In this document: piece after piece, positions 1 to 64,000 of the stretch
Layout: each line of letters begins with the position of its first letter
How positions within the stretch are numbered: the first letter of the stretch is position 1
NCBI GenBank assembly: GCA_017447445.1
Contig: JAFSNK010000008.1
Coordinates: 62,001-126,000 of the forward strand
Reading direction: 5' to 3'
Origin: Clostridia bacterium
Lineage (GTDB): Bacteria > Bacillota > Clostridia > Oscillospirales > CAG-382
Length of the DNA stretch: 64,000 nucleotides
Notes under the pieces: model-generated
What the model was told of the DNA's origin: nothing
Seen by the model: only the letters and a program-made list of their open reading frames with translations
The model's database searches: none
Made by a program: the position numbers and the translations under genes

Positions 1-1374
1 CCACGAACTGTCGGCAGTCCTTACGAACATATTTCCGAAATGGTAAATCGTAAGGGTATCTCCGCCTTCATATTCCAAAGAAATAACCCAGGTCATTCCA
101 TAATATTCATCAGGCTTTTCTGAATACTTTAAGCTCAAATTCAATTCTGATAGATAATTGACAACAGATTGCACATCGTCTCCACTGAATGAATAATCAT
201 AACCTTCAGGTTGCGACGTTACGGAAATCCTTTTCACCGTTCCTTCTTTCAGGAGAAGCTCTTTTCCCGACAAAACAGTAAAGTTTCTTGTATTCGGGCG
301 ACCCCTCAATCGGAGCCCCGCTTCATACAACATTACAACGGTTTCTTCTCCGTCTTTTTCCAAGACGATATCGAAGAAATGCTGTTCTTGATCGGATCTG
401 GCGCCTTCTACAACTATTCTTCCGTCTTTATTCGTAAAACCGAGGTTATAGTAATCCGTGGTGAAAATAGTGTCGTATATTCCATCCTTGGTTACAACCG
501 TTACATTGAAAGTAAACAATCCGCTTGTGGGGCCGTGCGACAGCAGAAGCACGTCGTTCGACTGATCTCCGTCAACGTCGCAGACTGCAACAGACTCCAT
601 AGAAGTATCCAAAACCGTATCGTCCTTTACAAAGCAAACCGAGCAGCTATACCGTTCGTTATCCTCAAACATGAGACCTTCCCGTCCGGAAGCTCTATAA
701 CTGTCATATGAATAAATGGGAATTGCAAACATTTGCCCGCCGGTCAACTCATAGAATCCTTCGGGAGTAACGTTTATCGGATGTATTTTGATTTTTGAAA
801 GGCTGTCTTTGCCGTCATACCACGTTAACGAGGAAGCTTCGCCGTCATCCTTCGCATACGGGCTTCTGGAATACCATGACAAAGTGAGAAGTTCTTTGTC
901 CTTACTATAATTCATAAAAATCATACAATCGTCGCGGAAAAGAAAACGACTGTATTTCATCGTTACAAGTTCAAAGCCCGAATTTTCAAGGTTTGAGACA
1001 AAGCTTTCATAGTCGGTCTCGGAAAAATGATTGTATGAATAATAGCGTCTATACCCTTGCTTAATATCCGGTGTTCCTTCGGGGAAAGAAAAAGGCGCTT
1101 CTCCAATTGAATCAAACTGGTTGCAATACCACGATTCGCTGCTTGGAATTACCGGCGGCTCCTGTATGTGAGGCTGAACATCCGATGTTTCATCATTTGA
1201 CGTTTTATCTGACGTTTCATTTGATGTTTCATTTGATGTTTCATTTGATGCTTCATCGTTATTATCCATTTTAGGCTTCTGGCAAGAAGTCAGTACCGAC
1301 AACGCAAGCACTGTGAAAAGCACTAAAAACAGGGCGACAAGCCGTTTGGCTATATGAGATCTGTTAAAATTCAT
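1..1374 (-). CDS. Putative lipoprotein of unknown function (3' end beyond window)
   Basis: The reading frame is open from an ATG at 1374 down to base 1, giving 458 residues without a stop, so the C-terminus lies outside the window. A GGAGG sits just upstream of the ATG. The N-terminus is a lipoprotein signal: Arg/Lys at residues 5-11, a hydrophobic stretch at about 12-27, and lipobox LTSC with Cys31. A short spacer of Ser-Asn-Glu-Thr repeats follows (about residues 39-60), then a soluble extracellular region rich in Tyr, Asp and Ser. A segment near residue 255 reads CDVDGDQSNDVLLLS, which resembles an FG-GAP/calcium-loop motif. No family could be named. The gene is visibly more AT-rich than the block beyond 2300, as is the orphan at 10074, which suggests later acquisition. 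The lipoprotein call is firm; the function is unknown. Confidence 0.8.
   Translation of the reverse strand, partial: MNFNRSHIAKRLVALFLVLFTVLALSVLTSCQKPKMDNNDEASNETSNETSNETSDKTSNDETSDVQPHIQEPPVIPSSESWYCNQFDSIGEAPFSFPEGTPDIKQGYRRYYSYNHFSETDYESFVSNLENSGFELVTMKYSRFLFRDDCMIFMNYSKDKELLTLSWYSRSPYAKDDGEASSLTWYDGKDSLSKIKIHPINVTPEGFYELTGGQMFAIPIYSYDSYRASGREGLMFEDNERYSCSVCFVKDDTVLDTSMESVAVCDVDGDQSNDVLLLSHGPTSGLFTFNVTVVTKDGIYDTIFTTDYYNLGFTNKDGRIVVEGARSDQEQHFFDIVLEKDGEETVVMLYEAGLRLRGRPNTRNFTVLSGKELLLKEGTVKRISVTSQPEGYDYSFSGDDVQSVVNYLSELNLSLKYSEKPDEYYGMTWVISLEYEGGDTLTIYHFGNMFVRTADSSW
1211..1256. repeat. 12-bp tandem repeat coding the Ser-Asn-Glu-Thr spacer
   Basis: Close to four tandem copies of a 12-bp unit (GATGTTTCATTT with single-base changes) lie inside the lipoprotein gene and encode its repeated SNET linker after the lipidated Cys. 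The unit is a multiple of three, so copy-number slippage would alter linker length without a frameshift. Confidence 0.8.
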
Positions 1375-1409
1375 TGAATTACCTCCGGAATCCTTTGTAG
1401 TTATAAATA

Positions 1410-1437
1410 ATTATACCATACCTTTGTGACAAGTCAA
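1410..1437 (-). promoter_or_regulatory. Sigma-A type promoter of the lipoprotein gene
   Basis: On the minus strand TTGACT (1437-1432), a 16-bp spacer and TATAAT (1415-1410) precede the lipoprotein start at 1374 by about 35 bp. Confidence 0.7.
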
Positions 1438-1470
1438 GTTTTTCTAAGCAAAGTCGCCCTCCGTTCCCCA

Positions 1471-1658
1471 TTAGCCCCGAAGGGGCACTTCATTGAAAAA
1501 ACCACGAGCATAATTCGCTTCGTGGATAATTGCGCCGATGCTTGTCGCCGAGCGTTCAAGCTGATTGACGAGTGAATAATGACCTTTTATTTTCTCGCAT
1601 GGTTTAACGGCATTTACGGAAAACCGACCGATAAATCGCGGAGCTTGGATTTGGACAT
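1471..1658 (-). pseudogene. Remnant of a four-helix-bundle (23S rRNA intervening-sequence/S23-like) protein gene
   Basis: From an ATG at 1658 the frame reads MSKSKLRDLS, the usual opening of this small family, then runs into a stop. The continuation (SVNAVKPCEKIKGHYSLVNQ, then LERSATSIGAIIHEANYARG) is in another frame, so a short indel broke the gene near 1630. After NYARG the match ends where 'ADFISK...' would be expected and about half of the ~115-residue protein is missing, replaced by a mini-hairpin (1474-1486). Members form pentameric four-helix bundles and are best known as ORFs inside 23S rRNA intervening sequences; relatives include the Avd accessory proteins of diversity-generating retroelements. 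Here the copy is intergenic, damaged at both ends and embedded in the hairpin array. Family assignment comes from remembered consensus. Confidence 0.75.
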
Positions 1659-1858
1659 GGCGAAGAACCTTACTTTTTAGTGAAATATTTTGCCTGACGG
1701 CAAAATGTGAAATATTCCCTGACGGGAATGTGAAATTTTGCGGCGTTGCCGCAAAGTGAGATGAAATTCGCCCCATAACATTTGCGAAGCAAATATTTCA
1801 CAGCGAAGCTATTTCACATGGCGAAGCCATATTTCACTCGCCGAAGGCGAATTTCACT

Positions 1859-1888
1859 GAAAAATCCACGCCGAAGCGTGGATTTTTC
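1859..1888 (-). terminator. Terminator of the tRNA operon
   Basis: The outermost hairpin of the array has a 12-bp stem (AAAAATCCACGC paired with GCGTGGATTTTT), a UUCG loop on the minus strand and a run of five T. It begins just past the encoded CCA of tRNA-Cys and can serve as a rho-independent terminator. Confidence 0.7.
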
Positions 1889-1963
1889 TGGAGGCGCCAC
1901 CCGGAATCGAACCGGGGAATGAAGGTTTTGCAGACCTCTGCCTTACCGCTTGGCTATGGCGCC
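1889..1963 (-). tRNA. tRNA-Cys (anticodon GCA)
   Basis: A cloverleaf folds on the minus strand: acceptor GGCGCCA pairs with TGGCGCC, the anticodon loop CTGCAAA gives GCA, and the T-arm carries GGTTCGATTCC. The 3' CCA is encoded (1891-1889) after discriminator T, the expected U73 for tRNA-Cys. It is the last of three clustered tRNAs. Confidence 0.95.
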
Positions 1964-1982
1964 TTATCGTCGCCTAAACGGA

Positions 1983-2058
1983 TGGAGCGGATTACGGGGT
2001 TCGAACCCGCTACCTCCACCTTGGCAAGGTGGCGCTCTACCAAATGAGCTAAATCCGC
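1983..2058 (-). tRNA. tRNA-Gly (anticodon GCC)
   Basis: Acceptor GCGGATT pairs with AATCCGC; the anticodon stem CCACC/GGTGG encloses TTGCCAA, giving GCC. The T-loop is GGGTTCGAACCCC and CCA is encoded at 1985-1983. It lies 19 bp upstream of tRNA-Cys. Confidence 0.96.
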
Positions 2059-2090
2059 GCAGGGCGTAACTGTGCGCGCTGTTGAAAAAA

Positions 2091-2167
2091 TGGCGATTCA
2101 GATGGGACTCGAACCCACGACCTCCGCCGTGACAGGGCGGCGTTCTAACCAACTGAACTACCGAACC
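2091..2167 (-). tRNA. tRNA-Asp (anticodon GTC)
   Basis: Acceptor GGTTCGG pairs with CTGAATC including G-U pairs. Anticodon stem CCGCC/GGCGG encloses CTGTCAC, giving GTC. Discriminator G73 is as expected for Asp and CCA is encoded (2093-2091). It is the first gene of the tRNA cluster. Confidence 0.96.
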
Positions 2168-2187
2168 GTGCGGCTGCGCGCTTGGAT

Positions 2188-2216
2188 ATGATATCATATT
2201 CAAGACGATTTTGCAA
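2188..2216 (-). promoter_or_regulatory. Promoter of the Asp-Gly-Cys tRNA operon
   Basis: TTGCAA (2216-2211), a 17-bp spacer and TATCAT (2193-2188) lie about 21 bp upstream of the mature tRNA-Asp 5' end on the minus strand. Confidence 0.65.
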
Positions 2217-2316
2217 TACCTTTTGCGAAAAAACAAAAATATTTTTTCGGTTTGCTCCCGCGCGCCGCATAACGGACGCGAAAAAGCGCAACATACAAAA
2301 CGGGAGGCGATGCGTT

Positions 2317-2784
2317 TTGACGAATATCGTTATTCGTTCGGTGCTGGTTTATCTGCTGCTGCTGGCGGCGATGCGGTTTATGGGAAAACGGCAGATAGGC
2401 GAGATGCAGATGACCGAATTCATAACAATGATAATGCTTTCGGAGCTGGCGATACTGCCGGTTACGGACACGGACATACCGCTGCTGCAGGGGATAGTCC
2501 CTTTGGCGGTGATATCCTCCGCGGAGGTGGTGTTTTCGTTTTTCGAGAGCCGCAGCGTGAGGTTCCTGCGGTTTATGAGCGGGAATCCGATAATCCTGCT
2601 GGATTCCGGCGGCTATATTGAAAAGAATCTGCGGATGACGCGCATCTCCCGCGAGGACGTGGAGGCGCAGATACGCACCAGCGGATACGCGGGGCCGGAC
2701 GAGGTGGAAAAGGTGATTTTGGAGCGCACCGGGAAGATGAGCGTGCTTCCGAAGCGGGAAAGCGGCGAGGTGAACGATGCGTAA
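2317..2784 (+). CDS. DUF421 (YetF/YrbG-like) membrane protein
   Basis: A 155-residue protein. The TTG at 2317 is chosen because GGGAGG lies 9 bp upstream; the longer open frame has no ribosome site. Three hydrophobic helices (about residues 4-20, 30-48, 53-72) are followed by a soluble part with the DUF421 signature: FMSGNPIILLDSGGYIEKNL, then ISREDVEAQIRTSGY and a closing 'VEKVILERTGKMSVLPK'. It is shorter than B. subtilis YetF (over 200 residues) and lacks the second half of the C-terminal domain, as many clostridial members seem to. The role is not established; members are found in spore or forespore membranes of some Firmicutes. It overlaps the DUF4363 gene by 8 bp, the usual pairing. Confidence 0.85.
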   Translation: MTNIVIRSVLVYLLLLAAMRFMGKRQIGEMQMTEFITMIMLSELAILPVTDTDIPLLQGIVPLAVISSAEVVFSFFESRSVRFLRFMSGNPIILLDSGGYIEKNLRMTRISREDVEAQIRTSGYAGPDEVEKVILERTGKMSVLPKRESGEVNDA

Positions 2785-3133
2785 TTTTATCGCGGCGGTG
2801 GTAATAATACTCGTCGTCGCGGGGGCGGTGGTTTTGAACGCCGCGCATATAAAAAGCGCGTGCGGGGAGCTGGATTCGCTGCTTGCGGCGGGCGAATACC
2901 GAAAAGCGCTGGAAAAATGGGAGCGCGAGCGCCCGTATATGGCGTTTTTCATACGAGACGGCGAGATAGACGCGGCGGACCTTCATCTGCGGGAGCTGGA
3001 GCTTGCGCGGAGCAGGAACGACCGGGACGGCGAGCAGGAGCACCTTGCCGGGGCGCGCGACGCGCTTATTGAAATGATAAACTACGAATCCGTTTCGCTC
3101 GGAAGCATTTTTTGTGTCCCGTTTAGGCGCTGA
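2777..3133 (+). CDS. DUF4363 membrane-anchored protein
   Basis: A 118-residue protein with an uncleaved N-terminal anchor (about residues 4-21, IAAVVIILVVAGAVVLNA) and an amphipathic helical extracytoplasmic part of the DUF4363 type ('ELDSLLAAGEYRKALEKWE'). DUF4363 genes usually follow DUF421 genes in Clostridia, and here the start lies inside the end of the DUF421 frame, indicating translational coupling. No biochemical function is known; a structural partnership with the DUF421 protein is inferred from the constant linkage. The next promoter begins only 5 bp past the stop codon. Confidence 0.8.
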   Translation: MRNFIAAVVIILVVAGAVVLNAAHIKSACGELDSLLAAGEYRKALEKWERERPYMAFFIRDGEIDAADLHLRELELARSRNDRDGEQEHLAGARDALIEMINYESVSLGSIFCVPFRR

Positions 3134-3137
3134 CGTG

Positions 3138-3166
3138 TTGACATTCGCGCGGTAATGGAGTAAAAT
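3138..3166 (+). promoter_or_regulatory. Consensus sigma-A promoter of the rpe operon
   Basis: TTGACA (3138-3143), exactly 17 bp, then TAAAAT (3161-3166). It begins 5 bp after the DUF4363 stop and leaves a leader of about 135 nt before rpe. TTCGAC and GTCGAA half-sites flank an AT-rich stretch just before the rpe ribosome site. Confidence 0.75.
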
Positions 3167-3309
3167 ACTTTTAACAATATATATAATACGGCGGCAAAGC
3201 ATCGCATAAACAAAAATAAGGTCCTTTGTTTTGCACTTCCGGCGGTGCCGCGCGCCGTTCGACTTATTATCATAATATGTTTTTTTACGTCGAAAGGGGA
3301 CATTAAAAA

Positions 3310-3990
3310 ATGAGAAGGATAAAACTTTCGCCCTCCGCGCTTTCCTGCGATTTCGCCGCCGCGGGCGGGCAGATACGGCAAGCCGAGGAAGGCGGCGCGG
3401 AATACCTGCATCTGGACGTTATGGACGGCGTGTTCGTGCCCAACATATCGTTCGGTCAGCCGGTGGTGAAATCTTTGCGGAAATGCACCGATCTTGTTTT
3501 TGACGTTCATCTTATGATAACCGAGCCGATCAGGTACATAGAGGATTTCGCGAAAGCGGGAGCGGACATTATAACCGTGCATTACGAGGCGTGCTCCGAC
3601 GTGGAGGCGACCTTGCTTAAAATCCGCGCCTGCGGAAAAAAATGCGGGATCTCGGTAAAACCCGGCACTCCGGCGGAGGTGCTCGTTCCCTATCTGCCGA
3701 TATGCGATCTCGTGCTGGTGATGACTGTCGAACCCGGGTTCGGCGGTCAGAAATTCATGGCGGATATGCTGCCGAAGGTACGGTTCCTGCGGGACTACGC
3801 GGAAACGCACGGGCTGAACTGCGAAATAAGCGTGGACGGCGGCGTTTCGGCGTCCAACGCGGCGCTTTGCACGCTTGCCGGGGCGAACGTGCTTGTCGCC
3901 GGGTCGAGCGTGCTTGGAAAAGCGGACGTAAAGAAAGCCGCGGAAGAGCTTCTGGCCGCCGCGGAAATGAGAGGAGCCCGCAATGAATAA
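3310..3990 (+). CDS. rpe: Ribulose-phosphate 3-epimerase
   Basis: A 226-residue TIM-barrel enzyme interconverting D-ribulose 5-phosphate and D-xylulose 5-phosphate in the pentose phosphate pathway. Diagnostic stretches in order are 'LSPSALSCDF', the metal-binding LHLDVMDGVFVPNISFGQPV, VFDVHLMITEP with the second metal His, GISVKPGTPAE, 'MTVEPGFGGQKF' and the phosphate-binding 'ISVDGGVSASNA...VAGSSVLG'. Metal ligands (His and Asp in LHLDVMDG, His in DVHLM, Asp in VDGG) are all present, and length is typical. AAAGGGG precedes the ATG. It overlaps the next gene by 8 bp, so carboxypeptidase translation is probably coupled. Confidence 0.96.
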   Translation: MRRIKLSPSALSCDFAAAGGQIRQAEEGGAEYLHLDVMDGVFVPNISFGQPVVKSLRKCTDLVFDVHLMITEPIRYIEDFAKAGADIITVHYEACSDVEATLLKIRACGKKCGISVKPGTPAEVLVPYLPICDLVLVMTVEPGFGGQKFMADMLPKVRFLRDYAETHGLNCEISVDGGVSASNAALCTLAGANVLVAGSSVLGKADVKKAAEELLAAAEMRGARNE

Positions 3991-5056
3991 CGGCAGGAAC
4001 GGCGGAGCGAACGGGGCGCGCGCCGGAGGCGGAACGCCCGCCCGGAACCTCGGAGGCGGGACGCCCGCCCGCGGAAGAAGAAAAAAGAAAAAGACCAACG
4101 GGTATTTATACGCCGCGGTGCTGTTCGGTTTTGCGGCGCTGGTAATAGCCGCCGCGCTTATATACTACGCTGTCGCTCCCGGCGGACGCGGCGGCGCGGA
4201 TACCTCCTCGCAGGGCGCGCCGGGCGAAACTTCGCCGCGGGAGCAGACTTCCCTGCCCAGCCACGCTTCGGAAACCGAAAGCGCGGCGCAAATATCGCAG
4301 CCGGAGCAAAGCGAAACGTATGAAAGCGGCGAAGACACGTCGCTTCCGGACGAATCGGGTGACCGCATCGATCAGCCGCAAAAAACAAAGGAATACGAAG
4401 ACAAGATAGGCGTGCGGTACAGCATAGATATGACCGAATACGAAAAGTACGTCTGCCCGGACGACGAGGAAAAATACGTCTTCCTCGTCGGCCCGAAGCA
4501 TCCGCTTTCCGCCGATTTCGTGCCGGACGACCTTATAAAATGCACACATATGCGCGAGAACCGGCCGGAGGGCTATTCCTATATCGTCCGTACGGTGGAT
4601 ATCGCGCTCGACGCCTTTATTAAAGAAGCGGAAGCATACGGCCATTTCGGGATCGGCGTTACGAACGGATACCGTTCCTACGCCACGCAGACCTGGCTTT
4701 TCAACAGCTACGTGGACAAGGAATGGAACTCCGGCAAGTACGCGACGAAAGACGAAGCGATAGCGGAGGTGCTTACTTATTCCACGCGTCCCGGCACGAG
4801 CGAGCACCAGTCCGGGCTGTGCTGCGATATGAACAACGTGGACCTTTCCGACGTTTCGAAGTTCAACAACTCGCCTACCGCCAAGTGGATGGAGGAGAAC
4901 GCCTACCGCTTCGGCTTTATACTGCGCTATCCCGAGGGGAAGCAGGATATAACCGGGATAATTTACGAATCGTGGCATTTCCGGTTCGTCGGAAGGACCG
5001 CGGCGACGGAGATACACGCTCTGGGTATAACTCTGGACGAATATCTCGCGGACTGA
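3983..5056 (+). CDS. Membrane-anchored D,D-carboxypeptidase, VanY/LdcB (M15B) family
   Basis: A 357-residue peptidase acting on the peptidoglycan stem peptide outside the membrane. A basic Gly/Arg-rich cytoplasmic tail (residues 1-36) precedes one transmembrane helix (about 38-56), a Ser/Glu/Pro-rich linker (about 60-145) and the M15B catalytic domain. Zinc ligands and catalytic residues are visible: H275 and D282 in SEHQSGLCCDM, E329 and H332 in ESWHFR. 'TNGYRSYATQ' is the usual VanY/LdcB substrate-side motif. Whether it removes terminal D-Ala from pentapeptides or trims tetrapeptides cannot be decided from sequence. No van regulatory genes are near, so a housekeeping cell-wall role is likelier than glycopeptide resistance. 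Confidence 0.9.
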   Translation: MNNGRNGGANGARAGGGTPARNLGGGTPARGRRKKKKTNGYLYAAVLFGFAALVIAAALIYYAVAPGGRGGADTSSQGAPGETSPREQTSLPSHASETESAAQISQPEQSETYESGEDTSLPDESGDRIDQPQKTKEYEDKIGVRYSIDMTEYEKYVCPDDEEKYVFLVGPKHPLSADFVPDDLIKCTHMRENRPEGYSYIVRTVDIALDAFIKEAEAYGHFGIGVTNGYRSYATQTWLFNSYVDKEWNSGKYATKDEAIAEVLTYSTRPGTSEHQSGLCCDMNNVDLSDVSKFNNSPTAKWMEENAYRFGFILRYPEGKQDITGIIYESWHFRFVGRTAATEIHALGITLDEYLAD

Positions 5057-5104
5057 AGGCGGCGCCCGTGGACCGAATAAATAACGATTTGTTGCCGCCA
5101 ACCG

Positions 5105-5133
5105 TTGACAAAGCGGAAGAATTGTATTATAAT
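5105..5133 (+). promoter_or_regulatory. Consensus sigma-A promoter of the diguanylate cyclase gene
   Basis: TTGACA (5105-5110), 17 bp, TATAAT (5128-5133). A perfect match with ideal spacing, about 65 bp before the coding start. Confidence 0.8.
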
Positions 5134-5197
5134 AAAATGAATCGGAATATAAATACGCGGTCAAAGCGCGTAACAGTATGCGAAAAGGGTGTTTGAG

Positions 5198-6568
5198 TTG
5201 CAGAACGGCGCGGAATCAAAACTGAATATCGGCAAACGCGGACTGCCTCTGCGCGGCATTCTTTATTCCCTGTTGTTTATCGGGCTCGCGCTTTCCGTAC
5301 TGCTTATTATCGAAACGTTTATAACCAACGCGGGTTATTCAAGCATGCGCGAAGAAAACGACCGCTTTATCGAATGCGAGAACTGCGTTAACGAATTGCA
5401 GGCGGCATCGGATTATCTCACCGCGGAGGTGCGCTCCTTTGCCATGACCGACGGCGACGTTAAGCACGTGGATAACTACTTTTACGAGCTTCACACCTTA
5501 CGCCGGAGGGAAAAAGCCGTCGCCCGGCTTCGCGAGATCTGCGACGACGAAGACGTTATCGCGAATCTCGACGACGCGCTGAAGTATTCCGACGAGCTTT
5601 ACGAGACCGAGATATACATTATGCGCCTTATGTTCGAAGCGCGCGGGAGCGGGCTGAACCGTTACCCGGAGGTGGAAGAAGTGGAGCTTTTGGAAAAGCA
5701 CACCAAGATTACCGCCGCGAGGATGATCGAAGACGCGAAGAATATGTGCTTCGATAAGCAGTACCAGATGCAGAAGGACAAGATAAGCGCAAGCACGAAT
5801 CTGTGTATGTCCGCGCTGCTGGCGGAAACGAGAGCGAACGATGCGCAGAATTCCGCGGAGCTTATCCGGCTGATGCGCACTCAGCGCACGCTTATTTTCC
5901 TGCTTATCGGCGTGATACTGCTTGCCGGTATCCTTACCACCACGCTTATAATTTCTCCCGTGAACAAGGGCGCGGCGAGCGTGAACAGGCAGGAATTCAT
6001 TCCCGTGAAGGGCTCGCGCGAGATGCGGACGCTTGCGCAAAGATACAACAAGATGTTCGAGGACAACCGCATAAAGCACGAACAGCTTTCATACGAGGCG
6101 ACGCACGACGCGCTGACCGGGCTTTGCAACCGCGCGGTGTTCGAAAACGAGTGCGCCTCCGAAACGAGCTTCGGCAAAGCGGTGCTTACCCTGGACGTCG
6201 ACCGTTTCAAGGTGATAAACGATACATACGGCCACGACGTCGGCGACGCGGTGCTTAAAAAGGTCGCGGCGCTGCTTAAATCGAATTTCCGCGCGAACGA
6301 CAGGATATGCCGCATAGGCGGCGACGAATTCGTAGTTATTATGGACGACGTCGCGCCGGACGCGGCGGAATTCCTTTCAGGGAAGTTCAGCGAGATCAGC
6401 GGCAAGCTCGCCGCAGCGGAGGAAGGCATTCCTTCCACGTCCGTAAGCGCGGGGCTCGCGTTCGGCAAAGAAGGCGTTTCCGGCGAAACGCTTTACAAGA
6501 ACGCCGACAAGGCGCTTTACGAGGTAAAGAACTCCAAAAGGGGCGAATTCCGTGTGTTCGCGGAATGA
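5198..6568 (+). CDS. Membrane-bound diguanylate cyclase (GGDEF)
   Basis: A 456-residue enzyme expected to condense two GTP into cyclic di-GMP. The TTG at 5198 is preferred: AAAAGGG ends 8 bp before it, whereas the in-frame GTG at 5189 overlaps that site. One transmembrane helix (about 21-40), an extracytoplasmic helical sensor region (about 45-225) and a second helix (about 228-250) precede the cytoplasmic GGDEF domain (about 300-456). The active-site loop GGDEF is intact (about 374-378), and an RAND motif five residues upstream matches the RxxD inhibitory I-site, so product feedback inhibition is expected. No EAL or HD-GYP partner is in the window. The ligand of the sensor part, which resembles four-helix chemoreceptor domains, is unknown. 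Confidence 0.92.
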   Translation: MQNGAESKLNIGKRGLPLRGILYSLLFIGLALSVLLIIETFITNAGYSSMREENDRFIECENCVNELQAASDYLTAEVRSFAMTDGDVKHVDNYFYELHTLRRREKAVARLREICDDEDVIANLDDALKYSDELYETEIYIMRLMFEARGSGLNRYPEVEEVELLEKHTKITAARMIEDAKNMCFDKQYQMQKDKISASTNLCMSALLAETRANDAQNSAELIRLMRTQRTLIFLLIGVILLAGILTTTLIISPVNKGAASVNRQEFIPVKGSREMRTLAQRYNKMFEDNRIKHEQLSYEATHDALTGLCNRAVFENECASETSFGKAVLTLDVDRFKVINDTYGHDVGDAVLKKVAALLKSNFRANDRICRIGGDEFVVIMDDVAPDAAEFLSGKFSEISGKLAAAEEGIPSTSVSAGLAFGKEGVSGETLYKNADKALYEVKNSKRGEFRVFAE

Positions 6569-6593
6569 ATCCCTGCGTAATGACTGGAATAAC

Positions 6594-6622
6594 AAAAAGG
6601 CTCGCGGCGGCGAGTCCTTTTT
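6594..6622. terminator. Bidirectional rho-independent terminator
   Basis: AAAAAGG-CTCGC pairs with GCGAG-CCTTTTT around a GGCG loop, with A and T runs on the two sides. It can end both the GGDEF gene (plus) and the dockerin gene (minus), which converge here. Confidence 0.75.
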
Positions 6623-6659
6623 GATTTACGGTATTTGACCGAATACTGTTTCGCGGGGT

Positions 6660-8336
6660 TCACTTTCCTTCCGCGCCGGGGATAGTGAAGGTCCCGAGCA
6701 CGTGGCGCTTGATCATCGCGTATTCCGCGGCGTCCATACGCCCGTTTTTGTTTATATCGCCGCGCTCCAGCATATCCGGCAGCAGTTCGAAAGTCCCGAG
6801 GAAGCTGCGCTTTGCCATGGCGTAATCGGCTGGGTCGATCTTTTCGTTGCCGTTGATATCGCCGGGTATGTATTCTTTATATCCGTAGCCGACGGTATTG
6901 TCGACCACCGCGTACATACCGAGCTCGAAAATTTCGAAATCGACGGAACGGCGGAACGGATCGGGATCGGACTGCAGCTCGGTTAGCCAGCCGGTGTCGG
7001 AAACCCTGTAGACCGAAACGTTGGCGGTGAAATCCTCCGGCATAACGAAGGTGCAGCCGACCGGCCAGATGGGCGGCGCTTCCTCGCCGTCGAAGATAAC
7101 TTCGAAGCCGAGCAGGATGAAGCGGCCCTTGCCGTGCTCGTGCAGGGATTCGACGGCGATATCGTAATCCAGCCCGCCTTCGAGCACCGAAAGCGTTATC
7201 ACCGAACCGAGCTTGAACGCGGTATCGTCTTTTAACGTAACGTTTGAATCGAGCAGATATTCGTTTTTATCGGGAACGCCGGTGGCGGGGATAACAGCGC
7301 CCTTTTCAAGCAGCGTGCCGCACGCGGTACAGTAGGTGTCGCCGGAATAGCCGTCCTTGTGCTGAGTGGGTTTTACGTAGTTACGGACCGCGGTGGGACC
7401 GCAGTGGCGGTCGGGATCGAGATCGCCGTATTCGCCGCCGCAGATATCGCATACCGCTTTGTGAGAGCAGTCGGCTTCGCCGCCGGAATGCGCTCCTTCA
7501 AAGCAGTTCGATTCGCAAACCGTGCAGACGTGCCAGTGCGAGGCGCCGTCGGTATGCCAGACTTCGTCCGGGGTGTGGTCGGTCTTCGGCAGGGTTTTGC
7601 CGAAATCGGCGACCTCGCTGCAGTCGCCGCAAACCGTCACGCCGCTGAACCCTTCCGCGGTGCAGGAGGGGGCTTTATATCCGTAAGTCTGTGTGTTTTT
7701 GTGATTATCAGGGTCGATATCGCCGTATTCTTTTCCGCATTCCTCGCAAACGGCGGCGTGGACGCAGGTGGCTTCTCCGCCGCGGTGCCCGCCCTTGCCG
7801 AAAGGTTCGGCGCAGACGGAGCAGACGTACCAGTGGTAATCGTCGTCGGAATAAACGTTTCCGTCGGAAACGTGGTCGGTCTTCGGGATGACCTCGTTCT
7901 GGCTGACGATCTGCGAGCAGTCGTCGCATACCGTGACACCCGTTGCGCCTTCGGCGACGCAGCTTGCGGCTTTATAGCCGTAGACGCGGGTATGAACGTG
8001 GTTATCCGGGTCCGGCTCGCCGTATTTTTCGCCGCACACGGCGCATTCGGCGCATTCGGTGCAGGTCGCTTCCCCGCCGTGATGCTCCTCGTGGCCGTAT
8101 ACATCGCCGCAGACGGGGCAAACGTACCAGTGGCTCCCGGGATCGAAGCTTATGTCGCCGTCCCCGGGCAAACTGCCGCAAACGGGACAAGCGGGCGGTT
8201 TCGGCAGCGGCTCGGAGTCCGCGCCGCCCTGGTCTCCGCCCGGGACGCCGGGCGCCGGCTCCGCCGCGGTCAAAGCCCCGGCGCACGAAGCGAACACCAG
8301 CAGAAGCGCCGCGAATATTCCTGTGATCTTTCTCAT
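6660..8336 (-). CDS. Secreted His/Cys-repeat protein with C-terminal type I dockerin
   Basis: 558 residues from ATG 8336, with GGAGG 8 bp upstream; the longer frame adds 13 residues without a ribosome site. A signal peptide (about 1-24) leads to an acidic Pro/Gly linker. Three imperfect repeats of about 85-90 residues follow, each with HW(Y/H)VC.VC, H.GGEA(T/D)C, C..CG..YG..DPD.H and, in two, YGYKA.SC(T/V)AEG..GVTVC.DCS; Cys/His spacing suggests zinc-ribbon folds. A further beta-rich region precedes a dockerin whose two 22-residue F-hands read 'GDINGNEKIDPADYAMAKR' and 'GDINKNGRMDAAEYAMIKR'. Calcium-bound dockerins dock onto cohesins, so attachment to a scaffold or cell-surface partner is inferred. 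No cohesin or catalytic domain is visible in the window. The function of the repeats is unknown. Confidence 0.85.
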   Translation of the reverse strand: MRKITGIFAALLLVFASCAGALTAAEPAPGVPGGDQGGADSEPLPKPPACPVCGSLPGDGDISFDPGSHWYVCPVCGDVYGHEEHHGGEATCTECAECAVCGEKYGEPDPDNHVHTRVYGYKAASCVAEGATGVTVCDDCSQIVSQNEVIPKTDHVSDGNVYSDDDYHWYVCSVCAEPFGKGGHRGGEATCVHAAVCEECGKEYGDIDPDNHKNTQTYGYKAPSCTAEGFSGVTVCGDCSEVADFGKTLPKTDHTPDEVWHTDGASHWHVCTVCESNCFEGAHSGGEADCSHKAVCDICGGEYGDLDPDRHCGPTAVRNYVKPTQHKDGYSGDTYCTACGTLLEKGAVIPATGVPDKNEYLLDSNVTLKDDTAFKLGSVITLSVLEGGLDYDIAVESLHEHGKGRFILLGFEVIFDGEEAPPIWPVGCTFVMPEDFTANVSVYRVSDTGWLTELQSDPDPFRRSVDFEIFELGMYAVVDNTVGYGYKEYIPGDINGNEKIDPADYAMAKRSFLGTFELLPDMLERGDINKNGRMDAAEYAMIKRHVLGTFTIPGAEGK

Positions 8337-8367
8337 ATTTTCATCCTCCGTGGGATTCATTGCGTAG

Positions 8368-8375
8368 TTCGACAA
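8368..8375 (-). promoter_or_regulatory. Perfect Spo0A box upstream of the dockerin gene
   Basis: TTGTCGAA on the minus strand matches the known 0A box. It lies 32 bp before the dockerin start, downstream of a weak promoter-like pair (TTGCAT, 17 bp, TAATGT), a position that would suit repression. Binding is inferred. Confidence 0.4.
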
Positions 8376-8458
8376 TTAACATTAACACATTTTTGAATAA
8401 AATGCAATATTCTTTGCGTTTTTTAACGCGGAAAACGCGAATTTTGCGTTCTTCCATC

Positions 8459-8487
8459 TTGAATAACGCGAGTTTTTGTGTTATTAT
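8459..8487 (+). promoter_or_regulatory. Promoter of the HerA/DUF853 gene
   Basis: TTGAAT (8459-8464), 17 bp, TATTAT (8482-8487), about 35 bp before the start codon. Confidence 0.6.
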
Positions 8488-8522
8488 TGATTAGAAAACA
8501 ACGATTTCCGGAGGTAGCGCAG

Positions 8523-10058
8523 ATGTATATGACCGATAACGAGAAAATATGGCTTGCGACGGGCAGCGAAAGAGTTTATCTCGAACCCGCGATGGCGAAC
8601 CGCCACGGGCTGATCGCCGGGGCGACCGGCACCGGCAAGACGGTTACGCTTAAAGTGGTGGCGGAATCCTTTTCCGATATGGGGATCCCCACCTTTATCG
8701 CCGACATAAAGGGCGATATTTCCGGTATGTGCCGCGAGGGCTGCGAGAACAAGCACATCCGCCGCAGTATCGACACGATGGGGATCGAAAACTTCACCTA
8801 CACCCCCTACCCCGTTCGCTTTTTCGACGTCTACGCGCAGCAGGGGCATCCGGTGCGCACCACCATTTCGGATATGGGCCCGGTGCTGCTGGCGCGCCTT
8901 TTGGGGTTGAACGAAACGCAGACGGGCGTTCTGCGCATAATCTTCCGCATAGCGGACGACAAACAGCTTTTGCTTCTCGACCTTAAAGACCTGCGCAGCA
9001 TGGTGCAGCACGTCGGCGACCACGCGAACGAATACAAGCTGCAGTACGGCAACGTTTCCGCGCAGTCGCTCGGCGCGATACAGCGCGCCCTGCTTACGCT
9101 GGAGGACGAGGGCGGCAACATATTCTTCGGCGAACCGGCGCTGGATATCGCCGACTGGTTCGACTGGGACGAGGACGGACGCGGCGTTATGAACATTTTG
9201 GAATGCCAGACTCTGTTCCAGCATCCGCTGCTTTACGGCACGTTCCTGCTCTGGATGCTTTCCGAGCTTTACGAGATGCTGCCCGAGGCGGGCGACCTCG
9301 ACAAGCCGAAGATCGCCTTCTTCTTCGACGAAGCGCATCTGCTGTTCAGCGACGCGCCGAAGGCGCTTCTGGAAAAGGTGGAGCAGGTAGTCCGGCTTAT
9401 CCGTTCCAAGGGCGTGAGCGTGTGGTTCATAACCCAGAACCCCTCCGACATCCCCGAAAGCGTGCTTTCGCAGATCGGCAACCGCGTTCAGCACGCGCTG
9501 CGCGCCTATACCCCCAACGAGCAGAAAGCTCTGCGCTACGCCGCGAAATCCTTCCGCGTGAACCCGGAATTCGATACCGAAACGGTCTTGCAGGAGCTTG
9601 CGACGGGCGAAGCGCTCGTCTCGGTGCTCGACGCGAAGGGCGTGCCCGGAATCGTCCAGCGCGCGAACATACTGCCGCCGCGCAGCTCGATGAACGCCGC
9701 CTCGGAGCAGGATATACGGCAGGCGATATTCGTGAGCCCCCTGCGCGATAAATACAGCGAAACGCTCGACCGCGAATCGGCATACGAGATAATCACCGAA
9801 CAGCGCGCCGAGGAGGAAGCCGAAAAAGCCGAAGCCGAAGCCAAAGCGCAGGCGGAAAAGGAAGCCGCCGCCAAGGCGAAGGAAGAGGAAAAGAAAGCGA
9901 AAGAGGAAGCCAAGGCGAAAGCCGAGAAGGAAAAAGCCAAGGCGAAAAAGAAAAAATCCTCCGTGCTGTCCAAAGCGGCAAGCTCCACCGCGAATACCAT
10001 CGGGCGCGAGCTGGGCAAGAGCATCATCCGCGGGATATTCGGCACGTGGAAGAGGTAA
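8523..10058 (+). CDS. HerA-like / DUF853 (YjgR) P-loop ATPase
   Basis: 511 residues starting at ATG 8523, 8 bp after GGAGG (the open frame extends 15 codons further without a ribosome site). The N-terminal third carries Walker A GATGTGKT (33-40) within 'HGLIAGATGTGKTVTLKVVA', followed by 'ADIKGDISGM', a DUF853 hallmark. Walker B is FFFDEAH (about 266-272), and 'VWFITQNPSDIPESVL' is the conserved sensor segment. The last 75 residues are an Ala/Lys/Glu-rich coiled-coil tail (about 436-480) and a basic end. DUF853 proteins resemble the HerA/FtsK group of hexameric DNA translocases, but their cellular role is unsettled. No NurA nuclease or defence gene is adjacent. Confidence 0.9.
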   Translation: MYMTDNEKIWLATGSERVYLEPAMANRHGLIAGATGTGKTVTLKVVAESFSDMGIPTFIADIKGDISGMCREGCENKHIRRSIDTMGIENFTYTPYPVRFFDVYAQQGHPVRTTISDMGPVLLARLLGLNETQTGVLRIIFRIADDKQLLLLDLKDLRSMVQHVGDHANEYKLQYGNVSAQSLGAIQRALLTLEDEGGNIFFGEPALDIADWFDWDEDGRGVMNILECQTLFQHPLLYGTFLLWMLSELYEMLPEAGDLDKPKIAFFFDEAHLLFSDAPKALLEKVEQVVRLIRSKGVSVWFITQNPSDIPESVLSQIGNRVQHALRAYTPNEQKALRYAAKSFRVNPEFDTETVLQELATGEALVSVLDAKGVPGIVQRANILPPRSSMNAASEQDIRQAIFVSPLRDKYSETLDRESAYEIITEQRAEEEAEKAEAEAKAQAEKEAAAKAKEEEKKAKEEAKAKAEKEKAKAKKKKSSVLSKAASSTANTIGRELGKSIIRGIFGTWKR

Positions 10059-10073
10059 AAACGAGTATAATCG

Positions 10074-11024
10074 ATGATCAGCAAAAACGATATTATTGAA
10101 TTGATCCCTTCAAAGGATCTGAAAGAGGCAATAAAGCGCGAAAGCACGAAGTTCAGCGATCTTGATCTTATTGTCATTGCGAATGAGTGTTCTCCGACGT
10201 TGATAAAAAAACATGAATGCTGGGAAAGCATCGCTTTAACTGCAGATGATTCCACAGCACGCAGTTTGCGCTGCTGCATTGAACACGAAAACAAAGCCGT
10301 TACTCTGTTCGAAAAACCAACTCAAGGTACCGTTTATCATGCGTTGATAATGTTATATGATGCCAATTATTCTAAAAAAGTGCTCTACGACGAAGCGATA
10401 TGCGCGAGTTTAAGCGCCGCAAAAAGATTCTTCTGCGACGTGATGAACGATACCGACGCTCCGGACAACAGCAACTATAAATTCATAATCAACAAGGAAG
10501 CATTGCGCGGAAGCGGCGTTGAACAAGGCATTCGGTTTTCGGAATTCTCCAGCGGCGTGATTGCAGAAGCAGAGTTTAACGAAGAAGGAGAATATGTTGA
10601 TATAACCGACTTCATAAACAAGTGCCCGTTTCCGGAAGAATCGCAGGAACACTGCCGCAGCATTTCCGTATGTTCCGGATGCACCAAAACGAGTTATTTC
10701 GATCACGAAGTAGATTTTCCTGTTTTCTGGAAAAACCGCGATATAATAAAAATTGCAGGAAATCAAGTTTATCTCGATTACGACGTTCCAGTGAAATACG
10801 GTGTCGCTTTATCTGCGTGCAGCGACGATTCTTACATATATACGCTGTTTCTTGTTCCGGACCGCAAATATGCATACGAATTATTTGATTATCACCAACA
10901 CGTTCCTGCCCAAATCGTTGAGCTTTCGTCGTACGAAGAGCTTGACGAAATACATAAGCAAGCTTATAATGACATTATCAACAGGCTTGATTCCGACGAA
11001 AAATACGCTTGGACAAAAGAATGA
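10074..11024 (+). CDS. Hypothetical protein, AT-rich orphan
   Basis: 316 residues, no family recognised. It has no signal peptide or transmembrane helix and looks cytosolic. Features are a Cys-rich patch with CRSISVCSGCTK (about 202-213), several Cys elsewhere, and acidic ends. Codon choice and base composition are clearly AT-richer than the GC-rich genes on both sides, suggesting horizontal acquisition. Only 15 bp separate it from the HerA-like gene, and the ribosome site is weak (ACGAG). A TATAAT overlaps the gap at 10066-10071 but lacks a good -35. It is followed at once by a strong terminator, so it closes the transcription unit. It could be a passenger rather than a partner of the ATPase. 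Confidence 0.7.
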   Translation: MISKNDIIELIPSKDLKEAIKRESTKFSDLDLIVIANECSPTLIKKHECWESIALTADDSTARSLRCCIEHENKAVTLFEKPTQGTVYHALIMLYDANYSKKVLYDEAICASLSAAKRFFCDVMNDTDAPDNSNYKFIINKEALRGSGVEQGIRFSEFSSGVIAEAEFNEEGEYVDITDFINKCPFPEESQEHCRSISVCSGCTKTSYFDHEVDFPVFWKNRDIIKIAGNQVYLDYDVPVKYGVALSACSDDSYIYTLFLVPDRKYAYELFDYHQHVPAQIVELSSYEELDEIHKQAYNDIINRLDSDEKYAWTKE

Positions 11025-11036
11025 CTGTCTACCACA

Positions 11037-11074
11037 AACGGGAAGGGCGAAAAACGTCCTTCCCGTTTTTTTAT
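11037..11074 (+). terminator. Rho-independent terminator after the orphan gene
   Basis: ACGGGAAGG pairs with CCTTCCCGT around a short loop, followed by a run of eight T. The opposite-strand GH20 gene ends 18 bp beyond. Confidence 0.85.
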
Positions 11075-11091
11075 TCGGTCACGCGCGCGGT

Positions 11092-12897
11092 TCAGTGCGC
11101 CAGCAGATCCTTTGTGCGGAAGCGTTTGCCGCGCATAACTTCGCAGACGGCGTTGACTTCGCTGAGTTTATCGTATTTGAGCCAGGATTCGATATAGCGT
11201 TCGCACCATTTCTCCACCCTGCCGTCCTCCGGTTCGGGCTTCTTATCGATAAAGCGGACGAACTGCTCGTTCATCAGCCCCAGCCCTTCCGCGGCGATGC
11301 GGAGATCGTCGGTAAGCTCGCTCTGAACGTCGAGGCGGCGGAATTTTTCGGCTATCTCGAAGCAGCGTTTTGCGTTTTCGCTGTAGGGAGCGCTGTCCTT
11401 GGGCAGCGGAGCGGGATGCTCGACGTACCAGAAGCGGTTATCGAACACCGCGTTGACGAACGGCCCCCAGGAGAGCACGTCTTCGCATTTGCCGAGCTCG
11501 CGGATGAGTTTTACCGTCTCGCCCGTGGGATCGCCGTAAATGAGCGCCGAGGCGGCCTGATCGTATTTCGCGTTCATCGCCTTGGTGCGGTGGTTCCAGG
11601 CGAGCGCGCCGCCCAGAGCCGCGCCGTAGAGCGTGCAGGTCATCGGGCAGACGGCGCCGTAATCGCCCCAGGAGGTGTTCAGCATACCCATGACCTTGAG
11701 TCTGCCGCCCTCCGCGACCATTTTGGTGATGTTCTGCTCGGCGTAGCCGACGTTTTCGACGAACTGGTTCCAGCAGCTCGTGCCCGGGCAGACTATCTGA
11801 CCGAAGCGCTGTTTTGCGAATATCGAGATGCTTTCGATGTTAGGGTTGTTGGAATAAGCCCAGTTGAGCATTATCATATCGTCCGGGAAGCGGGACATCG
11901 TTTCGGGATGGCGGAGCACGATATCGCCCCACATCATAACGGTCTTGCCGAGGGAACGGAGGTGATCGATTATTTTAAGCGTGAACTCCAGATAAAGCTC
12001 GCCCTTGTCCCTGCCGGCGCTCTTGCCCTGGCAGATATCGTAGGTCTCGTCGCAGCAGATGTTGAAGTATTTGCTGCGGAACAGCGGAACGTACTGGTCG
12101 ATGAGCGAGCAGATGAGCTGCGCGGAGCGCGGATCGGAGGCGTTTATCGTGTGGTGGAGCATGGTGTTCACCCACGGGTTGTTGTAGGAGCCGTATTCGT
12201 CAAGCTCGCAGAGGTATTTCAGCTTGTCGCTTTCGAGCGGGCGGAACAGATGCCCGAAGGTGGAAAGCGAGGGGACGAAATCTATGAAGTTTTCCCAGCA
12301 GTATTCGTCGATCTCGAGTATTTCTTCCGGGGTGAGATATCCGAACGCCTTGTAGATGCCCTTGTATTCGTCGAAGGCGAAGGTGTGCTCGATATAGATC
12401 TGATAAGAATTGTGTTTGTAATAGGCAAGGAAATCGATCATCTGCTTGCAGCCTTCCACGGTGGGAACGCGCCCGCGCGAAGCGTCGTGGTAGAAGCCGC
12501 GGTAGTTCATATCCGGTTTATCGTCGATCTCGCAGCAGGGGATATCCTCGCCTTCGGTGGCGAGCATCTGCCGCAGCGTCTGTATGCCGTAGAACGCGCC
12601 GGCAAGGCTTTCCCCCGTGATGCTTATACCTTCAACGTAATCGCAGACGGAAAGCTTGTAGCCCTCTCCTTTTTTATTCTGGCAGTCGATGACGATCTTG
12701 CCTTTGACGTCCGGAACGCCGAGCACTTTCGTGATTTCGGGTTCGATCCCGGTCTCGCCGAAGATCTCGTCGCGGAGCTTCTGCGCCGCCTTGAAAATAC
12801 GGCTGTCGCAGTTCTGCGTAAGCACGATGCCGAGCCCGGCAAGGCAAAGGACGCCGCCGGTCTTTTTGAGTTTCCTGGGTTGCGGAAGGATGTTCAT
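11092..12897 (-). CDS. GH20-like beta-N-acetylhexosaminidase (cytosolic)
   Basis: 601 residues from ATG 12897, with AAGGAGAG upstream; the longer frame adds unsupported N-terminal residues. Residues 1-130 look like the GH20 accessory domain ('YKLSV...GISITGESLAGAFYGIQTLRQ'). The TIM barrel starts at 'DMNYRGFYHDASRGRVPT'. The catalytic acid pair expected in GH20 (Asp-Glu after strand 4) is D283-E284 in 'FNICCDETYDICQG'. There is no signal peptide, so it should act on imported amino sugar oligosaccharides, releasing terminal GlcNAc or GalNAc. The exact substrate is unknown, and divergence from well-studied GH20 enzymes leaves room for another hexosaminidase-like activity. A transcriptional operator is likely (see 12957). 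Confidence 0.82.
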   Translation of the reverse strand: MNILPQPRKLKKTGGVLCLAGLGIVLTQNCDSRIFKAAQKLRDEIFGETGIEPEITKVLGVPDVKGKIVIDCQNKKGEGYKLSVCDYVEGISITGESLAGAFYGIQTLRQMLATEGEDIPCCEIDDKPDMNYRGFYHDASRGRVPTVEGCKQMIDFLAYYKHNSYQIYIEHTFAFDEYKGIYKAFGYLTPEEILEIDEYCWENFIDFVPSLSTFGHLFRPLESDKLKYLCELDEYGSYNNPWVNTMLHHTINASDPRSAQLICSLIDQYVPLFRSKYFNICCDETYDICQGKSAGRDKGELYLEFTLKIIDHLRSLGKTVMMWGDIVLRHPETMSRFPDDMIMLNWAYSNNPNIESISIFAKQRFGQIVCPGTSCWNQFVENVGYAEQNITKMVAEGGRLKVMGMLNTSWGDYGAVCPMTCTLYGAALGGALAWNHRTKAMNAKYDQAASALIYGDPTGETVKLIRELGKCEDVLSWGPFVNAVFDNRFWYVEHPAPLPKDSAPYSENAKRCFEIAEKFRRLDVQSELTDDLRIAAEGLGLMNEQFVRFIDKKPEPEDGRVEKWCERYIESWLKYDKLSEVNAVCEVMRGKRFRTKDLLAH

Positions 12898-12955
12898 AAC
12901 GCTCTCCTTATATATTGTTGTTTTGTTTGTCTTTTTTGTATCGGACAACATATAT

Positions 12956-12984
12956 CTTGTACCACATACAAAGCAAAATGTCAA
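12956..12984 (-). promoter_or_regulatory. Promoter of the GH20 gene with overlapping palindromic operator
   Basis: TTGACA (12984-12979), 17 bp and TACAAG (12961-12956). A perfect palindrome, TTGTA-CCACA-TACAA (12957-12971), covers the -10 and spacer. GntR-type regulators of sugar and amino sugar genes bind sites of this size, so repression lifted by substrate is a reasonable inference. Confidence 0.6.
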
Positions 12985-13064
12985 TGTCGAAGAGCGGGTT
13001 TTGAGCAAAAATATACAAATTTCCACAAATATTGCCGCGCGGCGAAGATTTTTTCGATTTGGTA

Positions 13065-13092
13065 TTGACATCTTGCTACATATATTTATAAT
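13065..13092 (+). promoter_or_regulatory. Promoter of hppA, overlapped by an inverted repeat
   Basis: TTGACA (13065-13070), 16 bp, TATAAT (13087-13092). A perfect 7-bp inverted repeat, TACATAT (13077-13083) and ATATGTA (13091-13097), straddles the -10. The divergent GH20 promoter lies about 80 bp away. Confidence 0.7.
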
Positions 13093-13193
13093 ATGTAACG
13101 TGCGAAGAATGGGCATTCGCGGAAAAGCGTATGCAAAAGCCCGTTTTCCGCGCGGCACAACAACACATTACATTTTCGGAAAGGGAACATATT

Positions 13194-15422
13194 ATGAGCT
13201 TCTCGGTTGTTCTCGGCCTCGTGATAGTTGCATCGCTCGGCGGTCTTGCTTATGCGGCGTTCAACTTTTTCGCGGTCAAAAAACTCGATGAAGGCACCGA
13301 CCGTATGCGTGAGATCGCAAGCGCGATCCGCATCGGCGCAAACGCCTTTATCACCTACGAGTACAAGATAATCGCGATAGTCGCCTCCTGCGTGGCAGTC
13401 GTGCTTGCACTCATTATTTCCTGGTCCGCCGCGGTCGCGTTCATAATCGGCGCGGTCATGAGCGGAAGCGCCGGCTGGGTCGGTATGAAGATAGCGACCT
13501 ACGCGAACGTTCGCGTTACCAACAAGGCGCGCACCACCAAATCGCTCCCCGAAACGCTTAAAGTGGCGTTCAAGGGCGGCTCCGTTATGGGTCTTTGCGT
13601 TTCCGCGAACGCCCTGTTCGGCATCTTCATAGTCTTTCTCGTGTTCGGCGTCGCGCTCGGCCAGATCGACGCGGCGGCCAGCCACACCGTCGCCTCCTCG
13701 AGCAAGAGCATTCTCGCGCTGTGCGGCGTTGACATTTTCGAATCCTCCTTCACCATGACGCTTTCGGGCTACGCGCTCGGCTGCTCGATAATCGCGCTGT
13801 TCGCGCGCGTCGGCGGCGGTATTTACACCAAAGCTGCCGATATGGGCGCCGACCTTGTCGGCAAGACCGAAGCGCACATCCCGGAAGACGACCCGCGCAA
13901 CCCCGCCACCATCGCCGATAACGTGGGCGACAACGTCGGCGACGTCGCCGGTCTCGGCTCCGACCTGCTCGAAAGCTACGTCGGCGCGCTGCTTTCCGGT
14001 TCCATCCTTGCCGTCGAGCTGTTCATTCAGGGCGTTTACGGCAATACCGACATTCTCCGTTCGCTTATAATGTTCCCGCTCGCGTTCTCCGCTGTCGGGC
14101 TCATCTCCTGCATAATCGGCATCGCTTCCCTCTTCATCCGCAAAAAGCTTTCGGATAATCCCCACAGGGAGCTTAACACCGCCACTTGGATCTCCGCGGG
14201 GCTCACGATTGTTATCGGGTTCCTTGTGACCTACCTTATATTCAAGGATTACACCGCGGAAATATTCAGCCACATAGAATTCAAAGTCGGCTTCGCTTCG
14301 CCGTGGATAGCCGCCGCGATAGGCGTTATTTCCGGCGTCGTGATAGGCCGCATAGCGGAATACTACACCAGCTACGATTACAAACCCACCAAGAAAGTCG
14401 CCTCCGCCTCGATCGAAGGCAGCGCGCTCACCATTACCCAGGGGCTTTCGCTCGGTATGATCTCCTGCATGCTTCCCTGCGTGGTGCTCGGGATCGCGAT
14501 ATTCGCTTCGTATGAGCTCGCGGGGATGTTCGGCGTGGCTTCCGCCGCGATCGGTATGCTCTCGTTCGTCGCCGCCACCGTTTCGGTCGACACCTACGGC
14601 CCGATATCCGACAACGCGGGCGGTATCGCCGAAATGAGTTATCTGGAGGAAGACGTCCGCAAGATCACCGACGAGCTGGATTCCGTCGGCAACACCACCG
14701 CCGCGATAGGCAAGGGCTTTGCCATCGGCTCCGCCGCGCTCGCCACGCTTTCGATGATGACTTCCTACATTTTCGCATACACCCCCGCCGCAAAGGACGT
14801 TTCCGACTTCAGCAAGGGCGCGCTCGATTATATCTCGCTCAACGCGATACAACCGCTGGTGCTCGTCGGCGTGATAATCGGCGCGGCGCTTCCGTTTATG
14901 TTCTCCGGTATGCTTATCGAAGCGGTCGCGAAAGCCGCCCGCAAGATGGTCGAGGAGGTCCGCCGCCAGTTCAGGGAGATCAAAGGTCTGCTTGAAGGCG
15001 AAGTGCTTCCCGACTATAAGACCTGCATAGAGATCTCCTCGCAGGGGGCTCTTAAAGAAATGCGCGTCCCCGCGATATTCTGCATACTCTTCCCCGTCGT
15101 CTGCGGCTTTATCTTCGGCGCGGAGTTCGTCGGCGGCATACTTGTCGGCGCAACGATCAGCGCGATAATGCTCGCGCTGTTCACCGGGAACGCCGGCGGC
15201 GCCTGGGACAACGGCAAGAAATATATCGAGACCGGCGCGATAGAAGGTCACCGCAAGGGCTCCCCCGCGCACGACGCCGCGGTCGTCGGCGATACCGTGG
15301 GCGACCCGCTTAAAGACACCGTCGGCCCCTCGCTCGATATCCTTATTAAGATAATGAGCACCATCTCGCTCGTCACCGTAAAGGTATTCAGCGAATTCAA
15401 TCTGCTCAGTCTTCTTAAATGA
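13194..15422 (+). CDS. hppA: Membrane-bound ion-translocating pyrophosphatase
   Basis: 742 residues from ATG 13194 (AAAGGGAAC upstream), a polytopic protein of about 16 helices that couples PPi hydrolysis to export of H+ or Na+. Catalytic motifs are intact: DMGADLVGKTE (PPi/Mg binding), DDPRNPATIADNVGDNVGD, the 'DTYGPISDNAGGIAEM' loop, and near the C-terminus 'NAGGAWDNGKKYIE' and 'AVVGDTVGDPLKDTVGPSL'. In GNTTAAIGKG the residue after GNTT is Ala; in this family Ala there marks K+-dependent enzymes and Lys the K+-independent ones. Many K+-dependent clostridial members pump Na+, so Na+ or dual Na+/H+ transport is likely but not proven. It is monocistronic, with its own promoter and terminator. 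Confidence 0.97.
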   Translation: MSFSVVLGLVIVASLGGLAYAAFNFFAVKKLDEGTDRMREIASAIRIGANAFITYEYKIIAIVASCVAVVLALIISWSAAVAFIIGAVMSGSAGWVGMKIATYANVRVTNKARTTKSLPETLKVAFKGGSVMGLCVSANALFGIFIVFLVFGVALGQIDAAASHTVASSSKSILALCGVDIFESSFTMTLSGYALGCSIIALFARVGGGIYTKAADMGADLVGKTEAHIPEDDPRNPATIADNVGDNVGDVAGLGSDLLESYVGALLSGSILAVELFIQGVYGNTDILRSLIMFPLAFSAVGLISCIIGIASLFIRKKLSDNPHRELNTATWISAGLTIVIGFLVTYLIFKDYTAEIFSHIEFKVGFASPWIAAAIGVISGVVIGRIAEYYTSYDYKPTKKVASASIEGSALTITQGLSLGMISCMLPCVVLGIAIFASYELAGMFGVASAAIGMLSFVAATVSVDTYGPISDNAGGIAEMSYLEEDVRKITDELDSVGNTTAAIGKGFAIGSAALATLSMMTSYIFAYTPAAKDVSDFSKGALDYISLNAIQPLVLVGVIIGAALPFMFSGMLIEAVAKAARKMVEEVRRQFREIKGLLEGEVLPDYKTCIEISSQGALKEMRVPAIFCILFPVVCGFIFGAEFVGGILVGATISAIMLALFTGNAGGAWDNGKKYIETGAIEGHRKGSPAHDAAVVGDTVGDPLKDTVGPSLDILIKIMSTISLVTVKVFSEFNLLSLLK

Positions 15423-15443
15423 TCGAACCCCGGATCGAAATGG

Positions 15444-15470
15444 GAACCGCCTTTACGGCGGTTCTTTTTT
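15444..15470 (+). terminator. hppA terminator
   Basis: GAACCGCC-TTTA-GGCGGTTC stem-loop followed by six T, 22 bp after the hppA stop. Confidence 0.85.
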
Positions 15471-15520
15471 CGGCGTGCGATTTGTAAAAATGCACAAGAG
15501 AATTCGCGCCGTTTTGTGAT

Positions 15521-15530
15521 TTTCGACAAA
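15521..15530 (-). promoter_or_regulatory. Perfect Spo0A box upstream of the oligopeptide-binding lipoprotein gene
   Basis: TTTGTCGAAA on the minus strand contains the full 0A box TTGTCGAA with favourable flanking T/A. It ends 26 bp before the -35 of the next gene, a place from which Spo0A~P could activate or repress. Binding is inferred. Confidence 0.45.
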
Positions 15531-15555
15531 TAGCGGTCTCGCTTGTGATTGGTGC

Positions 15556-15584
15556 TTGATTATTCCCGAAAATGGTGCTATAAT
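15556..15584 (+). promoter_or_regulatory. Promoter of the oligopeptide-binding lipoprotein gene
   Basis: TTGATT (15556-15561), 17 bp, and an extended -10 TGCTATAAT with TATAAT at 15579-15584. The coding start is 41 bp further on. Confidence 0.75.
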
Positions 15585-15624
15585 ACATTATCTATAAGTA
15601 TATACTCTTTTCCCGGAGGTACCT

Positions 15625-17493
15625 ATGAAAAGAATTATCGCATTACTGCTCTGCGCCGTGTTCTGCCTGGGCATGCTCGCAGGATGCAGTTCGCTGAAAG
15701 AAAACGAAAAGGGCGCGGTGATACGCGTTGCGCTTACACAGTATCCGCAGACTCTGGACCCTGCCGTGATACAGCTTAACGCCGACGCGGAAACAATACT
15801 TTCGCTTATATTCGAACCGCTGGTCACCATTGACGCCGACGGCAAGATACAGCCCGCGCTTTCCACCGAATGGTATTATAAGTACGACAGAATATATCAG
15901 CTCCACAAGATGTATTTCGTTATTAAAGAAACGTCCTGGAGCGATAACCGCCCGGTCCGCGCGGACGACGTTATATACGCCTGGAGGCGCATACTCGATC
16001 CGGCTATCGACAGCCCGTACGCTTCGCTGCTTTATCCGATAAAGGGCGCGCGTTCCGTTAAATCCGGGCTCGGCACTATCGACGACCTCGGGCTCGCCGC
16101 CGTCGACGACAAGCTGTTGGAAGTCACTTTCGAGGAAGAGTACGACATCGATCTGTTCCTTGAATCCATCGCGAACGTCCACCTCTCCCCCGCGCGTGAG
16201 GATATTATAACCCGTTCCGAAAAGGCCGGGGACGACTGGGCTTCCAGCGCCGGCAGTATGGCGTGCAACGGCCCGTTCAGAGTACAGTCGATGGAAATGC
16301 CCCACGAGAAAAAGGACAAAGAGGACCAGGACTGGACCGAAAACTTCGCCTGCCGTCTCGTGCTGGAGCGCAACGCTTATTATATGCGCACCGACGACGA
16401 ACAGGCGCTCGACAAATACGTTCTTCCCTACCGCATCGCCTGCTATTATTTCGAAGGGCAGTATTCCTACTATCCCGATGAAAGCGGTATCACACAGGAG
16501 CAGTTCCAGGCGAACCGTTTCGATTCCGGCGAACTGTTCATGCTCGGCGTTTTCAACAAAGACACCTACGCGAAGTACGAATCCAAGCTTAAAAAATACA
16601 GCACTCTGAACGGCTACGGCTTCTATTTCAACACCGCGAACGAAGTGCTTGCCGACGCGAACGTCCGCAAAACGCTTTCCGCCGCTTTGGACAGGAACGC
16701 ATTTGCGGAGCTGCTCGGCACCGGAGCCGTCCCGGCGACGGGATACGTCCCCGCCGGAGTGTTCAACACAAGCCGCAAGGACGATTTCCGCAAGATCGGC
16801 GGCGATCTCTTCCAGGCGAGCGCAGTTGAAGGCGGGCGCGGGCGCGGCTCGTTCACGATAACTTATCTTATCCCCGAGAACAAATACACCCAGAAGGATT
16901 ACGCCCGTCTTACAAGGGGCGCCGTCGATTACAGCCAGAACGTTTACGAAAAGCTTGCGAAGCAAGCCGCCGAGACCTGGAGCAAGCTCGGATACGACGT
17001 CGGCACAAACGGACTTTACTACAACGAATTCATCGCGGCGCTGAAAGCAAGGGACTACGACGTTATCGCACTGAACACCGTTATGGGCTCCGTCGATCCG
17101 TTCGCGTATCTCGCTCCCTACGCCACTCAGTACAGCGGCACCGGCGTTGAGATCAGCGTGGACGAAGCTTCCGACGACGAGATATTCAATCCGCACTACA
17201 CCAATCTCGACAACAAGGAATACAACGAGCTGATCGATTCGATAATCCACATAAAGGACCGCGCGCAGCGCGCCGAAAAGCTGCACGAAGCCGAAAAACT
17301 GCTTGCCGATCTCTGCCCCTCCGCACCGGTGTTATGGTACGGCGGCGCGTACGTCGCGAGCGACGAATTATCCGGCATCAAGAGCGACAGTTGGTTCGGT
17401 TATTTCGATCTGAGGAACCTTAAGCTTTCCGACTGGCGCGACGTCAACGCCAAAGAGGAAGAGGAAAGCATAGCGAGAGCCGCTTCCAACTGA
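15625..17493 (+). CDS. Peptide ABC transporter substrate-binding lipoprotein (SBP family 5, OppA-like)
   Basis: 622 residues with a strong GGAGG before the ATG. A lipoprotein signal peptide ends in LAGC (Cys21). The family 5 fold is recognised from 'YPQTLDPAVIQLNADAETIL', 'RPVRADDVIYAWRRILDP' and 'NVRKTLSAALDRNAFAELLG'. Extracellular solute-binding proteins of this family deliver oligopeptides, dipeptides or nickel to OppBCDF/DppBCDF-type transporters; no permease or ATPase gene is adjacent, so it works with a distant transporter or acts as a peptide sensor. The gene is monocistronic, with its own promoter, a perfect Spo0A box upstream and a terminator after it. Opp proteins take up signalling peptides in sporulating Firmicutes, so a link to sporulation timing is possible but inferred. 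Confidence 0.92.
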   Translation: MKRIIALLLCAVFCLGMLAGCSSLKENEKGAVIRVALTQYPQTLDPAVIQLNADAETILSLIFEPLVTIDADGKIQPALSTEWYYKYDRIYQLHKMYFVIKETSWSDNRPVRADDVIYAWRRILDPAIDSPYASLLYPIKGARSVKSGLGTIDDLGLAAVDDKLLEVTFEEEYDIDLFLESIANVHLSPAREDIITRSEKAGDDWASSAGSMACNGPFRVQSMEMPHEKKDKEDQDWTENFACRLVLERNAYYMRTDDEQALDKYVLPYRIACYYFEGQYSYYPDESGITQEQFQANRFDSGELFMLGVFNKDTYAKYESKLKKYSTLNGYGFYFNTANEVLADANVRKTLSAALDRNAFAELLGTGAVPATGYVPAGVFNTSRKDDFRKIGGDLFQASAVEGGRGRGSFTITYLIPENKYTQKDYARLTRGAVDYSQNVYEKLAKQAAETWSKLGYDVGTNGLYYNEFIAALKARDYDVIALNTVMGSVDPFAYLAPYATQYSGTGVEISVDEASDDEIFNPHYTNLDNKEYNELIDSIIHIKDRAQRAEKLHEAEKLLADLCPSAPVLWYGGAYVASDELSGIKSDSWFGYFDLRNLKLSDWRDVNAKEEEESIARAASN

Positions 17494-17528
17494 AAACCGC
17501 CCGCTTCGGGCTGAATAAAAAACGTTTG

Positions 17529-17582
17529 AAAAACCGGCTGTATCAAGGAAACGCATCCTTGTTTCGACCGGTTTTCCTTTTG
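17529..17582 (+). terminator. Long stem-loop terminator after the SBP gene
   Basis: AAAACCGG pairs with CCGGTTTT, with an inner CAAGGA/TCCTTG stem, and the downstream arm runs into a T-rich stretch. Confidence 0.65.
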
Positions 17583-17638
17583 CCGCGTACGCTTTTGCGG
17601 CGGAGATACGCGCCGCGGGCACAAAAAACGGGCGCGGG

Positions 17639-18229
17639 CTATATTATCTGCGCCGCAAGCGAAAGCATAAGTACTGCGGCGCCGGGGTTGAAGCCGGAGC
17701 AGACGAACGCCGCCGCCGCGAGCAGGGCGCAGAAAGCAACCGAAAGCGCGTTTGCGGTATCGCATATACGGGCGGATGATTCCGCGTCGGCGCCGCGCAT
17801 CGCCGCCAGGCAGCAAAGCGCCTTTCCGCCGTCGAGCTTTTTTACCGGAAGCAGGTTGAAGAACGCCAGCAGAGCGTTTATTAGGCAGGCGTAAAGCGGA
17901 TATACGCCGCCGAAGAGCAGGTATGCCGCCCCGGAAGCTGCAGCCGCGGCGAACGAAAACGCCGGCCCCGCGAGCGCCACCGTGAATTCCGTTTTATACG
18001 GCATCCCCTCCGGGCAGACGATAAGCGCGCCCATCGGGAGCAGGTCTATGCGGCGGGGGCGCGCGCCGTGTATTTTAAGCGCGAGCAGGTGCCCGCATTC
18101 GTGGAACAGCGCCGACGCGGCGAGCAGGGCGAACGGGAGCGCCGATTCCAGCGCGAGCATAAGCAGCGCGGCGGGCAGTACGAACGCGGATACGCGCAAT
18201 CTCGCCCTCGGGAAGCTTATCCACGGCAT
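17639..18229 (-). CDS. M50 family intramembrane metalloprotease, SpoIVFB-like
   Basis: 196 residues from ATG 18229, one base after the stop of the small upstream ORF, implying translational coupling. It is a compact site-2 protease: hydrophobic helices throughout, zinc motif HECGH (42-46) inside a helix, and the second ligand motif NLLPVKKLDGGKAL with its catalytic Asp. This arrangement matches SpoIVFB-type M50B enzymes, which in Bacillus cleave pro-sigma-K in the outer forespore membrane. Other clostridial M50 proteins have unknown targets, so the exact substrate is not certain. The gene diverges from spoIIGA-sigE across a 66-bp gap, which supports a sporulation role. It lacks the PDZ and CBS domains seen in other M50 classes. 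Confidence 0.8.
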   Translation of the reverse strand: MPWISFPRARLRVSAFVLPAALLMLALESALPFALLAASALFHECGHLLALKIHGARPRRIDLLPMGALIVCPEGMPYKTEFTVALAGPAFSFAAAAASGAAYLLFGGVYPLYACLINALLAFFNLLPVKKLDGGKALCCLAAMRGADAESSARICDTANALSVAFCALLAAAAFVCSGFNPGAAVLMLSLAAQII

Positions 18230-18233
18230 TTCA

Positions 18234-18416
18234 GGAGACCATTCCGCGGACAAGATCGAAGACTCCGCGCCGGAAGGAACCGCCTTCGCCGGAAGCGAAC
18301 GCCGGGACGGAGCCGCCCGGTGAGAACAGCAAATAAAGCGCGAAAACAGTGAGCAGGACCGCGGCGGCAAACGCCGCCTTTTTGTTTTTGAGGAGGACGA
18401 CGAAGGGTTTTTTCAT
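18234..18416 (-). CDS. Small single-pass membrane protein (unknown)
   Basis: The ORF ends in a TGA at 18233-18231, immediately before the M50 gene. From ATG 18416 it encodes about 60 residues: a basic N-terminus (MKKPFVVLLKNKKAAF), one transmembrane helix (about 16-31) and a Gly/Ser-rich outside tail. A GTG at 18446 would add ten residues. Neither start has a strong ribosome site. In Bacillus the spoIVFB gene is preceded by the gene for its regulator SpoIVFA; this ORF occupies the same place but is far shorter and shows no M23 domain. It may be a degenerate or alternative regulator, or simply a leader peptide. Confidence 0.5.
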
Positions 18417-18448
18417 AAATTTCACCGCGTTTCGGAACAGGTACACCC

Positions 18449-18483
18449 TGCGACAACATTCCCCATACCGTATGAGTTATAAT
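18449..18483 (+). promoter_or_regulatory. Candidate Spo0A-dependent promoter of spoIIGA
   Basis: A TATAAT at 18478-18483 has no -35 at 17 bp. Instead TGCGACAA (18449-18456) reads TTGTCGCA on the other strand, one mismatch from the 0A box, and its GCGACA lies 22 bp from the -10. The B. subtilis spoIIG promoter is known for a 22-bp spacer with 0A boxes near its -35, so the layouts resemble each other. Confidence 0.45.
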
Positions 18484-18512
18484 ACGCACAGGGCGTTCGG
18501 GGGGTGTTGAAT

Positions 18513-19331
18513 ATGTATGAGCAGACGCAGACGGTTTATGCGGACGTTTTGTTTTTGATAAACTTTTGCGTGGATCTGCTGTGCCTTTTTATCGCGGGGC
18601 GGCTGTGCGGACACGGGGCGAGGCCCCGGCGTACGGTTGCGGCCGCGGCGATCGGCGGCGGATATTCTTTCGTGCCGCTGCTTCTTCCGGAGCTGCCGGA
18701 CGCCGCCGCGTTTGCGATGCACGTCGCCGCCGGAGCGCTGATTTGCGCCGCGGCGTTCGGAATAAAGGCGGGGATAAAGAAAACTGCGCTTGTGTTCGCG
18801 GCATTCGCGGCGACGGAGGCGCTTGTGGGCGGTCTGGTGAACGGCGTTTTCGGGCTGGCGTACGGCGAAGGCGCCGGAGGAAGACAGAGCCCTGCGGCGT
18901 TCGCGGCGATACTTGCGTTCTCGGCGCTGGCGGCGGCGCTTTACGGGCTCGCGGCGAGGCGGAGCAGGAAAACGCGTTGCTGTACGCTTAAATTCCGCGC
19001 CTGCGGCGAAACGGTGCGCGCGCGGCTTCTGGTGGACAGCGGGAATCTGGTCACGGAGCCGTTTTCCGCGCTCCCGGTCATCGTGCTTTCGCACACGGCG
19101 CTCCCCTACCCGCTTTCCGATCCGCTCGGCGGCGCGTTCCCCGCGCAGATACGGCTTATTCCTTATAAGACCGCGAACGGCGCGGGATGCCTTTACGGAT
19201 TCCGCCCGGAAAAGGCGGAGATCGCCGCCCCGGGCCTGAAAAACAAAGAAGTGGAAGCTTTTATAGGGATCGACACCGAAACGGCGGAGTATTCCGGCTA
19301 CGACGGGATACTTCCGGCGGAATTACTGTAA
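18513..19331 (+). CDS. spoIIGA: Sporulation sigma-E processing protease SpoIIGA
   Basis: 272 residues. ATG 18513 is chosen because a G-rich ribosome site ends 8 bp upstream; the in-frame GTG at 18504 overlaps that site. The N-terminal half is a five-helix membrane domain opening with '[20 protein letters not shown]', typical of SpoIIGA. The C-terminal half is an aspartic-protease-like domain with catalytic Asp in [14 protein letters not shown] and '[10 protein letters not shown]' at the end. In the mother cell septal membrane SpoIIGA cleaves the pro-sequence from sigma-E after a SpoIIR signal from the forespore. It lies 16 bp upstream of sigE in the conserved order, so the assignment is secure despite low sequence conservation of the family. 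Confidence 0.93.
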
Positions 19332-19347
19332 ACAGGGAGGAACCGAA

Positions 19348-20061
19348 ATGCTTAAAACGCTTTATTCGCCGATCATCGCGAAACTCAGACTGATCCTTGC
19401 CGAAAAAAACGGGCTGCATTACATCAACGGCCCGCAGACGCTTCCGCCGCCGCTTACCAAGGAGGAGGAAAACGAGCTTACCGAACGGCTCGAAACCGAC
19501 CCGGCGGCGCGGGACCTGCTTATAGAGCGCAATCTGCGGCTTGTCGTTTACATCGCGCGGAAGTTCGAAAACACGCAGATCGGGATAGAAGACCTTATCT
19601 CGATAGGCACCATAGGGCTTATAAAAGCCATAAACACCTTCCGCCCGGACAAGCAGATAAAGCTGGCGACCTACGCCTCGCGGTGCATAGAGAACGAGAT
19701 ACTTATGTATATACGCAAGAACGGCGGGGCGAAGACGGAGCTTTCGCTCGACGAGCCGCTGAACGTCGATTACGACGGCAACGAGCTGCTGTTGAGCGAT
19801 ATTCTCGGCACCGAAAACGATTACGTTTACAAAAGCATAGAGGAGAGCGAAGACCGGCGGATGATAGCGCAGGCGCTCGCCGGGCTTTCCCCGCGGGACC
19901 GCAGGATAATAGAGCTGCGCTACGGGATAAACAGGGGCGGGCGCGAGCTTACGCAAAAGGAGGCGGCGGACGTGCTGGGGATATCGCAAAGCTATATTTC
20001 CCGCCTCGAAAAGAAGATAATAGAGGAAATGAAAGGTTATTTGACGCGGCAAAACTATTGA
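19348..20061 (+). CDS. sigE: Pro-sigma-E, mother-cell sporulation sigma factor
   Basis: 237 residues, typical for SigE. The first 25-30 residues ([20 protein letters not shown]) are the amphipathic pro-sequence that tethers the inactive form to the membrane until SpoIIGA removes it. Region 2 follows ('[20 protein letters not shown]', '[18 protein letters not shown]', '[20 protein letters not shown]'), then region 4 with '[15 protein letters not shown]' and the helix-turn-helix '[20 protein letters not shown]'. Once processed it drives early mother-cell transcription. In Bacillus and most Clostridia sigG comes next; here a NYN gene takes that place, and a new promoter begins inside the sigE stop. 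Confidence 0.96.
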
Positions 20062-20085
20062 CACGGCGGCATTTTCGTGTATAAT
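20058..20085 (+). promoter_or_regulatory. Sigma-A promoter between sigE and the NYN gene
   Basis: TTGACA (20058-20063) overlaps the sigE stop codon; after a 16-bp spacer comes TATAAT (20080-20085). The NYN gene can therefore be expressed in vegetative cells apart from sigE. Confidence 0.75.
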
Positions 20086-20121
20086 TAAAGTGAGATTATA
20101 TGGAAAGGAGGTAACGACATA

Positions 20122-20913
20122 CTGAGTTTTTTCAAAAAAGAGACCGCGAAACCTCAACCGGCTCCGCGATATGACGCCGACCTGCCGAAGGCGGTCGCGT
20201 TCGTCGACTACGAACATTGGTACATATCGCTTAAAAACAACTACGGCACGCTTCCGAACATAAAAGGATGGTTCGAGGAGCTGAACCGTAACTACAACCT
20301 CGTGGAAGTCAACTTTTTCGCGGATTTCTCGCACAAGAGTCTTGCCGATGAAATAGGCAGGATAAGACTGTTTTCCAACAAGATAATCGACACGCGCAGC
20401 CCGAACGGAGTCAAAAAAGACTTCACTGATTTCATTATTTTGGACAATATTTATCAAAAAGCGCTTTCTTCCGACGATATCGACGTTTTTATATTGTTTT
20501 CGGGCGACGGGCATTTCAGCTCGATCACTTCGTTTTTGAAGAACTTCTACCGCAAGGAAGTCGTGGTATACGGCGTGAACGGTTCGTTTTCGAAGCAGCT
20601 CCGCGAGACGGCGAGCAGCTTCCGCGTGGTGCCCGACGAAGCCGAGCTTAACGAAGGATTTTACAAACACGTTTTCGATTATCTTAAATCAAACCGCAGT
20701 CCCACCTATAACGAGGCGCTCAAGGAAGTAGCCGCCAAATGCCGCAACAGGGCAGAAAAGCAGCGCGCCGTACAGGCGATGAAGGCGCTGCAGGACGCGG
20801 GCATTATTTCGGAGCGCGCACTGCCGGATTCCAAGGGCAAAAAAAGGAACATGCTGTTCGTGGATTGGGAAAAAGCCGGAGAATTGGGCTTTTACAACGA
20901 TAATAAGCGTTAA
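20122..20913 (+). CDS. NYN-domain (PIN-like) putative ribonuclease, apparent CTG start
   Basis: 263 residues if started at CTG 20122. AAAGGAGGT (20104-20112) sits 9 bp upstream; the only other candidate near it is ATA 20119. The first in-frame ATG, GTG or TTG is a GTG at 20299, which would remove the start of the catalytic domain. The NYN domain (about 25-165) shows acidic residues of PIN-like nucleases: VAFVDYEHWY, NFFADFSHKS, DFIILDNIYQ and FILFSGDGHF. A winged-helix-like C-terminus follows (about 195-263, 'EKQRAVQAMKALQDAGIISE'). Such proteins (LabA/DUF88 type) are presumed metal-dependent RNases. It follows sigE where sigG normally sits but has its own promoter. The RNA target is unknown. 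Confidence 0.85.
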   Translation: MSFFKKETAKPQPAPRYDADLPKAVAFVDYEHWYISLKNNYGTLPNIKGWFEELNRNYNLVEVNFFADFSHKSLADEIGRIRLFSNKIIDTRSPNGVKKDFTDFIILDNIYQKALSSDDIDVFILFSGDGHFSSITSFLKNFYRKEVVVYGVNGSFSKQLRETASSFRVVPDEAELNEGFYKHVFDYLKSNRSPTYNEALKEVAAKCRNRAEKQRAVQAMKALQDAGIISERALPDSKGKKRNMLFVDWEKAGELGFYNDNKR

Positions 20914-20949
20914 AATCGCTTTCAGCCGCAAGTTTTTTTCGAAAAACTA

Positions 20950-20978
20950 TTGTAAATCGTCGGAGACTATGGTATAAT
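20950..20978 (+). promoter_or_regulatory. Promoter of the rimP-nusA-infB operon
   Basis: TTGTAA (20950-20955), 17 bp, TATAAT (20973-20978), about 88 bp ahead of rimP. Confidence 0.7.
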
Positions 20979-21002
20979 AACGCCATAAGGAAAATTAAGT
21001 AT

Positions 21003-21037
21003 ATCAAGAGAGGGTCAAATAAAAACCCTCTCTTGAT
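21003..21037 (+). promoter_or_regulatory. Strong leader hairpin upstream of rimP
   Basis: A perfect 13-bp stem (ATCAAGAGAGGGT with ACCCTCTCTTGAT, 9-nt loop) lies in the 5' leader of the operon, about 20 bp before the rimP ribosome site and with no T run after it. It is not a canonical terminator; it may be an RNA-stability, protein-binding or RNase III element. Confidence 0.65.
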
Positions 21038-21065
21038 TCGTGAATGGACAAAAAACGGAGGTCTT

Positions 21066-21569
21066 ATGGCAGACAAAAAAACCGGCGTCGCCGCGAGAGT
21101 GCGCGACGCGGTCGCCGGGCTTATCGAAGGCGCCGGCTACAAACTGTGGGACGTGGCATACTACAAAGAGGGCCCGGAGATGATACTGGAGATATCCATA
21201 GACCGCGAAGGCGGGATATCGCTGAACGATTGCTCGGCGGTGACAAAGCTTATCGAACCGTTGATCGACGAAATGGACCCGATCGAGGAAAGCTACTGCC
21301 TGCAGGTATCTTCCGCCGGAGTGGTGCGCCCGCTCAACCGCGACGAACATATAAGATTCGTTTCCGAGAGCAGGATCCCGGTAACGGTCGGGCTTTACAC
21401 CGCAACGGACGGAAAAAAGGAGTTTTCCGGTATTATCGAAGAATACGACGGCACGGATATCGTGCTGGAATCCGGCGGCGAACGGAGGACGTTCAACAAG
21501 AAACAAATATCCCGCATCACAGCGGAATTCAACGAAGCTGCCGTTGAAGGCGGCTATAACGAGGAGTAA
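21066..21569 (+). CDS. rimP: Ribosome maturation factor RimP
   Basis: 167 residues from ATG 21066 with GGAGG upstream; the longer frame starts inside the leader. It binds the 30S subunit late in assembly and helps S12 and neighbours join 16S rRNA. The family pattern is visible: 'GYKLWDVAYYKEGPEMILEI', then ISLNDCSAVTKLIEPLIDE, 'YCLQVSSAGVVRPLNRDEHI', and a C-terminal SH3-like part ('EFSGIIEEYDGTDIVLESGG'). It is first in the conserved rimP-nusA order and ends 3 bp before nusA. Confidence 0.95.
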   Translation: MADKKTGVAARVRDAVAGLIEGAGYKLWDVAYYKEGPEMILEISIDREGGISLNDCSAVTKLIEPLIDEMDPIEESYCLQVSSAGVVRPLNRDEHIRFVSESRIPVTVGLYTATDGKKEFSGIIEEYDGTDIVLESGGERRTFNKKQISRITAEFNEAAVEGGYNEE

Positions 21570-21572
21570 CAA

Positions 21573-22631
21573 ATGAACAAGGAATTTTTTGAATCACTCG
21601 ACCTGCTCGAAAAGGAAAAAGGCATTTCCAAAGAGTATATGCTCGAACGCATCGAAGCGGCGCTCCTTTCGGCATACCGCAAGGAGAATTCCTCGCATGA
21701 GAACGCGAGGATAAAGCTCGACCCGCTTAAGCAGGAGGTGCGTATGTACCGCCAGCTTACCGTCGTCGACGAGGTGATCGACCCCATCACGGAGATATCT
21801 CTGTCCGACGCGCATATGAAATCCAAGAAATACAAGCTCGGCGACGTTTACGAAGTCGAGATAAAAACGAAGAACTTCGGCAGGATAGCAGCGCAGGCCG
21901 CGAAGCAGGTCATAATCCAGGGCATCCGCGAAGCCGAAAGAGGAAATCTCATACGCGAATACGAGGAAAAGAAGGAAGATATCGTTTCCGCGGTGGTCGT
22001 TAGAGTCGATCCGAACAGCGGCAACGCCACTCTGGAGATAGGCAAGAACGAGATGGTGCTCTTCCGCAACGACCAGATACCCAACGAAAACCTTCAGGTC
22101 GGCGACAGGATAAAGGTCTTTATCACCGAGATAAAGAAGGCGGCGAGAGGACCGAGCATTCAGCTCTCGCGCACGCATCCCGGGCTGGTGTCGCGCCTGT
22201 TCGAGCTTGAAGTGCCCGAGATAAAGGACGGCACCGTGGAAATAAAGCGCATCGCGCGGGAACCCGGCAGCAGGACCAAGATCGCCGTTTGCTCTAACGA
22301 TGAAAACGTCGACGCGATAGGCGCCTGCATCGGCCCCAAGGGCATGCGTAAGAACAACGTGACCGCCGAACTCGCGGGGGAAAAGATAGATATCATCCTT
22401 TACAGCGAAAACGCCGAGGAATTCATAAGCGCGGCGCTCGCGCCCGCCACGGTCGATTCCGTGCAGAAGCTGCCCGACAGCGACAGGTCCTACAGAGTCC
22501 GCGTCGCCGACGATCAGCTTTCGCTCGCGATAGGCAAGGAAGGGCAGAACGCCCGTCTCGCCGCGAAGCTCACCGGCTGCAAGATAGACATTAAGAGCAG
22601 CCGCAGCGAAGCGGCGGAAGCCGGGGAATAA
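21573..22631 (+). CDS. nusA: Transcription elongation/termination factor NusA
   Basis: 352 residues, the short Firmicutes form without the acidic repeats of E. coli. Domains in order: an N-terminal RNA polymerase-binding domain (about 1-125, 'EALLSAYRKENSSHENARIK'), S1 (about 130-200, 'EDIVSAVVVRVDPNSGNATL'), KH1 ('GTVEIKRIAREPGSRTKIAV') and KH2 ('QLSLAIGKEGQNARLAAKLT'). NusA modulates pausing and intrinsic termination and takes part in rRNA antitermination. The stop codon abuts the start region of ylxR, in the classical order. Confidence 0.97.
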   Translation: MNKEFFESLDLLEKEKGISKEYMLERIEAALLSAYRKENSSHENARIKLDPLKQEVRMYRQLTVVDEVIDPITEISLSDAHMKSKKYKLGDVYEVEIKTKNFGRIAAQAAKQVIIQGIREAERGNLIREYEEKKEDIVSAVVVRVDPNSGNATLEIGKNEMVLFRNDQIPNENLQVGDRIKVFITEIKKAARGPSIQLSRTHPGLVSRLFELEVPEIKDGTVEIKRIAREPGSRTKIAVCSNDENVDAIGACIGPKGMRKNNVTAELAGEKIDIILYSENAEEFISAALAPATVDSVQKLPDSDRSYRVRVADDQLSLAIGKEGQNARLAAKLTGCKIDIKSSRSEAAEAGE

Positions 22632-22658
22632 TTGCCCGTAACGGGAGGTGCTTTGGCT

Positions 22659-22934
22659 TTGACCGAACGCAAAACCCCCATGCGCAAATGCGTGGGCTGC
22701 AACGAAATGAAGGACAAGCGCGAACTTGCGCGTGTGGTGCGCGGCAGCGACGGAGCCGTTTGCTTCGACCCCACCGGGAAGCTGCCGGGGCGCGGCGCGT
22801 ACGTTTGCCGCAGCTCCGCCTGCCTTGCCGCCGCGGTAAAGTCCAAACGGCTGGAACGCGCTTTTAAGTGCCGCGTGCCGGACGAGGTATACGAAACGCT
22901 TAAAAAGCAGCTTGCGGCGGAAAACAGTAATTGA
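22659..22934 (+). CDS. ylxR: YlxR family RNA-binding protein (RnpM-like)
   Basis: 91 residues. Two TTG codons are possible (22653 and 22659); the second, 10 bp after GGAGG, gives the usual N-terminus TERKTPMRKCVGCNEMKDK. The YlxR motif set is present: 'PMRKCVGCNE', 'KRELARVVR' and 'DPTGKLPGRGAYVCRS' including the GRGAYVC box. B. subtilis YlxR has been linked to RNase P modulation (RnpM) and metabolic gene regulation. Two further Cys (CRSSAC) may bind metal. It lies between nusA and ylxQ as in other Firmicutes. Confidence 0.92.
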   Translation: MTERKTPMRKCVGCNEMKDKRELARVVRGSDGAVCFDPTGKLPGRGAYVCRSSACLAAAVKSKRLERAFKCRVPDEVYETLKKQLAAENSN

Positions 22935-22950
22935 CCGGGAGGCGATCTAC

Positions 22951-23283
22951 GTGAACAAAAACACGCTTGGAGTTCTGGGACTTGCGACGCGCGCCGGGAA
23001 GACGGCCGCGGGCGCGAACAACGCGGTGGAAGCGGTCCGTGCCGGGAAAGCAAAGCTTGTGCTTATCGCAAGCGACGCTTCCGAGAACACAAAAAAGCAG
23101 GTTTCCGATAAATCGCGCTTTTACAAAGTCGAATGCGTCGTGTGCGACGCCGGTTCCGAAGAATTGGGGCGCGCGATCGGAAAAAGCAGCTCCGCCGCGG
23201 TCGCGATAACCGATCCCGGCTTCGTTACGGCATACAAAAAAAGCACCGGAGCCCAAACCGCCAACAGAGAAAGAGGGATGTAA
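22951..23283 (+). CDS. ylxQ: YlxQ, L7Ae/L30e-like RNA-binding protein
   Basis: 110 residues from GTG 22951, 8 bp after GGGAGG. The L7Ae/L30e fold is indicated by 'LGLATRAGKTAAGANNAVEAV', 'AKLVLIASDASENTKKQV' and 'GRAIGKSSSAAVAITDPGF'. Members bind kink-turn RNA. The protein is non-essential in B. subtilis and its target in vivo is not well defined. It sits 3 bp before infB. Confidence 0.9.
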   Translation: MNKNTLGVLGLATRAGKTAAGANNAVEAVRAGKAKLVLIASDASENTKKQVSDKSRFYKVECVVCDAGSEELGRAIGKSSSAAVAITDPGFVTAYKKSTGAQTANRERGM

Positions 23284-23286
23284 CAT

Positions 23287-25587
23287 ATGGCAACAACGAG
23301 TGAAAAATACAGAATAAACGCCCTTGCGAAGGACCTTAATATAAAGAGCAAGGACATTATAACCATTCTTGACGGAGCCGGATATACCGGAAGGACGCAT
23401 ATGGCTGTGCTCGACGAGGAGGAGCTGAGCATTATTTTCGAAACGGTGACTCAGCAGAACCCCGTCGATATAACCGCGTTCTTCAAGGAATACGACGACA
23501 AGAAGAAAGCCAAGAAGGAGGAGGAGCGCCGGAAGCTGGAGGAGGCGCGCGCCGCCGCGGAAGCCGAAAAGCGCAGAAAGAAGGAAGCCGCCGGCATAAA
23601 GCCCGCCGCCCCGCAGAAAAAGCGCTCACGCGATGAGGTGCGCGTTGTCGACACGCGCGGCACTTCGAACGTTGACCTTTCGAGATACGACGAAAACGTC
23701 CTTAAATACGACAGCGTCGTTTCCGACAAGACCACGAACGTCCAGAAAATAAAGAAAAAGAACAAATACGCGGAGCCGCAGAAGGGCAAAAAGATGCCCG
23801 ACAAGAACCAGAAGCAGAAACCGCAGCAAAAGCCGAAGCCGGTCCAGCTTAAGATCACGGTGCCGGACACCATTACGGTTACCGAACTCGCCTCCCGTAT
23901 GAAGACCGCCGCCGCCGAAGTCATTAAAAAGCTTATGGCGATGGGAATGATGGTCAGCGTGAACGAATCGGTGGATTACGACACCGCTTATCTCGTCGCC
24001 GACGAATTCGGCATAAAAGTCGAAAAAGAAGTGGTGGTCACGCTGGAGGACCGCCTGTTCGACGAGACCGCGGACGCGGAAGAAAAGCTTAAACCGCGCG
24101 CCCCCGTGATAGTTGTTATGGGGCACGTCGACCACGGCAAGACTTCCCTGCTCGACGCGATACGCCACACCAACGTTACCGCGGGCGAAGCGGGCGGGAT
24201 AACGCAGCACATCGGCGCGTACCGGGTAGCCGTGGGCGACCGGGACGTTACCTTCCTCGATACCCCGGGCCACGCCGCGTTCACCGCGATGCGCGCCAGA
24301 GGCGCCAACCTTACCGATATCGCGGTGCTTGTAGTCGCCGCGGACGACGGCATAATGCCGCAGACGGTGGAGGCGATAAACCACGCCAAAGCCGCCGGAG
24401 TGAGCATAATCGTCGCGATAAACAAGATAGACCGTCCGGGCGCGGATCCCGAACGCGTAAAGACGGAGCTTACCAAATACGACCTGGTCCCCGAGGAATG
24501 GGGCGGCGATACGATCTGCGTACCCGTTTCGGCGATACGCGGCGACGGCATTAAAGAACTGCTGGATATGATAATCCTATCGGCGGATATGCTGGAGCTT
24601 AAAGCCAATCCCGAAAGGCCCGCGAAAGGCGTGGTCATCGAAGCGCGGCTCGACAAAGGCAGGGGCGCCGTGGCGACTCTGCTCGTTCAGAACGGCACGC
24701 TGCACAACGGCGATATAATCATCGCCGGGACCGCGGTCGGCAGAGTACGCGTGATGACCGACGACAAGGGCAAAAAGCTTTCCGCCGCTGGACCTTCCGT
24801 TCCCGTGGAGATAATGGGGCTTTCCGAAGTGCCCGAAGCCGGCGATATGTTCAACGCCGTCGCGGACGAACGGCTTGCCCGCGAGCTTGCCGAACAGCGC
24901 CGCGGCAAGAAGAAAGAAGAAGAGCAAAGCGGCACCAAGGTCTCGCTGGACGATCTGTTCTCGCAGATCGAAAGCGGCGTGAAGAACCTTAACATTATTA
25001 TAAAATCCGACGTTCAGGGTTCCGCGGAAGCGGTAAAATCCAGTCTGGAGAAGCTTTCCAACGACGAAGTCAAGGTCAACGTACTGCACGCGGTGGCGGG
25101 AGGCATTACCGAAAGCGACGTTATGCTCGCTTCGGCTTCCAACGCGATAATCATAGGGTTCAACGTGCGTCCCGACAAGAACACTTTGGATATCGCCGCG
25201 CGCGAAAAGGTGGAAATACGCACCTACCGCATAATCTACGAGTGCATAGAGGAAATAGAAGCCGCGCTCAAAGGTATGCTCGCGCCGCAGTATAAAGAAA
25301 CCGTTATCGGCCGCGCGGAAGTCCGCAACGCGATACACGTTCCCTCCGTCGGCACCATCGCGGGGTCCTACGTTCAGGACGGCAAGGTCGCCAGGAACGC
25401 GCTTGTGCGTGTCATCCGCGACAGCGTCGTTATTTCCGAGGACAAGATCGCTTCGCTCAAGCGCTTTAAGGACGACGCGAAGGAGGTCCTGCAGGGCTTC
25501 GAATGCGGCATAGGGCTTGAAAAGTTCAACGATATCAAAGTCGGCGACGTGCTCGAAGCATACGTTATGGAGGAGATCGCGCGCTGA
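23287..25587 (+). CDS. infB: Translation initiation factor IF-2
   Basis: 766 residues. The N-terminal IF2_N module (about 1-55, '[20 protein letters not shown]') and a Lys/Glu-rich linker (about 70-190) precede a second IF2_N-like segment ('[20 protein letters not shown]'). The GTPase domain has G1 [13 protein letters not shown]3 DTPGH, G4 NKID and switch I '[12 protein letters not shown]'. Domains II, III and C2 follow, ending '[20 protein letters not shown]'. IF-2 brings fMet-tRNA to the 30S subunit and promotes 50S joining. The length is short to average because the N-terminal linker is compact. Its TGA shares a base with the rbfA ATG. Confidence 0.98.
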
Positions 25588-25937
25588 TGAGCGGACACAG
25601 ACGTGATAAACTTAACACCGCGGTCGCCGAAGAGCTTGCCGCGATTATCCGCGAGGTAAAGGATCCGCGCGTCGCGAAAGCGTTCGTGAGCATTACCGGA
25701 GCGGAGGTCGCGCCCGATCTTTCGACCGCAAAGGCGTTTTACAGCGTGCTCGGCGAAAGCGAGGACGTGGAAAAGGGGATCGCCTCGGCAGCCGGATTCA
25801 TCCGCAGCGAGCTCGCAAGGCGTTTGAACCTGCGCGTTACCCCGAAGCTGACGTTTGTACGCAGTACGAGCATAGAAGAAGCGATGAAGATAGACCGCAT
25901 ACTTAAGGAAATAGAGAATGGAACGAATAACGGTTAA
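25587..25937 (+). CDS. rbfA: 30S ribosome-binding factor A
   Basis: 116 residues with the RbfA KH fold: 'AVAEELAAIIREVKDPRVAK', 'VSITGAEVAPDLSTAKAFYS', and 'RSELARRLNLRVTPKLTFV' carrying the typical RxxLxxxxxLRxxPxLxF motif. It acts in 16S 5'-end maturation and cold adaptation. The start overlaps the infB stop (TGATG) and the end overlaps the next gene by 20 bp, indicating coupled translation. Confidence 0.95.
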   Translation: MSGHRRDKLNTAVAEELAAIIREVKDPRVAKAFVSITGAEVAPDLSTAKAFYSVLGESEDVEKGIASAAGFIRSELARRLNLRVTPKLTFVRSTSIEEAMKIDRILKEIENGTNNG

Positions 25938-26868
25938 GCAGGCGGCAGAATACCTGCTTGCGCACGACGGCTACATTATATACAACCACGCCATGCCGGA
26001 CGGGGACGCTTTGGGCTCCGCCGCGGCTTTGGCGCTTATACTGCGCGGGATCGGAAAGAGAGCTTTTGCCTTCTCGCCCGACGGGATACCGGAAAAATAC
26101 GGTTTTCTGCCCGCGGAAGGCGTGTTCGTCGCTTCGCCGGACGAGCTCCCGGGCTATATCCCGCTGAGCGTCGACGTCGCGGGGCCGAACCTTCTGGGCG
26201 ATATAAAGGTTCCGGTATTCGCGCTTTCGTTCGACCATCACCTTATAAACACCCTTGAATGCGAACGTCTTTGCCTCGACAGCGGCAAGATCGCCGCCGG
26301 AGAGCTGATATACGAGCTTGCGGCGGAACTGGGGGCGAAGATCACCAAGGATATCGCCGATTCGCTTTATACCGCGATATGCTCCGACAGCGGAGGGTTC
26401 AGATATGAGCTTACCTCGGCGCAGACACACCGCATCGCGGCGGAGCTGCACGAGGCGGGCGCGGACCACGCCGTGATCTGCCGCCGTCTGTTCGAATGCA
26501 AAAGCCGGGCTCAGTACGAGCTTTTGCGGCTTGCATACAACAAGCTGCGGCTGACGCGCGGCGGAAAATGCGCCTACGTCGTCGTAACGAAGGAGGAAAA
26601 GGACGCGTGCGGCGCGGGCGACGGCGATTTCGACTGTGTGAATTCCGTCCCGCGGGAGCTCGACGGAGTAGAGATATCCGCGGTGCTGAGAGCGCGCGGA
26701 AACGGGTTCAAGGTATCGCTTCGTTCAAGCGGGGACACAGACGTTTCCGCCATCGCGAAGCGCTACGGCGGAGGCGGGCATTACCACGCGGCGGGCTTTA
26801 CGCTTGAATGCGGCGCGGAGGAAGCCGAAGCCGAAATAAGAAAGATTTTTGAGGAAGCGGAGTTATGA
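25918..26868 (+). CDS. nrnA: DHH/DHHA1 phosphoesterase, NrnA-like
   Basis: 316 residues. The DHH domain carries the metal-binding motifs 'HAMPDGDALGSAAALAL', 'SVDVAGPNLLG' and 'FDHHLIN' (the DHH box itself), then 'ICSDSGGFRYELT'; DHHA1 closes with 'AIAKRYGGGGHYHAAGFTLE'. NrnA enzymes degrade short oligoribonucleotides and 3'-phosphoadenosine 5'-phosphate, and some hydrolyse cyclic dinucleotide breakdown products such as pGpG, which would complement the GGDEF enzyme at 5198. An nrnA-like gene between rbfA and truB is a conserved Firmicutes arrangement. Confidence 0.92.
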   Translation: MERITVKQAAEYLLAHDGYIIYNHAMPDGDALGSAAALALILRGIGKRAFAFSPDGIPEKYGFLPAEGVFVASPDELPGYIPLSVDVAGPNLLGDIKVPVFALSFDHHLINTLECERLCLDSGKIAAGELIYELAAELGAKITKDIADSLYTAICSDSGGFRYELTSAQTHRIAAELHEAGADHAVICRRLFECKSRAQYELLRLAYNKLRLTRGGKCAYVVVTKEEKDACGAGDGDFDCVNSVPRELDGVEISAVLRARGNGFKVSLRSSGDTDVSAIAKRYGGGGHYHAAGFTLECGAEEAEAEIRKIFEEAEL

Positions 26869-27761
26869 TACCCGCTTCCGTGCTTGTGATAAACAAACCC
26901 TCCGGGATAACCTCGCATATGGTGATATCCAAGCTGCGCTACCTTTTGCAGGAACGCAAAATGGGGCATTGCGGCACCCTGGACCCTATGGCGAGCGGCA
27001 TACTCCCGATAATGCTGGGCACCGCCGTGAAGGCGAGCGAATACCTTGTGGACCACGACAAACGCTATTACGCGGGTATCACGCTGGGAATAACGACCGA
27101 CACGCAGGATTCCACCGGGACCGTCCTTTCCCGAAGCGAGGGACCTCTTCCCTCTTTCGGCGAGCTTTGCGAAGCGGCAAAGGCGTTTACCGGAAGGATA
27201 ATGCAGACTCCGCCTATGTATTCCGCGCTTAAAGTGGGCGGAATAAAGCTTCTGGAGCTTGCGCGCGAGGGCGTTACGGTGGAGCGCGAGCCGCGCGAAG
27301 TGAATATCTATTCCTGCGAATGCATAAACGGGGGCGGCGGGTTCTTTCTGGATGTGAAATGCTCCCGCGGGACTTATATACGCACGCTCTGCGCGGATAT
27401 CGGCAAAGCGCTCGGCTGCGGCGCTGTGATGAGCAGTCTGGTACGCACCGAGGTGGGCGGATTCACTCTGGACGACGCGCTGGATTTCGACCTTCTCAAC
27501 GGTATGACGCGCGACGAGATACTTTCCCGCGCGATACCGGTGGAGCGTATGTTCCGGCATCTTCCCTACGCGCAGCTCCAGCCGTTTTACGACAGACTTT
27601 ACGCCAACGGCGAAAGGATAGCGCTGAAAAAACTGCGCGGCGTCCGAGGCGAGACCGGGCAGTTGTTCCGGGTATACAACGCGGAACGCGGCTTTTATTC
27701 TTTGGGCGAGATAGCGGAATACGGCGGGGCGCAGTATTTTAAGCTGAAAAAACTGTTCTGA
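26865..27761 (+). CDS. truB: tRNA pseudouridine(55) synthase TruB
   Basis: 298 residues; the ATG overlaps the nrnA stop (ATGA). The catalytic Asp lies in 'HCGTLDPMASGILPIMLG', the hallmark GTLDPxAxGxL motif. 'TPPMYSALKVGGIKLLELAR' is the conserved TruB segment, and 'CSRGTYIRTLCADIGKALGC' binds RNA; a PUA-like C-terminal region follows. It makes pseudouridine 55 in the T-loop of tRNAs. It is the last gene of the rimP operon, followed by a terminator; ribF, often next, is absent. Confidence 0.96.
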   Translation: MIPASVLVINKPSGITSHMVISKLRYLLQERKMGHCGTLDPMASGILPIMLGTAVKASEYLVDHDKRYYAGITLGITTDTQDSTGTVLSRSEGPLPSFGELCEAAKAFTGRIMQTPPMYSALKVGGIKLLELAREGVTVEREPREVNIYSCECINGGGGFFLDVKCSRGTYIRTLCADIGKALGCGAVMSSLVRTEVGGFTLDDALDFDLLNGMTRDEILSRAIPVERMFRHLPYAQLQPFYDRLYANGERIALKKLRGVRGETGQLFRVYNAERGFYSLGEIAEYGGAQYFKLKKLF

Positions 27762-27787
27762 CCGCGGATTGTAACACAATACGACAT

Positions 27788-27823
27788 AAAAGATGTGGTA
27801 TCTATAACTATCACATCTTTTTT
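27788..27823 (+). terminator. Terminator after truB, within the leader of the noc-like gene
   Basis: AAAGATGTG pairs with CACATCTTT across a 14-nt AT-rich loop and runs into eight or more T. The T run ends directly at the TCGGAGG ribosome site of the next gene, so it sits in that gene's 5' leader and might work as an attenuator. Confidence 0.75.
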
Positions 27824-27837
27824 TTCGGAGGAGTATT

Positions 27838-28719
27838 ATGGAGATCGCGCCGTTCCGCAAAAAGAACAAAAGCGTTTGCGTTTTTATCGATATCGGCGAC
27901 CTTGCGCCGAATCCGATGCAGCCGCGCACGCGGTTTTGCGAAGAAGAGCTTGAGCTGCTTGCTTCGAGCATACGGCAATACGGCGTTTTGCAGCCGCTTG
28001 CGGTGCGGAAGCGCGAACCGCTTCCCTATCCGATGCCGCCCGGAGCGAAATACGAGATAATCGCCGGGGAAAGGCGCTGGCGCGCGGCGAGGATGGCGGG
28101 GCTTGCAAAGGTCCCCTGCGTGATACTGAACGCCGACAGCGGCGATTCGGCGGCGATGGCGTTGGTGGAGAACATACAGCGCAGCGATCTTTCGTTTTTC
28201 GAAGAGGCGGCGGCGATACGCAACCTGCTTCTGCTTACCGGGAAGACGCAGGGCGAGGCGGCAAAAATGCTTTCGGTATCTCAGCCGACGCTTTCGAACA
28301 AGCTGCGGCTTTTGAAGCTTTCCGAGCGTGAACGGCTTCTGATAGAGGAAAACAAGCTTTCGGAACGGCACGCGCGCGCGTTGATACGCATAGACGACGA
28401 GCGCGACAGGCGAAGCGCCCTGCTGCGCGTTATAAACGGCGGGCTGAGCGCCCCGGAGACCGAAGCGCTTGCCGAAGCGGTAATCAGCCGCCCGGCCGGT
28501 GAATATTTTGAATCTTTGCGAACCGGACGAACGAACGGCGCCGCACGTTCCGGCGTCAGGGAGCAAACCGCGCGGAAAGGCGTTTTGAAAGACATCCGGC
28601 CTCTTTATAACACCATTGAAAAAGCGGTGAGGTTTTTGAACGAAGCCGGCAGAAGCGCCCGCTGGGAAAAACTCGATTCCGAAACCGAATACACGGTTAC
28701 GATACATATTGCAAGATGA
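27838..28719 (+). CDS. ParB-family CTPase, Noc/Spo0J-like
   Basis: 293 residues. The N-terminal ParB/Srx domain has 'LAPNPMQPRTRFCEEELELL', LASSIRQYGVLQPLAVR and the CTP-binding YEIIAGERRWRAARMAG with the GERR box, then 'ALVENIQRSDLSFFEEA'. The helix-turn-helix is 'TQGEAAKMLSVSQPTLSNKL'; the reading NKLRLLKL is closer to the nucleoid occlusion protein Noc than to ParB (TNTLRLL type), so Noc is favoured by inference. A C-terminal dimerisation region ends the protein. No parA or gidB lies next to it; genes of this family usually sit near the replication origin, so its place after truB is unusual. The start follows TCGGAGG at ideal spacing. Confidence 0.82.
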   Translation: MEIAPFRKKNKSVCVFIDIGDLAPNPMQPRTRFCEEELELLASSIRQYGVLQPLAVRKREPLPYPMPPGAKYEIIAGERRWRAARMAGLAKVPCVILNADSGDSAAMALVENIQRSDLSFFEEAAAIRNLLLLTGKTQGEAAKMLSVSQPTLSNKLRLLKLSERERLLIEENKLSERHARALIRIDDERDRRSALLRVINGGLSAPETEALAEAVISRPAGEYFESLRTGRTNGAARSGVREQTARKGVLKDIRPLYNTIEKAVRFLNEAGRSARWEKLDSETEYTVTIHIAR

Positions 28720-28742
28720 ATCCCGACGCCCGCTTTTCCTTC

Positions 28743-28771
28743 TTGAAAAATCCGGGCGGATGATGTATAAT
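28743..28771 (+). promoter_or_regulatory. Promoter of the DUF4298 gene
   Basis: TTGAAA (28743-28748), 17 bp, TATAAT (28766-28771), about 31 bp before the start codon. Confidence 0.7.
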
Positions 28772-28801
28772 CTTTCTGAAAAAGCTTTCGGGAGAGATAT
28801 A

Positions 28802-29089
28802 ATGAAAAAGAACGCACAGATAAAGCGCATAGAGCGTTTTGAAGAGATATTCGACGAACTGACCGCCGCAAAGAACGCATTGGACTCCGCTTTGGAAAAC
28901 TTTTACGCCTGCGGCGAAAAGGAAAAAGAGCTGGAAAAATACTATACCGGGAAGCTTTGGAAAAGGGATTTCGCCGCCGACGAAGCGGGGCTTTTGCCGA
29001 AGGAGCTGAAGCGCGGAGTGCTTTCCGAAGACGGTGTTTACAACCTTTTGGAGGAGCTTCGCGAGTTTAAGGAAAGAACAAACGCATAA
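28802..29089 (+). CDS. DUF4298 small cytosolic protein
   Basis: 95 residues from ATG 28802 with GGGAGAG upstream. The family pattern is clear: 'IERFEEIFDELTAAKNALDS', YYTGKLWKRDFAADEAGLLP and 'LKRGVLSEDGVYNLLEELRE'. It is predicted to be an all-helical, acidic, coiled-coil-like protein. DUF4298 has no known function. The gene is monocistronic, bounded by its own promoter and a strong terminator. Confidence 0.88.
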   Translation: MKKNAQIKRIERFEEIFDELTAAKNALDSALENFYACGEKEKELEKYYTGKLWKRDFAADEAGLLPKELKRGVLSEDGVYNLLEELREFKERTNA

Positions 29090-29093
29090 AAAG

Positions 29094-29124
29094 AAAAGGC
29101 GTTTCGCGGTGAAACGCCTTTTTT
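29094..29124 (+). terminator. Terminator after the DUF4298 gene
   Basis: AAAAGGCGTTTC pairs with GAAACGCCTTTT around a short loop, followed by T6, 5 bp after the stop. Confidence 0.88.
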
Positions 29125-29144
29125 GTATTCCGGGTGAATTATAC

Positions 29145-29529
29145 TATCAAGTGCAACAGAAAAGAAAAAAAAGAAGTTCATACGAATCTCCGGTAAAATG
29201 CAGTTACCGCACAAACAAAATACCGGAGGAGAAACGTATGAACTACACACATCTTACCATAGAAGAACGGATTTGTCTGCGGGAATATTCCAAAAAAGGA
29301 TACAGTTACAGAAAAATATTGTGCTTGGCAAAAGGGCACAAATGAAAACTTAAACGGTCTGCTTCGTGAGTTCTGTCCCAAAGGCAGAAATCTATCTCGC
29401 GTCAGTCCGCAAACTCTAAAAAAGAACCTGGCGTTGATCAACGCCAGGCCCAAATAGGTTCTCGGTTTTCAAAAACCAGTTGATTTGTTCATTGCTTCAA
29501 TTCAAAAATTGTTGCACTTCACTTGACAA
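29145..29529 (+). mobile_element. Internally deleted IS30-family insertion sequence
   Basis: Imperfect terminal repeats bound the copy: CAAGTGCAACAG at the left (about 29148-29159) and GTTGCACTTCACTTGAC at the right (about 29511-29526), which reads GTCAAGTGAAGTGCAAC inverted. Between them remain only the two ends of a transposase gene. The element sits in the gap between convergent genes, after the DUF4298 terminator, where insertion would be harmless. Confidence 0.8.
29238..29526 (+). pseudogene. IS30-family transposase remnant
   Basis: The start (ATG 29238, GGAGG upstream) reads MNYTHLTIEERICLREYSKK and GYSYRKIL, the N-terminal helix-turn-helix of IS30 transposases. At about 29322 the frame changes and the sequence jumps to the C-terminus: WQKGTNENLNGLLREFCPKG, 'RNLSRVSPQTLKKNLALINA', then RPK, an in-frame TAG at 29455-29457 and VLGFQKPVDLF. 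Most of the roughly 330-residue enzyme, including most of the DDE core, is deleted. The gene is dead by deletion, frameshift and nonsense mutation. Confidence 0.85.
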
Positions 29530-29556
29530 TTCATCTTCCGTTATGCTATACGTTTG

Positions 29557-30381
29557 TTATTTGTTTTTCTTTTTGATAAAGAAGAACGCGGCGACCACTG
29601 CGACTAACGCGGCTGCCGTGGCGATAACTATAGCCCACGGGAACTTGCCGCCGTTATCGAGTTCGACCTCCTTGACCTCGCTGTCGGCCTTGGAAGCGGC
29701 TTCTTCGGGCTTGCTTTCGGGCGCGGGCTCGGAAGCGGCTTTGGACGGCTCCGCCGATTCGGCTTCGGAAGCGGGTTCGGGCTCGGACACGGGCTCCGGT
29801 TCGCTTTCGGCTTCGCTTTCGGGTTCGGAAACCGTGACGGGGTCGGCGGAGCCGACTATCTGTTCGGCTTCCTCTTTGGTGGCGGTCACCGCGAGCTTGC
29901 CTTCGGAAACGGAGCCGGAAGCGAGATCCACGCCGGTGAGCGCGAGGTAGTTGCCGGATTTAACGGCGAGCGCGGCGACCTTGTCCTCCCAGTTCGGGTA
30001 TTTATCCGCGTTGTCGGGGTTGCTGGTGGAAGAGTGGATAACGAACGCCACCTGATTGTCGCCGGGGGTGAATTCGGGAGCCGCGCCGCCCATGGCGGTG
30101 CCGTCGGTGATCGCCTTATAGACGTTTTCGCCGACCTTTTCCGCGGCGAACCAGATAGCCCATTTGGAACCGCAGGTCGAAACGGGGTTGCCGGAGGTTA
30201 TAACGGTGGAATCCTCGCCGCCGATGGTGCCGTCGACCTTGTCGATGTGGAAGACGTAGCCGATAGCGTCGTCATAAACGGCGTCGCCGTTGCCGCCGAT
30301 GGTGTAGCTTCCCGCAAAAGCGGTGAGCGCGAACGCGCAGCAAAGCAGCGCGATAACGGTAACAGAGAACAGTTTTTTCAT
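29557..30381 (-). CDS. Secreted protein anchored by a C-terminal membrane helix (unknown)
   Basis: 274 residues with AAGGAG upstream of ATG 30381. A signal peptide (about 1-23, ending TAFA) leads into a globular domain (about 24-178) with a single Cys and repeated Gly/Asp turns ('YTIGGNGDAVYDDAIGYVFH', 'WAIWFAAEKVGENVYKAIT'). A low-complexity Ser/Glu/Pro stalk (about 181-245), one transmembrane helix (about 251-269) and a KKKNK stop-transfer tail follow. The layout is that of a cell-surface protein held away from the membrane by a stalk. The domain was not recognised. It is separate from the IS remnant downstream and from the dehydrogenase operon, whose last stop (30420) lies 39 bp before its start. 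Confidence 0.8.
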   Translation of the reverse strand: MKKLFSVTVIALLCCAFALTAFAGSYTIGGNGDAVYDDAIGYVFHIDKVDGTIGGEDSTVITSGNPVSTCGSKWAIWFAAEKVGENVYKAITDGTAMGGAAPEFTPGDNQVAFVIHSSTSNPDNADKYPNWEDKVAALAVKSGNYLALTGVDLASGSVSEGKLAVTATKEEAEQIVGSADPVTVSEPESEAESEPEPVSEPEPASEAESAEPSKAASEPAPESKPEEAASKADSEVKEVELDNGGKFPWAIVIATAAALVAVVAAFFFIKKKNK

Positions 30382-30419
30382 TTTGATACTCCTTGATATA
30401 TGTTGTTTTTTTAGCCGTT

Positions 30420-31406
30420 TTAAGCCATTCTCGAAAGCATTTCCTCGGTGACCTCGGTGGCAAGCGCGCCCGACGCGAGGAAGGATTCGACCTCCTCGCA
30501 GACGTGCTGACCGATCTTTTTAAGCCCGTTGTTGGCGAGCCCGGCGAGGTGCGGAGTCATTATGCAGTTTTTAAGGGTGCGAAGCGGATTGTCGGCAGCC
30601 GGCGGCTCCGGATCGTAAACGTCCAGGCAGGCGTATTTGAGGTTGCCCGCTTTCATATGGGCGTAAAGCGCGGCTTCGTCGATTATCGTGCCGCGGGCGG
30701 TGTTTATAAGCACCGCGTCTTTTTTCATAAGCGCGAGCGTCTGCGCGTTGAACATATGGTATGTCTCCGGTATCTGCGGTGCGTGGACGGAAACGATGTC
30801 GCTCCTTTTCAGCAGGTCGGCGAATTCCGCCTTTTCGGCGCCCATCTGCGCGGCGCGCTCCGCCGATATGAACGGGTCGTAAAGCAGGATCTCCACGTCG
30901 AACGATTTTAACAGCTCGATATAATGCCTACCTGCCCAGCCGCCGCCGACGACGCCGACGGTAAGGTCGTAAAGCTCGCGGATGTTCTCCTTCCCTTCCG
31001 CCCAGCCGCCCGCGTGGAGGTTATCGTTCAGCGCGAAGAGGTTTTTCGAAGCGGCGATGGTGAACCCGAGCGCGGTCTCCGAAACGCCCATGCTCAAAAC
31101 TCCGGCGCAGGAGGTGACGCGGACGCCCTTTTTCCACAGCGCTTCCGAAACGACGGGCTTTACGCTGCCCGCGGCGTGCACCAGCAGTTTAAGGTCCGGA
31201 CAGAGCGCAAGATATTTTTCGTCCAGCGGCTGGTTGCCCCAGGAGGTAACGACGATATCCGCGCCTGAAACCGTGTTTTTCACCGATTCATAGTCCGTGC
31301 CGCCCTGATTTACCGCGACTTCTCCGCTGTTTTCAAGCCGTTTCAGGCATTTTTCATTAAAAACCATTCCCCTTGTGCCGGGGTCTGCTATCACCGAAAT
31401 TTTCAT
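30420..31406 (-). CDS. D-isomer-specific 2-hydroxyacid dehydrogenase family protein
   Basis: 328 residues. The Rossmann domain has 'LTVGVVGGGWAGRHYIELLK' (GxGxxG-type loop) and an acidic strand end. Catalytic residues of the family are visible: Arg in 'LINTARGTIIDEAAL', Glu in 'CLDVYDPEPPAADNP' and His in 'CIMTPHLAGLAN'. Members reduce 2-keto acids or oxidise D-2-hydroxy acids with NAD(P)H; the substrate cannot be read from sequence, and similarity to glyoxylate/hydroxypyruvate and phosphoglycerate dehydrogenases is only general. It follows the enolase-superfamily gene by 15 bp, so the two may act in the same catabolic route (dehydration or epimerisation, then redox). It is last in the uvrC-rsmD-coaD transcription unit. 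Confidence 0.87.
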   Translation of the reverse strand: MKISVIADPGTRGMVFNEKCLKRLENSGEVAVNQGGTDYESVKNTVSGADIVVTSWGNQPLDEKYLALCPDLKLLVHAAGSVKPVVSEALWKKGVRVTSCAGVLSMGVSETALGFTIAASKNLFALNDNLHAGGWAEGKENIRELYDLTVGVVGGGWAGRHYIELLKSFDVEILLYDPFISAERAAQMGAEKAEFADLLKRSDIVSVHAPQIPETYHMFNAQTLALMKKDAVLINTARGTIIDEAALYAHMKAGNLKYACLDVYDPEPPAADNPLRTLKNCIMTPHLAGLANNGLKKIGQHVCEEVESFLASGALATEVTEEMLSRMA

Positions 31407-31421
31407 TTTGATCCCTCTCGT

Positions 31422-32726
31422 TTATTTATGTTCTGTAAATAGCTTGTCGTATCCGTTTTCGCCGAACAGACGGCATTCGGATCCGTAATAATCGCCGTCA
31501 AGTACGAAGCGCCCGTTCTGTTCGGGCTTGTATTCTGCCCCGGGCGGAAGCATTCCGCACATCGCTTCCCAGTTCGCGTAGTTCTGGTCGCCGTTAATCT
31601 CTATACATCCGCAGGTCATTCCGTTAAGGCCGCCGATCCGCGCCGCGAACTGCTTGTTCCATTCCGCAAGCAGCGGTACCACCGTTAGATCGGCGCAAAG
31701 GCATTCGCCGCCGTTTTTATAAACCTCCGCCGCCATATCGAACGATACCGACATCGTCTTTGCGATGGGCTTAAGCGCGACGGCTTTGTACCCCTGCTCC
31801 AGCCGGCGTTTCACGTCCGCGAGCGAATGGGCGGATTCGTCGGCGTTCACGGTGACCGGCAGATCGCCGACAAACGATTCGTCCTCCGGCGGGAAGGGTT
31901 CTTCGATCAGCTCCACCAGCTCCAGCGCGCCGATGCGCGATGCGTGTTCGAGCAGGGCGCAGAGGCGGTCCCTGCCGTCGTACCTGCCGTTGGCGTCGAG
32001 GTAATAATGCACCCGCCCGTCTTTTGTGAGGTCGGTGGAATAGTTTTTTGCGACGCTGTGGATCGCGCTTAAACGCGCCTTGTCCCATTCCAGCATATCG
32101 CGCATATCCTCCCCGTGCGTCGTTCCCGCGCCGGAGGAATGCCCGATCTTTATTTTAAGCAGCCCGGTGCCGCCGTCGAGCAGAGTTTTTAACTGCTCTT
32201 CGGTAACGGCATAACTTATAAGCGGGATATGCGCAAGCGCCTTGTGGCGGTGCGAGAGCGCTTTTTCCGCCGCGGGAGGGATTATCTGCCCGAAGCGCGT
32301 AAAGCCGTTATCGCGGGCGTAGAGCGCCCACAGAGCGTAATCGACGCCCACCAGTGAATTCAGCACGAAAGTTTCCGCCACGCTCCGCCCGCAGATCCTG
32401 TCCGCGTGGGCTTTAAGGTCGTGGAAAATATCGTTTATAAGCATATCCGGCCGGGTGAAGGTCTCGCCCCTGATCATATCCAACGCGCACGCCGTTACTT
32501 CCCGCATGAGCGCCGAGGACTCCTCCGGGCTGTGCTCGGCGAACACGTTCCCGTCCGACCAGAGCACGCTTATCGTGCAGGGGCAGGCGGCGGAATAATC
32601 CGCGCTTTTAATTTGCGAAACGGTCTGCCACAGCTCGCCTATATATTTGCCCTTGAACCCGAACGGCGCTTTCAGAGGTTCGCGGATATAGCGCAGATCT
32701 GTTCCGGTTATTTCAATCCGTTTCAT
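31422..32726 (-). CDS. Enolase-superfamily enzyme, muconate lactonizing/dipeptide epimerase-like
   Basis: 434 residues, somewhat long for the group. A capping domain (about 1-160) precedes a (beta/alpha)7-beta barrel. The general-base Lys pair is K191/K193 in LLKIKIG, metal ligands are D244 (YYLDANG), E275 or E276 (ELIEEPFP) and D296 (VNADES), and the opposing Lys is K319 (VALKP). A KxK plus Lys arrangement marks the MLE subgroup, which includes Ala-Glu dipeptide epimerases, o-succinylbenzoate synthases and lactonising enzymes; which reaction applies here is unknown. Loops around 105-160 and 196-240 are longer than in typical dipeptide epimerases. The start overlaps the coaD end by 14 bp, so translation is coupled to a CoA biosynthesis gene, an unusual neighbour. 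Confidence 0.82.
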   Translation of the reverse strand: MKRIEITGTDLRYIREPLKAPFGFKGKYIGELWQTVSQIKSADYSAACPCTISVLWSDGNVFAEHSPEESSALMREVTACALDMIRGETFTRPDMLINDIFHDLKAHADRICGRSVAETFVLNSLVGVDYALWALYARDNGFTRFGQIIPPAAEKALSHRHKALAHIPLISYAVTEEQLKTLLDGGTGLLKIKIGHSSGAGTTHGEDMRDMLEWDKARLSAIHSVAKNYSTDLTKDGRVHYYLDANGRYDGRDRLCALLEHASRIGALELVELIEEPFPPEDESFVGDLPVTVNADESAHSLADVKRRLEQGYKAVALKPIAKTMSVSFDMAAEVYKNGGECLCADLTVVPLLAEWNKQFAARIGGLNGMTCGCIEINGDQNYANWEAMCGMLPPGAEYKPEQNGRFVLDGDYYGSECRLFGENGYDKLFTEHK

Positions 32727-33198
32727 TCTTTAGCACCTCTTCGAGAACCGGGATCGACTGTTCGGGCACGACTCCGTCCAGACACTTGCCGTATTTTATA
32801 AGCTCGCGCGCGTAGCTGGAGCTTATATGCACCAGCGCGGGTTCCGCGGGAAGCACCACCGATTCGAGCCCGGCGATATCGCGGTTGATCGCATACATCT
32901 CCTGCTCGTATTCGTAATCGCCGCCGTTTCTTGCGCCGCGGACGATGACCGGAGATTTGTATTGCCTGCAAAAATCGGCAAGCAGCCCCGGGCATAGCTT
33001 AACACAGACGTTGCCGATATCCGCAGTCGCCGCTTTCAACGCTTCAACGCGTGCTTTTTCGCTGAAAAGCGAGGGCTTGTAGTGGCTTGCGGACACCGCG
33101 ACGACCACCTTGGGGAACATCCCCGCGGCGCGTCGGATTATATTGACGTGACCGAGCGTGACCGGGTCGAACGTGCCGGAAATAACAGCGGTTATCAT
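32713..33198 (-). CDS. coaD: Phosphopantetheine adenylyltransferase
   Basis: 161 residues from ATG 33198; the longer open frame is a shadow within rsmD. The nucleotidyltransferase signature is 'AVISGTFDPVTLGHVNIIRR' with the HxGH-type TLGH, then 'VIVRGARNGGDYEYEQEMYA' and 'HISSSYARELIKYG' with the ISSS motif. It transfers AMP from ATP to 4'-phosphopantetheine, the fourth step of CoA synthesis. The ATG overlaps the rsmD stop by 4 bp; rsmD-coaD linkage is conserved in Firmicutes. Confidence 0.97.
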   Translation of the reverse strand: MITAVISGTFDPVTLGHVNIIRRAAGMFPKVVVAVSASHYKPSLFSEKARVEALKAATADIGNVCVKLCPGLLADFCRQYKSPVIVRGARNGGDYEYEQEMYAINRDIAGLESVVLPAEPALVHISSSYARELIKYGKCLDGVVPEQSIPVLEEVLKNETD

Positions 33199-33761
33199 TT
33201 TGTTTCCTCCCCTTCCTCCGTCTCGCGGCGAAGAATGCTGACGTATGTCTTGCCGTAGCGGTAAAGCTTGGCGCGGAATCCCGCCGCCGGTTCGGGGACC
33301 CCGTCGCGCGCGGACTCGGCGACGATTATCGCGTCGTCCGTAAGCATATCGGAATATATAAGGCGTTTTATTATCTCGTCGAGCAGGTCGGGCGTATAGG
33401 GCGGGTCGAGAAAAACGAGCCCGAACTTTTCTTTGCCTGCGTTGCCGCGGATATACTCCTGCCAGTCGGCGCAGACCACGCGGCAGCTTTTGAAAAGCTT
33501 TGTCGCCGCGGCGTTGTCTTTTATGACGGCGCACGCCTTGCGTGAATTATCCGCAATGACCGCGAACCGCGCCCCGCGTGACAGCGCCTCCAGCGCCATC
33601 TGCCCGCTGCCGCCGAACAGGTCGAGCACGTTCCTGTCGGCAATATCGAACTGTATCGCCGAAAAAACGCCTTCCTTGCATATTTCGGTAGTGGGGCGGG
33701 TGTCGGTGCCTTCAAGCGTTTTAAGGCGTGTCCCCCGCGCCGTTCCCGTTATTATCCTCAT
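33195..33761 (-). CDS. rsmD: 16S rRNA (guanine(966)-N2)-methyltransferase RsmD
   Basis: 188 residues. 'MRIITGTARGTRLKTLEGTD' and RPTTEICKEGVFSAIQ are the typical opening; the SAM-binding motif is 'VLDLFGGSGQMALEALSRGA' and the catalytic motif DPPY in 'LVFLDPPYTPDLLDE' (DPPY is the RsmD form of N-P-P-Y). It methylates G966 of 16S rRNA. The N-terminus overlaps the uvrC 3' end by 41 bp in another frame, and its end overlaps coaD, making a tightly packed unit. Confidence 0.95.
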   Translation of the reverse strand: MRIITGTARGTRLKTLEGTDTRPTTEICKEGVFSAIQFDIADRNVLDLFGGSGQMALEALSRGARFAVIADNSRKACAVIKDNAAATKLFKSCRVVCADWQEYIRGNAGKEKFGLVFLDPPYTPDLLDEIIKRLIYSDMLTDDAIIVAESARDGVPEPAAGFRAKLYRYGKTYVSILRRETEEGEETK

Positions 33762-35583
33762 CGTTATCCTTTCCGAAGTAGGCGGCTATCGCCTCCGCCG
33801 TTTCGCGGTTTATGCCGCCGACTTCCGCTATCTCGTCCGCCGACGCTTTTTTAAGCGCCTCCAACGTGCCGAAGTGCAGCAGCAGATCGTTCGCCCGTTT
33901 GGCGCCGACGCCCCTGATCTCCGTAAGACTGCTTTTCTTTACCGTCTTGCGGCGCTTCGCGTCCATAAGCGAAAGCGAATAGCGGTGTACTTCTTCCTGT
34001 ATTTTGTATATGAACACGAACGCGTCCTGCCGGTTGAGCAGCGATATTTCGCCGCTGCCGTCCGTAAGCGTGCGCGTCTTGTGATGCTCGTCCTTTATCA
34101 TACCGAACACCGGGATATCCAGCGGAATGCTTTGCAGCACTTCCTTTGCCGCGCCGACCTGCGTGACGCCGCCGTCGATAAGCAGCAGATCGGGGTATTC
34201 CCAGCCGGGTTCGTCGGCGTCGTGAGCGAAACGGCGGGCGAGGCATTCCGAAAGCGCCGCGATGTCGTTGCCGTCCGAAACCGTCTTTATATTGAACGCG
34301 CGGTATTTTTTCTTTGCGAACACGCCGTTTTCGATAACCACCATCCCGCAGCTCGTATATTCGCCGCCGGAATGCGAAACGTCGTAGGATTCGATCCGTT
34401 CCGGCACGACTTCGAGCGAAAGGAACTGCGCCAGCGAGACGAGGAAGTTTTTGTGCCTATCTTCGGACGCGCGCTTGTGGAGTATAAGCTCGCGAGCGTT
34501 GTCGTTCGCGCGGGAGGTGAGCGCGCGCATATCCCCTCTCTCCGGCAGGATCACGCGCACCCTGTACCCGGCGGAAAGCGAAAGCGAACCGGCGAGCAGT
34601 TCGGCGTCCGCGCGCTCCATCGGGAACCCGACGTAGACTTTTTTGGGGATGAAGCCGCGCAGCTCGTAATATCTTTTAAGAAGCGAGACCAGCGCCGCGG
34701 AGGAGATTATCTCGTCCGCGCCGAAAAAGAAGTTTTCGCGGTCGACTATGGCGCCGCCGCGGACGAACAGCAGCGTTACCGCGCTGCCGAGATCGTCGGC
34801 ATAAACGCCGACCATATCCGCCTCCACGCCCGGAGCGCAGACGATCTGCTGCTTTTCGGCGAGTTTTTTAACGGCGTAGATGCAATCGCGCAGCTTCGCG
34901 GCAAGCTCGTAGTTGAGCCCGTCCGCTGCGGTCTGCATATCCTGCTCCAGCTGCTTTATAAGCGCGCTTCCGTCGCCGCGCAGCAGCTTTTCCGCGCGGG
35001 AGACCAGCGTTGCGTATTCGCGCGGGGACACGTTGCCTTTTATGCAAAGCCCGCAGCATCGCCCGATATGGTAATTCAGGCAGGGCCTGCCCTTGCCGAT
35101 ATCCTGCGGAAATTTTTTTTCGCAGGATGGCAGAGTGAAGGTTTTACGGACAGTTTCAAGGATGTCCCGCGCGACGTGATGCGACGAATAGGGCCCGAAA
35201 TAGCGGGCGTTATCCTTTCCGCGGCGGTAGACGACCGAAAACCCGGGGTATTCCCCGCCGGAAAGCTTTATATAAGGATAGCCGCCGCCGTCCTTCAATT
35301 TGATGTTGTAGCGCGGCTGGAACTGCTTTATGAACTGGTTTTCCTGCACGAGCGCTTCCATTTCGGTGCGGGTATAATATACCTCGAAATCCGAAACCGA
35401 ATCCACCATTCGCAGAGTCTTGCCGTGATGGTCGGCATATGGGGCGAAATAGGACGAGACGCGGTTGCGCAGCGCTTTGGATTTGCCGACGTAGATTATC
35501 CGCCCGGATTTGTTGTGCATTATATACACGCCCGGGGTAGCCGGGAGCAACCGGGCTTTTTCGTACAGTTCCTCTCGCGTCAT
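33721..35583 (-). CDS. uvrC: Excinuclease ABC subunit C
   Basis: 620 residues, full length. The GIY-YIG nuclease domain opens the protein ('ATPGVYIMHNKSGRIIYVGK' then SKALRNRVSSYF) with catalytic Tyr, Arg and later Glu. A Cys cluster (CLNYHIGRCCGLC), the UVR motif ('ALIKQLEQDMQTAADGLNYE') and the RNase H-like domain ('IESYDVSHSGGEYTSCGMVV', 'LLIDGGVTQVGAAKEVL') follow. The C-terminus has helix-hairpin-helix motifs ('LTEIRGVGAKRANDLLLHFG'). With UvrAB it makes both incisions of nucleotide excision repair. It is first in the unit leading to rsmD and coaD, an uncommon but sensible packing. Confidence 0.97.
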   Translation of the reverse strand: MTREELYEKARLLPATPGVYIMHNKSGRIIYVGKSKALRNRVSSYFAPYADHHGKTLRMVDSVSDFEVYYTRTEMEALVQENQFIKQFQPRYNIKLKDGGGYPYIKLSGGEYPGFSVVYRRGKDNARYFGPYSSHHVARDILETVRKTFTLPSCEKKFPQDIGKGRPCLNYHIGRCCGLCIKGNVSPREYATLVSRAEKLLRGDGSALIKQLEQDMQTAADGLNYELAAKLRDCIYAVKKLAEKQQIVCAPGVEADMVGVYADDLGSAVTLLFVRGGAIVDRENFFFGADEIISSAALVSLLKRYYELRGFIPKKVYVGFPMERADAELLAGSLSLSAGYRVRVILPERGDMRALTSRANDNARELILHKRASEDRHKNFLVSLAQFLSLEVVPERIESYDVSHSGGEYTSCGMVVIENGVFAKKKYRAFNIKTVSDGNDIAALSECLARRFAHDADEPGWEYPDLLLIDGGVTQVGAAKEVLQSIPLDIPVFGMIKDEHHKTRTLTDGSGEISLLNRQDAFVFIYKIQEEVHRYSLSLMDAKRRKTVKKSSLTEIRGVGAKRANDLLLHFGTLEALKKASADEIAEVGGINRETAEAIAAYFGKDNDEDNNGNGAGDTP

Positions 35584-35593
35584 TGGCTCACCT

Positions 35594-35628
35594 ACAAAAA
35601 ATGCCCTGAACCTATAAGCTCAAGGCGT
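35594..35628 (-). terminator. Terminator after the HPr gene
   Basis: On the minus strand GCCTTGAGC pairs (with G-U pairs) with GTTCAGGGC around a TTATAG loop, followed by ATTTTTTG. It separates the HPr gene from uvrC downstream. Confidence 0.65.
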
Positions 35629-35643
35629 TTGTTTTAAGTTTGA

Positions 35644-35907
35644 TTATTCGTTGAACCCGCCGAGTATAAGATCGACAAGTCCGTCGACCGCTTCGGCTTC
35701 ATCGCTGCCGTCGGCAAGGATCGTGATGATATCGCCTTTGGCTATGCCGAGCGAAAGAACGCCCAAAAGACTCTTCGCGTTGGCGCGTCTGTCGCTGTTT
35801 TCGACCCAGATCGAGCTGCGGTAAGAGTTGGCTTTTTGAATAAAGTATGTCGCAGGTCTGGCATGGAGCCCGACGGCGTTTTTGATCTCTATATTTTTAG
35901 TAGTCAT
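35644..35907 (-). CDS. HPr family phosphocarrier protein
   Basis: 87 residues. The active-site His of PTS phosphotransfer is present in 'IKNAVGLHARPATYFIQKAN', and the regulatory Ser segment reads 'ANAKSLLGVLSLGIAKGD', so both EI-dependent His phosphorylation and HPr kinase control of the Ser are possible. Its His excludes the His-less paralogue Crh. It is monocistronic, with promoter and terminator; no ptsI lies next to it. It could be the main HPr (ptsH) or a secondary copy. Confidence 0.92.
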   Translation of the reverse strand: MTTKNIEIKNAVGLHARPATYFIQKANSYRSSIWVENSDRRANAKSLLGVLSLGIAKGDIITILADGSDEAEAVDGLVDLILGGFNE

Positions 35908-35930
35908 TTAACATACCCCCATCGAACATT

Positions 35931-35959
35931 ATTATACCAAACAGTTCGCGGCAAATCAA
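35931..35959 (-). promoter_or_regulatory. HPr promoter
   Basis: TTGATT (35959-35954), 17 bp and TATAAT (35936-35931) on the minus strand, 24 bp before the start codon. Confidence 0.7.
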
Positions 35960-36013
35960 TAAATATATCTACAAAATCAAAGGGACGGCGTGTTGTTTTT
36001 TTGTCGATAATAT

Positions 36014-36472
36014 CTATTGCCGCACGCTTTCGTCCTTAAACCCGCATTTCGCGAGAGAAAACTCAAGCTCGCCGTTTTCCCATCTGACCGTTTGTTTTTC
36101 GCCGTAGACGAGTTTGGTGCCGCGCTCGGTGTAAAACGCGCCGAAGCGGCTGTAGCCGCTCGATTCCACCGTGAGCTCCAACTTAACGGTTTTGCCTCCG
36201 GCGGGCGAGGAATAGCGCACCTCGGCGATAACGGCGGGTATCTCCTCCGGTTCGCCTTCGATAACGAGCCGCACGGGATCGCCGCTTTTAAGCGTTTTCG
36301 CCGTCTCGACGGGAACTTCCTCGGCGGTGAGCTGCATCTGTGTGGCGGAGATCCGGGGAGTACCGATGAGTTCGCTGATCTCGGAACGGAAAATGATTAT
36401 CGCCGCGGCGCAAATTACCGCCGCGATTATCGCAATATCGAGGATATTTATTCTGAATTTGCGGCTTTGCAC
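36014..36472 (-). CDS. DUF4330 membrane-anchored protein
   Basis: 152 residues from GTG 36472, with AAAAAGGGGG about 8 bp upstream; longer frames lie inside the preceding gene. The start MQSRKFRINILDIAIIAAV is the DUF4330 signature: a short basic tail and one transmembrane helix (about 9-28). The outside domain has two similar beta-rich halves ('QLTAEEVPVETAKTLKSGDP', 'LVIEGEPEEIPAVIAEVRYS'). DUF4330 has no known function, but in Clostridia these genes lie next to polytopic O-antigen-polymerase-like membrane proteins, as here. Confidence 0.8.
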   Translation of the reverse strand: MQSRKFRINILDIAIIAAVICAAAIIIFRSEISELIGTPRISATQMQLTAEEVPVETAKTLKSGDPVRLVIEGEPEEIPAVIAEVRYSSPAGGKTVKLELTVESSGYSRFGAFYTERGTKLVYGEKQTVRWENGELEFSLAKCGFKDESVRQ

Positions 36473-36488
36473 CGTTTTATCCCCCTTT

Positions 36489-38225
36489 TTAAGCTTCTTT
36501 TGAATAATACTGAGCGCGGGTATATACCCCGAAGACCGAGCCCTGCAGCCCCAGCGTGAACCACAGCACCGCGAACGCGCGCGTATCGGCAAACGGGTCC
36601 GAGAACGCCAACGCCAGCACCGCCGTGATCGCGGACGCCGCAACGGCTCCGCAGACTATCGTCGCGCTGCGGGAATTATTGTAGCGAAGCGCGCCGAACG
36701 ACCTTTGAAGCGAAAGCAGCAGCGCCGCCGCGAGGAGTATGAACGCGAACAGCGCTCCGAACACCGCGATCCCGGACGGCGATTCGCCGAGATGCAGCGA
36801 GATCGCGAACGTGCGGCGGATGCTGTTCGGCACCGCGCCGTAGCGAAGGTCTGCCAGCAGAGCGACCGCGGGTATTGCCGCGGCTCCGGCGAGCAGCGCG
36901 CCGCCCGGCGCCTTATGCGCGAACGTGAAATACGCGAGCACCGCCACGACGGCGAGCAGCGCGAACGAAACGTCGTCCTCCGTGACCGCGGCGGCAGTCA
37001 TAAGCAGCAGCGCGGAGATCCCGAGCTTTCTGCCCCCGGGCGAAGCCAGCCGCGACAAGGCGAGCGGGACCGCCGGAAGGAAGAGAAAGAGCGGGTCTTT
37101 TATCGACGCGGCGCAGGACGTGAGCGCTATTACCGCGGAACGCAGACTTTCGGGATAGATGAGCCAGGAAACGCCGTTTACTATGCGGAAAGCCGCCGCC
37201 AGCGAAACGCCGAGGCAGATCACGTTGACCGCCTGCGCGACGAGCCGTTCCGAGCAGACTACGTTTTTGGTGATGAAATAGACGCACATACAGCAAAGCA
37301 GTTCCGGCGCGGGATCGCCGCCGCCCGTGATGACGAACAGCGCTTTTACGGCGAACACCGCGGCGAACGCCACGTCCGCCGTGCCGAACCGGAGATTACG
37401 CTTTAAGCGCAGGCATTTGAACAGGTATGACGCCAGCGTGCAGAGCAGCAGTATGACCAACTGCCGCCCCGGTATGACCGCCAGCAGCGCGATCGCGGAG
37501 AACAGCCCGAATTCCGGAACGTTGAATACAGCGAACGCGACCAGCGCGAGAAAGATCGCAAAAAGCACCCTTGCGGGTTCGACAAACAAAGTTAAGATGC
37601 CGCAGAGCGAGCCGAACAGAAACGCCAGCCCGGTTGCGTTCCTGCCCTTTTCGGGCAGGCAGAGCGAGGATTCGTTTATACCGAGGCAGACGCAGAGAAG
37701 CTGCCCGGTAACGCGCCCGTTGCCGAGCGCCGAAAGGATGCTTTTTTCGCCGAAAACCACCAATATGAGCCCAGCGACGAACGAAACCGCCGCGGTGGAC
37801 ACGCCGGATATCCCGATATCCCCTTCGCCGGAGGTATAGCGGCGAAGCAGGAAGATAGCGGCGGTATAAACGCCGTAGGTGAGCAGGAATACCCCGGCGG
37901 AGCGCAGCGAGGTTGCCAGGAAGCCGTCTTTAAGGGCGCGCAGCGCGTTGAACACGCGATTCCCGGCGAAGAACGAGGCGGCGGCGCCGCGCAACGTTTT
38001 TTGCTTTTTACGCTCCGAGCCGAACTGCCGCTTCAGCGGAGCGACCACTTTATCCGCAAAGAACGAATCGGTGCGCCGCACCGACGAGAGCAGCGGAGAA
38101 AGGAACCCGGATTCGAAGACCTTGACGATGAAAGCCGAAAGCCGCGAAGTCAACGACAAAACAAAGCTTTCACGCAAGACTGCGCGAAACCTTGTTTTGC
38201 GGTTCGTTTGTTTTCTTCTTCTCAT
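36489..38225 (-). CDS. Polytopic membrane protein, O-antigen polymerase/ligase-like
   Basis: 578 residues from ATG 38225 (MRRRKQTNRKTRFRAVLRES); a longer frame would overlap trmD and has no ribosome site. A basic, helical N-terminal region of about 100 residues precedes at least 11 transmembrane segments. A larger loop (about 365-400, 'RIVNGVSWLIYPESLRSAVI') resembles the periplasmic loop of Wzy/WaaL-type polymerases and ligases, which assemble surface polysaccharides; that assignment is weak and based on topology and the DUF4330 neighbour. No glycosyltransferase genes are near. It follows trmD by 22 bp and precedes the DUF4330 gene by 16 bp. Confidence 0.6.
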   Translation of the reverse strand: MRRRKQTNRKTRFRAVLRESFVLSLTSRLSAFIVKVFESGFLSPLLSSVRRTDSFFADKVVAPLKRQFGSERKKQKTLRGAAASFFAGNRVFNALRALKDGFLATSLRSAGVFLLTYGVYTAAIFLLRRYTSGEGDIGISGVSTAAVSFVAGLILVVFGEKSILSALGNGRVTGQLLCVCLGINESSLCLPEKGRNATGLAFLFGSLCGILTLFVEPARVLFAIFLALVAFAVFNVPEFGLFSAIALLAVIPGRQLVILLLCTLASYLFKCLRLKRNLRFGTADVAFAAVFAVKALFVITGGGDPAPELLCCMCVYFITKNVVCSERLVAQAVNVICLGVSLAAAFRIVNGVSWLIYPESLRSAVIALTSCAASIKDPLFLFLPAVPLALSRLASPGGRKLGISALLLMTAAAVTEDDVSFALLAVVAVLAYFTFAHKAPGGALLAGAAAIPAVALLADLRYGAVPNSIRRTFAISLHLGESPSGIAVFGALFAFILLAAALLLSLQRSFGALRYNNSRSATIVCGAVAASAITAVLALAFSDPFADTRAFAVLWFTLGLQGSVFGVYTRAQYYSKEA

Positions 38226-38247
38226 GGCGGCTTTGACTCCGTATAAT

Positions 38248-38925
38248 TCAGCCAAGCAGGTCGGGGCGTTTTTTGCCCGTTCTGTCAAGGCACTGTTTTT
38301 GTTTCCATTCCTCCTGCAGAGCGTGGTTGCCGTTTATAAGCACCTCCGGCACCTCCAGCCCTTCGAAAACGCGCGGGCGGGTGTATTGAGCGTGCTCCAG
38401 CAAGCCGTTCTGCAGACTTTCCTTTTCGAAGCATTCCGGCGAGGGGAGAACGCCTTCGACAAGGCGGGAAACGCAATCGACGACTATGGCGGCGGGCAGT
38501 TCGCCCCCGGTGAGCACGTAATTGCCCACCGAAAGCTCCTCGTCCACTTCCAGATCGATAATGCGTTCGTCGATCCCCTCGTAATGTCCGCAAAGCAGAA
38601 TAAGGTTATCGTATCCGAGCAGCTCGCGGGCTTTGTTCTGGTCGAACAGAGCGCCCTGCGGCGACATATAGATAACCCTTGTCGTTCCGCTTAAGCGGGA
38701 TTTTACGGCGCGTATGCAGTCGACGGCGGGCTGGCACATCATAACCATACCGTAGCCGCCTCCGTAGGGCGCGTCGTCCACCTTGCGGTGTTTATCCAGC
38801 GTGTAATCGCGTATGTCCGTGCAGGTAACGGAGATCAATCCCTTTTCCCTCGCGCGGCCGATAATGCTGGCGTTGAATACCGGTTCGAGAGCGCCGGGAA
38901 AAAGCGTAAGCACTTCGAAGTTCAT
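38248..38925 (-). CDS. trmD: tRNA (guanine(37)-N1)-methyltransferase TrmD
   Basis: 225 residues of the SPOUT class. The trefoil-knot SAM site is shown by 'LILLCGHYEGIDERIIDLEV' and 'SVGNYVLTGGELPAAIVVDC'; the opening 'MNFEVLTLFPGALEPVFNAS' and DDAPYGGGYGMVM are standard. It makes m1G37 in tRNAs reading CNN codons and so prevents +1 frameshifts. It belongs to the conserved ffh-rpsP-khpA-rimM-trmD order; rplS, usually next, is absent from this position. Confidence 0.97.
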   Translation of the reverse strand: MNFEVLTLFPGALEPVFNASIIGRAREKGLISVTCTDIRDYTLDKHRKVDDAPYGGGYGMVMMCQPAVDCIRAVKSRLSGTTRVIYMSPQGALFDQNKARELLGYDNLILLCGHYEGIDERIIDLEVDEELSVGNYVLTGGELPAAIVVDCVSRLVEGVLPSPECFEKESLQNGLLEHAQYTRPRVFEGLEVPEVLINGNHALQEEWKQKQCLDRTGKKRPDLLG

Positions 38926-38930
38926 AACGC

Positions 38931-39422
38931 CTACGCCTCCGTCCCTTCCAAAAATCGGATGGTTATCCCTTTTTCGGTATCCTTGTTTAACACGAACTCC
39001 CTGACCGCGGGCACGATGCAGTTCCTTTCGCCCTCGACGTAGTAAAGCTCGGAAGCGGCGCCCTCCTCGATGCGGGCGAGCTTGCCCACCACCCTGCCGG
39101 TATCGGCGTCGATAACGTCGAGCCCGATAAGGTCGTCGTTGAAGCAGACCCCTTCCGGGAGCTTTATATCCTCGCGGTCGAACCAGACGGTGTGCCCGGT
39201 AAGAGCCGAAGCGCTCGTCCTGTCCTCGTATCCGGCGAAGATCACGGTGGAGAGCGATTCGCGGAGCTCCTTTACCTCCAGCGGGCGGGCGCCTTTATTA
39301 TCGAGATAAAGGTACTTTACGCCGGAAAGGAAAGATATGCTGTCGCACCAGCAATCGAACCGCAGTTCGCCCTTCAGCCCGCGCGGGGAATTAAGGCGCC
39401 CCGCTTCAAGAAAGCGCTTCAT
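38931..39422 (-). CDS. rimM: 16S rRNA processing protein RimM
   Basis: 163 residues: an N-terminal RimM beta-barrel ('LEAGRLNSPRGLKGELRFDC') and a C-terminal PRC barrel ('LIGLDVIDADTGRVVGKLAR', 'EGERNCIVPAVREFVLNKDT'). It assists assembly of the 30S head through S19. It starts within one base of the khpA stop and ends 5 bp before trmD. Confidence 0.94.
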   Translation of the reverse strand: MKRFLEAGRLNSPRGLKGELRFDCWCDSISFLSGVKYLYLDNKGARPLEVKELRESLSTVIFAGYEDRTSASALTGHTVWFDREDIKLPEGVCFNDDLIGLDVIDADTGRVVGKLARIEEGAASELYYVEGERNCIVPAVREFVLNKDTEKGITIRFLEGTEA

Positions 39423-39649
39423 CAGATAATGTCGACGATAACGCGCTTGTTCTCCTTCGCGGCGGCGGCGCGCATCACGGTGCGGATGCTTTTGGCGATC
39501 TTGCCTTCCTTGCCGATCACCCTGCCCATATCGCGTTTAGAGACGGAAAGTTCGAGCACCACGGTGTCGCCGCTGACCTTTTCTGTCACGCTGACGGCGT
39601 CGGGATCCTCGACAAGCGCTTTCGTGATGTCGATGAGTATTTGCTTCAT
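39422..39649 (-). CDS. khpA: KH-domain RNA-binding protein KhpA (YlqC)
   Basis: 75 residues with a single KH domain: 'GRVIGKEGKIAKSIRTVMRA' holds the GxxG loop (GKEG). KhpA pairs with KhpB (Jag) as a broad RNA chaperone affecting cell division and sRNA stability in Gram-positive bacteria. The ATG shares a base with the rpsP stop, and its stop shares a base with rimM. Confidence 0.93.
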   Translation of the reverse strand: MKQILIDITKALVEDPDAVSVTEKVSGDTVVLELSVSKRDMGRVIGKEGKIAKSIRTVMRAAAAKENKRVIVDII

Positions 39650-39894
39650 TACTCCAACACTCCACTCTTTTTGAGCAGCGCTCTTACGGTTTCGGTGGGC
39701 TGTGCGCCGTTGGCGATCCACTTCTTTGCCTTTTCCGGATCGACCTTGATCTCGGACGGTTCGGTCATCGGATTGTAGAAACCGATCTCTTCGATAAATC
39801 TGCCGTCACGGGGATATCTCGAATCCGCGACGACGATCCTGTAGGTGGGTGCTTTCTTCGCGCCCATTCTTCTGAGTCTGATCTTAACTGCCAT
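39649..39894 (-). CDS. rpsP: 30S ribosomal protein S16
   Basis: 81 residues with the invariant '[20 protein letters not shown]', [20 protein letters not shown] and the end '[10 protein letters not shown]'-like '[13 protein letters not shown]'. It lies between ffh and khpA in the standard order. Confidence 0.98.
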
Positions 39895-39928
39895 TTTTGT
39901 TTCCTCCGTATATGGAAAATATTATTTA

Positions 39929-41251
39929 TTAAAAGGGAAACTTGAATTTTCCTCTTTTTCCTTTTTTGCCCGAAAACTGCTTCATAAGCTGTTTCGTCTG
40001 TTCGTACTGCTTCAAAAGACGGTTCACGTCCTCCACCTTCGTGCCGCTGCCGGCGGCGATGCGCCGCTTGCGCGAGGAATTCAGAACGTCCGGATGGTCG
40101 CGCTCGTAGGGCGTCATCGAAAGAATGATCGCTTCCGTGCGGGAGACCGCCTTTTCGTCGATCTTTGCGTTATTGAGCTGCGAGGGCTTTATTCCCGGCA
40201 TCATTCCGAGCAGCGATTCCATGGAGCCCATATCTTTTATCATGGAGAACTGCTCCAGAAAGTCGGTAAGCGTGAAGCTCTGCTCGCGCAAGCGCTTTTC
40301 CATCTCCGCCGCTTTCTTTTCGTCGATCTGCTGTTCCGCCTTTTCGATAAGGGTGAGCACGTCGCCCATACCGAGTATGCGGGAAGCCATCCTGTCCGGG
40401 TGGAACGGTTCGAGGCAATCCAGCTTTTCTCCGGTGCCGATGAATTTAATGGGTTTTCCGGTGATATATTTAACGGAAAGCGCGGCGCCGCCGCGAGTGT
40501 CGCCGTCCATTTTGGTGAGTATGACGCCGGTTATATCCAGAAGCTCGTTGAAGCTTTCGGCGACGTTCACGGCATCCTGACCTGTCATCGCGTCGACGAC
40601 AAGCAGTATTTCCGTAGGTTCGACAGCGCTCTTGATACGGCGAAGCTCGTCCATAAGCTCCTCGTCGACGTGCAGTCTGCCCGCCGTGTCGATAATAACG
40701 ATATCGTGCCCGTATTTTATCGCGTGCTTAACTGCGAGTTCGGAAGTTTCCACCGGGTCCGCCGTGCCGCGTTCAAACACCGGGACGCCGACCTGTTCGC
40801 CGACCACCTGAAGCTGTTTTATCGCCGCGGGACGGTAGATGTCGCAGGCGACGAGCAGCGGGTTCCTTCCCTGCTTGCGGAACATACGCGCAAGCTTTGC
40901 GGAATGGGTAGTCTTGCCCGAGCCCTGAAGACCGCACATAAGTATCACGGTAGGCGGTTTGGGCGAAATATTTATCTTCTGGTTCGTCCCGCCCATGAGC
41001 TTGATAAGCTCTTCGTTTACTATTTTAACGATCTGCTGCGCGGGAAGCAGGCTTTCAAGCACCTCTTTGCCGACGGCGCGTTCCGAAACGCGGCTGATGA
41101 ACTCTTTTACCACTTTGAAGTTTACGTCGGCTTCCAGGAGCGCAAGCTTTATCTCGCGCATGCCCGCCTTGACGTCGGCCTCCGTGAGCTTGCCCTTGCT
41201 GCGGAACTTGGCGAACGCCTGGGACATTTTATCTACAAGACTTTGAAACAT
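39929..41251 (-). CDS. ffh: Signal recognition particle protein Ffh
   Basis: 440 residues. The N domain leads to the GTPase with G1 'LMCGLQGSGKTTHSAKLARM', DTAGRLHVDEELMDELRR, 'TKMDGDTRGGAALS' and 'GTGEKLDCLEPFHPDRMASR'. The M domain follows, with 'SMIKDMGSMESLLGMMPGI' and the RNA-binding 'RKRRIAAGSGTKVEDVNRLL'; the tail is basic and short. With 4.5S/6S-like SRP RNA it targets membrane proteins to FtsY and SecYEG. It starts at the last base of ylxM. Confidence 0.98.
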   Translation of the reverse strand: MFQSLVDKMSQAFAKFRSKGKLTEADVKAGMREIKLALLEADVNFKVVKEFISRVSERAVGKEVLESLLPAQQIVKIVNEELIKLMGGTNQKINISPKPPTVILMCGLQGSGKTTHSAKLARMFRKQGRNPLLVACDIYRPAAIKQLQVVGEQVGVPVFERGTADPVETSELAVKHAIKYGHDIVIIDTAGRLHVDEELMDELRRIKSAVEPTEILLVVDAMTGQDAVNVAESFNELLDITGVILTKMDGDTRGGAALSVKYITGKPIKFIGTGEKLDCLEPFHPDRMASRILGMGDVLTLIEKAEQQIDEKKAAEMEKRLREQSFTLTDFLEQFSMIKDMGSMESLLGMMPGIKPSQLNNAKIDEKAVSRTEAIILSMTPYERDHPDVLNSSRKRRIAAGSGTKVEDVNRLLKQYEQTKQLMKQFSGKKGKRGKFKFPF

Positions 41252-41571
41252 TACAGTTCTCCGATTATTTTTTCCGCAAGTGACCTTGCTTCGGCGATAT
41301 CGCCGCTGTTGATTATCTGCGCGGCGTACGAATCGATCCTCTGAGAGCGTTCCGCGATGCCGAGCGCGGATTCGAACGCTTTCAGTTCCGCCACCGAACG
41401 CTTTATCGAATCGCGCACGCCCTGGCGGGTGAGCCCGCAGTTTTCGCCGATCTCGGCGAGAGAGAGATCCTCGTTATAATACAGATCGGCAAGATCGCGG
41501 TTCTTTTCGGAAAGCAGACCGCCGTAAACGTCCAGCAGGCGGCAGATATACGCCCTGTCATCCGTTGACAT
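41251..41571 (-). CDS. ylxM: YlxM family helix-turn-helix protein (SRP-associated)
   Basis: 106 residues with a sigma-70 region 4-like helix-turn-helix: 'NRDLADLYYNEDLSLAEIGE' then NCGLTRQGVRDSIKRS. YlxM precedes ffh in Firmicutes and in streptococci modulates SRP function. The next gene shares one base with its stop. The promoter and a long inverted repeat lie directly upstream. Confidence 0.92.
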   Translation of the reverse strand: MSTDDRAYICRLLDVYGGLLSEKNRDLADLYYNEDLSLAEIGENCGLTRQGVRDSIKRSVAELKAFESALGIAERSQRIDSYAAQIINSGDIAEARSLAEKIIGEL

Positions 41572-41599
41572 TTATGCGCTTCCCCTTTCAGAAAACAAA

Positions 41600-41624
41600 T
41601 CTGTAAAGTAATTTCCTTTACAGA
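41600..41624. repeat. 9-bp inverted repeat at the ylxM transcription start
   Basis: Perfect arms TCTGTAAAG and CTTTACAGA with a 7-bp centre begin about where transcription should start, 6 bp beyond the -10 of the ylxM promoter. No T run follows, so it is an operator or a 5' leader hairpin rather than a terminator. Confidence 0.7.
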
Positions 41625-41629
41625 CTTGT

Positions 41630-41658
41630 ATTATACAATACCGGACCGTGTTTGTCAA
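41630..41658 (-). promoter_or_regulatory. Consensus promoter of the ylxM-ffh-rpsP-trmD operon
   Basis: TTGACA (41658-41653), 17 bp and TATAAT (41635-41630), perfect in both boxes; the -35 overlaps the end of the clpC-like gene. Confidence 0.82.
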
Positions 41659-43877
41659 TAGGTTTTTTGCGTTATTTTTAAGCTGCAAACGCTGTTTTCG
41701 CAATATAAGACCGCGCTGTCGCCGCTTTGAAGCGCGCCTTTGAGCAATTCGGCGGAGATAGCGTCCTCGGCGGCAGAAAGCGCCCTGCGGCAGACCGCGC
41801 GCGCCCCGCGCGCCCCCTGCGAGGCGTTTGCGGCGAACCCCGGCGCGAATTCGAGCGATATCCCGCGCGCCGCCATACCGCGTTTAAGCTCCCCGAGCCG
41901 CAGTTCGGCGATCTTTATTATATCCTCCCGCGTGAGCTCGCGGAAGCGTATCACCTCGTCCACCCTTTCGGCGATCTCCGCGGGGAGCGAAGGATCACGC
42001 ATGGGCGGCTCGCTTTTCCGCGCGAATCCTATGCTTTGGCTTGCCGCCGGAGTATCGCAGGTGAACACCAGCAACGAATCGGCGAACGAGACCGTCTCGC
42101 CCTCCGAATCGGTGAGCGTGCCTTCCTCGGCGAGCTGAGCAAGCAGCGCGCGGACGTCCGGGTGCGCTTTTTCGATACCGTCGAACAGCACGAGCGTATA
42201 CGGCTCGCGGCGAACGCGTTCGGTAAGCCGTCCGCCCTCGCCGTGCCCGATATAGCCCGCGGGGGCGCCGATCAGTTTGGAAACGCAGTGCGGTTCGGTG
42301 AATTCGCTCATATCTATACGGAAAAACGAATTGCCGCCGGGGAACACCGATTCCGCAAGCGCGCGTGCGCATTCCGATTTCCCCGCCCCGGGCGCCCCGG
42401 CGAAGAGGAACGAGACCGTGCGTTCACCCGGGCGGACGCCGGACCTTGCCCTTATGACCGCCCTCGCAAGAGCGCGCACGGCTTCGTCCTGTCCGATCAC
42501 GCGGCGTGCAAGCTCCGTTTCAAGCGTGAGCAGCCGTTCCGAACCGCCTCCGCGGATCACCTCCGCGGGGACTCCGGTGCGCCGTTCGACGGCGGAAGCG
42601 ATATCGTCCGCCGAAACGGAGATCGGGCTTTCGCCCTTTGCGGCGCTGCGGCGGCAGGCGGCGGCTTCGTCCAGCAGATCTATCGCTTTATCGGGCAGGA
42701 AGCGGTCGGCGATATAGCGCGAGGAGAGCGAGACCGCGGCTTCCACGGCGGAAGCTTCGAACACGACTCCGTGATGCTTTTCGTACTTGTCCTTTATACC
42801 CATAAGCATCTCGCGGCACGCCGCGGCGGAGGGCTCGCGCACACGGACGGTCTGGAATCTCCGTGCGAGCGCTTTGTCGCGTTCGATGCTTTTGCGGTAT
42901 TCGCGCAGGGTGGTGGCGCCGATAAGCCGTATCTCCCCTCTTGCGAGCGCGGGTTTTATGATGTTCGAAGCGTCTATCGCGCCCTCGGCTCCGCCCGCGC
43001 CGACCAGCGTGTGTATCTCGTCGACGAAAAGGATGACTTCTCCGGAGGAGCGCGCCTCGTCCAGCAGTTTTTTTATTTTTTCCTCGAATTCGCCGCGGTA
43101 TTTCGTGCCGGACACGACTGAGGACAGCTCCAGACTCATAACGCGCTTGCCGCGCAGTTCGTCCGGGACTTCGCCGCGCGCCACGCGGGAGGCGAGCGCT
43201 TCGACTATCGCCGTTTTGCCCACCCCCGCCTCGCCTATAAGGCAGGGATTGTTTTTCGTGCGGCGCAGCAGGATGCTTATCACCTGCTCCTCCTCGTCTT
43301 CCCGCCCGAGCACCGGATCGAGCATACCCGCGCGTGCGCGCGCGGTGAGGTCCGACGCCATCGAATCGAGCAGCGGCGTGGGCGTTGATCCCGCCGCGCG
43401 TTCCGCGCCGGGGCGGTCTTCCTCCCCGGGCACCGGGCGGGGATCGGGCTCGCCGAACAGGTTATAGAGCGTTTCCGAAAGCTCCGCCACGTCGACTCCC
43501 GCGGAAGTCAGTATCCGCACCGCGAGGCATTCCTCGTCCAGCAGCGCCATAAGCAGGTGCTGCACCCCCACCGCCTTGTATCCTCCGCGGACGGCGACCA
43601 GCCCCGACCGCAGCAGGATGCGGCGCATTACCGGAGTGAGATCGCCCGCGGTCACCGCGGAAGGCACGCCCAGCCCTGAAATGCCTATTATGCGCGCCCG
43701 GATATCCTCCGCTTTCGCGCCGCGCTCCGAAAGCAGTTTATAAACCGTCGTGTCGCCGACCGAAAGCAGCCCCAGAAGCAGATGCTCGCTCCCCACGCAG
43801 GAATGCCCCAACTCACGCGCGGACTCCAGCGAAGCGGAGACCGCCCTTTTTGCGGGATCGGAGAATTTTTTGATCAT
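41655..43877 (-). CDS. ClpC-like AAA+ ATPase without M-domain and with altered second Walker B
   Basis: 740 residues from ATG 43877 (MIKKFSDPAKRAVSASLESA); upstream GTG 43886 or ATG 43907 are alternatives. Two Clp_N repeats (about 4-140) are followed by AAA1, with Walker A GEAGVGKTA and Walker B VILFVDEIHTL, both intact. The 50-60-residue M-domain coiled coil that in ClpC binds MecA-type adaptors is missing: 'IDLLDEAAACRRSAAKGE' passes straight to 'DIASAVERRTGVPAEVIRGG'. AAA2 keeps Walker A (GAPGAGKSE), but its Walker B reads TLVLFDGIEKAHPD, with Gly where the catalytic Glu (DEIEKAHPD) is expected. An SIGFARK loop after AAA2 resembles the ClpP-docking VGF/IGF loop. A diverged unfoldase with an impaired D2 ring is likely; partners are unknown. 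Confidence 0.85.
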   Translation of the reverse strand: MIKKFSDPAKRAVSASLESARELGHSCVGSEHLLLGLLSVGDTTVYKLLSERGAKAEDIRARIIGISGLGVPSAVTAGDLTPVMRRILLRSGLVAVRGGYKAVGVQHLLMALLDEECLAVRILTSAGVDVAELSETLYNLFGEPDPRPVPGEEDRPGAERAAGSTPTPLLDSMASDLTARARAGMLDPVLGREDEEEQVISILLRRTKNNPCLIGEAGVGKTAIVEALASRVARGEVPDELRGKRVMSLELSSVVSGTKYRGEFEEKIKKLLDEARSSGEVILFVDEIHTLVGAGGAEGAIDASNIIKPALARGEIRLIGATTLREYRKSIERDKALARRFQTVRVREPSAAACREMLMGIKDKYEKHHGVVFEASAVEAAVSLSSRYIADRFLPDKAIDLLDEAAACRRSAAKGESPISVSADDIASAVERRTGVPAEVIRGGGSERLLTLETELARRVIGQDEAVRALARAVIRARSGVRPGERTVSFLFAGAPGAGKSECARALAESVFPGGNSFFRIDMSEFTEPHCVSKLIGAPAGYIGHGEGGRLTERVRREPYTLVLFDGIEKAHPDVRALLAQLAEEGTLTDSEGETVSFADSLLVFTCDTPAASQSIGFARKSEPPMRDPSLPAEIAERVDEVIRFRELTREDIIKIAELRLGELKRGMAARGISLEFAPGFAANASQGARGARAVCRRALSAAEDAISAELLKGALQSGDSAVLYCENSVCSLKITQKTY

Positions 43878-43950
43878 ATCGCCCACGCGATATACATCCC
43901 CTTTCATACGAAGATTATGTAAAAACCGCAAAAAAGGTTAGCGCAACCCC

Positions 43951-43979
43951 TTTATTTTTCGCTTTTTATGTGATATACT
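43951..43979 (+). promoter_or_regulatory. Weak promoter-like site for the 44011 gene
   Basis: TATACT (43974-43979) is preceded at 17 bp by TTTATT (43951-43956). The -35 is poor. Confidence 0.35.
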
Positions 43980-44010
43980 GTTTGTAACGACCGGGAAAGG
44001 AGTGATAGCG

Positions 44011-44691
44011 TTGCCCGAAAAGCCGGAAAACGCGGCGCCGCGCAGGCACGCCGCAAAAAGCGGGGAAAAAGAAGAAGTCCGCAGAAACGACGCCGGAACG
44101 AAGATACTTGCGTTCGTAATAGTATTATTGGGCTTTTACGTGGTCATCAGTCTGTTTATCGCCGGATTCGTCTATTATTCCTTTAACGACACCGCGAAAA
44201 ACACCGAGATCTATTCGGTACGCGTGGTTTATGACGAAAACACGCTGCATTCGATAAACGCGCAGACGGCGAACAACGAATACGGGCTTTATATACCGTT
44301 CTCCTATCTTTCCGAGCTCTGCCCCTTCGGCATCGCCGGAGACGGCGACGACATTACGATGTTCCTTATCGGCAGCGACAACCGCATACGCTTTCGCCGC
44401 AACTCCTCGCTGATAGTCATTAACGACAACCCCATACGCATCTCCGCCCCGCTGCTCACACGGGAAAGCGACGGCGAATTCCTTATTCCCATAGTGCTTA
44501 TCGAAAACTACATAAACGGAATAGACGTTAAATACGACAAGGATAAAATGATATGCTACATCAACGCCGAGGGGCCGAAAGCGGACGTTTCGCTTAAACT
44601 GCTTTTGCCGGAGGAGATGCAGCCCGCCTATTTCCCCGAATCGTACAAGACCTATAAGCCCGACGAATCCTCGGAGCCGGATATTCCTTAA
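44011..44691 (+). CDS. Membrane-anchored protein with copper-amine-oxidase-N-like domain
   Basis: 226 residues from TTG 44011; AAAGGAG ends 8 bp before it, while the in-frame GTG at 44002 overlaps that site. A charged cytoplasmic tail (about 1-32) and one transmembrane helix (about 36-58) lead to an outside domain. The section 'SSLIVINDNPIRISAPLLTR' to 'VKYDKDKMICYINAEG' resembles the stalk domain found at copper amine oxidase N-termini and in many clostridial surface proteins, with a hydrophobic strand, a conserved Pro-rich turn and a closing strand. Function is unknown. It is monocistronic and converges on rplQ across a shared terminator. Confidence 0.75.
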   Translation: MPEKPENAAPRRHAAKSGEKEEVRRNDAGTKILAFVIVLLGFYVVISLFIAGFVYYSFNDTAKNTEIYSVRVVYDENTLHSINAQTANNEYGLYIPFSYLSELCPFGIAGDGDDITMFLIGSDNRIRFRRNSSLIVINDNPIRISAPLLTRESDGEFLIPIVLIENYINGIDVKYDKDKMICYINAEGPKADVSLKLLLPEEMQPAYFPESYKTYKPDESSEPDIP

Positions 44692-44730
44692 ACGTATTGA
44701 AAACGCCGCGTTCTTCCGAGCGCAAAACAA

Positions 44731-44766
44731 AAACCGACTGATCGGTTCGTATCAGTCGGTTTTTTG
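44731..44766. terminator. Bidirectional terminator between the 44011 gene and rplQ
   Basis: AAACCGACTGAT pairs with ATCAGTCGGTTT around CGGTTCGT, with A-rich and T-rich flanks. It can stop both the plus-strand gene and the ribosomal supercluster, which ends at 44794. Confidence 0.85.
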
Positions 44767-44793
44767 TATTTTCTGCAAGGGCAGAAGTCTTGA

Positions 44794-45363
44794 TCACTCC
44801 GCCTTTTCCTCGGGTTCGGCTGCCTGCTCGGGAGCTTCTTCCTTCGGTTCCGCCTTCGGTTCCGCCTTCGGAGCGGCCTTGCGCGGCTTGCGCGCGGCGG
44901 GCTTCTTCTCTTCCGTCTTGGCTTCAGTCTTGGCTTCCGCCTTAGCTTCCGTCTTCGGTTCGACCTTGGCTTTCTTCGGTTCGGCTTTGGCTTTCTTCGG
45001 TTCCTCGTAGACCTTTTCGGCTCCGACGAGCTCGACTATAGCCATTTCCGCGCCGTCGCCCCTTCTGGGACCGATCTTGAGAACGCGGGTGTAGCCGCCG
45101 TTTCTTTCATCGTAAAGAGGAGCGATCTTGGTGAAGAGCTTGTAAACGACGCTTTCCTTTTTGAGGAACGCGATCGCCTGACGTTTGGCGACAAGAGTGT
45201 TCTTCTTGCCGAGAGTTATCATTTTATCCGCAAGCGCGGCGACTTCCGCGGCGCGGGTAGCGGTTGTCTCTATTTTGCCTTTTTCAAGCAGAAAAGTGAC
45301 CATGCCCCTGAGCATAGACATTCTATGCGCGGTAGGTCTGCCTAATTTTCTTGTACCGGGCAT
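44794..45363 (-). CDS. rplQ: 50S ribosomal protein L17 with long Lys/Glu/Ala/Pro tail
   Basis: 189 residues. Residues 1-116 are a normal L17 ('[20 protein letters not shown]', '[20 protein letters not shown]', AEMAIVELV). The next 70 or so residues are a low-complexity extension of Ala, Lys, Glu and Pro ('[20 protein letters not shown]'), not present in E. coli or Bacillus L17. It is the last gene of the ribosomal supercluster. Confidence 0.96.
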
Positions 45364-45417
45364 TTTAAATGTGCCTCCTTATTTGATTTGTTACCGCAGG
45401 GAACCCCGTTCGGGGGC

Positions 45418-46368
45418 TCAGTCATCCGATTTACGAAGCGAAAGCCCCAGGGACTGCAGCTTCTGGATGACTTCTTCCAGCGACTTTTTGCCGAGGTTGC
45501 GTACTTTCATCATATCTTCCTCGGTCCTGTTGATAAGATCTTCGACGGTGTCGATGCCGGCTCTCTTCAGGCAGTTGAAGCTCCTTACCGACATATCGAG
45601 TTCCTCGATAGTCATTTCGAGCACCTTTTCTTTTATCGTTTCTTCCCTATCGACCATGATCTCGGTGTTCTTGGCTTCGTCGGAAAGCTCTATAAAGAGG
45701 TTGAGGTGTTCGTTAAGGATCTTCGCGGCGAGAGAGACCGCCTCTTTCGCGTCGATGGTGCCGTTGGTGGTTACGTCGAGTTCGAGCTTGTCGTAATCGG
45801 TTATGTTGCCGACGCGGGTGTTGGATACGACGAAGTTCGCCTTAAGGACGGGGGTGAAAATCGAATCGGTGTAGAGAACGCCGATAACGGGGTTTTCGAC
45901 CATCGCCTTGTTTTTATCGGACGAAACGTATCCTCTGCCGTGCTCGAAAGTAATCTCCATAAAGAAGGGAGCTCCCGTTTCGACGGTAGCAATGTGGTGA
46001 TCGGGGTTGAGTATCTCTATATCCGAATCCGTTTGTATATCGCCGGCGGTGACTTCGCCGCCGCGAGCGTCGATCACGCAGGTCTTGGGCTGCTGGCAAT
46101 GAAGTTTTGCGATTATGCCCTTGACGTTGAGTATGATCTCGGGGACGTCTTCTTTAACGCCGGGGACGGTGGAGATCTCGTGGAGAACGCCGTCTATCTT
46201 AACGCTGGAAGCGGCAACGCCGGGCAGCGAGCTTAAAAGCACGCGGCGAAGCGAATTGCCGAGCGTGATCCCGTAACCTCTTTCAAGCGGTTCTACCACG
46301 AACACGCCGTGAGTCCCGTCTTCGCTGAGTTCCGCGGTAACGATATTCGGCCTTTCGATTTCGATCAT
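45418..46368 (-). CDS. rpoA: RNA polymerase subunit alpha
   Basis: 316 residues. The N-terminal assembly domain ('[20 protein letters not shown]') and the C-terminal DNA/activator-binding domain ('[20 protein letters not shown]', '[20 protein letters not shown]') are both complete. It follows rpsD and precedes rplQ as in nearly all bacteria. Confidence 0.98.
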
Positions 46369-46415
46369 TCTGTATTCCTCCTCGTAATGTTGGGCTTCTG
46401 AAAATACAGAAGCGA

Positions 46416-47048
46416 TTATTTCGAGTAAAGCTCGACGATAAGGTGCTCTTCGAACGGGAAGTCAACGTCTTCTCTCTTCGGAAGCTCCTTGATCGTGGCA
46501 ACGATGTTTTCTTTATCGACGTCCATCCAGGCAGGTACTGTCCTTGCGGTGATATTCTCGATAAGCATTTTAAATTTTTCGAGTTTGCGGCTGGAGTCCT
46601 TAAGCGCGACCACGTCGCCCTTCTTGACTTCATAGGAAGGGATATTGACCTTCTTGCCGTTTACGGTGAAATGTCCGTGAAGAACGAGCTGGCGTGCTTC
46701 CCTGCGGCTCTCCGCCATACCCATACGGTAAACTACGTTGTCGAGTCTGCGCTCGATCATGGTGAGAAGGTTCTCGCCGGTCTGGCCTTCTTTTCTGTCG
46801 GCCTTTTCAAAGTAGTTCTTAAACTGCTTTTCCAGAATGCCATAGTACCTTTTAGCTTTCTGCTTTTCACGAAGCTGAAGACTGTATTCTTTGGGTCTTC
46901 TTCTGCCGTTGCCCGCGCCGTGCTGACCGGGAGCGGTAGCTCTGCGGGAAAGTGCGCATTTATCGCTGCTGCATCTTTCGCCTTTAAGATAAAGCTTGGT
47001 GCCTTCCCTGCGGCAAAGCTTGCAGGCAGGTCCTGTGTATCTTGCCAT
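46416..47048 (-). CDS. rpsD: 30S ribosomal protein S4 (zinc-type)
   Basis: 210 residues. The N-terminus keeps zinc-binding cysteines (CKLCRREG and CSSDKC), the C+ form; the S4 domain is '[20 protein letters not shown]' followed by [21 protein letters not shown]4 is a primary 16S-binding protein and in Firmicutes represses its own synthesis. Here the gene stays between rpsK and rpoA. Confidence 0.97.
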
Positions 47049-47068
47049 AAATAACCTCCGTTAAATCG

Positions 47069-47467
47069 TTATACGCGCCTTCTCTTGGGCGGTCTGCAAC
47101 CGTTGTGAGGGATCGGCGTAACGTCTTTGATAAGCGTGATGTCGAGACCGGCGACCTGAAGAGATCTGATCGCGGCTTCTCTTCCCTGTCCGGGACCTTT
47201 GACAAAGACTTCGACTGTCTTCATGCCGTGTTCGATAGCGGCTTTTGCGGCAGTTTCGGCAGCCATCTGAGCTGCAAAGGGGGTGGATTTTCTGGAACCT
47301 CTGTAACCGAGTTCACCGGCGGAAGCCCACGATACCGCGTTGCCCTGCATATCAGTGATGGTAACGATGGTGTTGTTGAAGCTGGACTGGATGTGCGCCT
47401 GTCCTCTTTCGATGTTCTTTCTTTCGCGGCGTCTCTTGACAGCCGTCTTTTTCTGAACTTTTGCCAT
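47069..47467 (-). CDS. rpsK: 30S ribosomal protein S11
   Basis: 132 residues with '[20 protein letters not shown]' and the C-terminal '[20 protein letters not shown]', highly conserved in S11. It forms the 30S platform and lies between rpsM and rpsD. Confidence 0.98.
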
Positions 47468-47486
47468 ACTTTATCGCTTGCCTCCT

Positions 47487-47855
47487 TTACTTCTTCTTGT
47501 TCGCGATAGTCTTGACCGGGCCTTTTCTGGTCCTGGCGTTGGTTTTGGTCCTCTGACCGCGAACAGGAAGGCCTTTTCTGTGGCGGGTGCCGCGGTAGCA
47601 GTCGATCTCGGTCATTCTCTTGATATTGAGAGCGACTTCTCTTCTGAGATCTCCTTCGACGATATAGTCGTTTTCTATAACGTCACGCAGCTTCGCCACG
47701 TCTTCCTCGGAAAGATCCTTAACTCTGGTATCAGGGTTAATGCCGGTCTTTTTGAGGATCTCGTTGGAACGGCTTCTGCCTATACCGTAGATATAGGTAA
47801 GACCGATCTCTACTCTTTTTGCGTTGGGGATGTCAACACCGGAAATACGAGCCAT
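47487..47855 (-). CDS. rpsM: 30S ribosomal protein S13
   Basis: 122 residues: '[20 protein letters not shown]', [14 protein letters not shown] and the basic end '[20 protein letters not shown]'. It contacts the P-site tRNA and the 50S subunit. Confidence 0.98.
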
Positions 47856-47866
47856 AGTTTACTCTC

Positions 47867-47980
47867 CTATCCTTGTTTCTGCTTGTGCTTGGGATTTTCG
47901 CAAATGACCATAACTTTTCCTTTGCGCTTTATGATCTTGCATTTCTCGCACATTTTCTTAACAGAAGGTTTTACTTTCAT
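47867..47980 (-). CDS. rpmJ: 50S ribosomal protein L36 (zinc-type)
   Basis: A 37-residue gene: [20 protein letters not shown], then [17 protein letters not shown]. The C-x2-C, C and H ligands of the zinc-binding form are present. ATG at 47980; the stop lies 11 bp before rpsM. Confidence 0.96.
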
Positions 47981-47994
47981 TTTATTACCTCCAT

Positions 47995-48213
47995 TTATTT
48001 AGCTCTGAATGTGATTCTGCCCTGCGAGAGGTCGTAGATGGAAACCTCCACCGTGACTCTGTCGCCGGGGACGACCTTGATGTAGTTCATACGCATTTTT
48101 CCCGAAATATGCGCCGTGACTATATGGCCGTTCGTGAGTTTTACTTTGAATACCGTGTTGGGAAGCACCTCTATAACGGTGCCTTCGCATTCGATTACGT
48201 CGCTTTTAGCCAG
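47995..48213 (-). CDS. infA: Translation initiation factor IF-1, apparent CTG start
   Basis: 72 residues, the standard IF-1 length, if translation begins at CTG 48213. The protein then reads (M)[19 protein letters not shown], ending [23 protein letters not shown], with the typical S1/OB fold. AAAGGAGG lies 7 bp upstream of the CTG, in the expected place. There is no in-frame ATG, GTG or TTG at a workable position; an ATT just before the CTG is the only other unusual candidate. IF-1 blocks the A site during initiation. It follows the KOW-protein gene and precedes rpmJ. Confidence 0.93.
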
Positions 48214-48229
48214 AATAATTCCTCCTTTG

Positions 48230-48508
48230 TTACATCGGTGAGCCGGATGTTTCGCCGTGCCGCGCAATGAATTCGCGGATGAGGCGGTTGGTGAAATGCG
48301 CCGCTTCGATGCGGCGATCCTCCTCCGGCACCCAGTCGACAAGCTTTAAATGCTTCAACTTTTTCTTTTTGGGGGCTTCGACCTTGCGTGTGCGTCCGTC
48401 GGCTGTAAGAACAAAGCCGTCCTCCGGGGCAAAGCCCGTTATAACGCACAGATTGCCTTTATCGCGCCCCGCCAAAGACAGCGCGAGACGTCCTGTAAGA
48501 TCATCCAT
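48230..48508 (-). CDS. KOW-domain RNA-binding protein (L14e/L24-like)
   Basis: 92 residues. A KOW-type SH3 fold is indicated by '[20 protein letters not shown]', [20 protein letters not shown], and a helical, charged C-terminus. Genes of this kind stand between map and infA in many Firmicutes, annotated as KOW or L14E/L6E/L27E-like; the precise ribosome-related role is not known. Confidence 0.85.
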
Positions 48509-48520
48509 TACGATACCCCG

Positions 48521-49273
48521 CTATGCCGGATCGGTGAGTATCAACACGCCGTTATCGGTTATCGCAACGGTGTTTTCGTAATGCGATGAAAGCTTTCCGT
48601 CGGCGGTGACGACCGTCCATTCGTTGGCGAGCACGCGCACCTCCCAGGTGCCGGCGTTGATCATCGGTTCGATCGCTATCGTCATCCCCGGGCGGAGCCG
48701 CAGGCCGTGGCCCGCGCTGCCGTAGTTGGGGACTTCCGGATCCTCGTGGAGATCGTGCCCTACGCCGTGACCGACGTATTCGCGCACCACCGAGTAACCG
48801 AAGCTTTCGGCGTATTCCTGCACCGCGTGCCCTATATCGCCGAGCCGCGCGCCTTCTTTTATGGCGGCGATCCCTTGATAAAAGCACTGCCTGGTGACTT
48901 CGATGAGCTTTTTCGCCTCGGCGGATACCTCGCCAACGGTGAACGTCGCCGCACAGTCGCCGTGGAAGCCCTTGTAGTAAGCCCCGACGTCTATTTTAAC
49001 GATGTCGCCGTTTTTGAGCACCCGCGTATTTGACGGTATGCCGTGGATTATCTCGTCGTTGACACTGATGCACGCCGAAGCCGGAAAACCGCCGTAGCCC
49101 AGGAAAGAGGGCTTTGCCCCGTGTGAAAGGATGCACTTTTTTATCTCGCGGTCTATCGCCGCGGTCGTCACGCCCTCGCGGACGTGTTCACCGCCGACTT
49201 CCCGCGCGATAGCGGCGATCCTTCCGGCGTCGCGCATGCGGGTGATCGAATCACCCGATTTCAAAGTAATCAT
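48521..49273 (-). CDS. map: Methionine aminopeptidase, type I
   Basis: 250 residues, the short type Ia form. Metal ligands are seen in '[20 protein letters not shown]' (two Asp), '[20 protein letters not shown]' (His) and the Glu residues of '[13 protein letters not shown]' and '[20 protein letters not shown]'. It removes the initiator Met. The start overlaps the adk stop by 4 bp. Confidence 0.97.
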
Positions 49274-49902
49274 ATTCCGAGGGCCTCTCTAACCAGGGCG
49301 GTGACTTCGGCGGGAGCGCCGCATCCGTCGACCGCTTTCAGAAGGCCCTTATTGGTGTAGTAACCGATAAGCGGTTCTGTTTCGGCGTGATAAACGCCGA
49401 GTCTGTGAAGCACTACCTCCGGCTTGTCGTCCTCGCGATGGATGAGCTTCGCGCCGCATCTGTCGCAGGTGACGCCGTCCGCCGACGGGTTGTACTTTAC
49501 GTGGTAGCTTGCTCCGCACGCGGAGCAGAGACGCCTGCCGCTCATACGCTCGACAATGGCTTCGTCGGGGACCGCGATATCGAGAACGCAGTCGATGCGA
49601 ACGCCCATTTTTTCAAGCGCTTCCGCCTGAGGGACCGTGCGGGGGAACCCGTCCAGAATAAAGCCGTTTGCGCAATCGCTTTCGGCAAGTCTTTCGCGGA
49701 TTATCCCGATAACGACCTCGTCGGAAACGAGCGAGCCCTCGTCGATGGCGGCCTTTGCGGCGAGCCCGAGTTCCGTACCCGCCTTCATCGCCGCGCGCAG
49801 CATGGCGCCGGTGGAAAGCTGGGGGATCCCGAGTTCATCCGAAATTATCTCCGCCTGTGTGCCCTTTCCCGCGCCGGGAGGGCCGAAGAGGATGATATTC
49901 AT
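49270..49902 (-). CDS. adk: Adenylate kinase (zinc-type LID)
   Basis: 210 residues. P-loop [15 protein letters not shown]-binding '[20 protein letters not shown]'; LID with four Cys (CSACGASYH and CDRCGAKL), the zinc-stabilised Gram-positive form; then '[14 protein letters not shown]'. It balances adenine nucleotides. Located between secY and map as in Bacillus. Confidence 0.98.
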
Positions 49903-49915
49903 TATATCATGCTCC

Positions 49916-51211
49916 TTAATCGAGGAAGCCCTTGTAGTGGCGCATCGTGATCTCGCTTTCGAGTTCCCGGGTGGTTTCGAGCGCGACGCTTACGATAATT
50001 ATCATCGAAGTACCGCCGAACACGAGGTAGGTGAGAGCTTGCTGACCGGTCCACGCGAGGAGGACGGGGAAGATCGCCATGAACGAAAGGAAGAAAGCGC
50101 CGATAAGCGTGACTCTGTTAACGACTTTTTTGATATAGTCGGAGGTGGGCTTGCCGGGACGGTATCCGAGTATGGTGCCGCCGTTTTTCTTAAGGTTGTT
50201 CGATACCTCCACCGCGTTGAACGAGATGGAAAGGTAGAAATAAGCGAACGCAACGATAAGGACGAACAGCGTGATCACGTAGAACGGATATTCCGACTGC
50301 GAGGAGAAGAAATCGTTCACGCCCTGCTTCCAGGAGGGGAATATGAGCGCGAGCGTAGCCGGCATCATAACCACCGCGTTAGCGAAGATTATCGGCATAA
50401 CGCCGCTCATAAGCACCTTGATGGGGAGCGAGGTGTTCATACCGCCGTACATCTTCCTGCCGACCTGACGTTTTGCATACTGCACGTTGAGGCGGCGTTC
50501 GGAATTGGAGAAGAACACGGTGAGCGTAACGATGATGAGAAGCATGAGTATCGCGACGAGCACCCAGAGTATGCTGGATATGAGCTTGCCGGTCTGAGCT
50601 CCGTCGGAGATAATGGCGTACATCGTCATAATAAGCGAAGCGCCTCTGGAGACGATGTTGGCAAGCAGGATCATGGAGATACCGTTGCCGATGCCCTTTT
50701 CGTCGATCCTTTCACCGACCCACATAACGATGTAGGCGCCGGCGGTAAGGCAGACGACGATGACGAGTCCGGGGAACCAGCCGTCCGGGATAAGACCTTC
50801 GTAAGAGTTCTTAACGGTGACGTAGTAGCCGTAGCCGGTAATGGCAGCGAGAACTATCGTCATATAACGGGTGATGCGCTGGAGTTTGTTCTGCCCTTCG
50901 GGATCCTTGGACCAGGCTTCCCACTTCGGAATAGCGATGGAGAGAAGCTGGACGACTATGGACGCCGTGATGTAGGGGCTGACGTTCAAAGCGAAGATGG
51001 TGCCCTGCGAGAACGCATAGCCGGACAGCATATTGAAGTATCCGAACAGCGAAGAGCTCGCTTCCTGCATACGGACCGCGAGTTCGGTACCGTTGATATA
51101 CGGCACCGGAACGGCGGAACCGAGGCGGTAAAGAACTATTATCATAAGAGTGAACAGTATCTTTTTCCGCAGATCGGGGACCTTCCACGCATTTGTGAAA
51201 ATGCGGAACAT
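49916..51211 (-). CDS. secY: Preprotein translocase subunit SecY
   Basis: 431 residues with ten transmembrane helices. Hallmarks include '[20 protein letters not shown]', '[20 protein letters not shown]' and '[20 protein letters not shown]', with the lateral gate helices in between. It forms the protein-conducting channel with SecE and SecG. Its start overlaps the rplO stop by one base. Confidence 0.98.
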
Positions 51212-51651
51212 TATACCACCTCAGCCTTTCCGCCCGCCGCCTCGATCTTCTCTTTGGCAGAAGCCGAGAAAACGGCTGCTTTAACTGTGAGTGCCTTGGT
51301 GAGTTCGCCCTTGCCGAGCACCTTGAGCCCGTCAAACGCGTTTTTGATGGTTCCGTTTTCAAGAAGGGTGTTTATATCGACTGTCGCACCGGATTCGAAT
51401 TTATCAAGCTTATCCAGATTGATAATGGCGTAATTCTTCGCGAAGTGATTGGTGAATCCCCTCTTCGGCAGCTTTCTGTAGATAGGAAGCTGACCGCCCT
51501 CGAAGCCGGGCCTTACACCGCCGCCGGAGCGAGCGTTCTGACCCTTGTGCCCTTTGCCTGCTGTTTTACCGTTACCGCTGCCCGCGCCTCTGCCTTTTCT
51601 GAAGTTGGCTTTAACGGAACCGGCGGCCGGAGAAAGTTCGTGAAGTTTCAT
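51211..51651 (-). CDS. rplO: 50S ribosomal protein L15
   Basis: 146 residues: '[20 protein letters not shown]' then [20 protein letters not shown] is the L15 signature. It binds 23S rRNA late in 50S assembly. Directly upstream of secY. Confidence 0.98.
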
Positions 51652-51670
51652 AACTTTTTCCTCCTTTCAG

Positions 51671-51853
51671 TTACTCAGCAGCTTCGACACTGATGAGGTG
51701 AGAAATAAGGTTGATCTTGCCTTCGACGGCGGCGTCGTTTTCGACCACCTTAACGTCGCCTATCTTGCGCAGCCCCAGAGAATTCGCGGTGAGTATGTGG
51801 CTGTTCTTGCGGCCGATCAGACTTTTTGTAAGAGTGATTTTGACTTTTGCCAT
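51671..51853 (-). CDS. rpmD: 50S ribosomal protein L30
   Basis: 60 residues, the short bacterial L30 ('KITLTKSLIGRKNSHILTAN', SLGLRKIGDVKVVEND). It stands between rpsE and rplO as usual. Confidence 0.97.
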   Translation of the reverse strand: MAKVKITLTKSLIGRKNSHILTANSLGLRKIGDVKVVENDAAVEGKINLISHLISVEAAE

Positions 51854-51869
51854 TTTCGTACCCCCCTGT

Positions 51870-52361
51870 TCAGAGCGCTTCGACGCTTATGCCGCGCATC
51901 TGGGCGACCTGTTCAGCGTCGCGGAGCTGCATGAGCGCGTTGAAAGTCGCCTTAACGACATTTGCGGGGTTGCCGGAGCGCAGCGACTTGCCGCGGATAT
52001 CGCGGATGCCCGCGCTGTCGAGCACGGCACGCATGGTGCCGCCGGCGATGATGCCGGTACCGGCGGATGCGGGTTTGAGAAGCACTCTGCCCGCGCCGTA
52101 TTCACCGATGACCTCGTGCGGGATCGTAGTCCCTTTGAGCGAGATGGTGACTATATTCTTCTTGGCGGCTTCGATCGCCTTGGAGATAGCGTCCGGGACT
52201 TCGGCGGCCTTGCCCGTGCCGTAGCCGATGTGTCCGGCGCCGTCGCCCACTACGACGAGAGCCGAGAAGCGGGCGATACGACCGCCCTTGACCGTCTTCG
52301 ATACGCGTTTGGTATCGATGAGAGTCTCTTTAAGTTCGAGTGTGCTGAAATCCTGCTTCAT
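51870..52361 (-). CDS. rpsE: 30S ribosomal protein S5
   Basis: 163 residues with the double-stranded RNA-binding fold: '[20 protein letters not shown]' and '[20 protein letters not shown]'. S5 contributes to decoding accuracy. It starts 10 bp after rplR ends. Confidence 0.98.
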
Positions 52362-52371
52362 AATACCCTCC

Positions 52372-52731
52372 TTAGAACTTCAATCCGGCTTCGCGCGCGG
52401 CTTCCGCAAGCGCTTTCACGCGGCCGTGATAGAGGTAACCGCCCCTGTCGAACACGACTTCGGAAATGCCCTTGTCGAGTGTTCTTTCGGCAATGAGCTT
52501 GCCGACCTTCTTGGCGGATTCAACGTTCGCGCCTTCGCTGCCGAATTCCTTTTCGGTGCTGGACGCGGCGACGAGGGTCTTGCCGACTGTATCGTCGATC
52601 ACCTGCACATAGATGTTATCGTTGGAACGATAAACGCAAAGGCGGGGTCTTTCGGGAGTGCCGGAGATTTTGGATCTGACTCTCTTGTGTCTGTAAAGTC
52701 TTTTTTCGTTTTTATTATCACGAGATACCAT
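52372..52731 (-). CDS. rplR: 50S ribosomal protein L18
   Basis: 119 residues: 'RHKRVRSKI'-like [38 protein letters not shown], ending '[20 protein letters not shown]'. It binds 5S rRNA with L5. Confidence 0.98.
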
Positions 52732-52752
52732 TTCTTATTATTCTCCTTTCCC

Positions 52753-53292
52753 TTATTTGCCTGCTTTGCCGGCTTTGCGCCTGATCTTCTCGTCGGAGTA
52801 CTTGATACCCTTGCCGAGGTACGGTTCGGGAGGTCTTTTTCCTCTGATCTCGGAAGCGAGCTGGCCGACCTGCTGTTTGTTTGCGCCGTTGATCACGATG
52901 ATATTGGGCTGCGGCACTTCGAAGGTGATCCCTTCGGGTTCTTCGAAAACGACGGGATGGGAATAACCGATGTTGAGCACGAGCTTCTTCCCTTCCTTGG
53001 CGGCCTTGTAGCCGACGCCGTTGATCTCGAGCTGTTTCTTGTAGCCGTCGGTAACGCCGACTACCATATTGTTGATAAGGGACCTGGAAAGGCCGTGAAG
53101 CGATTTATGCTCCTTGCTTTCGGAAGGACGGTTGACGGTGAGAACGCCGTTTTCGATCCCTACCTGCATCGCGGGGCTGATCTGTTCGCTTAATGTCCCC
53201 TTGGGGCCGGTAACTGTCACGAGGTTGGTTTCGCTGACTTCTACTTTTACGCCGGCGGGGATATTGATGTGCATTCTGCCTATTCTTGACAT
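52753..53292 (-). CDS. rplF: 50S ribosomal protein L6
   Basis: 179 residues. The two duplicated domains and the signature 'RGKRPPEPYLGKGIKYSDEK' are intact; the start is MSRIGRMHINIPAGVKVEVS. It is near the GTPase-associated centre. Confidence 0.98.
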   Translation of the reverse strand: MSRIGRMHINIPAGVKVEVSETNLVTVTGPKGTLSEQISPAMQVGIENGVLTVNRPSESKEHKSLHGLSRSLINNMVVGVTDGYKKQLEINGVGYKAAKEGKKLVLNIGYSHPVVFEEPEGITFEVPQPNIIVINGANKQQVGQLASEIRGKRPPEPYLGKGIKYSDEKIRRKAGKAGK

Positions 53293-53304
53293 TTCGTGAC
53301 CCCC

Positions 53305-53703
53305 TTACCAGATGAACGCCAGCACTTCGCCGCCGACATTCTGTTTGCGCGCTTCTTTATCGGTCATGATGCCCTTGGAGGTGGAAATGATGGCGATGCC
53401 GAGTCCGTTCTTGACCTTGGGGAGATCCTGACTGGAAGCGTAGATGCGAAGACCGGGTTTGGATACTCTGCGAAGACCCTGGATGATCCTCTGCTTGTTT
53501 GCGCCGTACTTAAGGGTGACGTTTATAACGCCCTGTTTGTTATCCTCGGTAACGGTGTAATCCTTGATATAGCCCTCATCGAGAAGGATCCGGGCGATTG
53601 CCTTTTTCAAATTCGAGGCAGGTATTTCAACAGTTTCGTGCTTTGCGGTGTTCGCATTGCGGATCCTGGTGAGCATATCTGCAACAACGTCTGTAATCTG
53701 CAT
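53305..53703 (-). CDS. rpsH: 30S ribosomal protein S8
   Basis: 132 residues: '[20 protein letters not shown]' and '[20 protein letters not shown]' with the final FIW. A 16S-binding protein; in enterobacteria it represses the spc operon. Confidence 0.98.
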
Positions 53704-53718
53704 ATCCTGTTCCTCCTC

Positions 53719-53904
53719 TTACCAGCTTGCTTTCTTCACTCCGGGGATCTGGCCCTTATAGGCGAGTTCCCTGAAGCATATACGGCAGATGCCGTATTTG
53801 CGAAGATACGCGTGCGGTCTGCCGCATATCTTGCATCTGTTATATTTGCGGGTGGAAAATTTCGGCTCTCTCTGCTGTTTGAGCACCATTGCTTTCTTTG
53901 CCAT
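53719..53904 (-). CDS. rpsZ: 30S ribosomal protein S14, type Z
   Basis: 61 residues with two CxxC pairs (CKICGRPH and CRICFRE), the zinc-binding short form found in Gram-positive bacteria. Placed between rplE and rpsH. Confidence 0.97.
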
Positions 53905-53919
53905 TTTTAATCCTCCCTC

Positions 53920-54462
53920 TTATTCCTTGGCGAACGGAGCGCCGAGCAGCGAAAGGAGTTCCTTCGCTTCCTCGTCGGTGTTCGCGGTGGTAACAAATAT
54001 AATGTCCATGCCCCTGACCTTATCGATCTTGTCGTATTCAATCTCGGGGAATATGAGCTGTTCCTTAAGCCCTACGGAGTAGTTGCCCCTGCCGTCGAAG
54101 GCGTTGGGGTTGATACCCTTGAAGTCCCTCACGCGCGGGAGCGCGATATTGAAGAACTTGTCGACGAATTCATACATATTCTCGTGACGAAGGGTGACCT
54201 TTGCGCCGATCTTCATACCGGCGCGGAGCTTGAAGTTCGAAACCGACTTCTTCGCAACGGTCGGGACCGCCTTCTGTCCGGTGATCATGGTGAGATCGCC
54301 GATGATGTTGTCGATTATCTTGCTGTTGTCCTTGGCTTCGCTTTCGCAGCAGTTGATGACGACCTTTTCAAGACGCGGGATCTGCATCGGGCTCTTGTAG
54401 TTGAACTTCTTCATCAACGCGGGAGCAACGTCGCTCTTATAATACTCTTTAAGTCTTGACAT
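53920..54462 (-). CDS. rplE: 50S ribosomal protein L5
   Basis: 180 residues from ATG 54462, chosen because GGGAGG lies 7 bp upstream; the open frame runs 14 codons further without support. '[20 protein letters not shown]' and '[20 protein letters not shown]' are diagnostic. It binds 5S rRNA. Confidence 0.97.
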
Positions 54463-54476
54463 TGTAAACCTCCCAA

Positions 54477-54806
54477 TCAAAGCGTGTTGCCGCATTTTAC
54501 GCAAACGCGGGTTCTTTCGCCGTCGGCGTTCTTCACGCGCCTTACTCTGCGGCCTGCCTGGCAGGTCGGGCAGTAAAGCATCACCTTGGACGCGTAGATG
54601 GCGCCTTCGGTTTTAATGATCCCGCCGGGATCGCCCTGTTTTCTGGGCTTGACGTGTTTGGAAACGACATGGACGCCCTCTACGATCACTTTACCTTCGG
54701 AAGGGGAAACGCCGATGACCTTGCCCACGGCCTTTTCTTCGCCGTTGGCGTATTTTCCGGAGATCACAACGACGGTGTCGCCGGTTTTGATGTGCATTTT
54801 ACTCAT
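54477..54806 (-). CDS. rplX: 50S ribosomal protein L24
   Basis: 109 residues with the KOW motif ('[20 protein letters not shown]') and a C-terminal Cys4 ribbon (CPTC and CVKCGNTL). L24 starts 50S assembly. GGAGG lies 8 bp before ATG 54806. Confidence 0.97.
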
Positions 54807-54819
54807 TCTTAACGCCTCC

Positions 54820-55188
54820 TCATACCACTTCGGGTGCGAGCGAGAGGATCTTCATATATCCTTTTTCGCGCAGTTCCCTTGCGACCGGGCCAAAGATACG
54901 GGTGCCCTTGGGCTCCTTATCGTCCTGGATAAGGACGGCCGCGTTGTCGTCGAAGCGGACGTACGATCCGTCGCTTCTTCTGGTGGGCTGAACGGTCCTG
55001 ACAACGACTGCCTTGACCACGTCGCCCTTCTTCGCCACTCCGCCCGGAGCGGCTTTTTTAACGGAGCAAACGATAACGTCGCCTACTCCGGCGTAGCGTC
55101 TGCCGGTACCGCCGAGAACTCGGATGCACAACAATTCTTTTGCGCCGGTGTTGTCAGCGACCTTAAGACGAGACTCCTGCTGTAACAT
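54820..55188 (-). CDS. rplN: 50S ribosomal protein L14
   Basis: 122 residues: '[20 protein letters not shown]', '[20 protein letters not shown]' and '[20 protein letters not shown]'. All conserved L14 segments are present. Confidence 0.98.
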
Positions 55189-55203
55189 TGTGTACCTCCT
55201 GAA

Positions 55204-55461
55204 TTACTTGGCCTTCTCGATGATTTCGACGAGGCGCCAGTTTTTGTCTTTGGAAAGCGGACGCGTTTCCATTATAAGAACCTTGTCGCCGACGGCGGCT
55301 TCGTTCTTTTCGTCGTGCGCTTTGAAACGTACCGTTCTCTTAACTATCTTTTTGTAGAGAGGATGCTTAACGTTGTCGCGTATCGCAACTACGACAGTCT
55401 TATCCATTTTGTCGGATACAACGATCCCGACTCTGGTTTTTCTGAGTGCTCTTTCTTCCAT
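55204..55461 (-). CDS. rpsQ: 30S ribosomal protein S17
   Basis: 85 residues with '[20 protein letters not shown]' and '[20 protein letters not shown]', the S17 signature. Stands between rpmC and rplN. Confidence 0.97.
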
Positions 55462-55478
55462 CGTTCGTTACTCCTCTC

Positions 55479-55682
55479 TTATGCCTTTTTCTCGGCGAGT
55501 TCCTTTTCACGGATGACCGAGAGGATCCTCGCGATAGTCTTCTTGGTTTCCACGATCTTCATCGGGTTGTCAAGCTGGTTGATGGAATGCTGGAAACGAA
55601 GGTGGAAAAGCTCTTCCTTCTGATCGGCGAGCGATTTCTGAAGCTCGTTCATCGGCATTTCTCTTATTTCTTTAATATTCAT
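55479..55682 (-). CDS. rpmC: 50S ribosomal protein L29
   Basis: 67 residues from ATG 55682 ([20 protein letters not shown]); an adjacent ATG at 55685 is too close to the GGAGG. 'LRFQHSINQLDNPMKIVETK' is typical. It shares bases with the rplP stop (ATGATG), so translation is coupled. Confidence 0.95.
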   Translation of the reverse strand: MNIKEIREMPMNELQKSLADQKEELFHLRFQHSINQLDNPMKIVETKKTIARILSVIREKELAEKKA

Positions 55683-56110
55683 CATTCGCCCTCCTTTTCG
55701 AGGTCGGCCTTGGTGGCAAACTTGCATTTAAGCGGCAGCTTGTGGGATGCAAGACGCATTGCTTCGCGGGCCTCTTCTTCGGTGACGCCGTCCATTTCGA
55801 ACATGACTCTGCCGGGCTTGACCACGGCGACCCAGTATTCGGGAGAACCTTTACCGGAACCCATACGGGTCTCGGCGGGCTTTTCGGTAACCGGCTTGTC
55901 GGGGAATATTTTTATCCAGACCTTACCGCCGCGCTTGACGTATCTCGTCATAGCGATACGGGCGGCTTCTATCTGGTTGCTGGTGACCCATGCGGGCTCC
56001 ATCGCAACGAGACCGAAGGAACCGTAGGTGACCTTGTTGCCTCTGTAGGCGCGGCCGGTCATACGTCCTCTCTGGACTCTTCTGTATTTGACTCTTTTAG
56101 GCATTAACAT
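55682..56110 (-). CDS. rplP: 50S ribosomal protein L16
   Basis: 142 residues from ATG 56110 ([20 protein letters not shown]) with AAGGAGG upstream; the longer frame lies in the rpsC tail. '[20 protein letters not shown]', '[20 protein letters not shown]' and '[13 protein letters not shown]'-like '[20 protein letters not shown]' mark L16. It overlaps rpsC by 14 bp. Confidence 0.97.
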
Positions 56111-56864
56111 TGTTACGTCTACCTCCTTCGCGGCGCGGCGGACGGCCTTCGCGCGGTTTGCGGTTGTCACGCGCGGGACGGTCCTCGCGTGCGGGACGGC
56201 CCTCGGCATAGCCGCGTTTAACGTCGGGAAGCACTTCGCCCTTGTAGATCCACACTTTTATGCCGATCTTGCCGTAGGTGGTGTTTGCCTCCCAGAAGCC
56301 GTAGTCGATGTCGGCTCTAAGGGTCTGAAGAGGGATGGTCCCCTCGTGATAATGCTCGCTCCTGGCGATCTCGGCGCCGCCGAGACGACCGGAAACACAG
56401 ACCTTTATACCCTTCGCCTGGAGACGCATCGTTCTGCCGATCGCCTGTTTCATGGCGCGGCGGAAGGAGATGCGCTTTTCGAGCTGAGCCGCTATGTTTT
56501 CGGCGACGAGCTGAGCGTTGAGGTCGGGCTGCTTTATTTCGAGCACTTTAACGTCGACGGCGACGTTCGCGGGGGCTTTGAGGAAGTCCGCGATGACCGA
56601 TTTGAGTTTTTCGATCTCGGTGCCGCCCTTGCCGATTATGATACCGGGCTTGGCGCAGTGGATGATAACTCTGATACGGCTGTTGTCGCGTTCGATCTCG
56701 ATTTCGGGAACGCCCGCCTGATAAAGACGCTCTTTAAGGAATTTACGAAGCTTATAGTCGGAGACGAGGGTATCGCCGAAGGTTTCGTCCTTGGAATACC
56801 AACGGGAGCTCCAATCTTTGATCACGCCTACACGAAGACCGTGCGGATTAACTTTCTGTCCCAT
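56097..56864 (-). CDS. rpsC: 30S ribosomal protein S3 with Arg-rich tail
   Basis: 255 residues. The KH domain ('[20 protein letters not shown]'-like [20 protein letters not shown]) and the C-terminal domain ('[20 protein letters not shown]') are standard. The last 35 residues form an Arg/Pro/Asp-rich tail ([20 protein letters not shown]), longer than in E. coli. Its end overlaps rplP. Confidence 0.97.
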
Positions 56865-56866
56865 TA

Positions 56867-57226
56867 TTACGCCTCCTGTTCTCTTTCTTTAAGCACTATT
56901 GTAACGTGTGAAGTCCTCTTCACTATGCGGAACGCCCTGCCCTGAGCGCGGGGACGAACGCGTTTCATGTTCTTGAGGATGCCGGGAGTGACGAAGCACT
57001 GCGCGACGTAAAGCTTTTCGGTATCCATACCGTAGTTGTGATCCGCGTTGGCGACGGCGGATTTAAGCAGCTTTTCGATATCCTCGCAAACTAATTTGTT
57101 GGTGTTTTTGAGTATAGCCGCAGCGACGGCAACATCCTTGCCGCGGATGAGGTCGAGAACGACCTTTACCTTGCGGGGGGTGACGCGGAGCTGTTTCAGG
57201 TATGCTCTGGATTCTTTATTTTCCAC
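56867..57226 (-). CDS. rplV: 50S ribosomal protein L22
   Basis: 119 residues with '[20 protein letters not shown]' and the C-terminal hairpin region '[20 protein letters not shown]', which lines the exit tunnel. Two bases separate it from rpsC. Confidence 0.97.
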
Positions 57227-57251
57227 AGTTCAATCTCCTTTCGACTTCTGA

Positions 57252-57533
57252 TCACTTATCCGTATTGGAAGTCTTGGAACCGGAGTGGCCGCGGAAGGTC
57301 CTGGTGGGGGCAAACTCACCGAGCTTGTGACCGACCATATCTTCGACGACGTATACCGGAACGTGTTTTCTTCCGTCATGTACGGCGATCGTGTGACCGA
57401 CGAATTCGGGGAAGATAGTTGAAGCACGGGACCATGTCTTTATAACTCTTTTTTCGCCCTTGTCGTTCATCTCCGCGATGCGCTTATAAAGCTTTTCTTC
57501 GACAAACGGGCCTTTTTTAATGCTTCTGCTCAC
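57252..57533 (-). CDS. rpsS: 30S ribosomal protein S19
   Basis: 93 residues: '[20 protein letters not shown]' and '[20 protein letters not shown]', then [13 protein letters not shown]. In the 30S head. Confidence 0.98.
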
Positions 57534-57548
57534 AGTGTCATCCTCCTC

Positions 57549-58382
57549 TTATCTGTCATTCTTTCTCTTGACGATGAACTTGTTGGTGCGAGCCTTCTTG
57601 TTCCTCGTCTTGTATCCGAGAGTAGGTTTGCCCCACGGGGTAACAGGGCCGGGACGTCCGATAGGCGAACGGCCTTCGCCGCCGCCGTGCGGGTGATCGA
57701 CCGGGTTCATAACCGAACCGCGGACGGTGGGACGTATGCCGAGGTGCCTTGTCTTGCCCGCTTTACCGAGCTTGATATTCTCGTGTTCGAGATTGCCGAC
57801 CTGTCCGATGGTGGCTCTGCAGTCGAGACGCACCAGGCGGACTTCGCCGGAAGGAAGTCTGACCTGCGCCATACCGTTTTCCTTAGCCATGAGCTGCGCG
57901 GCTGCGCCGGCGGAGCGAACGAGCTGAGCGCCGCGGCCGGGGTACAGTTCGATGGAGTGGATGAAGGTACCGACGGGGATCTGGTTGATCGGAAGAACGT
58001 TGCCGGGTTTGATATCGGCGTGTTCGCCGGAGTAGAGCAGAGTGCCGACTGTGACTCCGTCCGGAGCGATGGCGTAGCTCTTCTTGCCGTTCTCGTCTTC
58101 AAGCAGCATTATATAGGCGGTGCGGTTCGGGTCGTACTCTATCGCGATGACCTTGCTGGCTTCGTCTTTATAAGCGCGCTTGAAATCGATGATCCTGTAT
58201 TTCTTCTTGTTGCCGCCGCCCTGGTGGCGAACGGTGATCCTGCCCGTGTTGTTTCTGCCCGAATTCTTCTTTAATACGGTGATAAGGGATTTTTCGGGAG
58301 TTTTCTTCGTGACCTCCGCGAAGGAGGGAGAAGCCATATTCCTGCGGGAGGGGGTAGTGGGTTTGTAAGTCTTTACAGCCAT
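57549..58382 (-). CDS. rplB: 50S ribosomal protein L2
   Basis: 277 residues, with '[20 protein letters not shown]', '[20 protein letters not shown]' and '[20 protein letters not shown]'; the His of the HPHGGGEG loop lies near the peptidyl transferase centre. Confidence 0.98.
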
Positions 58383-58398
58383 TTCCGCTTCTCCTTTC

Positions 58399-58692
58399 TT
58401 ACATCAGACTGTCGAAGAATTCGATCGTCTTGGAATCCTCGGTGAGCTTGACGATGGCTTTCTTCCATTCGGAAGTCTTGCCGACGTGGTAGCCCATTCT
58501 TTTGGTCTTTCTCTTCATGGTGATCGTGTAGACCTTTTCGACCTTAACGCCGAATATCTCCTCGACCGCCTTTTTTATTTCGACCTTGTTGGCGCTGCAG
58601 GGGACCTTGAAGGTGTATTTTTTATCCTGCATGTTTTTGATCGCCGCTTCGGTGATCACTGGCTCTCTTATGATGTCGTAAACCGATTTCAT
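58399..58692 (-). CDS. rplW: 50S ribosomal protein L23
   Basis: 97 residues: '[20 protein letters not shown]', [20 protein letters not shown] and '[20 protein letters not shown]'. It docks trigger factor and SRP at the exit. Shares one base with rplD. Confidence 0.97.
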
Positions 58693-59318
58693 TATGCGTA
58701 CACCTCCTGGAGCTTCTGAAGCGCGTCTTTGGCGATCACCATTTTATCGTATTTGAGAATGTCGTATACGTTTATGGTGTTGACCGGGGCGGTGATGACG
58801 CCCGGGATGTTCGCGGCGGAAGCGACGGTGAAGTGATTGTCGCCTTCGGGGAGAACGATCATTGCTTTGCCTTCGGCGCCTATCGCTTTGAGGAAGCCGA
58901 CCACGTTCTTAGTCTTGTAGGAATCGAACGCGATATTGTCGACGACAATCAGTTCGTTCGCAGCCACTTTGGACGTAAGAGCCGAGAAGAGGGCGATCCT
59001 TTTAAGCTTTTTGTTGACGCTTACTCTGTAGCATCTGGGCTTGGGGCCGAGCGCTATGCCGCCGTGAGTCCACTGCGGAGCGCGGGTGGAACCCTGCCTT
59101 GCCCTGCCGGTGCCTTTTTGTCTCCACGGCTTTTTGCCGCCGCCGGAAACTTCGCTTCTGGTTAAAGTGGACTGGGTGCCCTGACGCTGCGCGAGCAGGT
59201 AAGCCCTGACCACCGTGTGCACCGCGGCGTTGTTGATCTCCGCCGCGAATATCTTTTCGGAAAGTTCGGCTTCGCCGACTACCTTCCCTTCCATGTTCAA
59301 TACGTTGATGTTAGGCAT
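58692..59318 (-). CDS. rplD: 50S ribosomal protein L4
   Basis: 208 residues; the tunnel loop '[20 protein letters not shown]' with [17 protein letters not shown] is intact. In E. coli L4 regulates the S10 operon; that leader is not conserved in Firmicutes. Confidence 0.98.
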
Positions 59319-59336
59319 TTCTGTTCCTCCTTCCGA

Positions 59337-59966
59337 TTACTTCACGGTGTTGCGGAGGTAAACGATTCCGCCTCTTGCTCCGGGGACCGCGCCTTTTACG
59401 GCGATGAGGTTGTTGTCCGGATCGATCTTAACGATCTCGAGGTTGAGCATCGTAACCTGCTCGTTACCGTACTGACCGGCCATCTTCTTGTTCTTGAAGA
59501 TGCGGGACGGGTCGCTGTTCGCGCCCATCGAACCTGCCTGACGGTGTACGGGGCCGGTGCCGTGGGTCATTCTTAACCTGTGGCAGCCCCAGCGTTTGAT
59601 AACGCCGGAATATCCGCGGCCTTTGGTTATGCCGGTGATATCCACTTTTTCGCCTACCTCGAAGGTGTCGGCGGTGACGACGTCGCCCACGTTGAGGGAC
59701 GAGCAATCATCCAGCCGGAACTCTTTGAGATACTTTTTGAAGGAGACCTGCGCTTTCGCGAAGACGCCCTTTTCCGGTTTGTTCAGCTTGCGTTCGGGAA
59801 TGTCCGAAAAACCGAGCTGCACGGCTTCGTAGCCGTTCTTTTCGTTCGTTCTCTTTTGAACGACAACGCAGGGACCTGCGTTGATGACAGTTACGGGAAT
59901 GACCTTGCCCTTTTCATCGAAGAGCTGAGTCATACCGAGCTTTCTGCCGATGATGCCTTTTTTCAT
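59337..59966 (-). CDS. rplC: 50S ribosomal protein L3
   Basis: 209 residues: 'KKGIIGRKLGMTQLFDEKGK', 'GRGYSGVIKRWGCHRLRMTH' and GTGPVHRQAGSMGANSDPSR. It reaches the peptidyl transferase centre. Confidence 0.98.
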   Translation of the reverse strand: MKKGIIGRKLGMTQLFDEKGKVIPVTVINAGPCVVVQKRTNEKNGYEAVQLGFSDIPERKLNKPEKGVFAKAQVSFKKYLKEFRLDDCSSLNVGDVVTADTFEVGEKVDITGITKGRGYSGVIKRWGCHRLRMTHGTGPVHRQAGSMGANSDPSRIFKNKKMAGQYGNEQVTMLNLEIVKIDPDNNLIAVKGAVPGARGGIVYLRNTVK

Positions 59967-60031
59967 TTGTTATCCTCCTTAGGTTATTGGTTGCCGCCCT
60001 TTACGGCAACGTGACCTTTATTTGACTGGTT

Positions 60032-60343
60032 TTACAGCTCGACGTTGAAGTCGACGCCGGCGGGAAGTTCGATGTTCATAAGAGCTTCGACGCACGCCTT
60101 GGAGGGCTTTATGATGTCGATAAGACGCTTATGAGTGCGGTATTCGAACTGTTCGCGGCTGTCCTTGTATTTGTGGACGGCGCGCAGGATGGTGACGATC
60201 TCTTTATCGGTGGGAAGCGGGATCGGACCGGAAACGGTGGCGCCGTTGCGCTTTGCGGTTTCAACGATCTTTTCGGCTGCTTTGTCGATAAGGGTGTGAT
60301 CGTAGGATTTGAGACGGATGCGGATCTTTTCTTTCTTGGCCAT
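60032..60343 (-). CDS. rpsJ: 30S ribosomal protein S10
   Basis: 103 residues: '[20 protein letters not shown]', '[20 protein letters not shown]' and '[17 protein letters not shown]'. It also acts in transcription antitermination with NusB. It is the first gene of the supercluster; rpsL-rpsG-fusA-tuf, often upstream, are not here. Confidence 0.98.
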
Positions 60344-60522
60344 TTTTTGCCTCCAAATATAAATATAATGTAGATTTGACGGCAGGACCGCGGGAACACT
60401 GTGCCGGGCGTTTCACACAACACCCTTAAAAAATGCCCGAAGCCTGCGCCCGATTACCGGACATACTCTGCCATAGTTACCTGCGGAACGCAGCAATCTA
60501 TAGCTTCATCGCACACCAAGCG
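60344..60522 (-). promoter_or_regulatory. Leader of the ribosomal supercluster
   Basis: From the promoter at 60529-60557 to rpsJ there are about 180 nt without a supported ORF. A small stem (CTGCG paired with CGCAG, about 60481-60493) is visible. A TATATT/TATAAA-rich stretch just before the ribosome site could hold a second weak promoter. No known ribosomal leader motif was recognised. Confidence 0.4.
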
Positions 60523-60528
60523 GGAGAT

Positions 60529-60557
60529 ATTCTACCATAATATAAAGGAATATGCAA
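60529..60557 (-). promoter_or_regulatory. Promoter of the S10-spc-alpha supercluster
   Basis: TTGCAT (60557-60552), 17 bp and TAGAAT (60534-60529) on the minus strand. It is the best promoter-like sequence upstream of rpsJ. Confidence 0.65.
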
Positions 60558-60663
60558 GATATTTCCGGGAAATCGCGTGTAAAATTTTTCCTTATCAAGC
60601 GCATTTTATTTGTGCAATACGCACAATGTGCGCAAAAAAAGGAAATAAACGGCAATATGGGGA

Positions 60664-60691
60664 TTTACAAAAGCGCAAAATGTATTATAAT
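60664..60691 (+). promoter_or_regulatory. Promoter of the phosphoglucomutase gene
   Basis: TTTACA (60664-60669), 16 bp, TATAAT (60686-60691), about 97 bp before the start codon and divergent from the ribosomal promoter. Confidence 0.55.
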
Positions 60692-60720
60692 ATAACTTGG
60701 CGCGGATATCAAGCGCAAAA

Positions 60721-60768
60721 ATCCAAAAATTCGTTTTATATAATATCCAAAAATTCGTTTTATATAAT
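60721..60768. repeat. Perfect 24-bp tandem duplication containing TATAAT
   Basis: Two identical 24-bp units (60721-60744 and 60745-60768), each beginning ATCCAAAAATTCG and ending TTTTATATAAT, lie directly upstream of the phosphoglucomutase ribosome site. Each ends in a -10-like hexamer. Confidence 0.95.
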
Positions 60769-60787
60769 AAAAAAGGAAGGCAACGCG

Positions 60788-62506
60788 ATGAACAGAGAAT
60801 ATGGAAAATGGCTGGCATACGGCGGTCTGGACGAAAACAGCAAAAAACGGCTTGAGGAGATACGCGGCGACGAGGAAGCGATCGCTTCCATGTTCACCGT
60901 CCCGATGAGCTTCGGCACCGCTGGGCTTCGCAGCACTATGGACGTTGGCATTTCCAGGATGAACGTTTATACCGTGGGACAGACCACGCAGGGGCTTGCG
61001 GAGCTTGTGAAAAGCGCCGGCGGCGAGAAGCGCGGCGTGGCGATCTGCCACGACTGCCGTATAAATTCGCGCCTGTTTGCCGAAACCGCGGCCTGCGTGC
61101 TGTGCGCCAACGGGATAAAGGTATATCTCTTCGATTCGCTGCGTCCCACGCCGGAGCTTTCGTTCGCCGTAATGCACTACAACTGCATCGCGGGGATAAA
61201 TATTACCGCTTCGCACAATCCGAAAGAATACAACGGCTATAAGGTTTATTGGGAAGACGGCGCTCAGCTCCCGCCCGAGCACGCGGCGCAGGTCTCCAAA
61301 GCCGCCGCGGAATGCGATATTTTCGAAGGCGTTAAAAAGATTTCGCCGGAAAAGGCGAAAAAGCGCGGGCTTCTGGAAATTATAGGAAAAGAATGCGACG
61401 AGGCGTTCCTGCAAGCGGTGCTCGCCTGCTCGCTCGCACCGGAATACACCCGCGAATACGGCGATTCGCTGGGGATAGTATATACTCCGGTACACGGGAC
61501 GGGGCACAAGCTGGTGCCGGAAGCGCTGCGCCGCAGCGGGATAAACAATCTGCACTGCGTCGAAAGCCAGATGGTGATCGACGGCAGCTTCCCCACCGTC
61601 GCCTCGCCGAACCCCGAAAACCGGGAATGCTTTGACGAAGCGGTGAAGCTTATTAACGAAAAAGGGATCGACTGCGGCTGTATAATCGCCACCGACCCGG
61701 ACGCCGACAGGATAGGGCTGGCGCTGAAAAACGAAAAGGGCGAGTTTGTCGCGCTTTCCGGCAACCAGATCGGCGCCCTGCTTATAGATTACGTTATTAA
61801 AGTGCGCCGCGAGAAAGGCATTCTGCCGCAAAACGCCTGCGCGGTGAAATCAGTCGTGAGCTCCAATCTGTTCGACGCGATATGCGAAAAGAACGGAGTT
61901 TCCCACGTGAGCGTGCTGACGGGGTTCAAATATATCGGCGAAAAGATAAAAGAATGGGCGGCGGACGGCAGCAGAACTTTTATACTCGGCTATGAGGAAA
62001 GCCAGGGCTATCTCGCCGGAGGTTACGCGCGCGACAAGGACGCGGTTGGCGCGAGCGTGCTGTGCGCCGAAATGGCTTGCTGGCACAAGGCGCACGGCAA
62101 GAGCGTGTTCGAGGCGCTGAACGCCATCTATGAAGAATACGGCCATTACCGCGAAAAAGTGCTGAATATCAAGATATCCGGCGTGGACCCGATGGCGCAG
62201 ATGAGCGAAAAGACCGCCAAACTGCGCGGGACGCGCGTCGAAGAGCTCGGCGGCGAAAAGGTCGCGGCGCTGCGCGATTACCTTGCCGGTACCCGCACCG
62301 AGACCGGAAGCGGCAAAGTCGCTCCCACCGGGCTTCCGCAGAGCGATATGCTTTATTACGAGCTGGCGGACGGTTCCGCGGTGATAATACGTCCCTCCGG
62401 CACCGAGCCGAAGATAAAGGCGTATATACTCGTTAAAGCGGACAGCTCCGAGGAAGCGGAGGCAAAGGCGGAAAAATACGCCGCCGCGGTAGGCAAGCTG
62501 CTTTGA
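60788..62506 (+). CDS. pgcA: Phospho-sugar mutase (alpha-phosphoglucomutase type)
   Basis: 572 residues from ATG 60788, 8-9 bp after AAGGAAGG; the longer open frame is unsupported leader. The alpha-D-phosphohexomutase domains are complete: the phosphoserine loop 'ITASHNPKEYNGYKVYWEDG', the metal loop 'IIATDPDADRIGLAL', the sugar-binding 'FILGYEESQGYLAGGYARDK' and the phosphate-binding 'VIIRPSGTEPKIKAYI'. It interconverts glucose 1- and 6-phosphate for glycogen and cell-envelope precursors and may also accept mannose phosphates. The adjoining alpha-mannosidase on the same strand makes a role in mannose metabolism conceivable but does not prove it. Gene symbol follows the B. subtilis homologue. 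Confidence 0.93.
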   Translation: MNREYGKWLAYGGLDENSKKRLEEIRGDEEAIASMFTVPMSFGTAGLRSTMDVGISRMNVYTVGQTTQGLAELVKSAGGEKRGVAICHDCRINSRLFAETAACVLCANGIKVYLFDSLRPTPELSFAVMHYNCIAGINITASHNPKEYNGYKVYWEDGAQLPPEHAAQVSKAAAECDIFEGVKKISPEKAKKRGLLEIIGKECDEAFLQAVLACSLAPEYTREYGDSLGIVYTPVHGTGHKLVPEALRRSGINNLHCVESQMVIDGSFPTVASPNPENRECFDEAVKLINEKGIDCGCIIATDPDADRIGLALKNEKGEFVALSGNQIGALLIDYVIKVRREKGILPQNACAVKSVVSSNLFDAICEKNGVSHVSVLTGFKYIGEKIKEWAADGSRTFILGYEESQGYLAGGYARDKDAVGASVLCAEMACWHKAHGKSVFEALNAIYEEYGHYREKVLNIKISGVDPMAQMSEKTAKLRGTRVEELGGEKVAALRDYLAGTRTETGSGKVAPTGLPQSDMLYYELADGSAVIIRPSGTEPKIKAYILVKADSSEEAEAKAEKYAAAVGKLL

Positions 62507-62558
62507 CGCGGAAACGCCGTTCCGGAACACTATTTAATAAAAAAGGAAGATAAGAAAA

Positions 62559-64000
62559 TGGACGAAAGGCTTCGCGCGGTATTCGAAAAGATCTATACGC
62601 CCATTGCGCGGATGAGCGTGGAAGCGTATATAACCAAAGAGCCGGTCCCCTATGCCGAACGCGCGTCCGGCGAGCGCAGAACGCTTGAACCGGGCGACAA
62701 ATGGGGCGATCTGTGGGATTGCGCCTGGATGAGAATGACCTGCGACGTGCCGGAATACGGGGGTTATGCGGTTTTCCGCATCGACGTGGGCGGCGAGGCC
62801 TGCGTTTTCGACGAAAGCGGCACGCCTTACAAAGGGCTTACGAACAAGGACAGCTTTTATTCCTTCGAGCTGGGTATGCCCGGGAAGCAGATATGCATCC
62901 CGCAAGAACCGCCGAAGCCCGGAGAAAAGCTTGAAATATGGCTCGACTGCGGCGCGAACGACCTTTTCGGCGAAGCGGAACGGCAGAACCCGCCGGAGGA
63001 AAAGATCGGTTGTCTGCACCGCGCGGAGCTTTGCGTCTGCGACAAAGAACTGCGCGCGCTTTATTACGATCTCGAGGTGATACGCCACCTTGCCGACGCG
63101 ACGGAGGACGAAGCGCTTAAAGCCGAAGCGAACGAGGCTTTTGAAAGCGCGATATCCGTTTACGGACGCGATATACGGAAAGCGCGGGAAATAACCGCAA
63201 AATTCCTTTCGCAGAAGAGCGAAAGCGGTTTTCACGTCACCGCGCTCGGACACGCGCACATCGACCTCGCGTGGCTGTGGCCCCTGCGTGAGACGCGCCG
63301 AAAGGCGGCGCGCACCTTCTCTACCCTTCTGCGCAACTGCGAGCTTTACCCGGAGTATCTTTTCGGCGTGAGCCAGCCGCAGATGCTTGAATGGGTGAAA
63401 ACCGATCACCCCGCGCTTTACGCGCAGATGAAGGAGCTTTATAACGCGAAGCGGCTTGAACCGCAGGGCGGGTTCTGGGTGGAGTGCGACACGAACGTAC
63501 CCGGCGGCGAATCGCTGGTGCGGCAGATGCTTTACGGCAAGCGGTATTTCAAAGAGGAATTCGGATACGACGAGGAGATACTCTGGATCCCGGACGTGTT
63601 CGGCTACAATGCGCAGCTTCCGCAGATAATGAAAAAAAGCGGCGTGAAGTACTTTTTGACGATAAAACTTAGCTGGAACAGCGTGAACAGGTTCCCGCAC
63701 AGCACCTTCCGCTGGATAGGGCTGGACGGTTCGGAAGTGCTTACGCATATGCCGCCGGAGGGCAACTACAACTCCGCGGCGCGCGCCGAATCGCTGCTGA
63801 ATATTGAAAAGAAGTTTATGGAACGCGATATCGACGACCGCGCGATGATGCTTTACGGCATAGGCGACGGCGGCGGCGGCCCGGGAATGGAGCATCTGGA
63901 GCGTCTGCGCCGCGAATACGACCTTAAAGGTCTGCCGAAGGTAAAGCAGGCGTTCGCGATAGATTTCTTCCGCGATATCGACAAGGACCGGGCGAAGTTC
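62559..64000 (+). CDS. GH38 alpha-mannosidase (3' end beyond window)
   Basis: 480 residues are seen before the window ends; family members usually have 800-1050. ATG 62559 follows AAAAAGGAAG. An N-terminal beta-rich region of about 220 residues (as in bacterial GH38) leads to the catalytic domain at 'VTALGHAHIDLAWLWPLRET'; the metal-binding His and Asp of GHAHIDLAW are present. The nucleophile Asp lies in 'LWIPDVFGYNAQLPQIMKKS'. 'LYGIGDGGGGPGMEHLERLR' continues the GH38 pattern. It has no signal peptide, so it should be cytosolic and act on imported alpha-mannosides. It follows the phospho-sugar mutase by 52 bp, likely in one transcript. Confidence 0.93.

What the first reader, a model, noticed from the sequence alone, without database searches (positions are those of the whole stretch)
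1441..1888. Modular hairpin array with constant spacer and loop around a dead four-helix-bundle gene
Eight or more mini-hairpins are joined by one heptamer (ATTTCAC/GTGAAAT). Stem sequences differ from hairpin to hairpin but are internally complementary, while spacer and loop (GAA or TGAC) stay fixed, and polarity flips midway. That is the mark of an element propagating by a templated process or under RNA-structure selection, not of simple tandem duplication. In the middle is a broken S23/IVP-like gene, whose relatives live in 23S rRNA intervening sequences or assist diversity-generating retroelements. I know of no named element with this construction. One end also serves as the tRNA terminator.
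Basis: partly seen in the sequence, partly recalled or inferred. Interest (0 to 1): 0.75.

Follow-up and report, generated by a model that had tools for sequence, protein, structure and literature searches.

The report
Hairpin-array element paired with IVP gene
Next to a tRNA gene in a gut or rumen bacterium lies a decayed copy of a widespread, undescribed kind of genetic element: two mirror-image rows of tiny DNA hairpins (filed in Rfam as the orphan 'Gut-1 RNA') beside a small helical-bundle protein gene (IVP), with a short spacer word that matches the branch of the protein family beside it, as a binding site would.

Summary
Eight hairpins lie at 1687-1888 with spacers ATTTCAC (x4) and GTGAAAT (x3, plus a variant), flipping polarity; folding z = -11 (DNA) and -9 (RNA). 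The array has a name: its two halves are inverted copies of Rfam Gut-1 (RF01706), described in 2010 as an orphan gut-only ncRNA.

New here: Gut-1 is one arm of a two-armed array that sits beside IVP (PF05635) genes, usually just behind a tRNA. 67 of 75 homologs of one IVP have the array upstream, against 1 of 69 downstream controls. Across 148 genomes of the class, 22 of 26 with Gut-1 carry IVP, against 30 of 121 without (p = 2e-8). The word is constant within an element, differs between IVP paralogs of one genome, and follows the IVP tree (10 changes, 39.5 shuffled). Stems covary strongly. Loops are C(GNA)G and C(GNNA)G, the extra-stable DNA mini-hairpin loops, with little G.U, which favours DNA over RNA folding.

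This genome has no reverse transcriptase and no Y1 transposase. The window copy is dead: its IVP is a fragment, cut by the remnant of a second element.

Best reading: a REPIN/RAYT-like repeat-and-partner system with an unrelated, non-catalytic partner. Word recognition and mobility are inferred, not shown.

The parts
1889..1963 (-). tRNA-Cys gene; the element begins at its 3' end
   Evidence: ARAGORN
1859..1888 (-). hp0: terminator-like hairpin (13-bp stem, T run) directly after the tRNA
   Evidence: inverted repeat I4; in G013 an identical 32-nt hp0 occurs exactly twice, both times in front of an array at different tRNAs
1775..1858 (-). tRNA-proximal half of the array: four hairpins joined by the word ATTTCAC (+ strand), GTGAAAT on the IVP strand
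   Evidence: Gut-1 match 1790-1859, 70 bits; words and hairpins
1846..1856 (.). arm A (word plus first stem arm) of hairpin 1
   Evidence: 11-nt perfect inverted repeat with 1762-1772 (I7)
1762..1772 (.). A': second complementary copy of arm A in the centre of the element, alternative partner to hairpin 1
   Evidence: conserved and covarying in 33 related copies, 98.8% of cells paired
1678..1767 (+). IVP-proximal half of the array: three hairpins (loops TGAC, TGAC, GTT) joined by GTGAAAT
   Evidence: Gut-1 match on + strand, 45.7 bits
1501..1626 (-). remnant of the IVP (PF05635) gene, only HMM positions 19-63 of 126 left; its nine best matches are IVPs with the TGAAAT word
1446..1505 (-). remnant of a second element (word ATGAAG) in place of the 3' part of the IVP gene
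   Evidence: 80% identity over 51 nt to L307, E 1e-4; same layout as L047

Best explanation
The feature is a decayed copy of a family of two-armed hairpin-array elements that live at the 3' flank of tRNA (and some other) genes, each paired with an IVP gene. Shown: the anatomy (hp0, four word-hairpin units, a centre with a second complement of arm A, about three inverted word-hairpin units, IVP gene), the array-IVP link, the word-to-IVP-clade correspondence, stem covariation, and the loop rule. Inferred: the arms fold as DNA mini-hairpins on the centre-outward strand of each half when the DNA is single-stranded or supercoiled; the linked IVP, which has a pentameric relative, binds the array, reading the word between hairpins; and this binding lets the element be copied or moved by host enzymes, leaving IVP-less copies that lean on an IVP elsewhere, as REPINs do on RAYTs. 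The window copy can no longer do this itself.
For: Gut-1 matches in both halves. 13-19 Gut-1 matches in the home genome; both intact IVP genes adjoin arrays. Array upstream of IVP in 44/84 (strict detector) against 1/140 tiles, and in 67/75 homologs of one IVP against 1/69 downstream and 11/79 about 1 kb upstream. Genome-level association: 60 relatives p = 7e-5, rho 0.73; class, 22/26 against 30/121, p = 2e-8. Word follows the IVP tree: 10 changes, minimum 7, shuffled 39.5, 0 of 200; different words in 21 of 22 paralog pairs within a genome, same word in 36 of 43 nearest IVPs of other genomes; the window's remnant obeys the rule. Covariation: 33 of 41 pairs changed on both sides, 202 cells against 56 shuffled. 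Loops: 159 of 269 hairpins against 6 of 171 controls. Near-identical arrays at different tRNAs. One tRNA-His site has only a terminator in several congeners and elements with different words in others. GNA/GNNA DNA mini-hairpin stability: PMC4686876.
Against: No protein-DNA binding and no movement event was observed. The word-IVP match could come from joint inheritance of a linked unit rather than recognition. IVP has no known nuclease or recombinase activity and no enzyme in trans was identified. About half of the sampled IVPs fall below the strict array detector; by eye some of these do have arrays, many carry plain tandem words instead of hairpins, and a few have nothing recognisable. Five of 45 array-bearing relatives lack a detected IVP, though some genomes are incomplete. 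RNA folding of the array is also very stable, and Gut-1 was published as an RNA (PMC2864571).
Confidence: 0.55

Rival explanations
1. The array is a structured RNA (Gut-1 as published): a non-coding RNA or terminator/processing array read through from the tRNA promoter, with the A/a'/A' triple as a conformational switch.
For: Gut-1 covariance model matches and PMC2864571; RNA fold z = -9.2; A pairs with two partners that both covary; CUNCGG loops would be stable in RNA in part of the hairpins.
Against: G.T makes 20 of about 2645 stem pairs, near the 12 of A.C. Loops in the IVP-side half are GNNA with any third base, not GNRA. UNCG is possible in only 52 of 132 C(TNC)G loops. The two halves obey one loop rule only if read on opposite strands.
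Confidence: 0.2
2. The arrays are passive intergenic palindromes shaped by template switching in quasi-palindromes; IVP is a hitch-hiker and the link is common descent.
For: Near-perfect Watson-Crick stems with wholesale stem swaps between near-identical copies; a tRNA-spacer hairpin outside any element also differs between G010 and G011.
Against: It does not explain the same word in both inverted halves, the loop rule, the conserved order of parts across many families, or why the word is kept while stems are replaced.
Confidence: 0.15
3. IVP is a plain DNA-binding repressor or toxin-antitoxin-like protein whose operator is the word array; spread is by ordinary recombination at tRNA genes.
For: Word-clade match; the array lies upstream of its gene in the hairpin-array type.
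Against: Many arrays have no IVP beside them (up to 45-48 Gut-1 hits against 3 IVPs per genome); an operator needs neither hairpins nor a mirror-image half.
Confidence: 0.1

Closest known systems
Gut-1 RNA, Rfam RF01706 (PMC2864571)
   Same: Each half of the window array matches its covariance model; one match is above the curated cut-off.
   Different: Described as a stand-alone ncRNA from human-gut metagenomes only. Here it is one arm of a two-armed array linked to IVP genes and tRNA 3' ends in Clostridia, including ruminant-gut genomes, with words other than GUGAAAU.
23S rRNA intervening sequences with S23/IVP ORF (PF05635; PMC4990558)
   Same: Same protein family; a gene tied to inverted repeats; long suspected to be mobile.
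   Different: Not in a 23S rRNA gene here; flank of tRNA genes instead; hairpin arrays with clade-specific words.
REP/REPIN and RAYT (TnpA-REP) systems (PMC3116915, PMC8266576)
   Same: Interspersed paired inverted hairpins with a conserved tag word, a partner gene, copies without the gene, strand-specific hairpins.
   Different: No Y1 HUH transposase; arrays of 3-4 hairpins per arm instead of one; partner is a four-helix bundle; word is 6-8 nt and varies with the partner's clade.
Avd of diversity-generating retroelements (PMC10053308)
   Same: Structural relative of IVP.
   Different: No reverse transcriptase in the home genome and no association of RT with arrays.
IVP genes reported near CRISPR-cas loci (PMC3936711, PMC10910872)
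   Same: IVP genes beside repeat arrays.
   Different: These arrays have no constant repeat with variable spacers; the constant part is the word and the variable parts are palindromes.

Membership tests
Gut-1 RNA (RF01706) | Matches the curated covariance model above gathering score | tested here: met
   1790-1859 minus, 70 bits against 50; second half 45.7 bits, below
Gut-1 RNA (RF01706) | Functions as a transcribed non-coding RNA | not testable with these tools
   no transcriptome; loop and wobble data speak for DNA
IVP / S23 protein (PF05635) | Protein matches the Pfam model | tested here: inconclusive
   window remnant 21.2 bits, below 33.8, but E 8e-12 with an HMM of intact relatives; intact genes in the genome are over the cut-off
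23S rRNA intervening sequence | Lies inside a 23S rRNA helix | tested here: not met
   locus lies beside tRNA-Cys with no rRNA match in window 1-4000
REPIN/RAYT (REPtron) | Y1 HUH transposase in the genome | tested here: not met
   no PF01797 in G000; 15 of 24 array-rich genomes lack it
REPIN/RAYT (REPtron) | GTAG/CGTC tag before the palindrome | tested here: not met
   words are GTGAAAT, GTGATAT, GCTAAAT, ATGAAG and others
Diversity-generating retroelement | Reverse transcriptase | tested here: not met
   no PF00078 in G000
Diversity-generating retroelement | Template and variable repeats | not tested
   not sought, because no reverse transcriptase was found
CRISPR array | Constant repeats with unrelated spacers | tested here: not met
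   repeat unit is 7 nt and the intervals are palindromes
IS200/IS605 end | Subterminal hairpins with TnpA (Y1) | tested here: not met
   no Y1 transposase in G000

The most novel reading that the evidence does not exclude
A new category of mobile element: a non-catalytic, pentameric four-helix-bundle protein reads a clade-specific word displayed between extra-stable DNA mini-hairpins and directs host replication or repair enzymes to copy the element to tRNA 3' ends. The 23S rRNA intervening sequences would then be a special case of the same strategy.
Probability: 0.35. Interest if true: 0.92.

Novelty: new variant of a known kind. Interest (0 to 1): 0.78.

Why it matters
It gives a context, and probably a DNA rather than RNA nature, to an orphan structured motif that has had no function since 2010. 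It also gives IVP/S23 proteins, whose role has been open since 1993, a candidate nucleic-acid target with a readable protein-word code. Both become directly testable: mix an IVP with its own and a foreign array, and ask which it binds. If IVP drives spread, it would be a mobility system without a recognised recombinase of its own.

Tried and rejected
Reverse-transcriptase-driven spread: no RT in the genome, no association. Y1/HUH transposase in trans: none in G000, no association. RNA wobble signature: not found. GNRA and UNCG RNA tetraloops as the loop rule: fit only partly. A sigma-70 promoter between array and IVP looked convincing by eye, but a scan did not exceed shuffles, so it is not claimed. 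Plasmid carriage of the window array: no match. A clean insertion-site duplication: not obtained, because terminators differ between species. hp0 as the native terminator rather than part of the element: left open, with one pair of identical hp0 at two tRNAs in favour of the element. A degenerate hp0 pattern was mis-specified and found nothing.

Full report
What is there. On the strand of the IVP remnant (minus), the window reads: tRNA-Cys (1963-1889), a terminator-like hairpin hp0 (1888-1859), four hairpins separated by GTGAAAT (to about 1775), a centre that repeats the complement of the first arm (1772-1762 against 1856-1846), three hairpins separated by ATTTCAC (1755-1687), then a fragment of an IVP gene (about 1626-1501), then the start of what looks like a second element with another word (1505-1446). 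The single strand folds far better than shuffles.

It has a name. Both halves match Rfam RF01706, Gut-1, on opposite strands. The 2010 paper lists Gut-1 as a candidate non-coding RNA, seen only in human-gut sequence, not cis-regulatory (PMC2864571).

Not unique. The home genome has 19 weak-to-strong Gut-1 matches at about ten places. Its two intact IVP genes both lie directly downstream of arrays. Many of these places follow a tRNA gene or a terminator-like hairpin, and the word differs between elements. Among 60 relatives, 45 have IVP and 45 have Gut-1, 40 have both (Fisher 7e-5; copy numbers rho 0.73; one genome per genus outside the home genus p 1.6e-4). In 148 genomes spread over the class, 22 of 26 Gut-1 genomes carry IVP against 30 of 121 others, the home genome left out. 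These tests do not fully correct for shared ancestry, and the Gut-1 model misses arrays with other words.

Position. A strict word-and-hairpin detector finds arrays in 44 of 84 upstream regions of IVP genes, 12 of 82 downstream regions, 1 of 140 control tiles of the window, and none of 273 shuffles at that score. Reading the rest shows further hairpin arrays that the detector missed and two other types: tRNA-hp0-plain tandem words-copy of the hp0 stem-inverted words-IVP, and IVP flanked on both sides by inverted plain words. For homologs of one IVP, fetched from named genomes (mostly ruminant-gut Clostridia), 67 of 75 have the hairpin array.

Word and protein go together. The word class of 61 IVPs, mapped on their tree, needs 10 changes (least possible 7; shuffled 39.5). 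IVP paralogs in one genome have different words in 21 of 22 pairs, while the nearest IVP in another genome has the same word in 36 of 43. The stems are replaced freely over the same distances. The window remnant was not used to derive this rule and fits it: its nine best matches are TGAAAT-word IVPs, 72-85% identical over 39 residues. Joint inheritance can produce the pattern, but the retention of the word while stems turn over speaks for selection on the word.

Structure. In 33 related copies the hairpins covary strongly: 33 of 41 pairs have changes on both sides, score 0.437 against 0.133 shuffled and at most 0.111 for slid partners. The helix of arm A with the distant A' is 98.8% paired and also covaries, so A is matched twice, by its own hairpin and by the centre. 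The loops follow one rule: on the strand read from the centre outward, they are mostly C(GNA)G or C(GNNA)G; 159 of 269 hairpins against 6 of 171 control hairpins of the window fit it on one strand or the other. These are the loops of extra-stable DNA mini-hairpins (PMC4686876). In RNA a purine would be expected at the third place of GNNA, and G.U pairs in stems; neither is seen. This is indirect evidence for DNA.

Movement. Related arrays, many over 90% identical, lie behind different tRNA genes of the same and related genomes. In G013 a 32-nt hp0 occurs exactly twice, at two tRNAs, both in front of an array. At one tRNA-His site, several congeners have only a terminator while others hold elements with at least three different words. 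So the site has probably been filled more than once. No exact junction with a target duplication was obtained. Reverse transcriptase and Y1 transposase were not found in the home genome (99.9% complete) nor in eleven other array-rich genomes, some of them incomplete.

Mechanism, shown and inferred. Shown: anatomy, association, word-clade match, covariation, loop rule, different elements at one site. Inferred: DNA folding in the cell, binding by IVP (relatives in the PDB 2rld and 2gsc; the Xanthomonas protein of 2gsc is a pentamer, PMC4990558), and spread by host enzymes. The pattern is the one known from REP/REPIN and RAYT, but no component is shared, so it works like a REPtron without being one. 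The novelty grade follows from that: the general pattern of repeats with a matched partner gene is known, this pairing is not.

This copy. It cannot act by itself: the IVP keeps only HMM positions 19-63 of 126, and its 3' part is replaced by the remnant of an ATGAAG-word element.

Noticed in passing
L190 about 1780-1850, L039, L195, L002, L136: A second kind of repeat behind tRNA genes: an inverted copy of the tRNA T-arm (such as GGGAATCGAAGG), then GGTAGTGAATGAC..GTCCGGGGGAC.., then a second copy of the tRNA 3' end, often followed by an array element.
   Followed up: no
L124, L125, L131, L139, L140, L143, L146, L147: IVP elements behind tRNAs in which plain tandem words (TTCTCTC.../GAGAGAA...) replace the hairpins and the centre carries a third copy of the hp0 stem.
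   Followed up: partly
L032, L034, L044, L104: IVP genes flanked on both sides by inverted plain words (AATTCAT.../ATGAATT...), so that the gene sits in the loop of a large inverted repeat, as in 23S rRNA intervening sequences.
   Followed up: partly
L309 (MT835815.1, 3112-6468): A record labelled Bacteriophage sp. from human faeces carries a tRNA, hp0, a GTGATAT-word array and an IVP gene; unverified and possibly bacterial.
   Followed up: partly
G010 (L161) against G011 (L156), tRNA-Asp to tRNA-Gly spacer: A spacer hairpin outside any element has a different stem in two species although the flanks are identical (CAGTCCC..GGGACTG against CAGTTCTC..GAGAACTG).
   Followed up: no
L030 about 1360-1440 (G000:C12): Five plain tandem copies of ATATCACATT without hairpins, possibly a word array that never had or lost its hairpins.
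   Followed up: no
L221, L222 behind tRNA-Gly: Long tandem repeats of another hairpin unit (GCGTCTTTCGCTTATGCCGGAACATCCGGCTTCGCC) in two congeners.
   Followed up: no
window 1202-1249: 12-base in-frame tandem repeat (GTTTCATTTGAT) in the lipoprotein gene beside the element.
   Followed up: no
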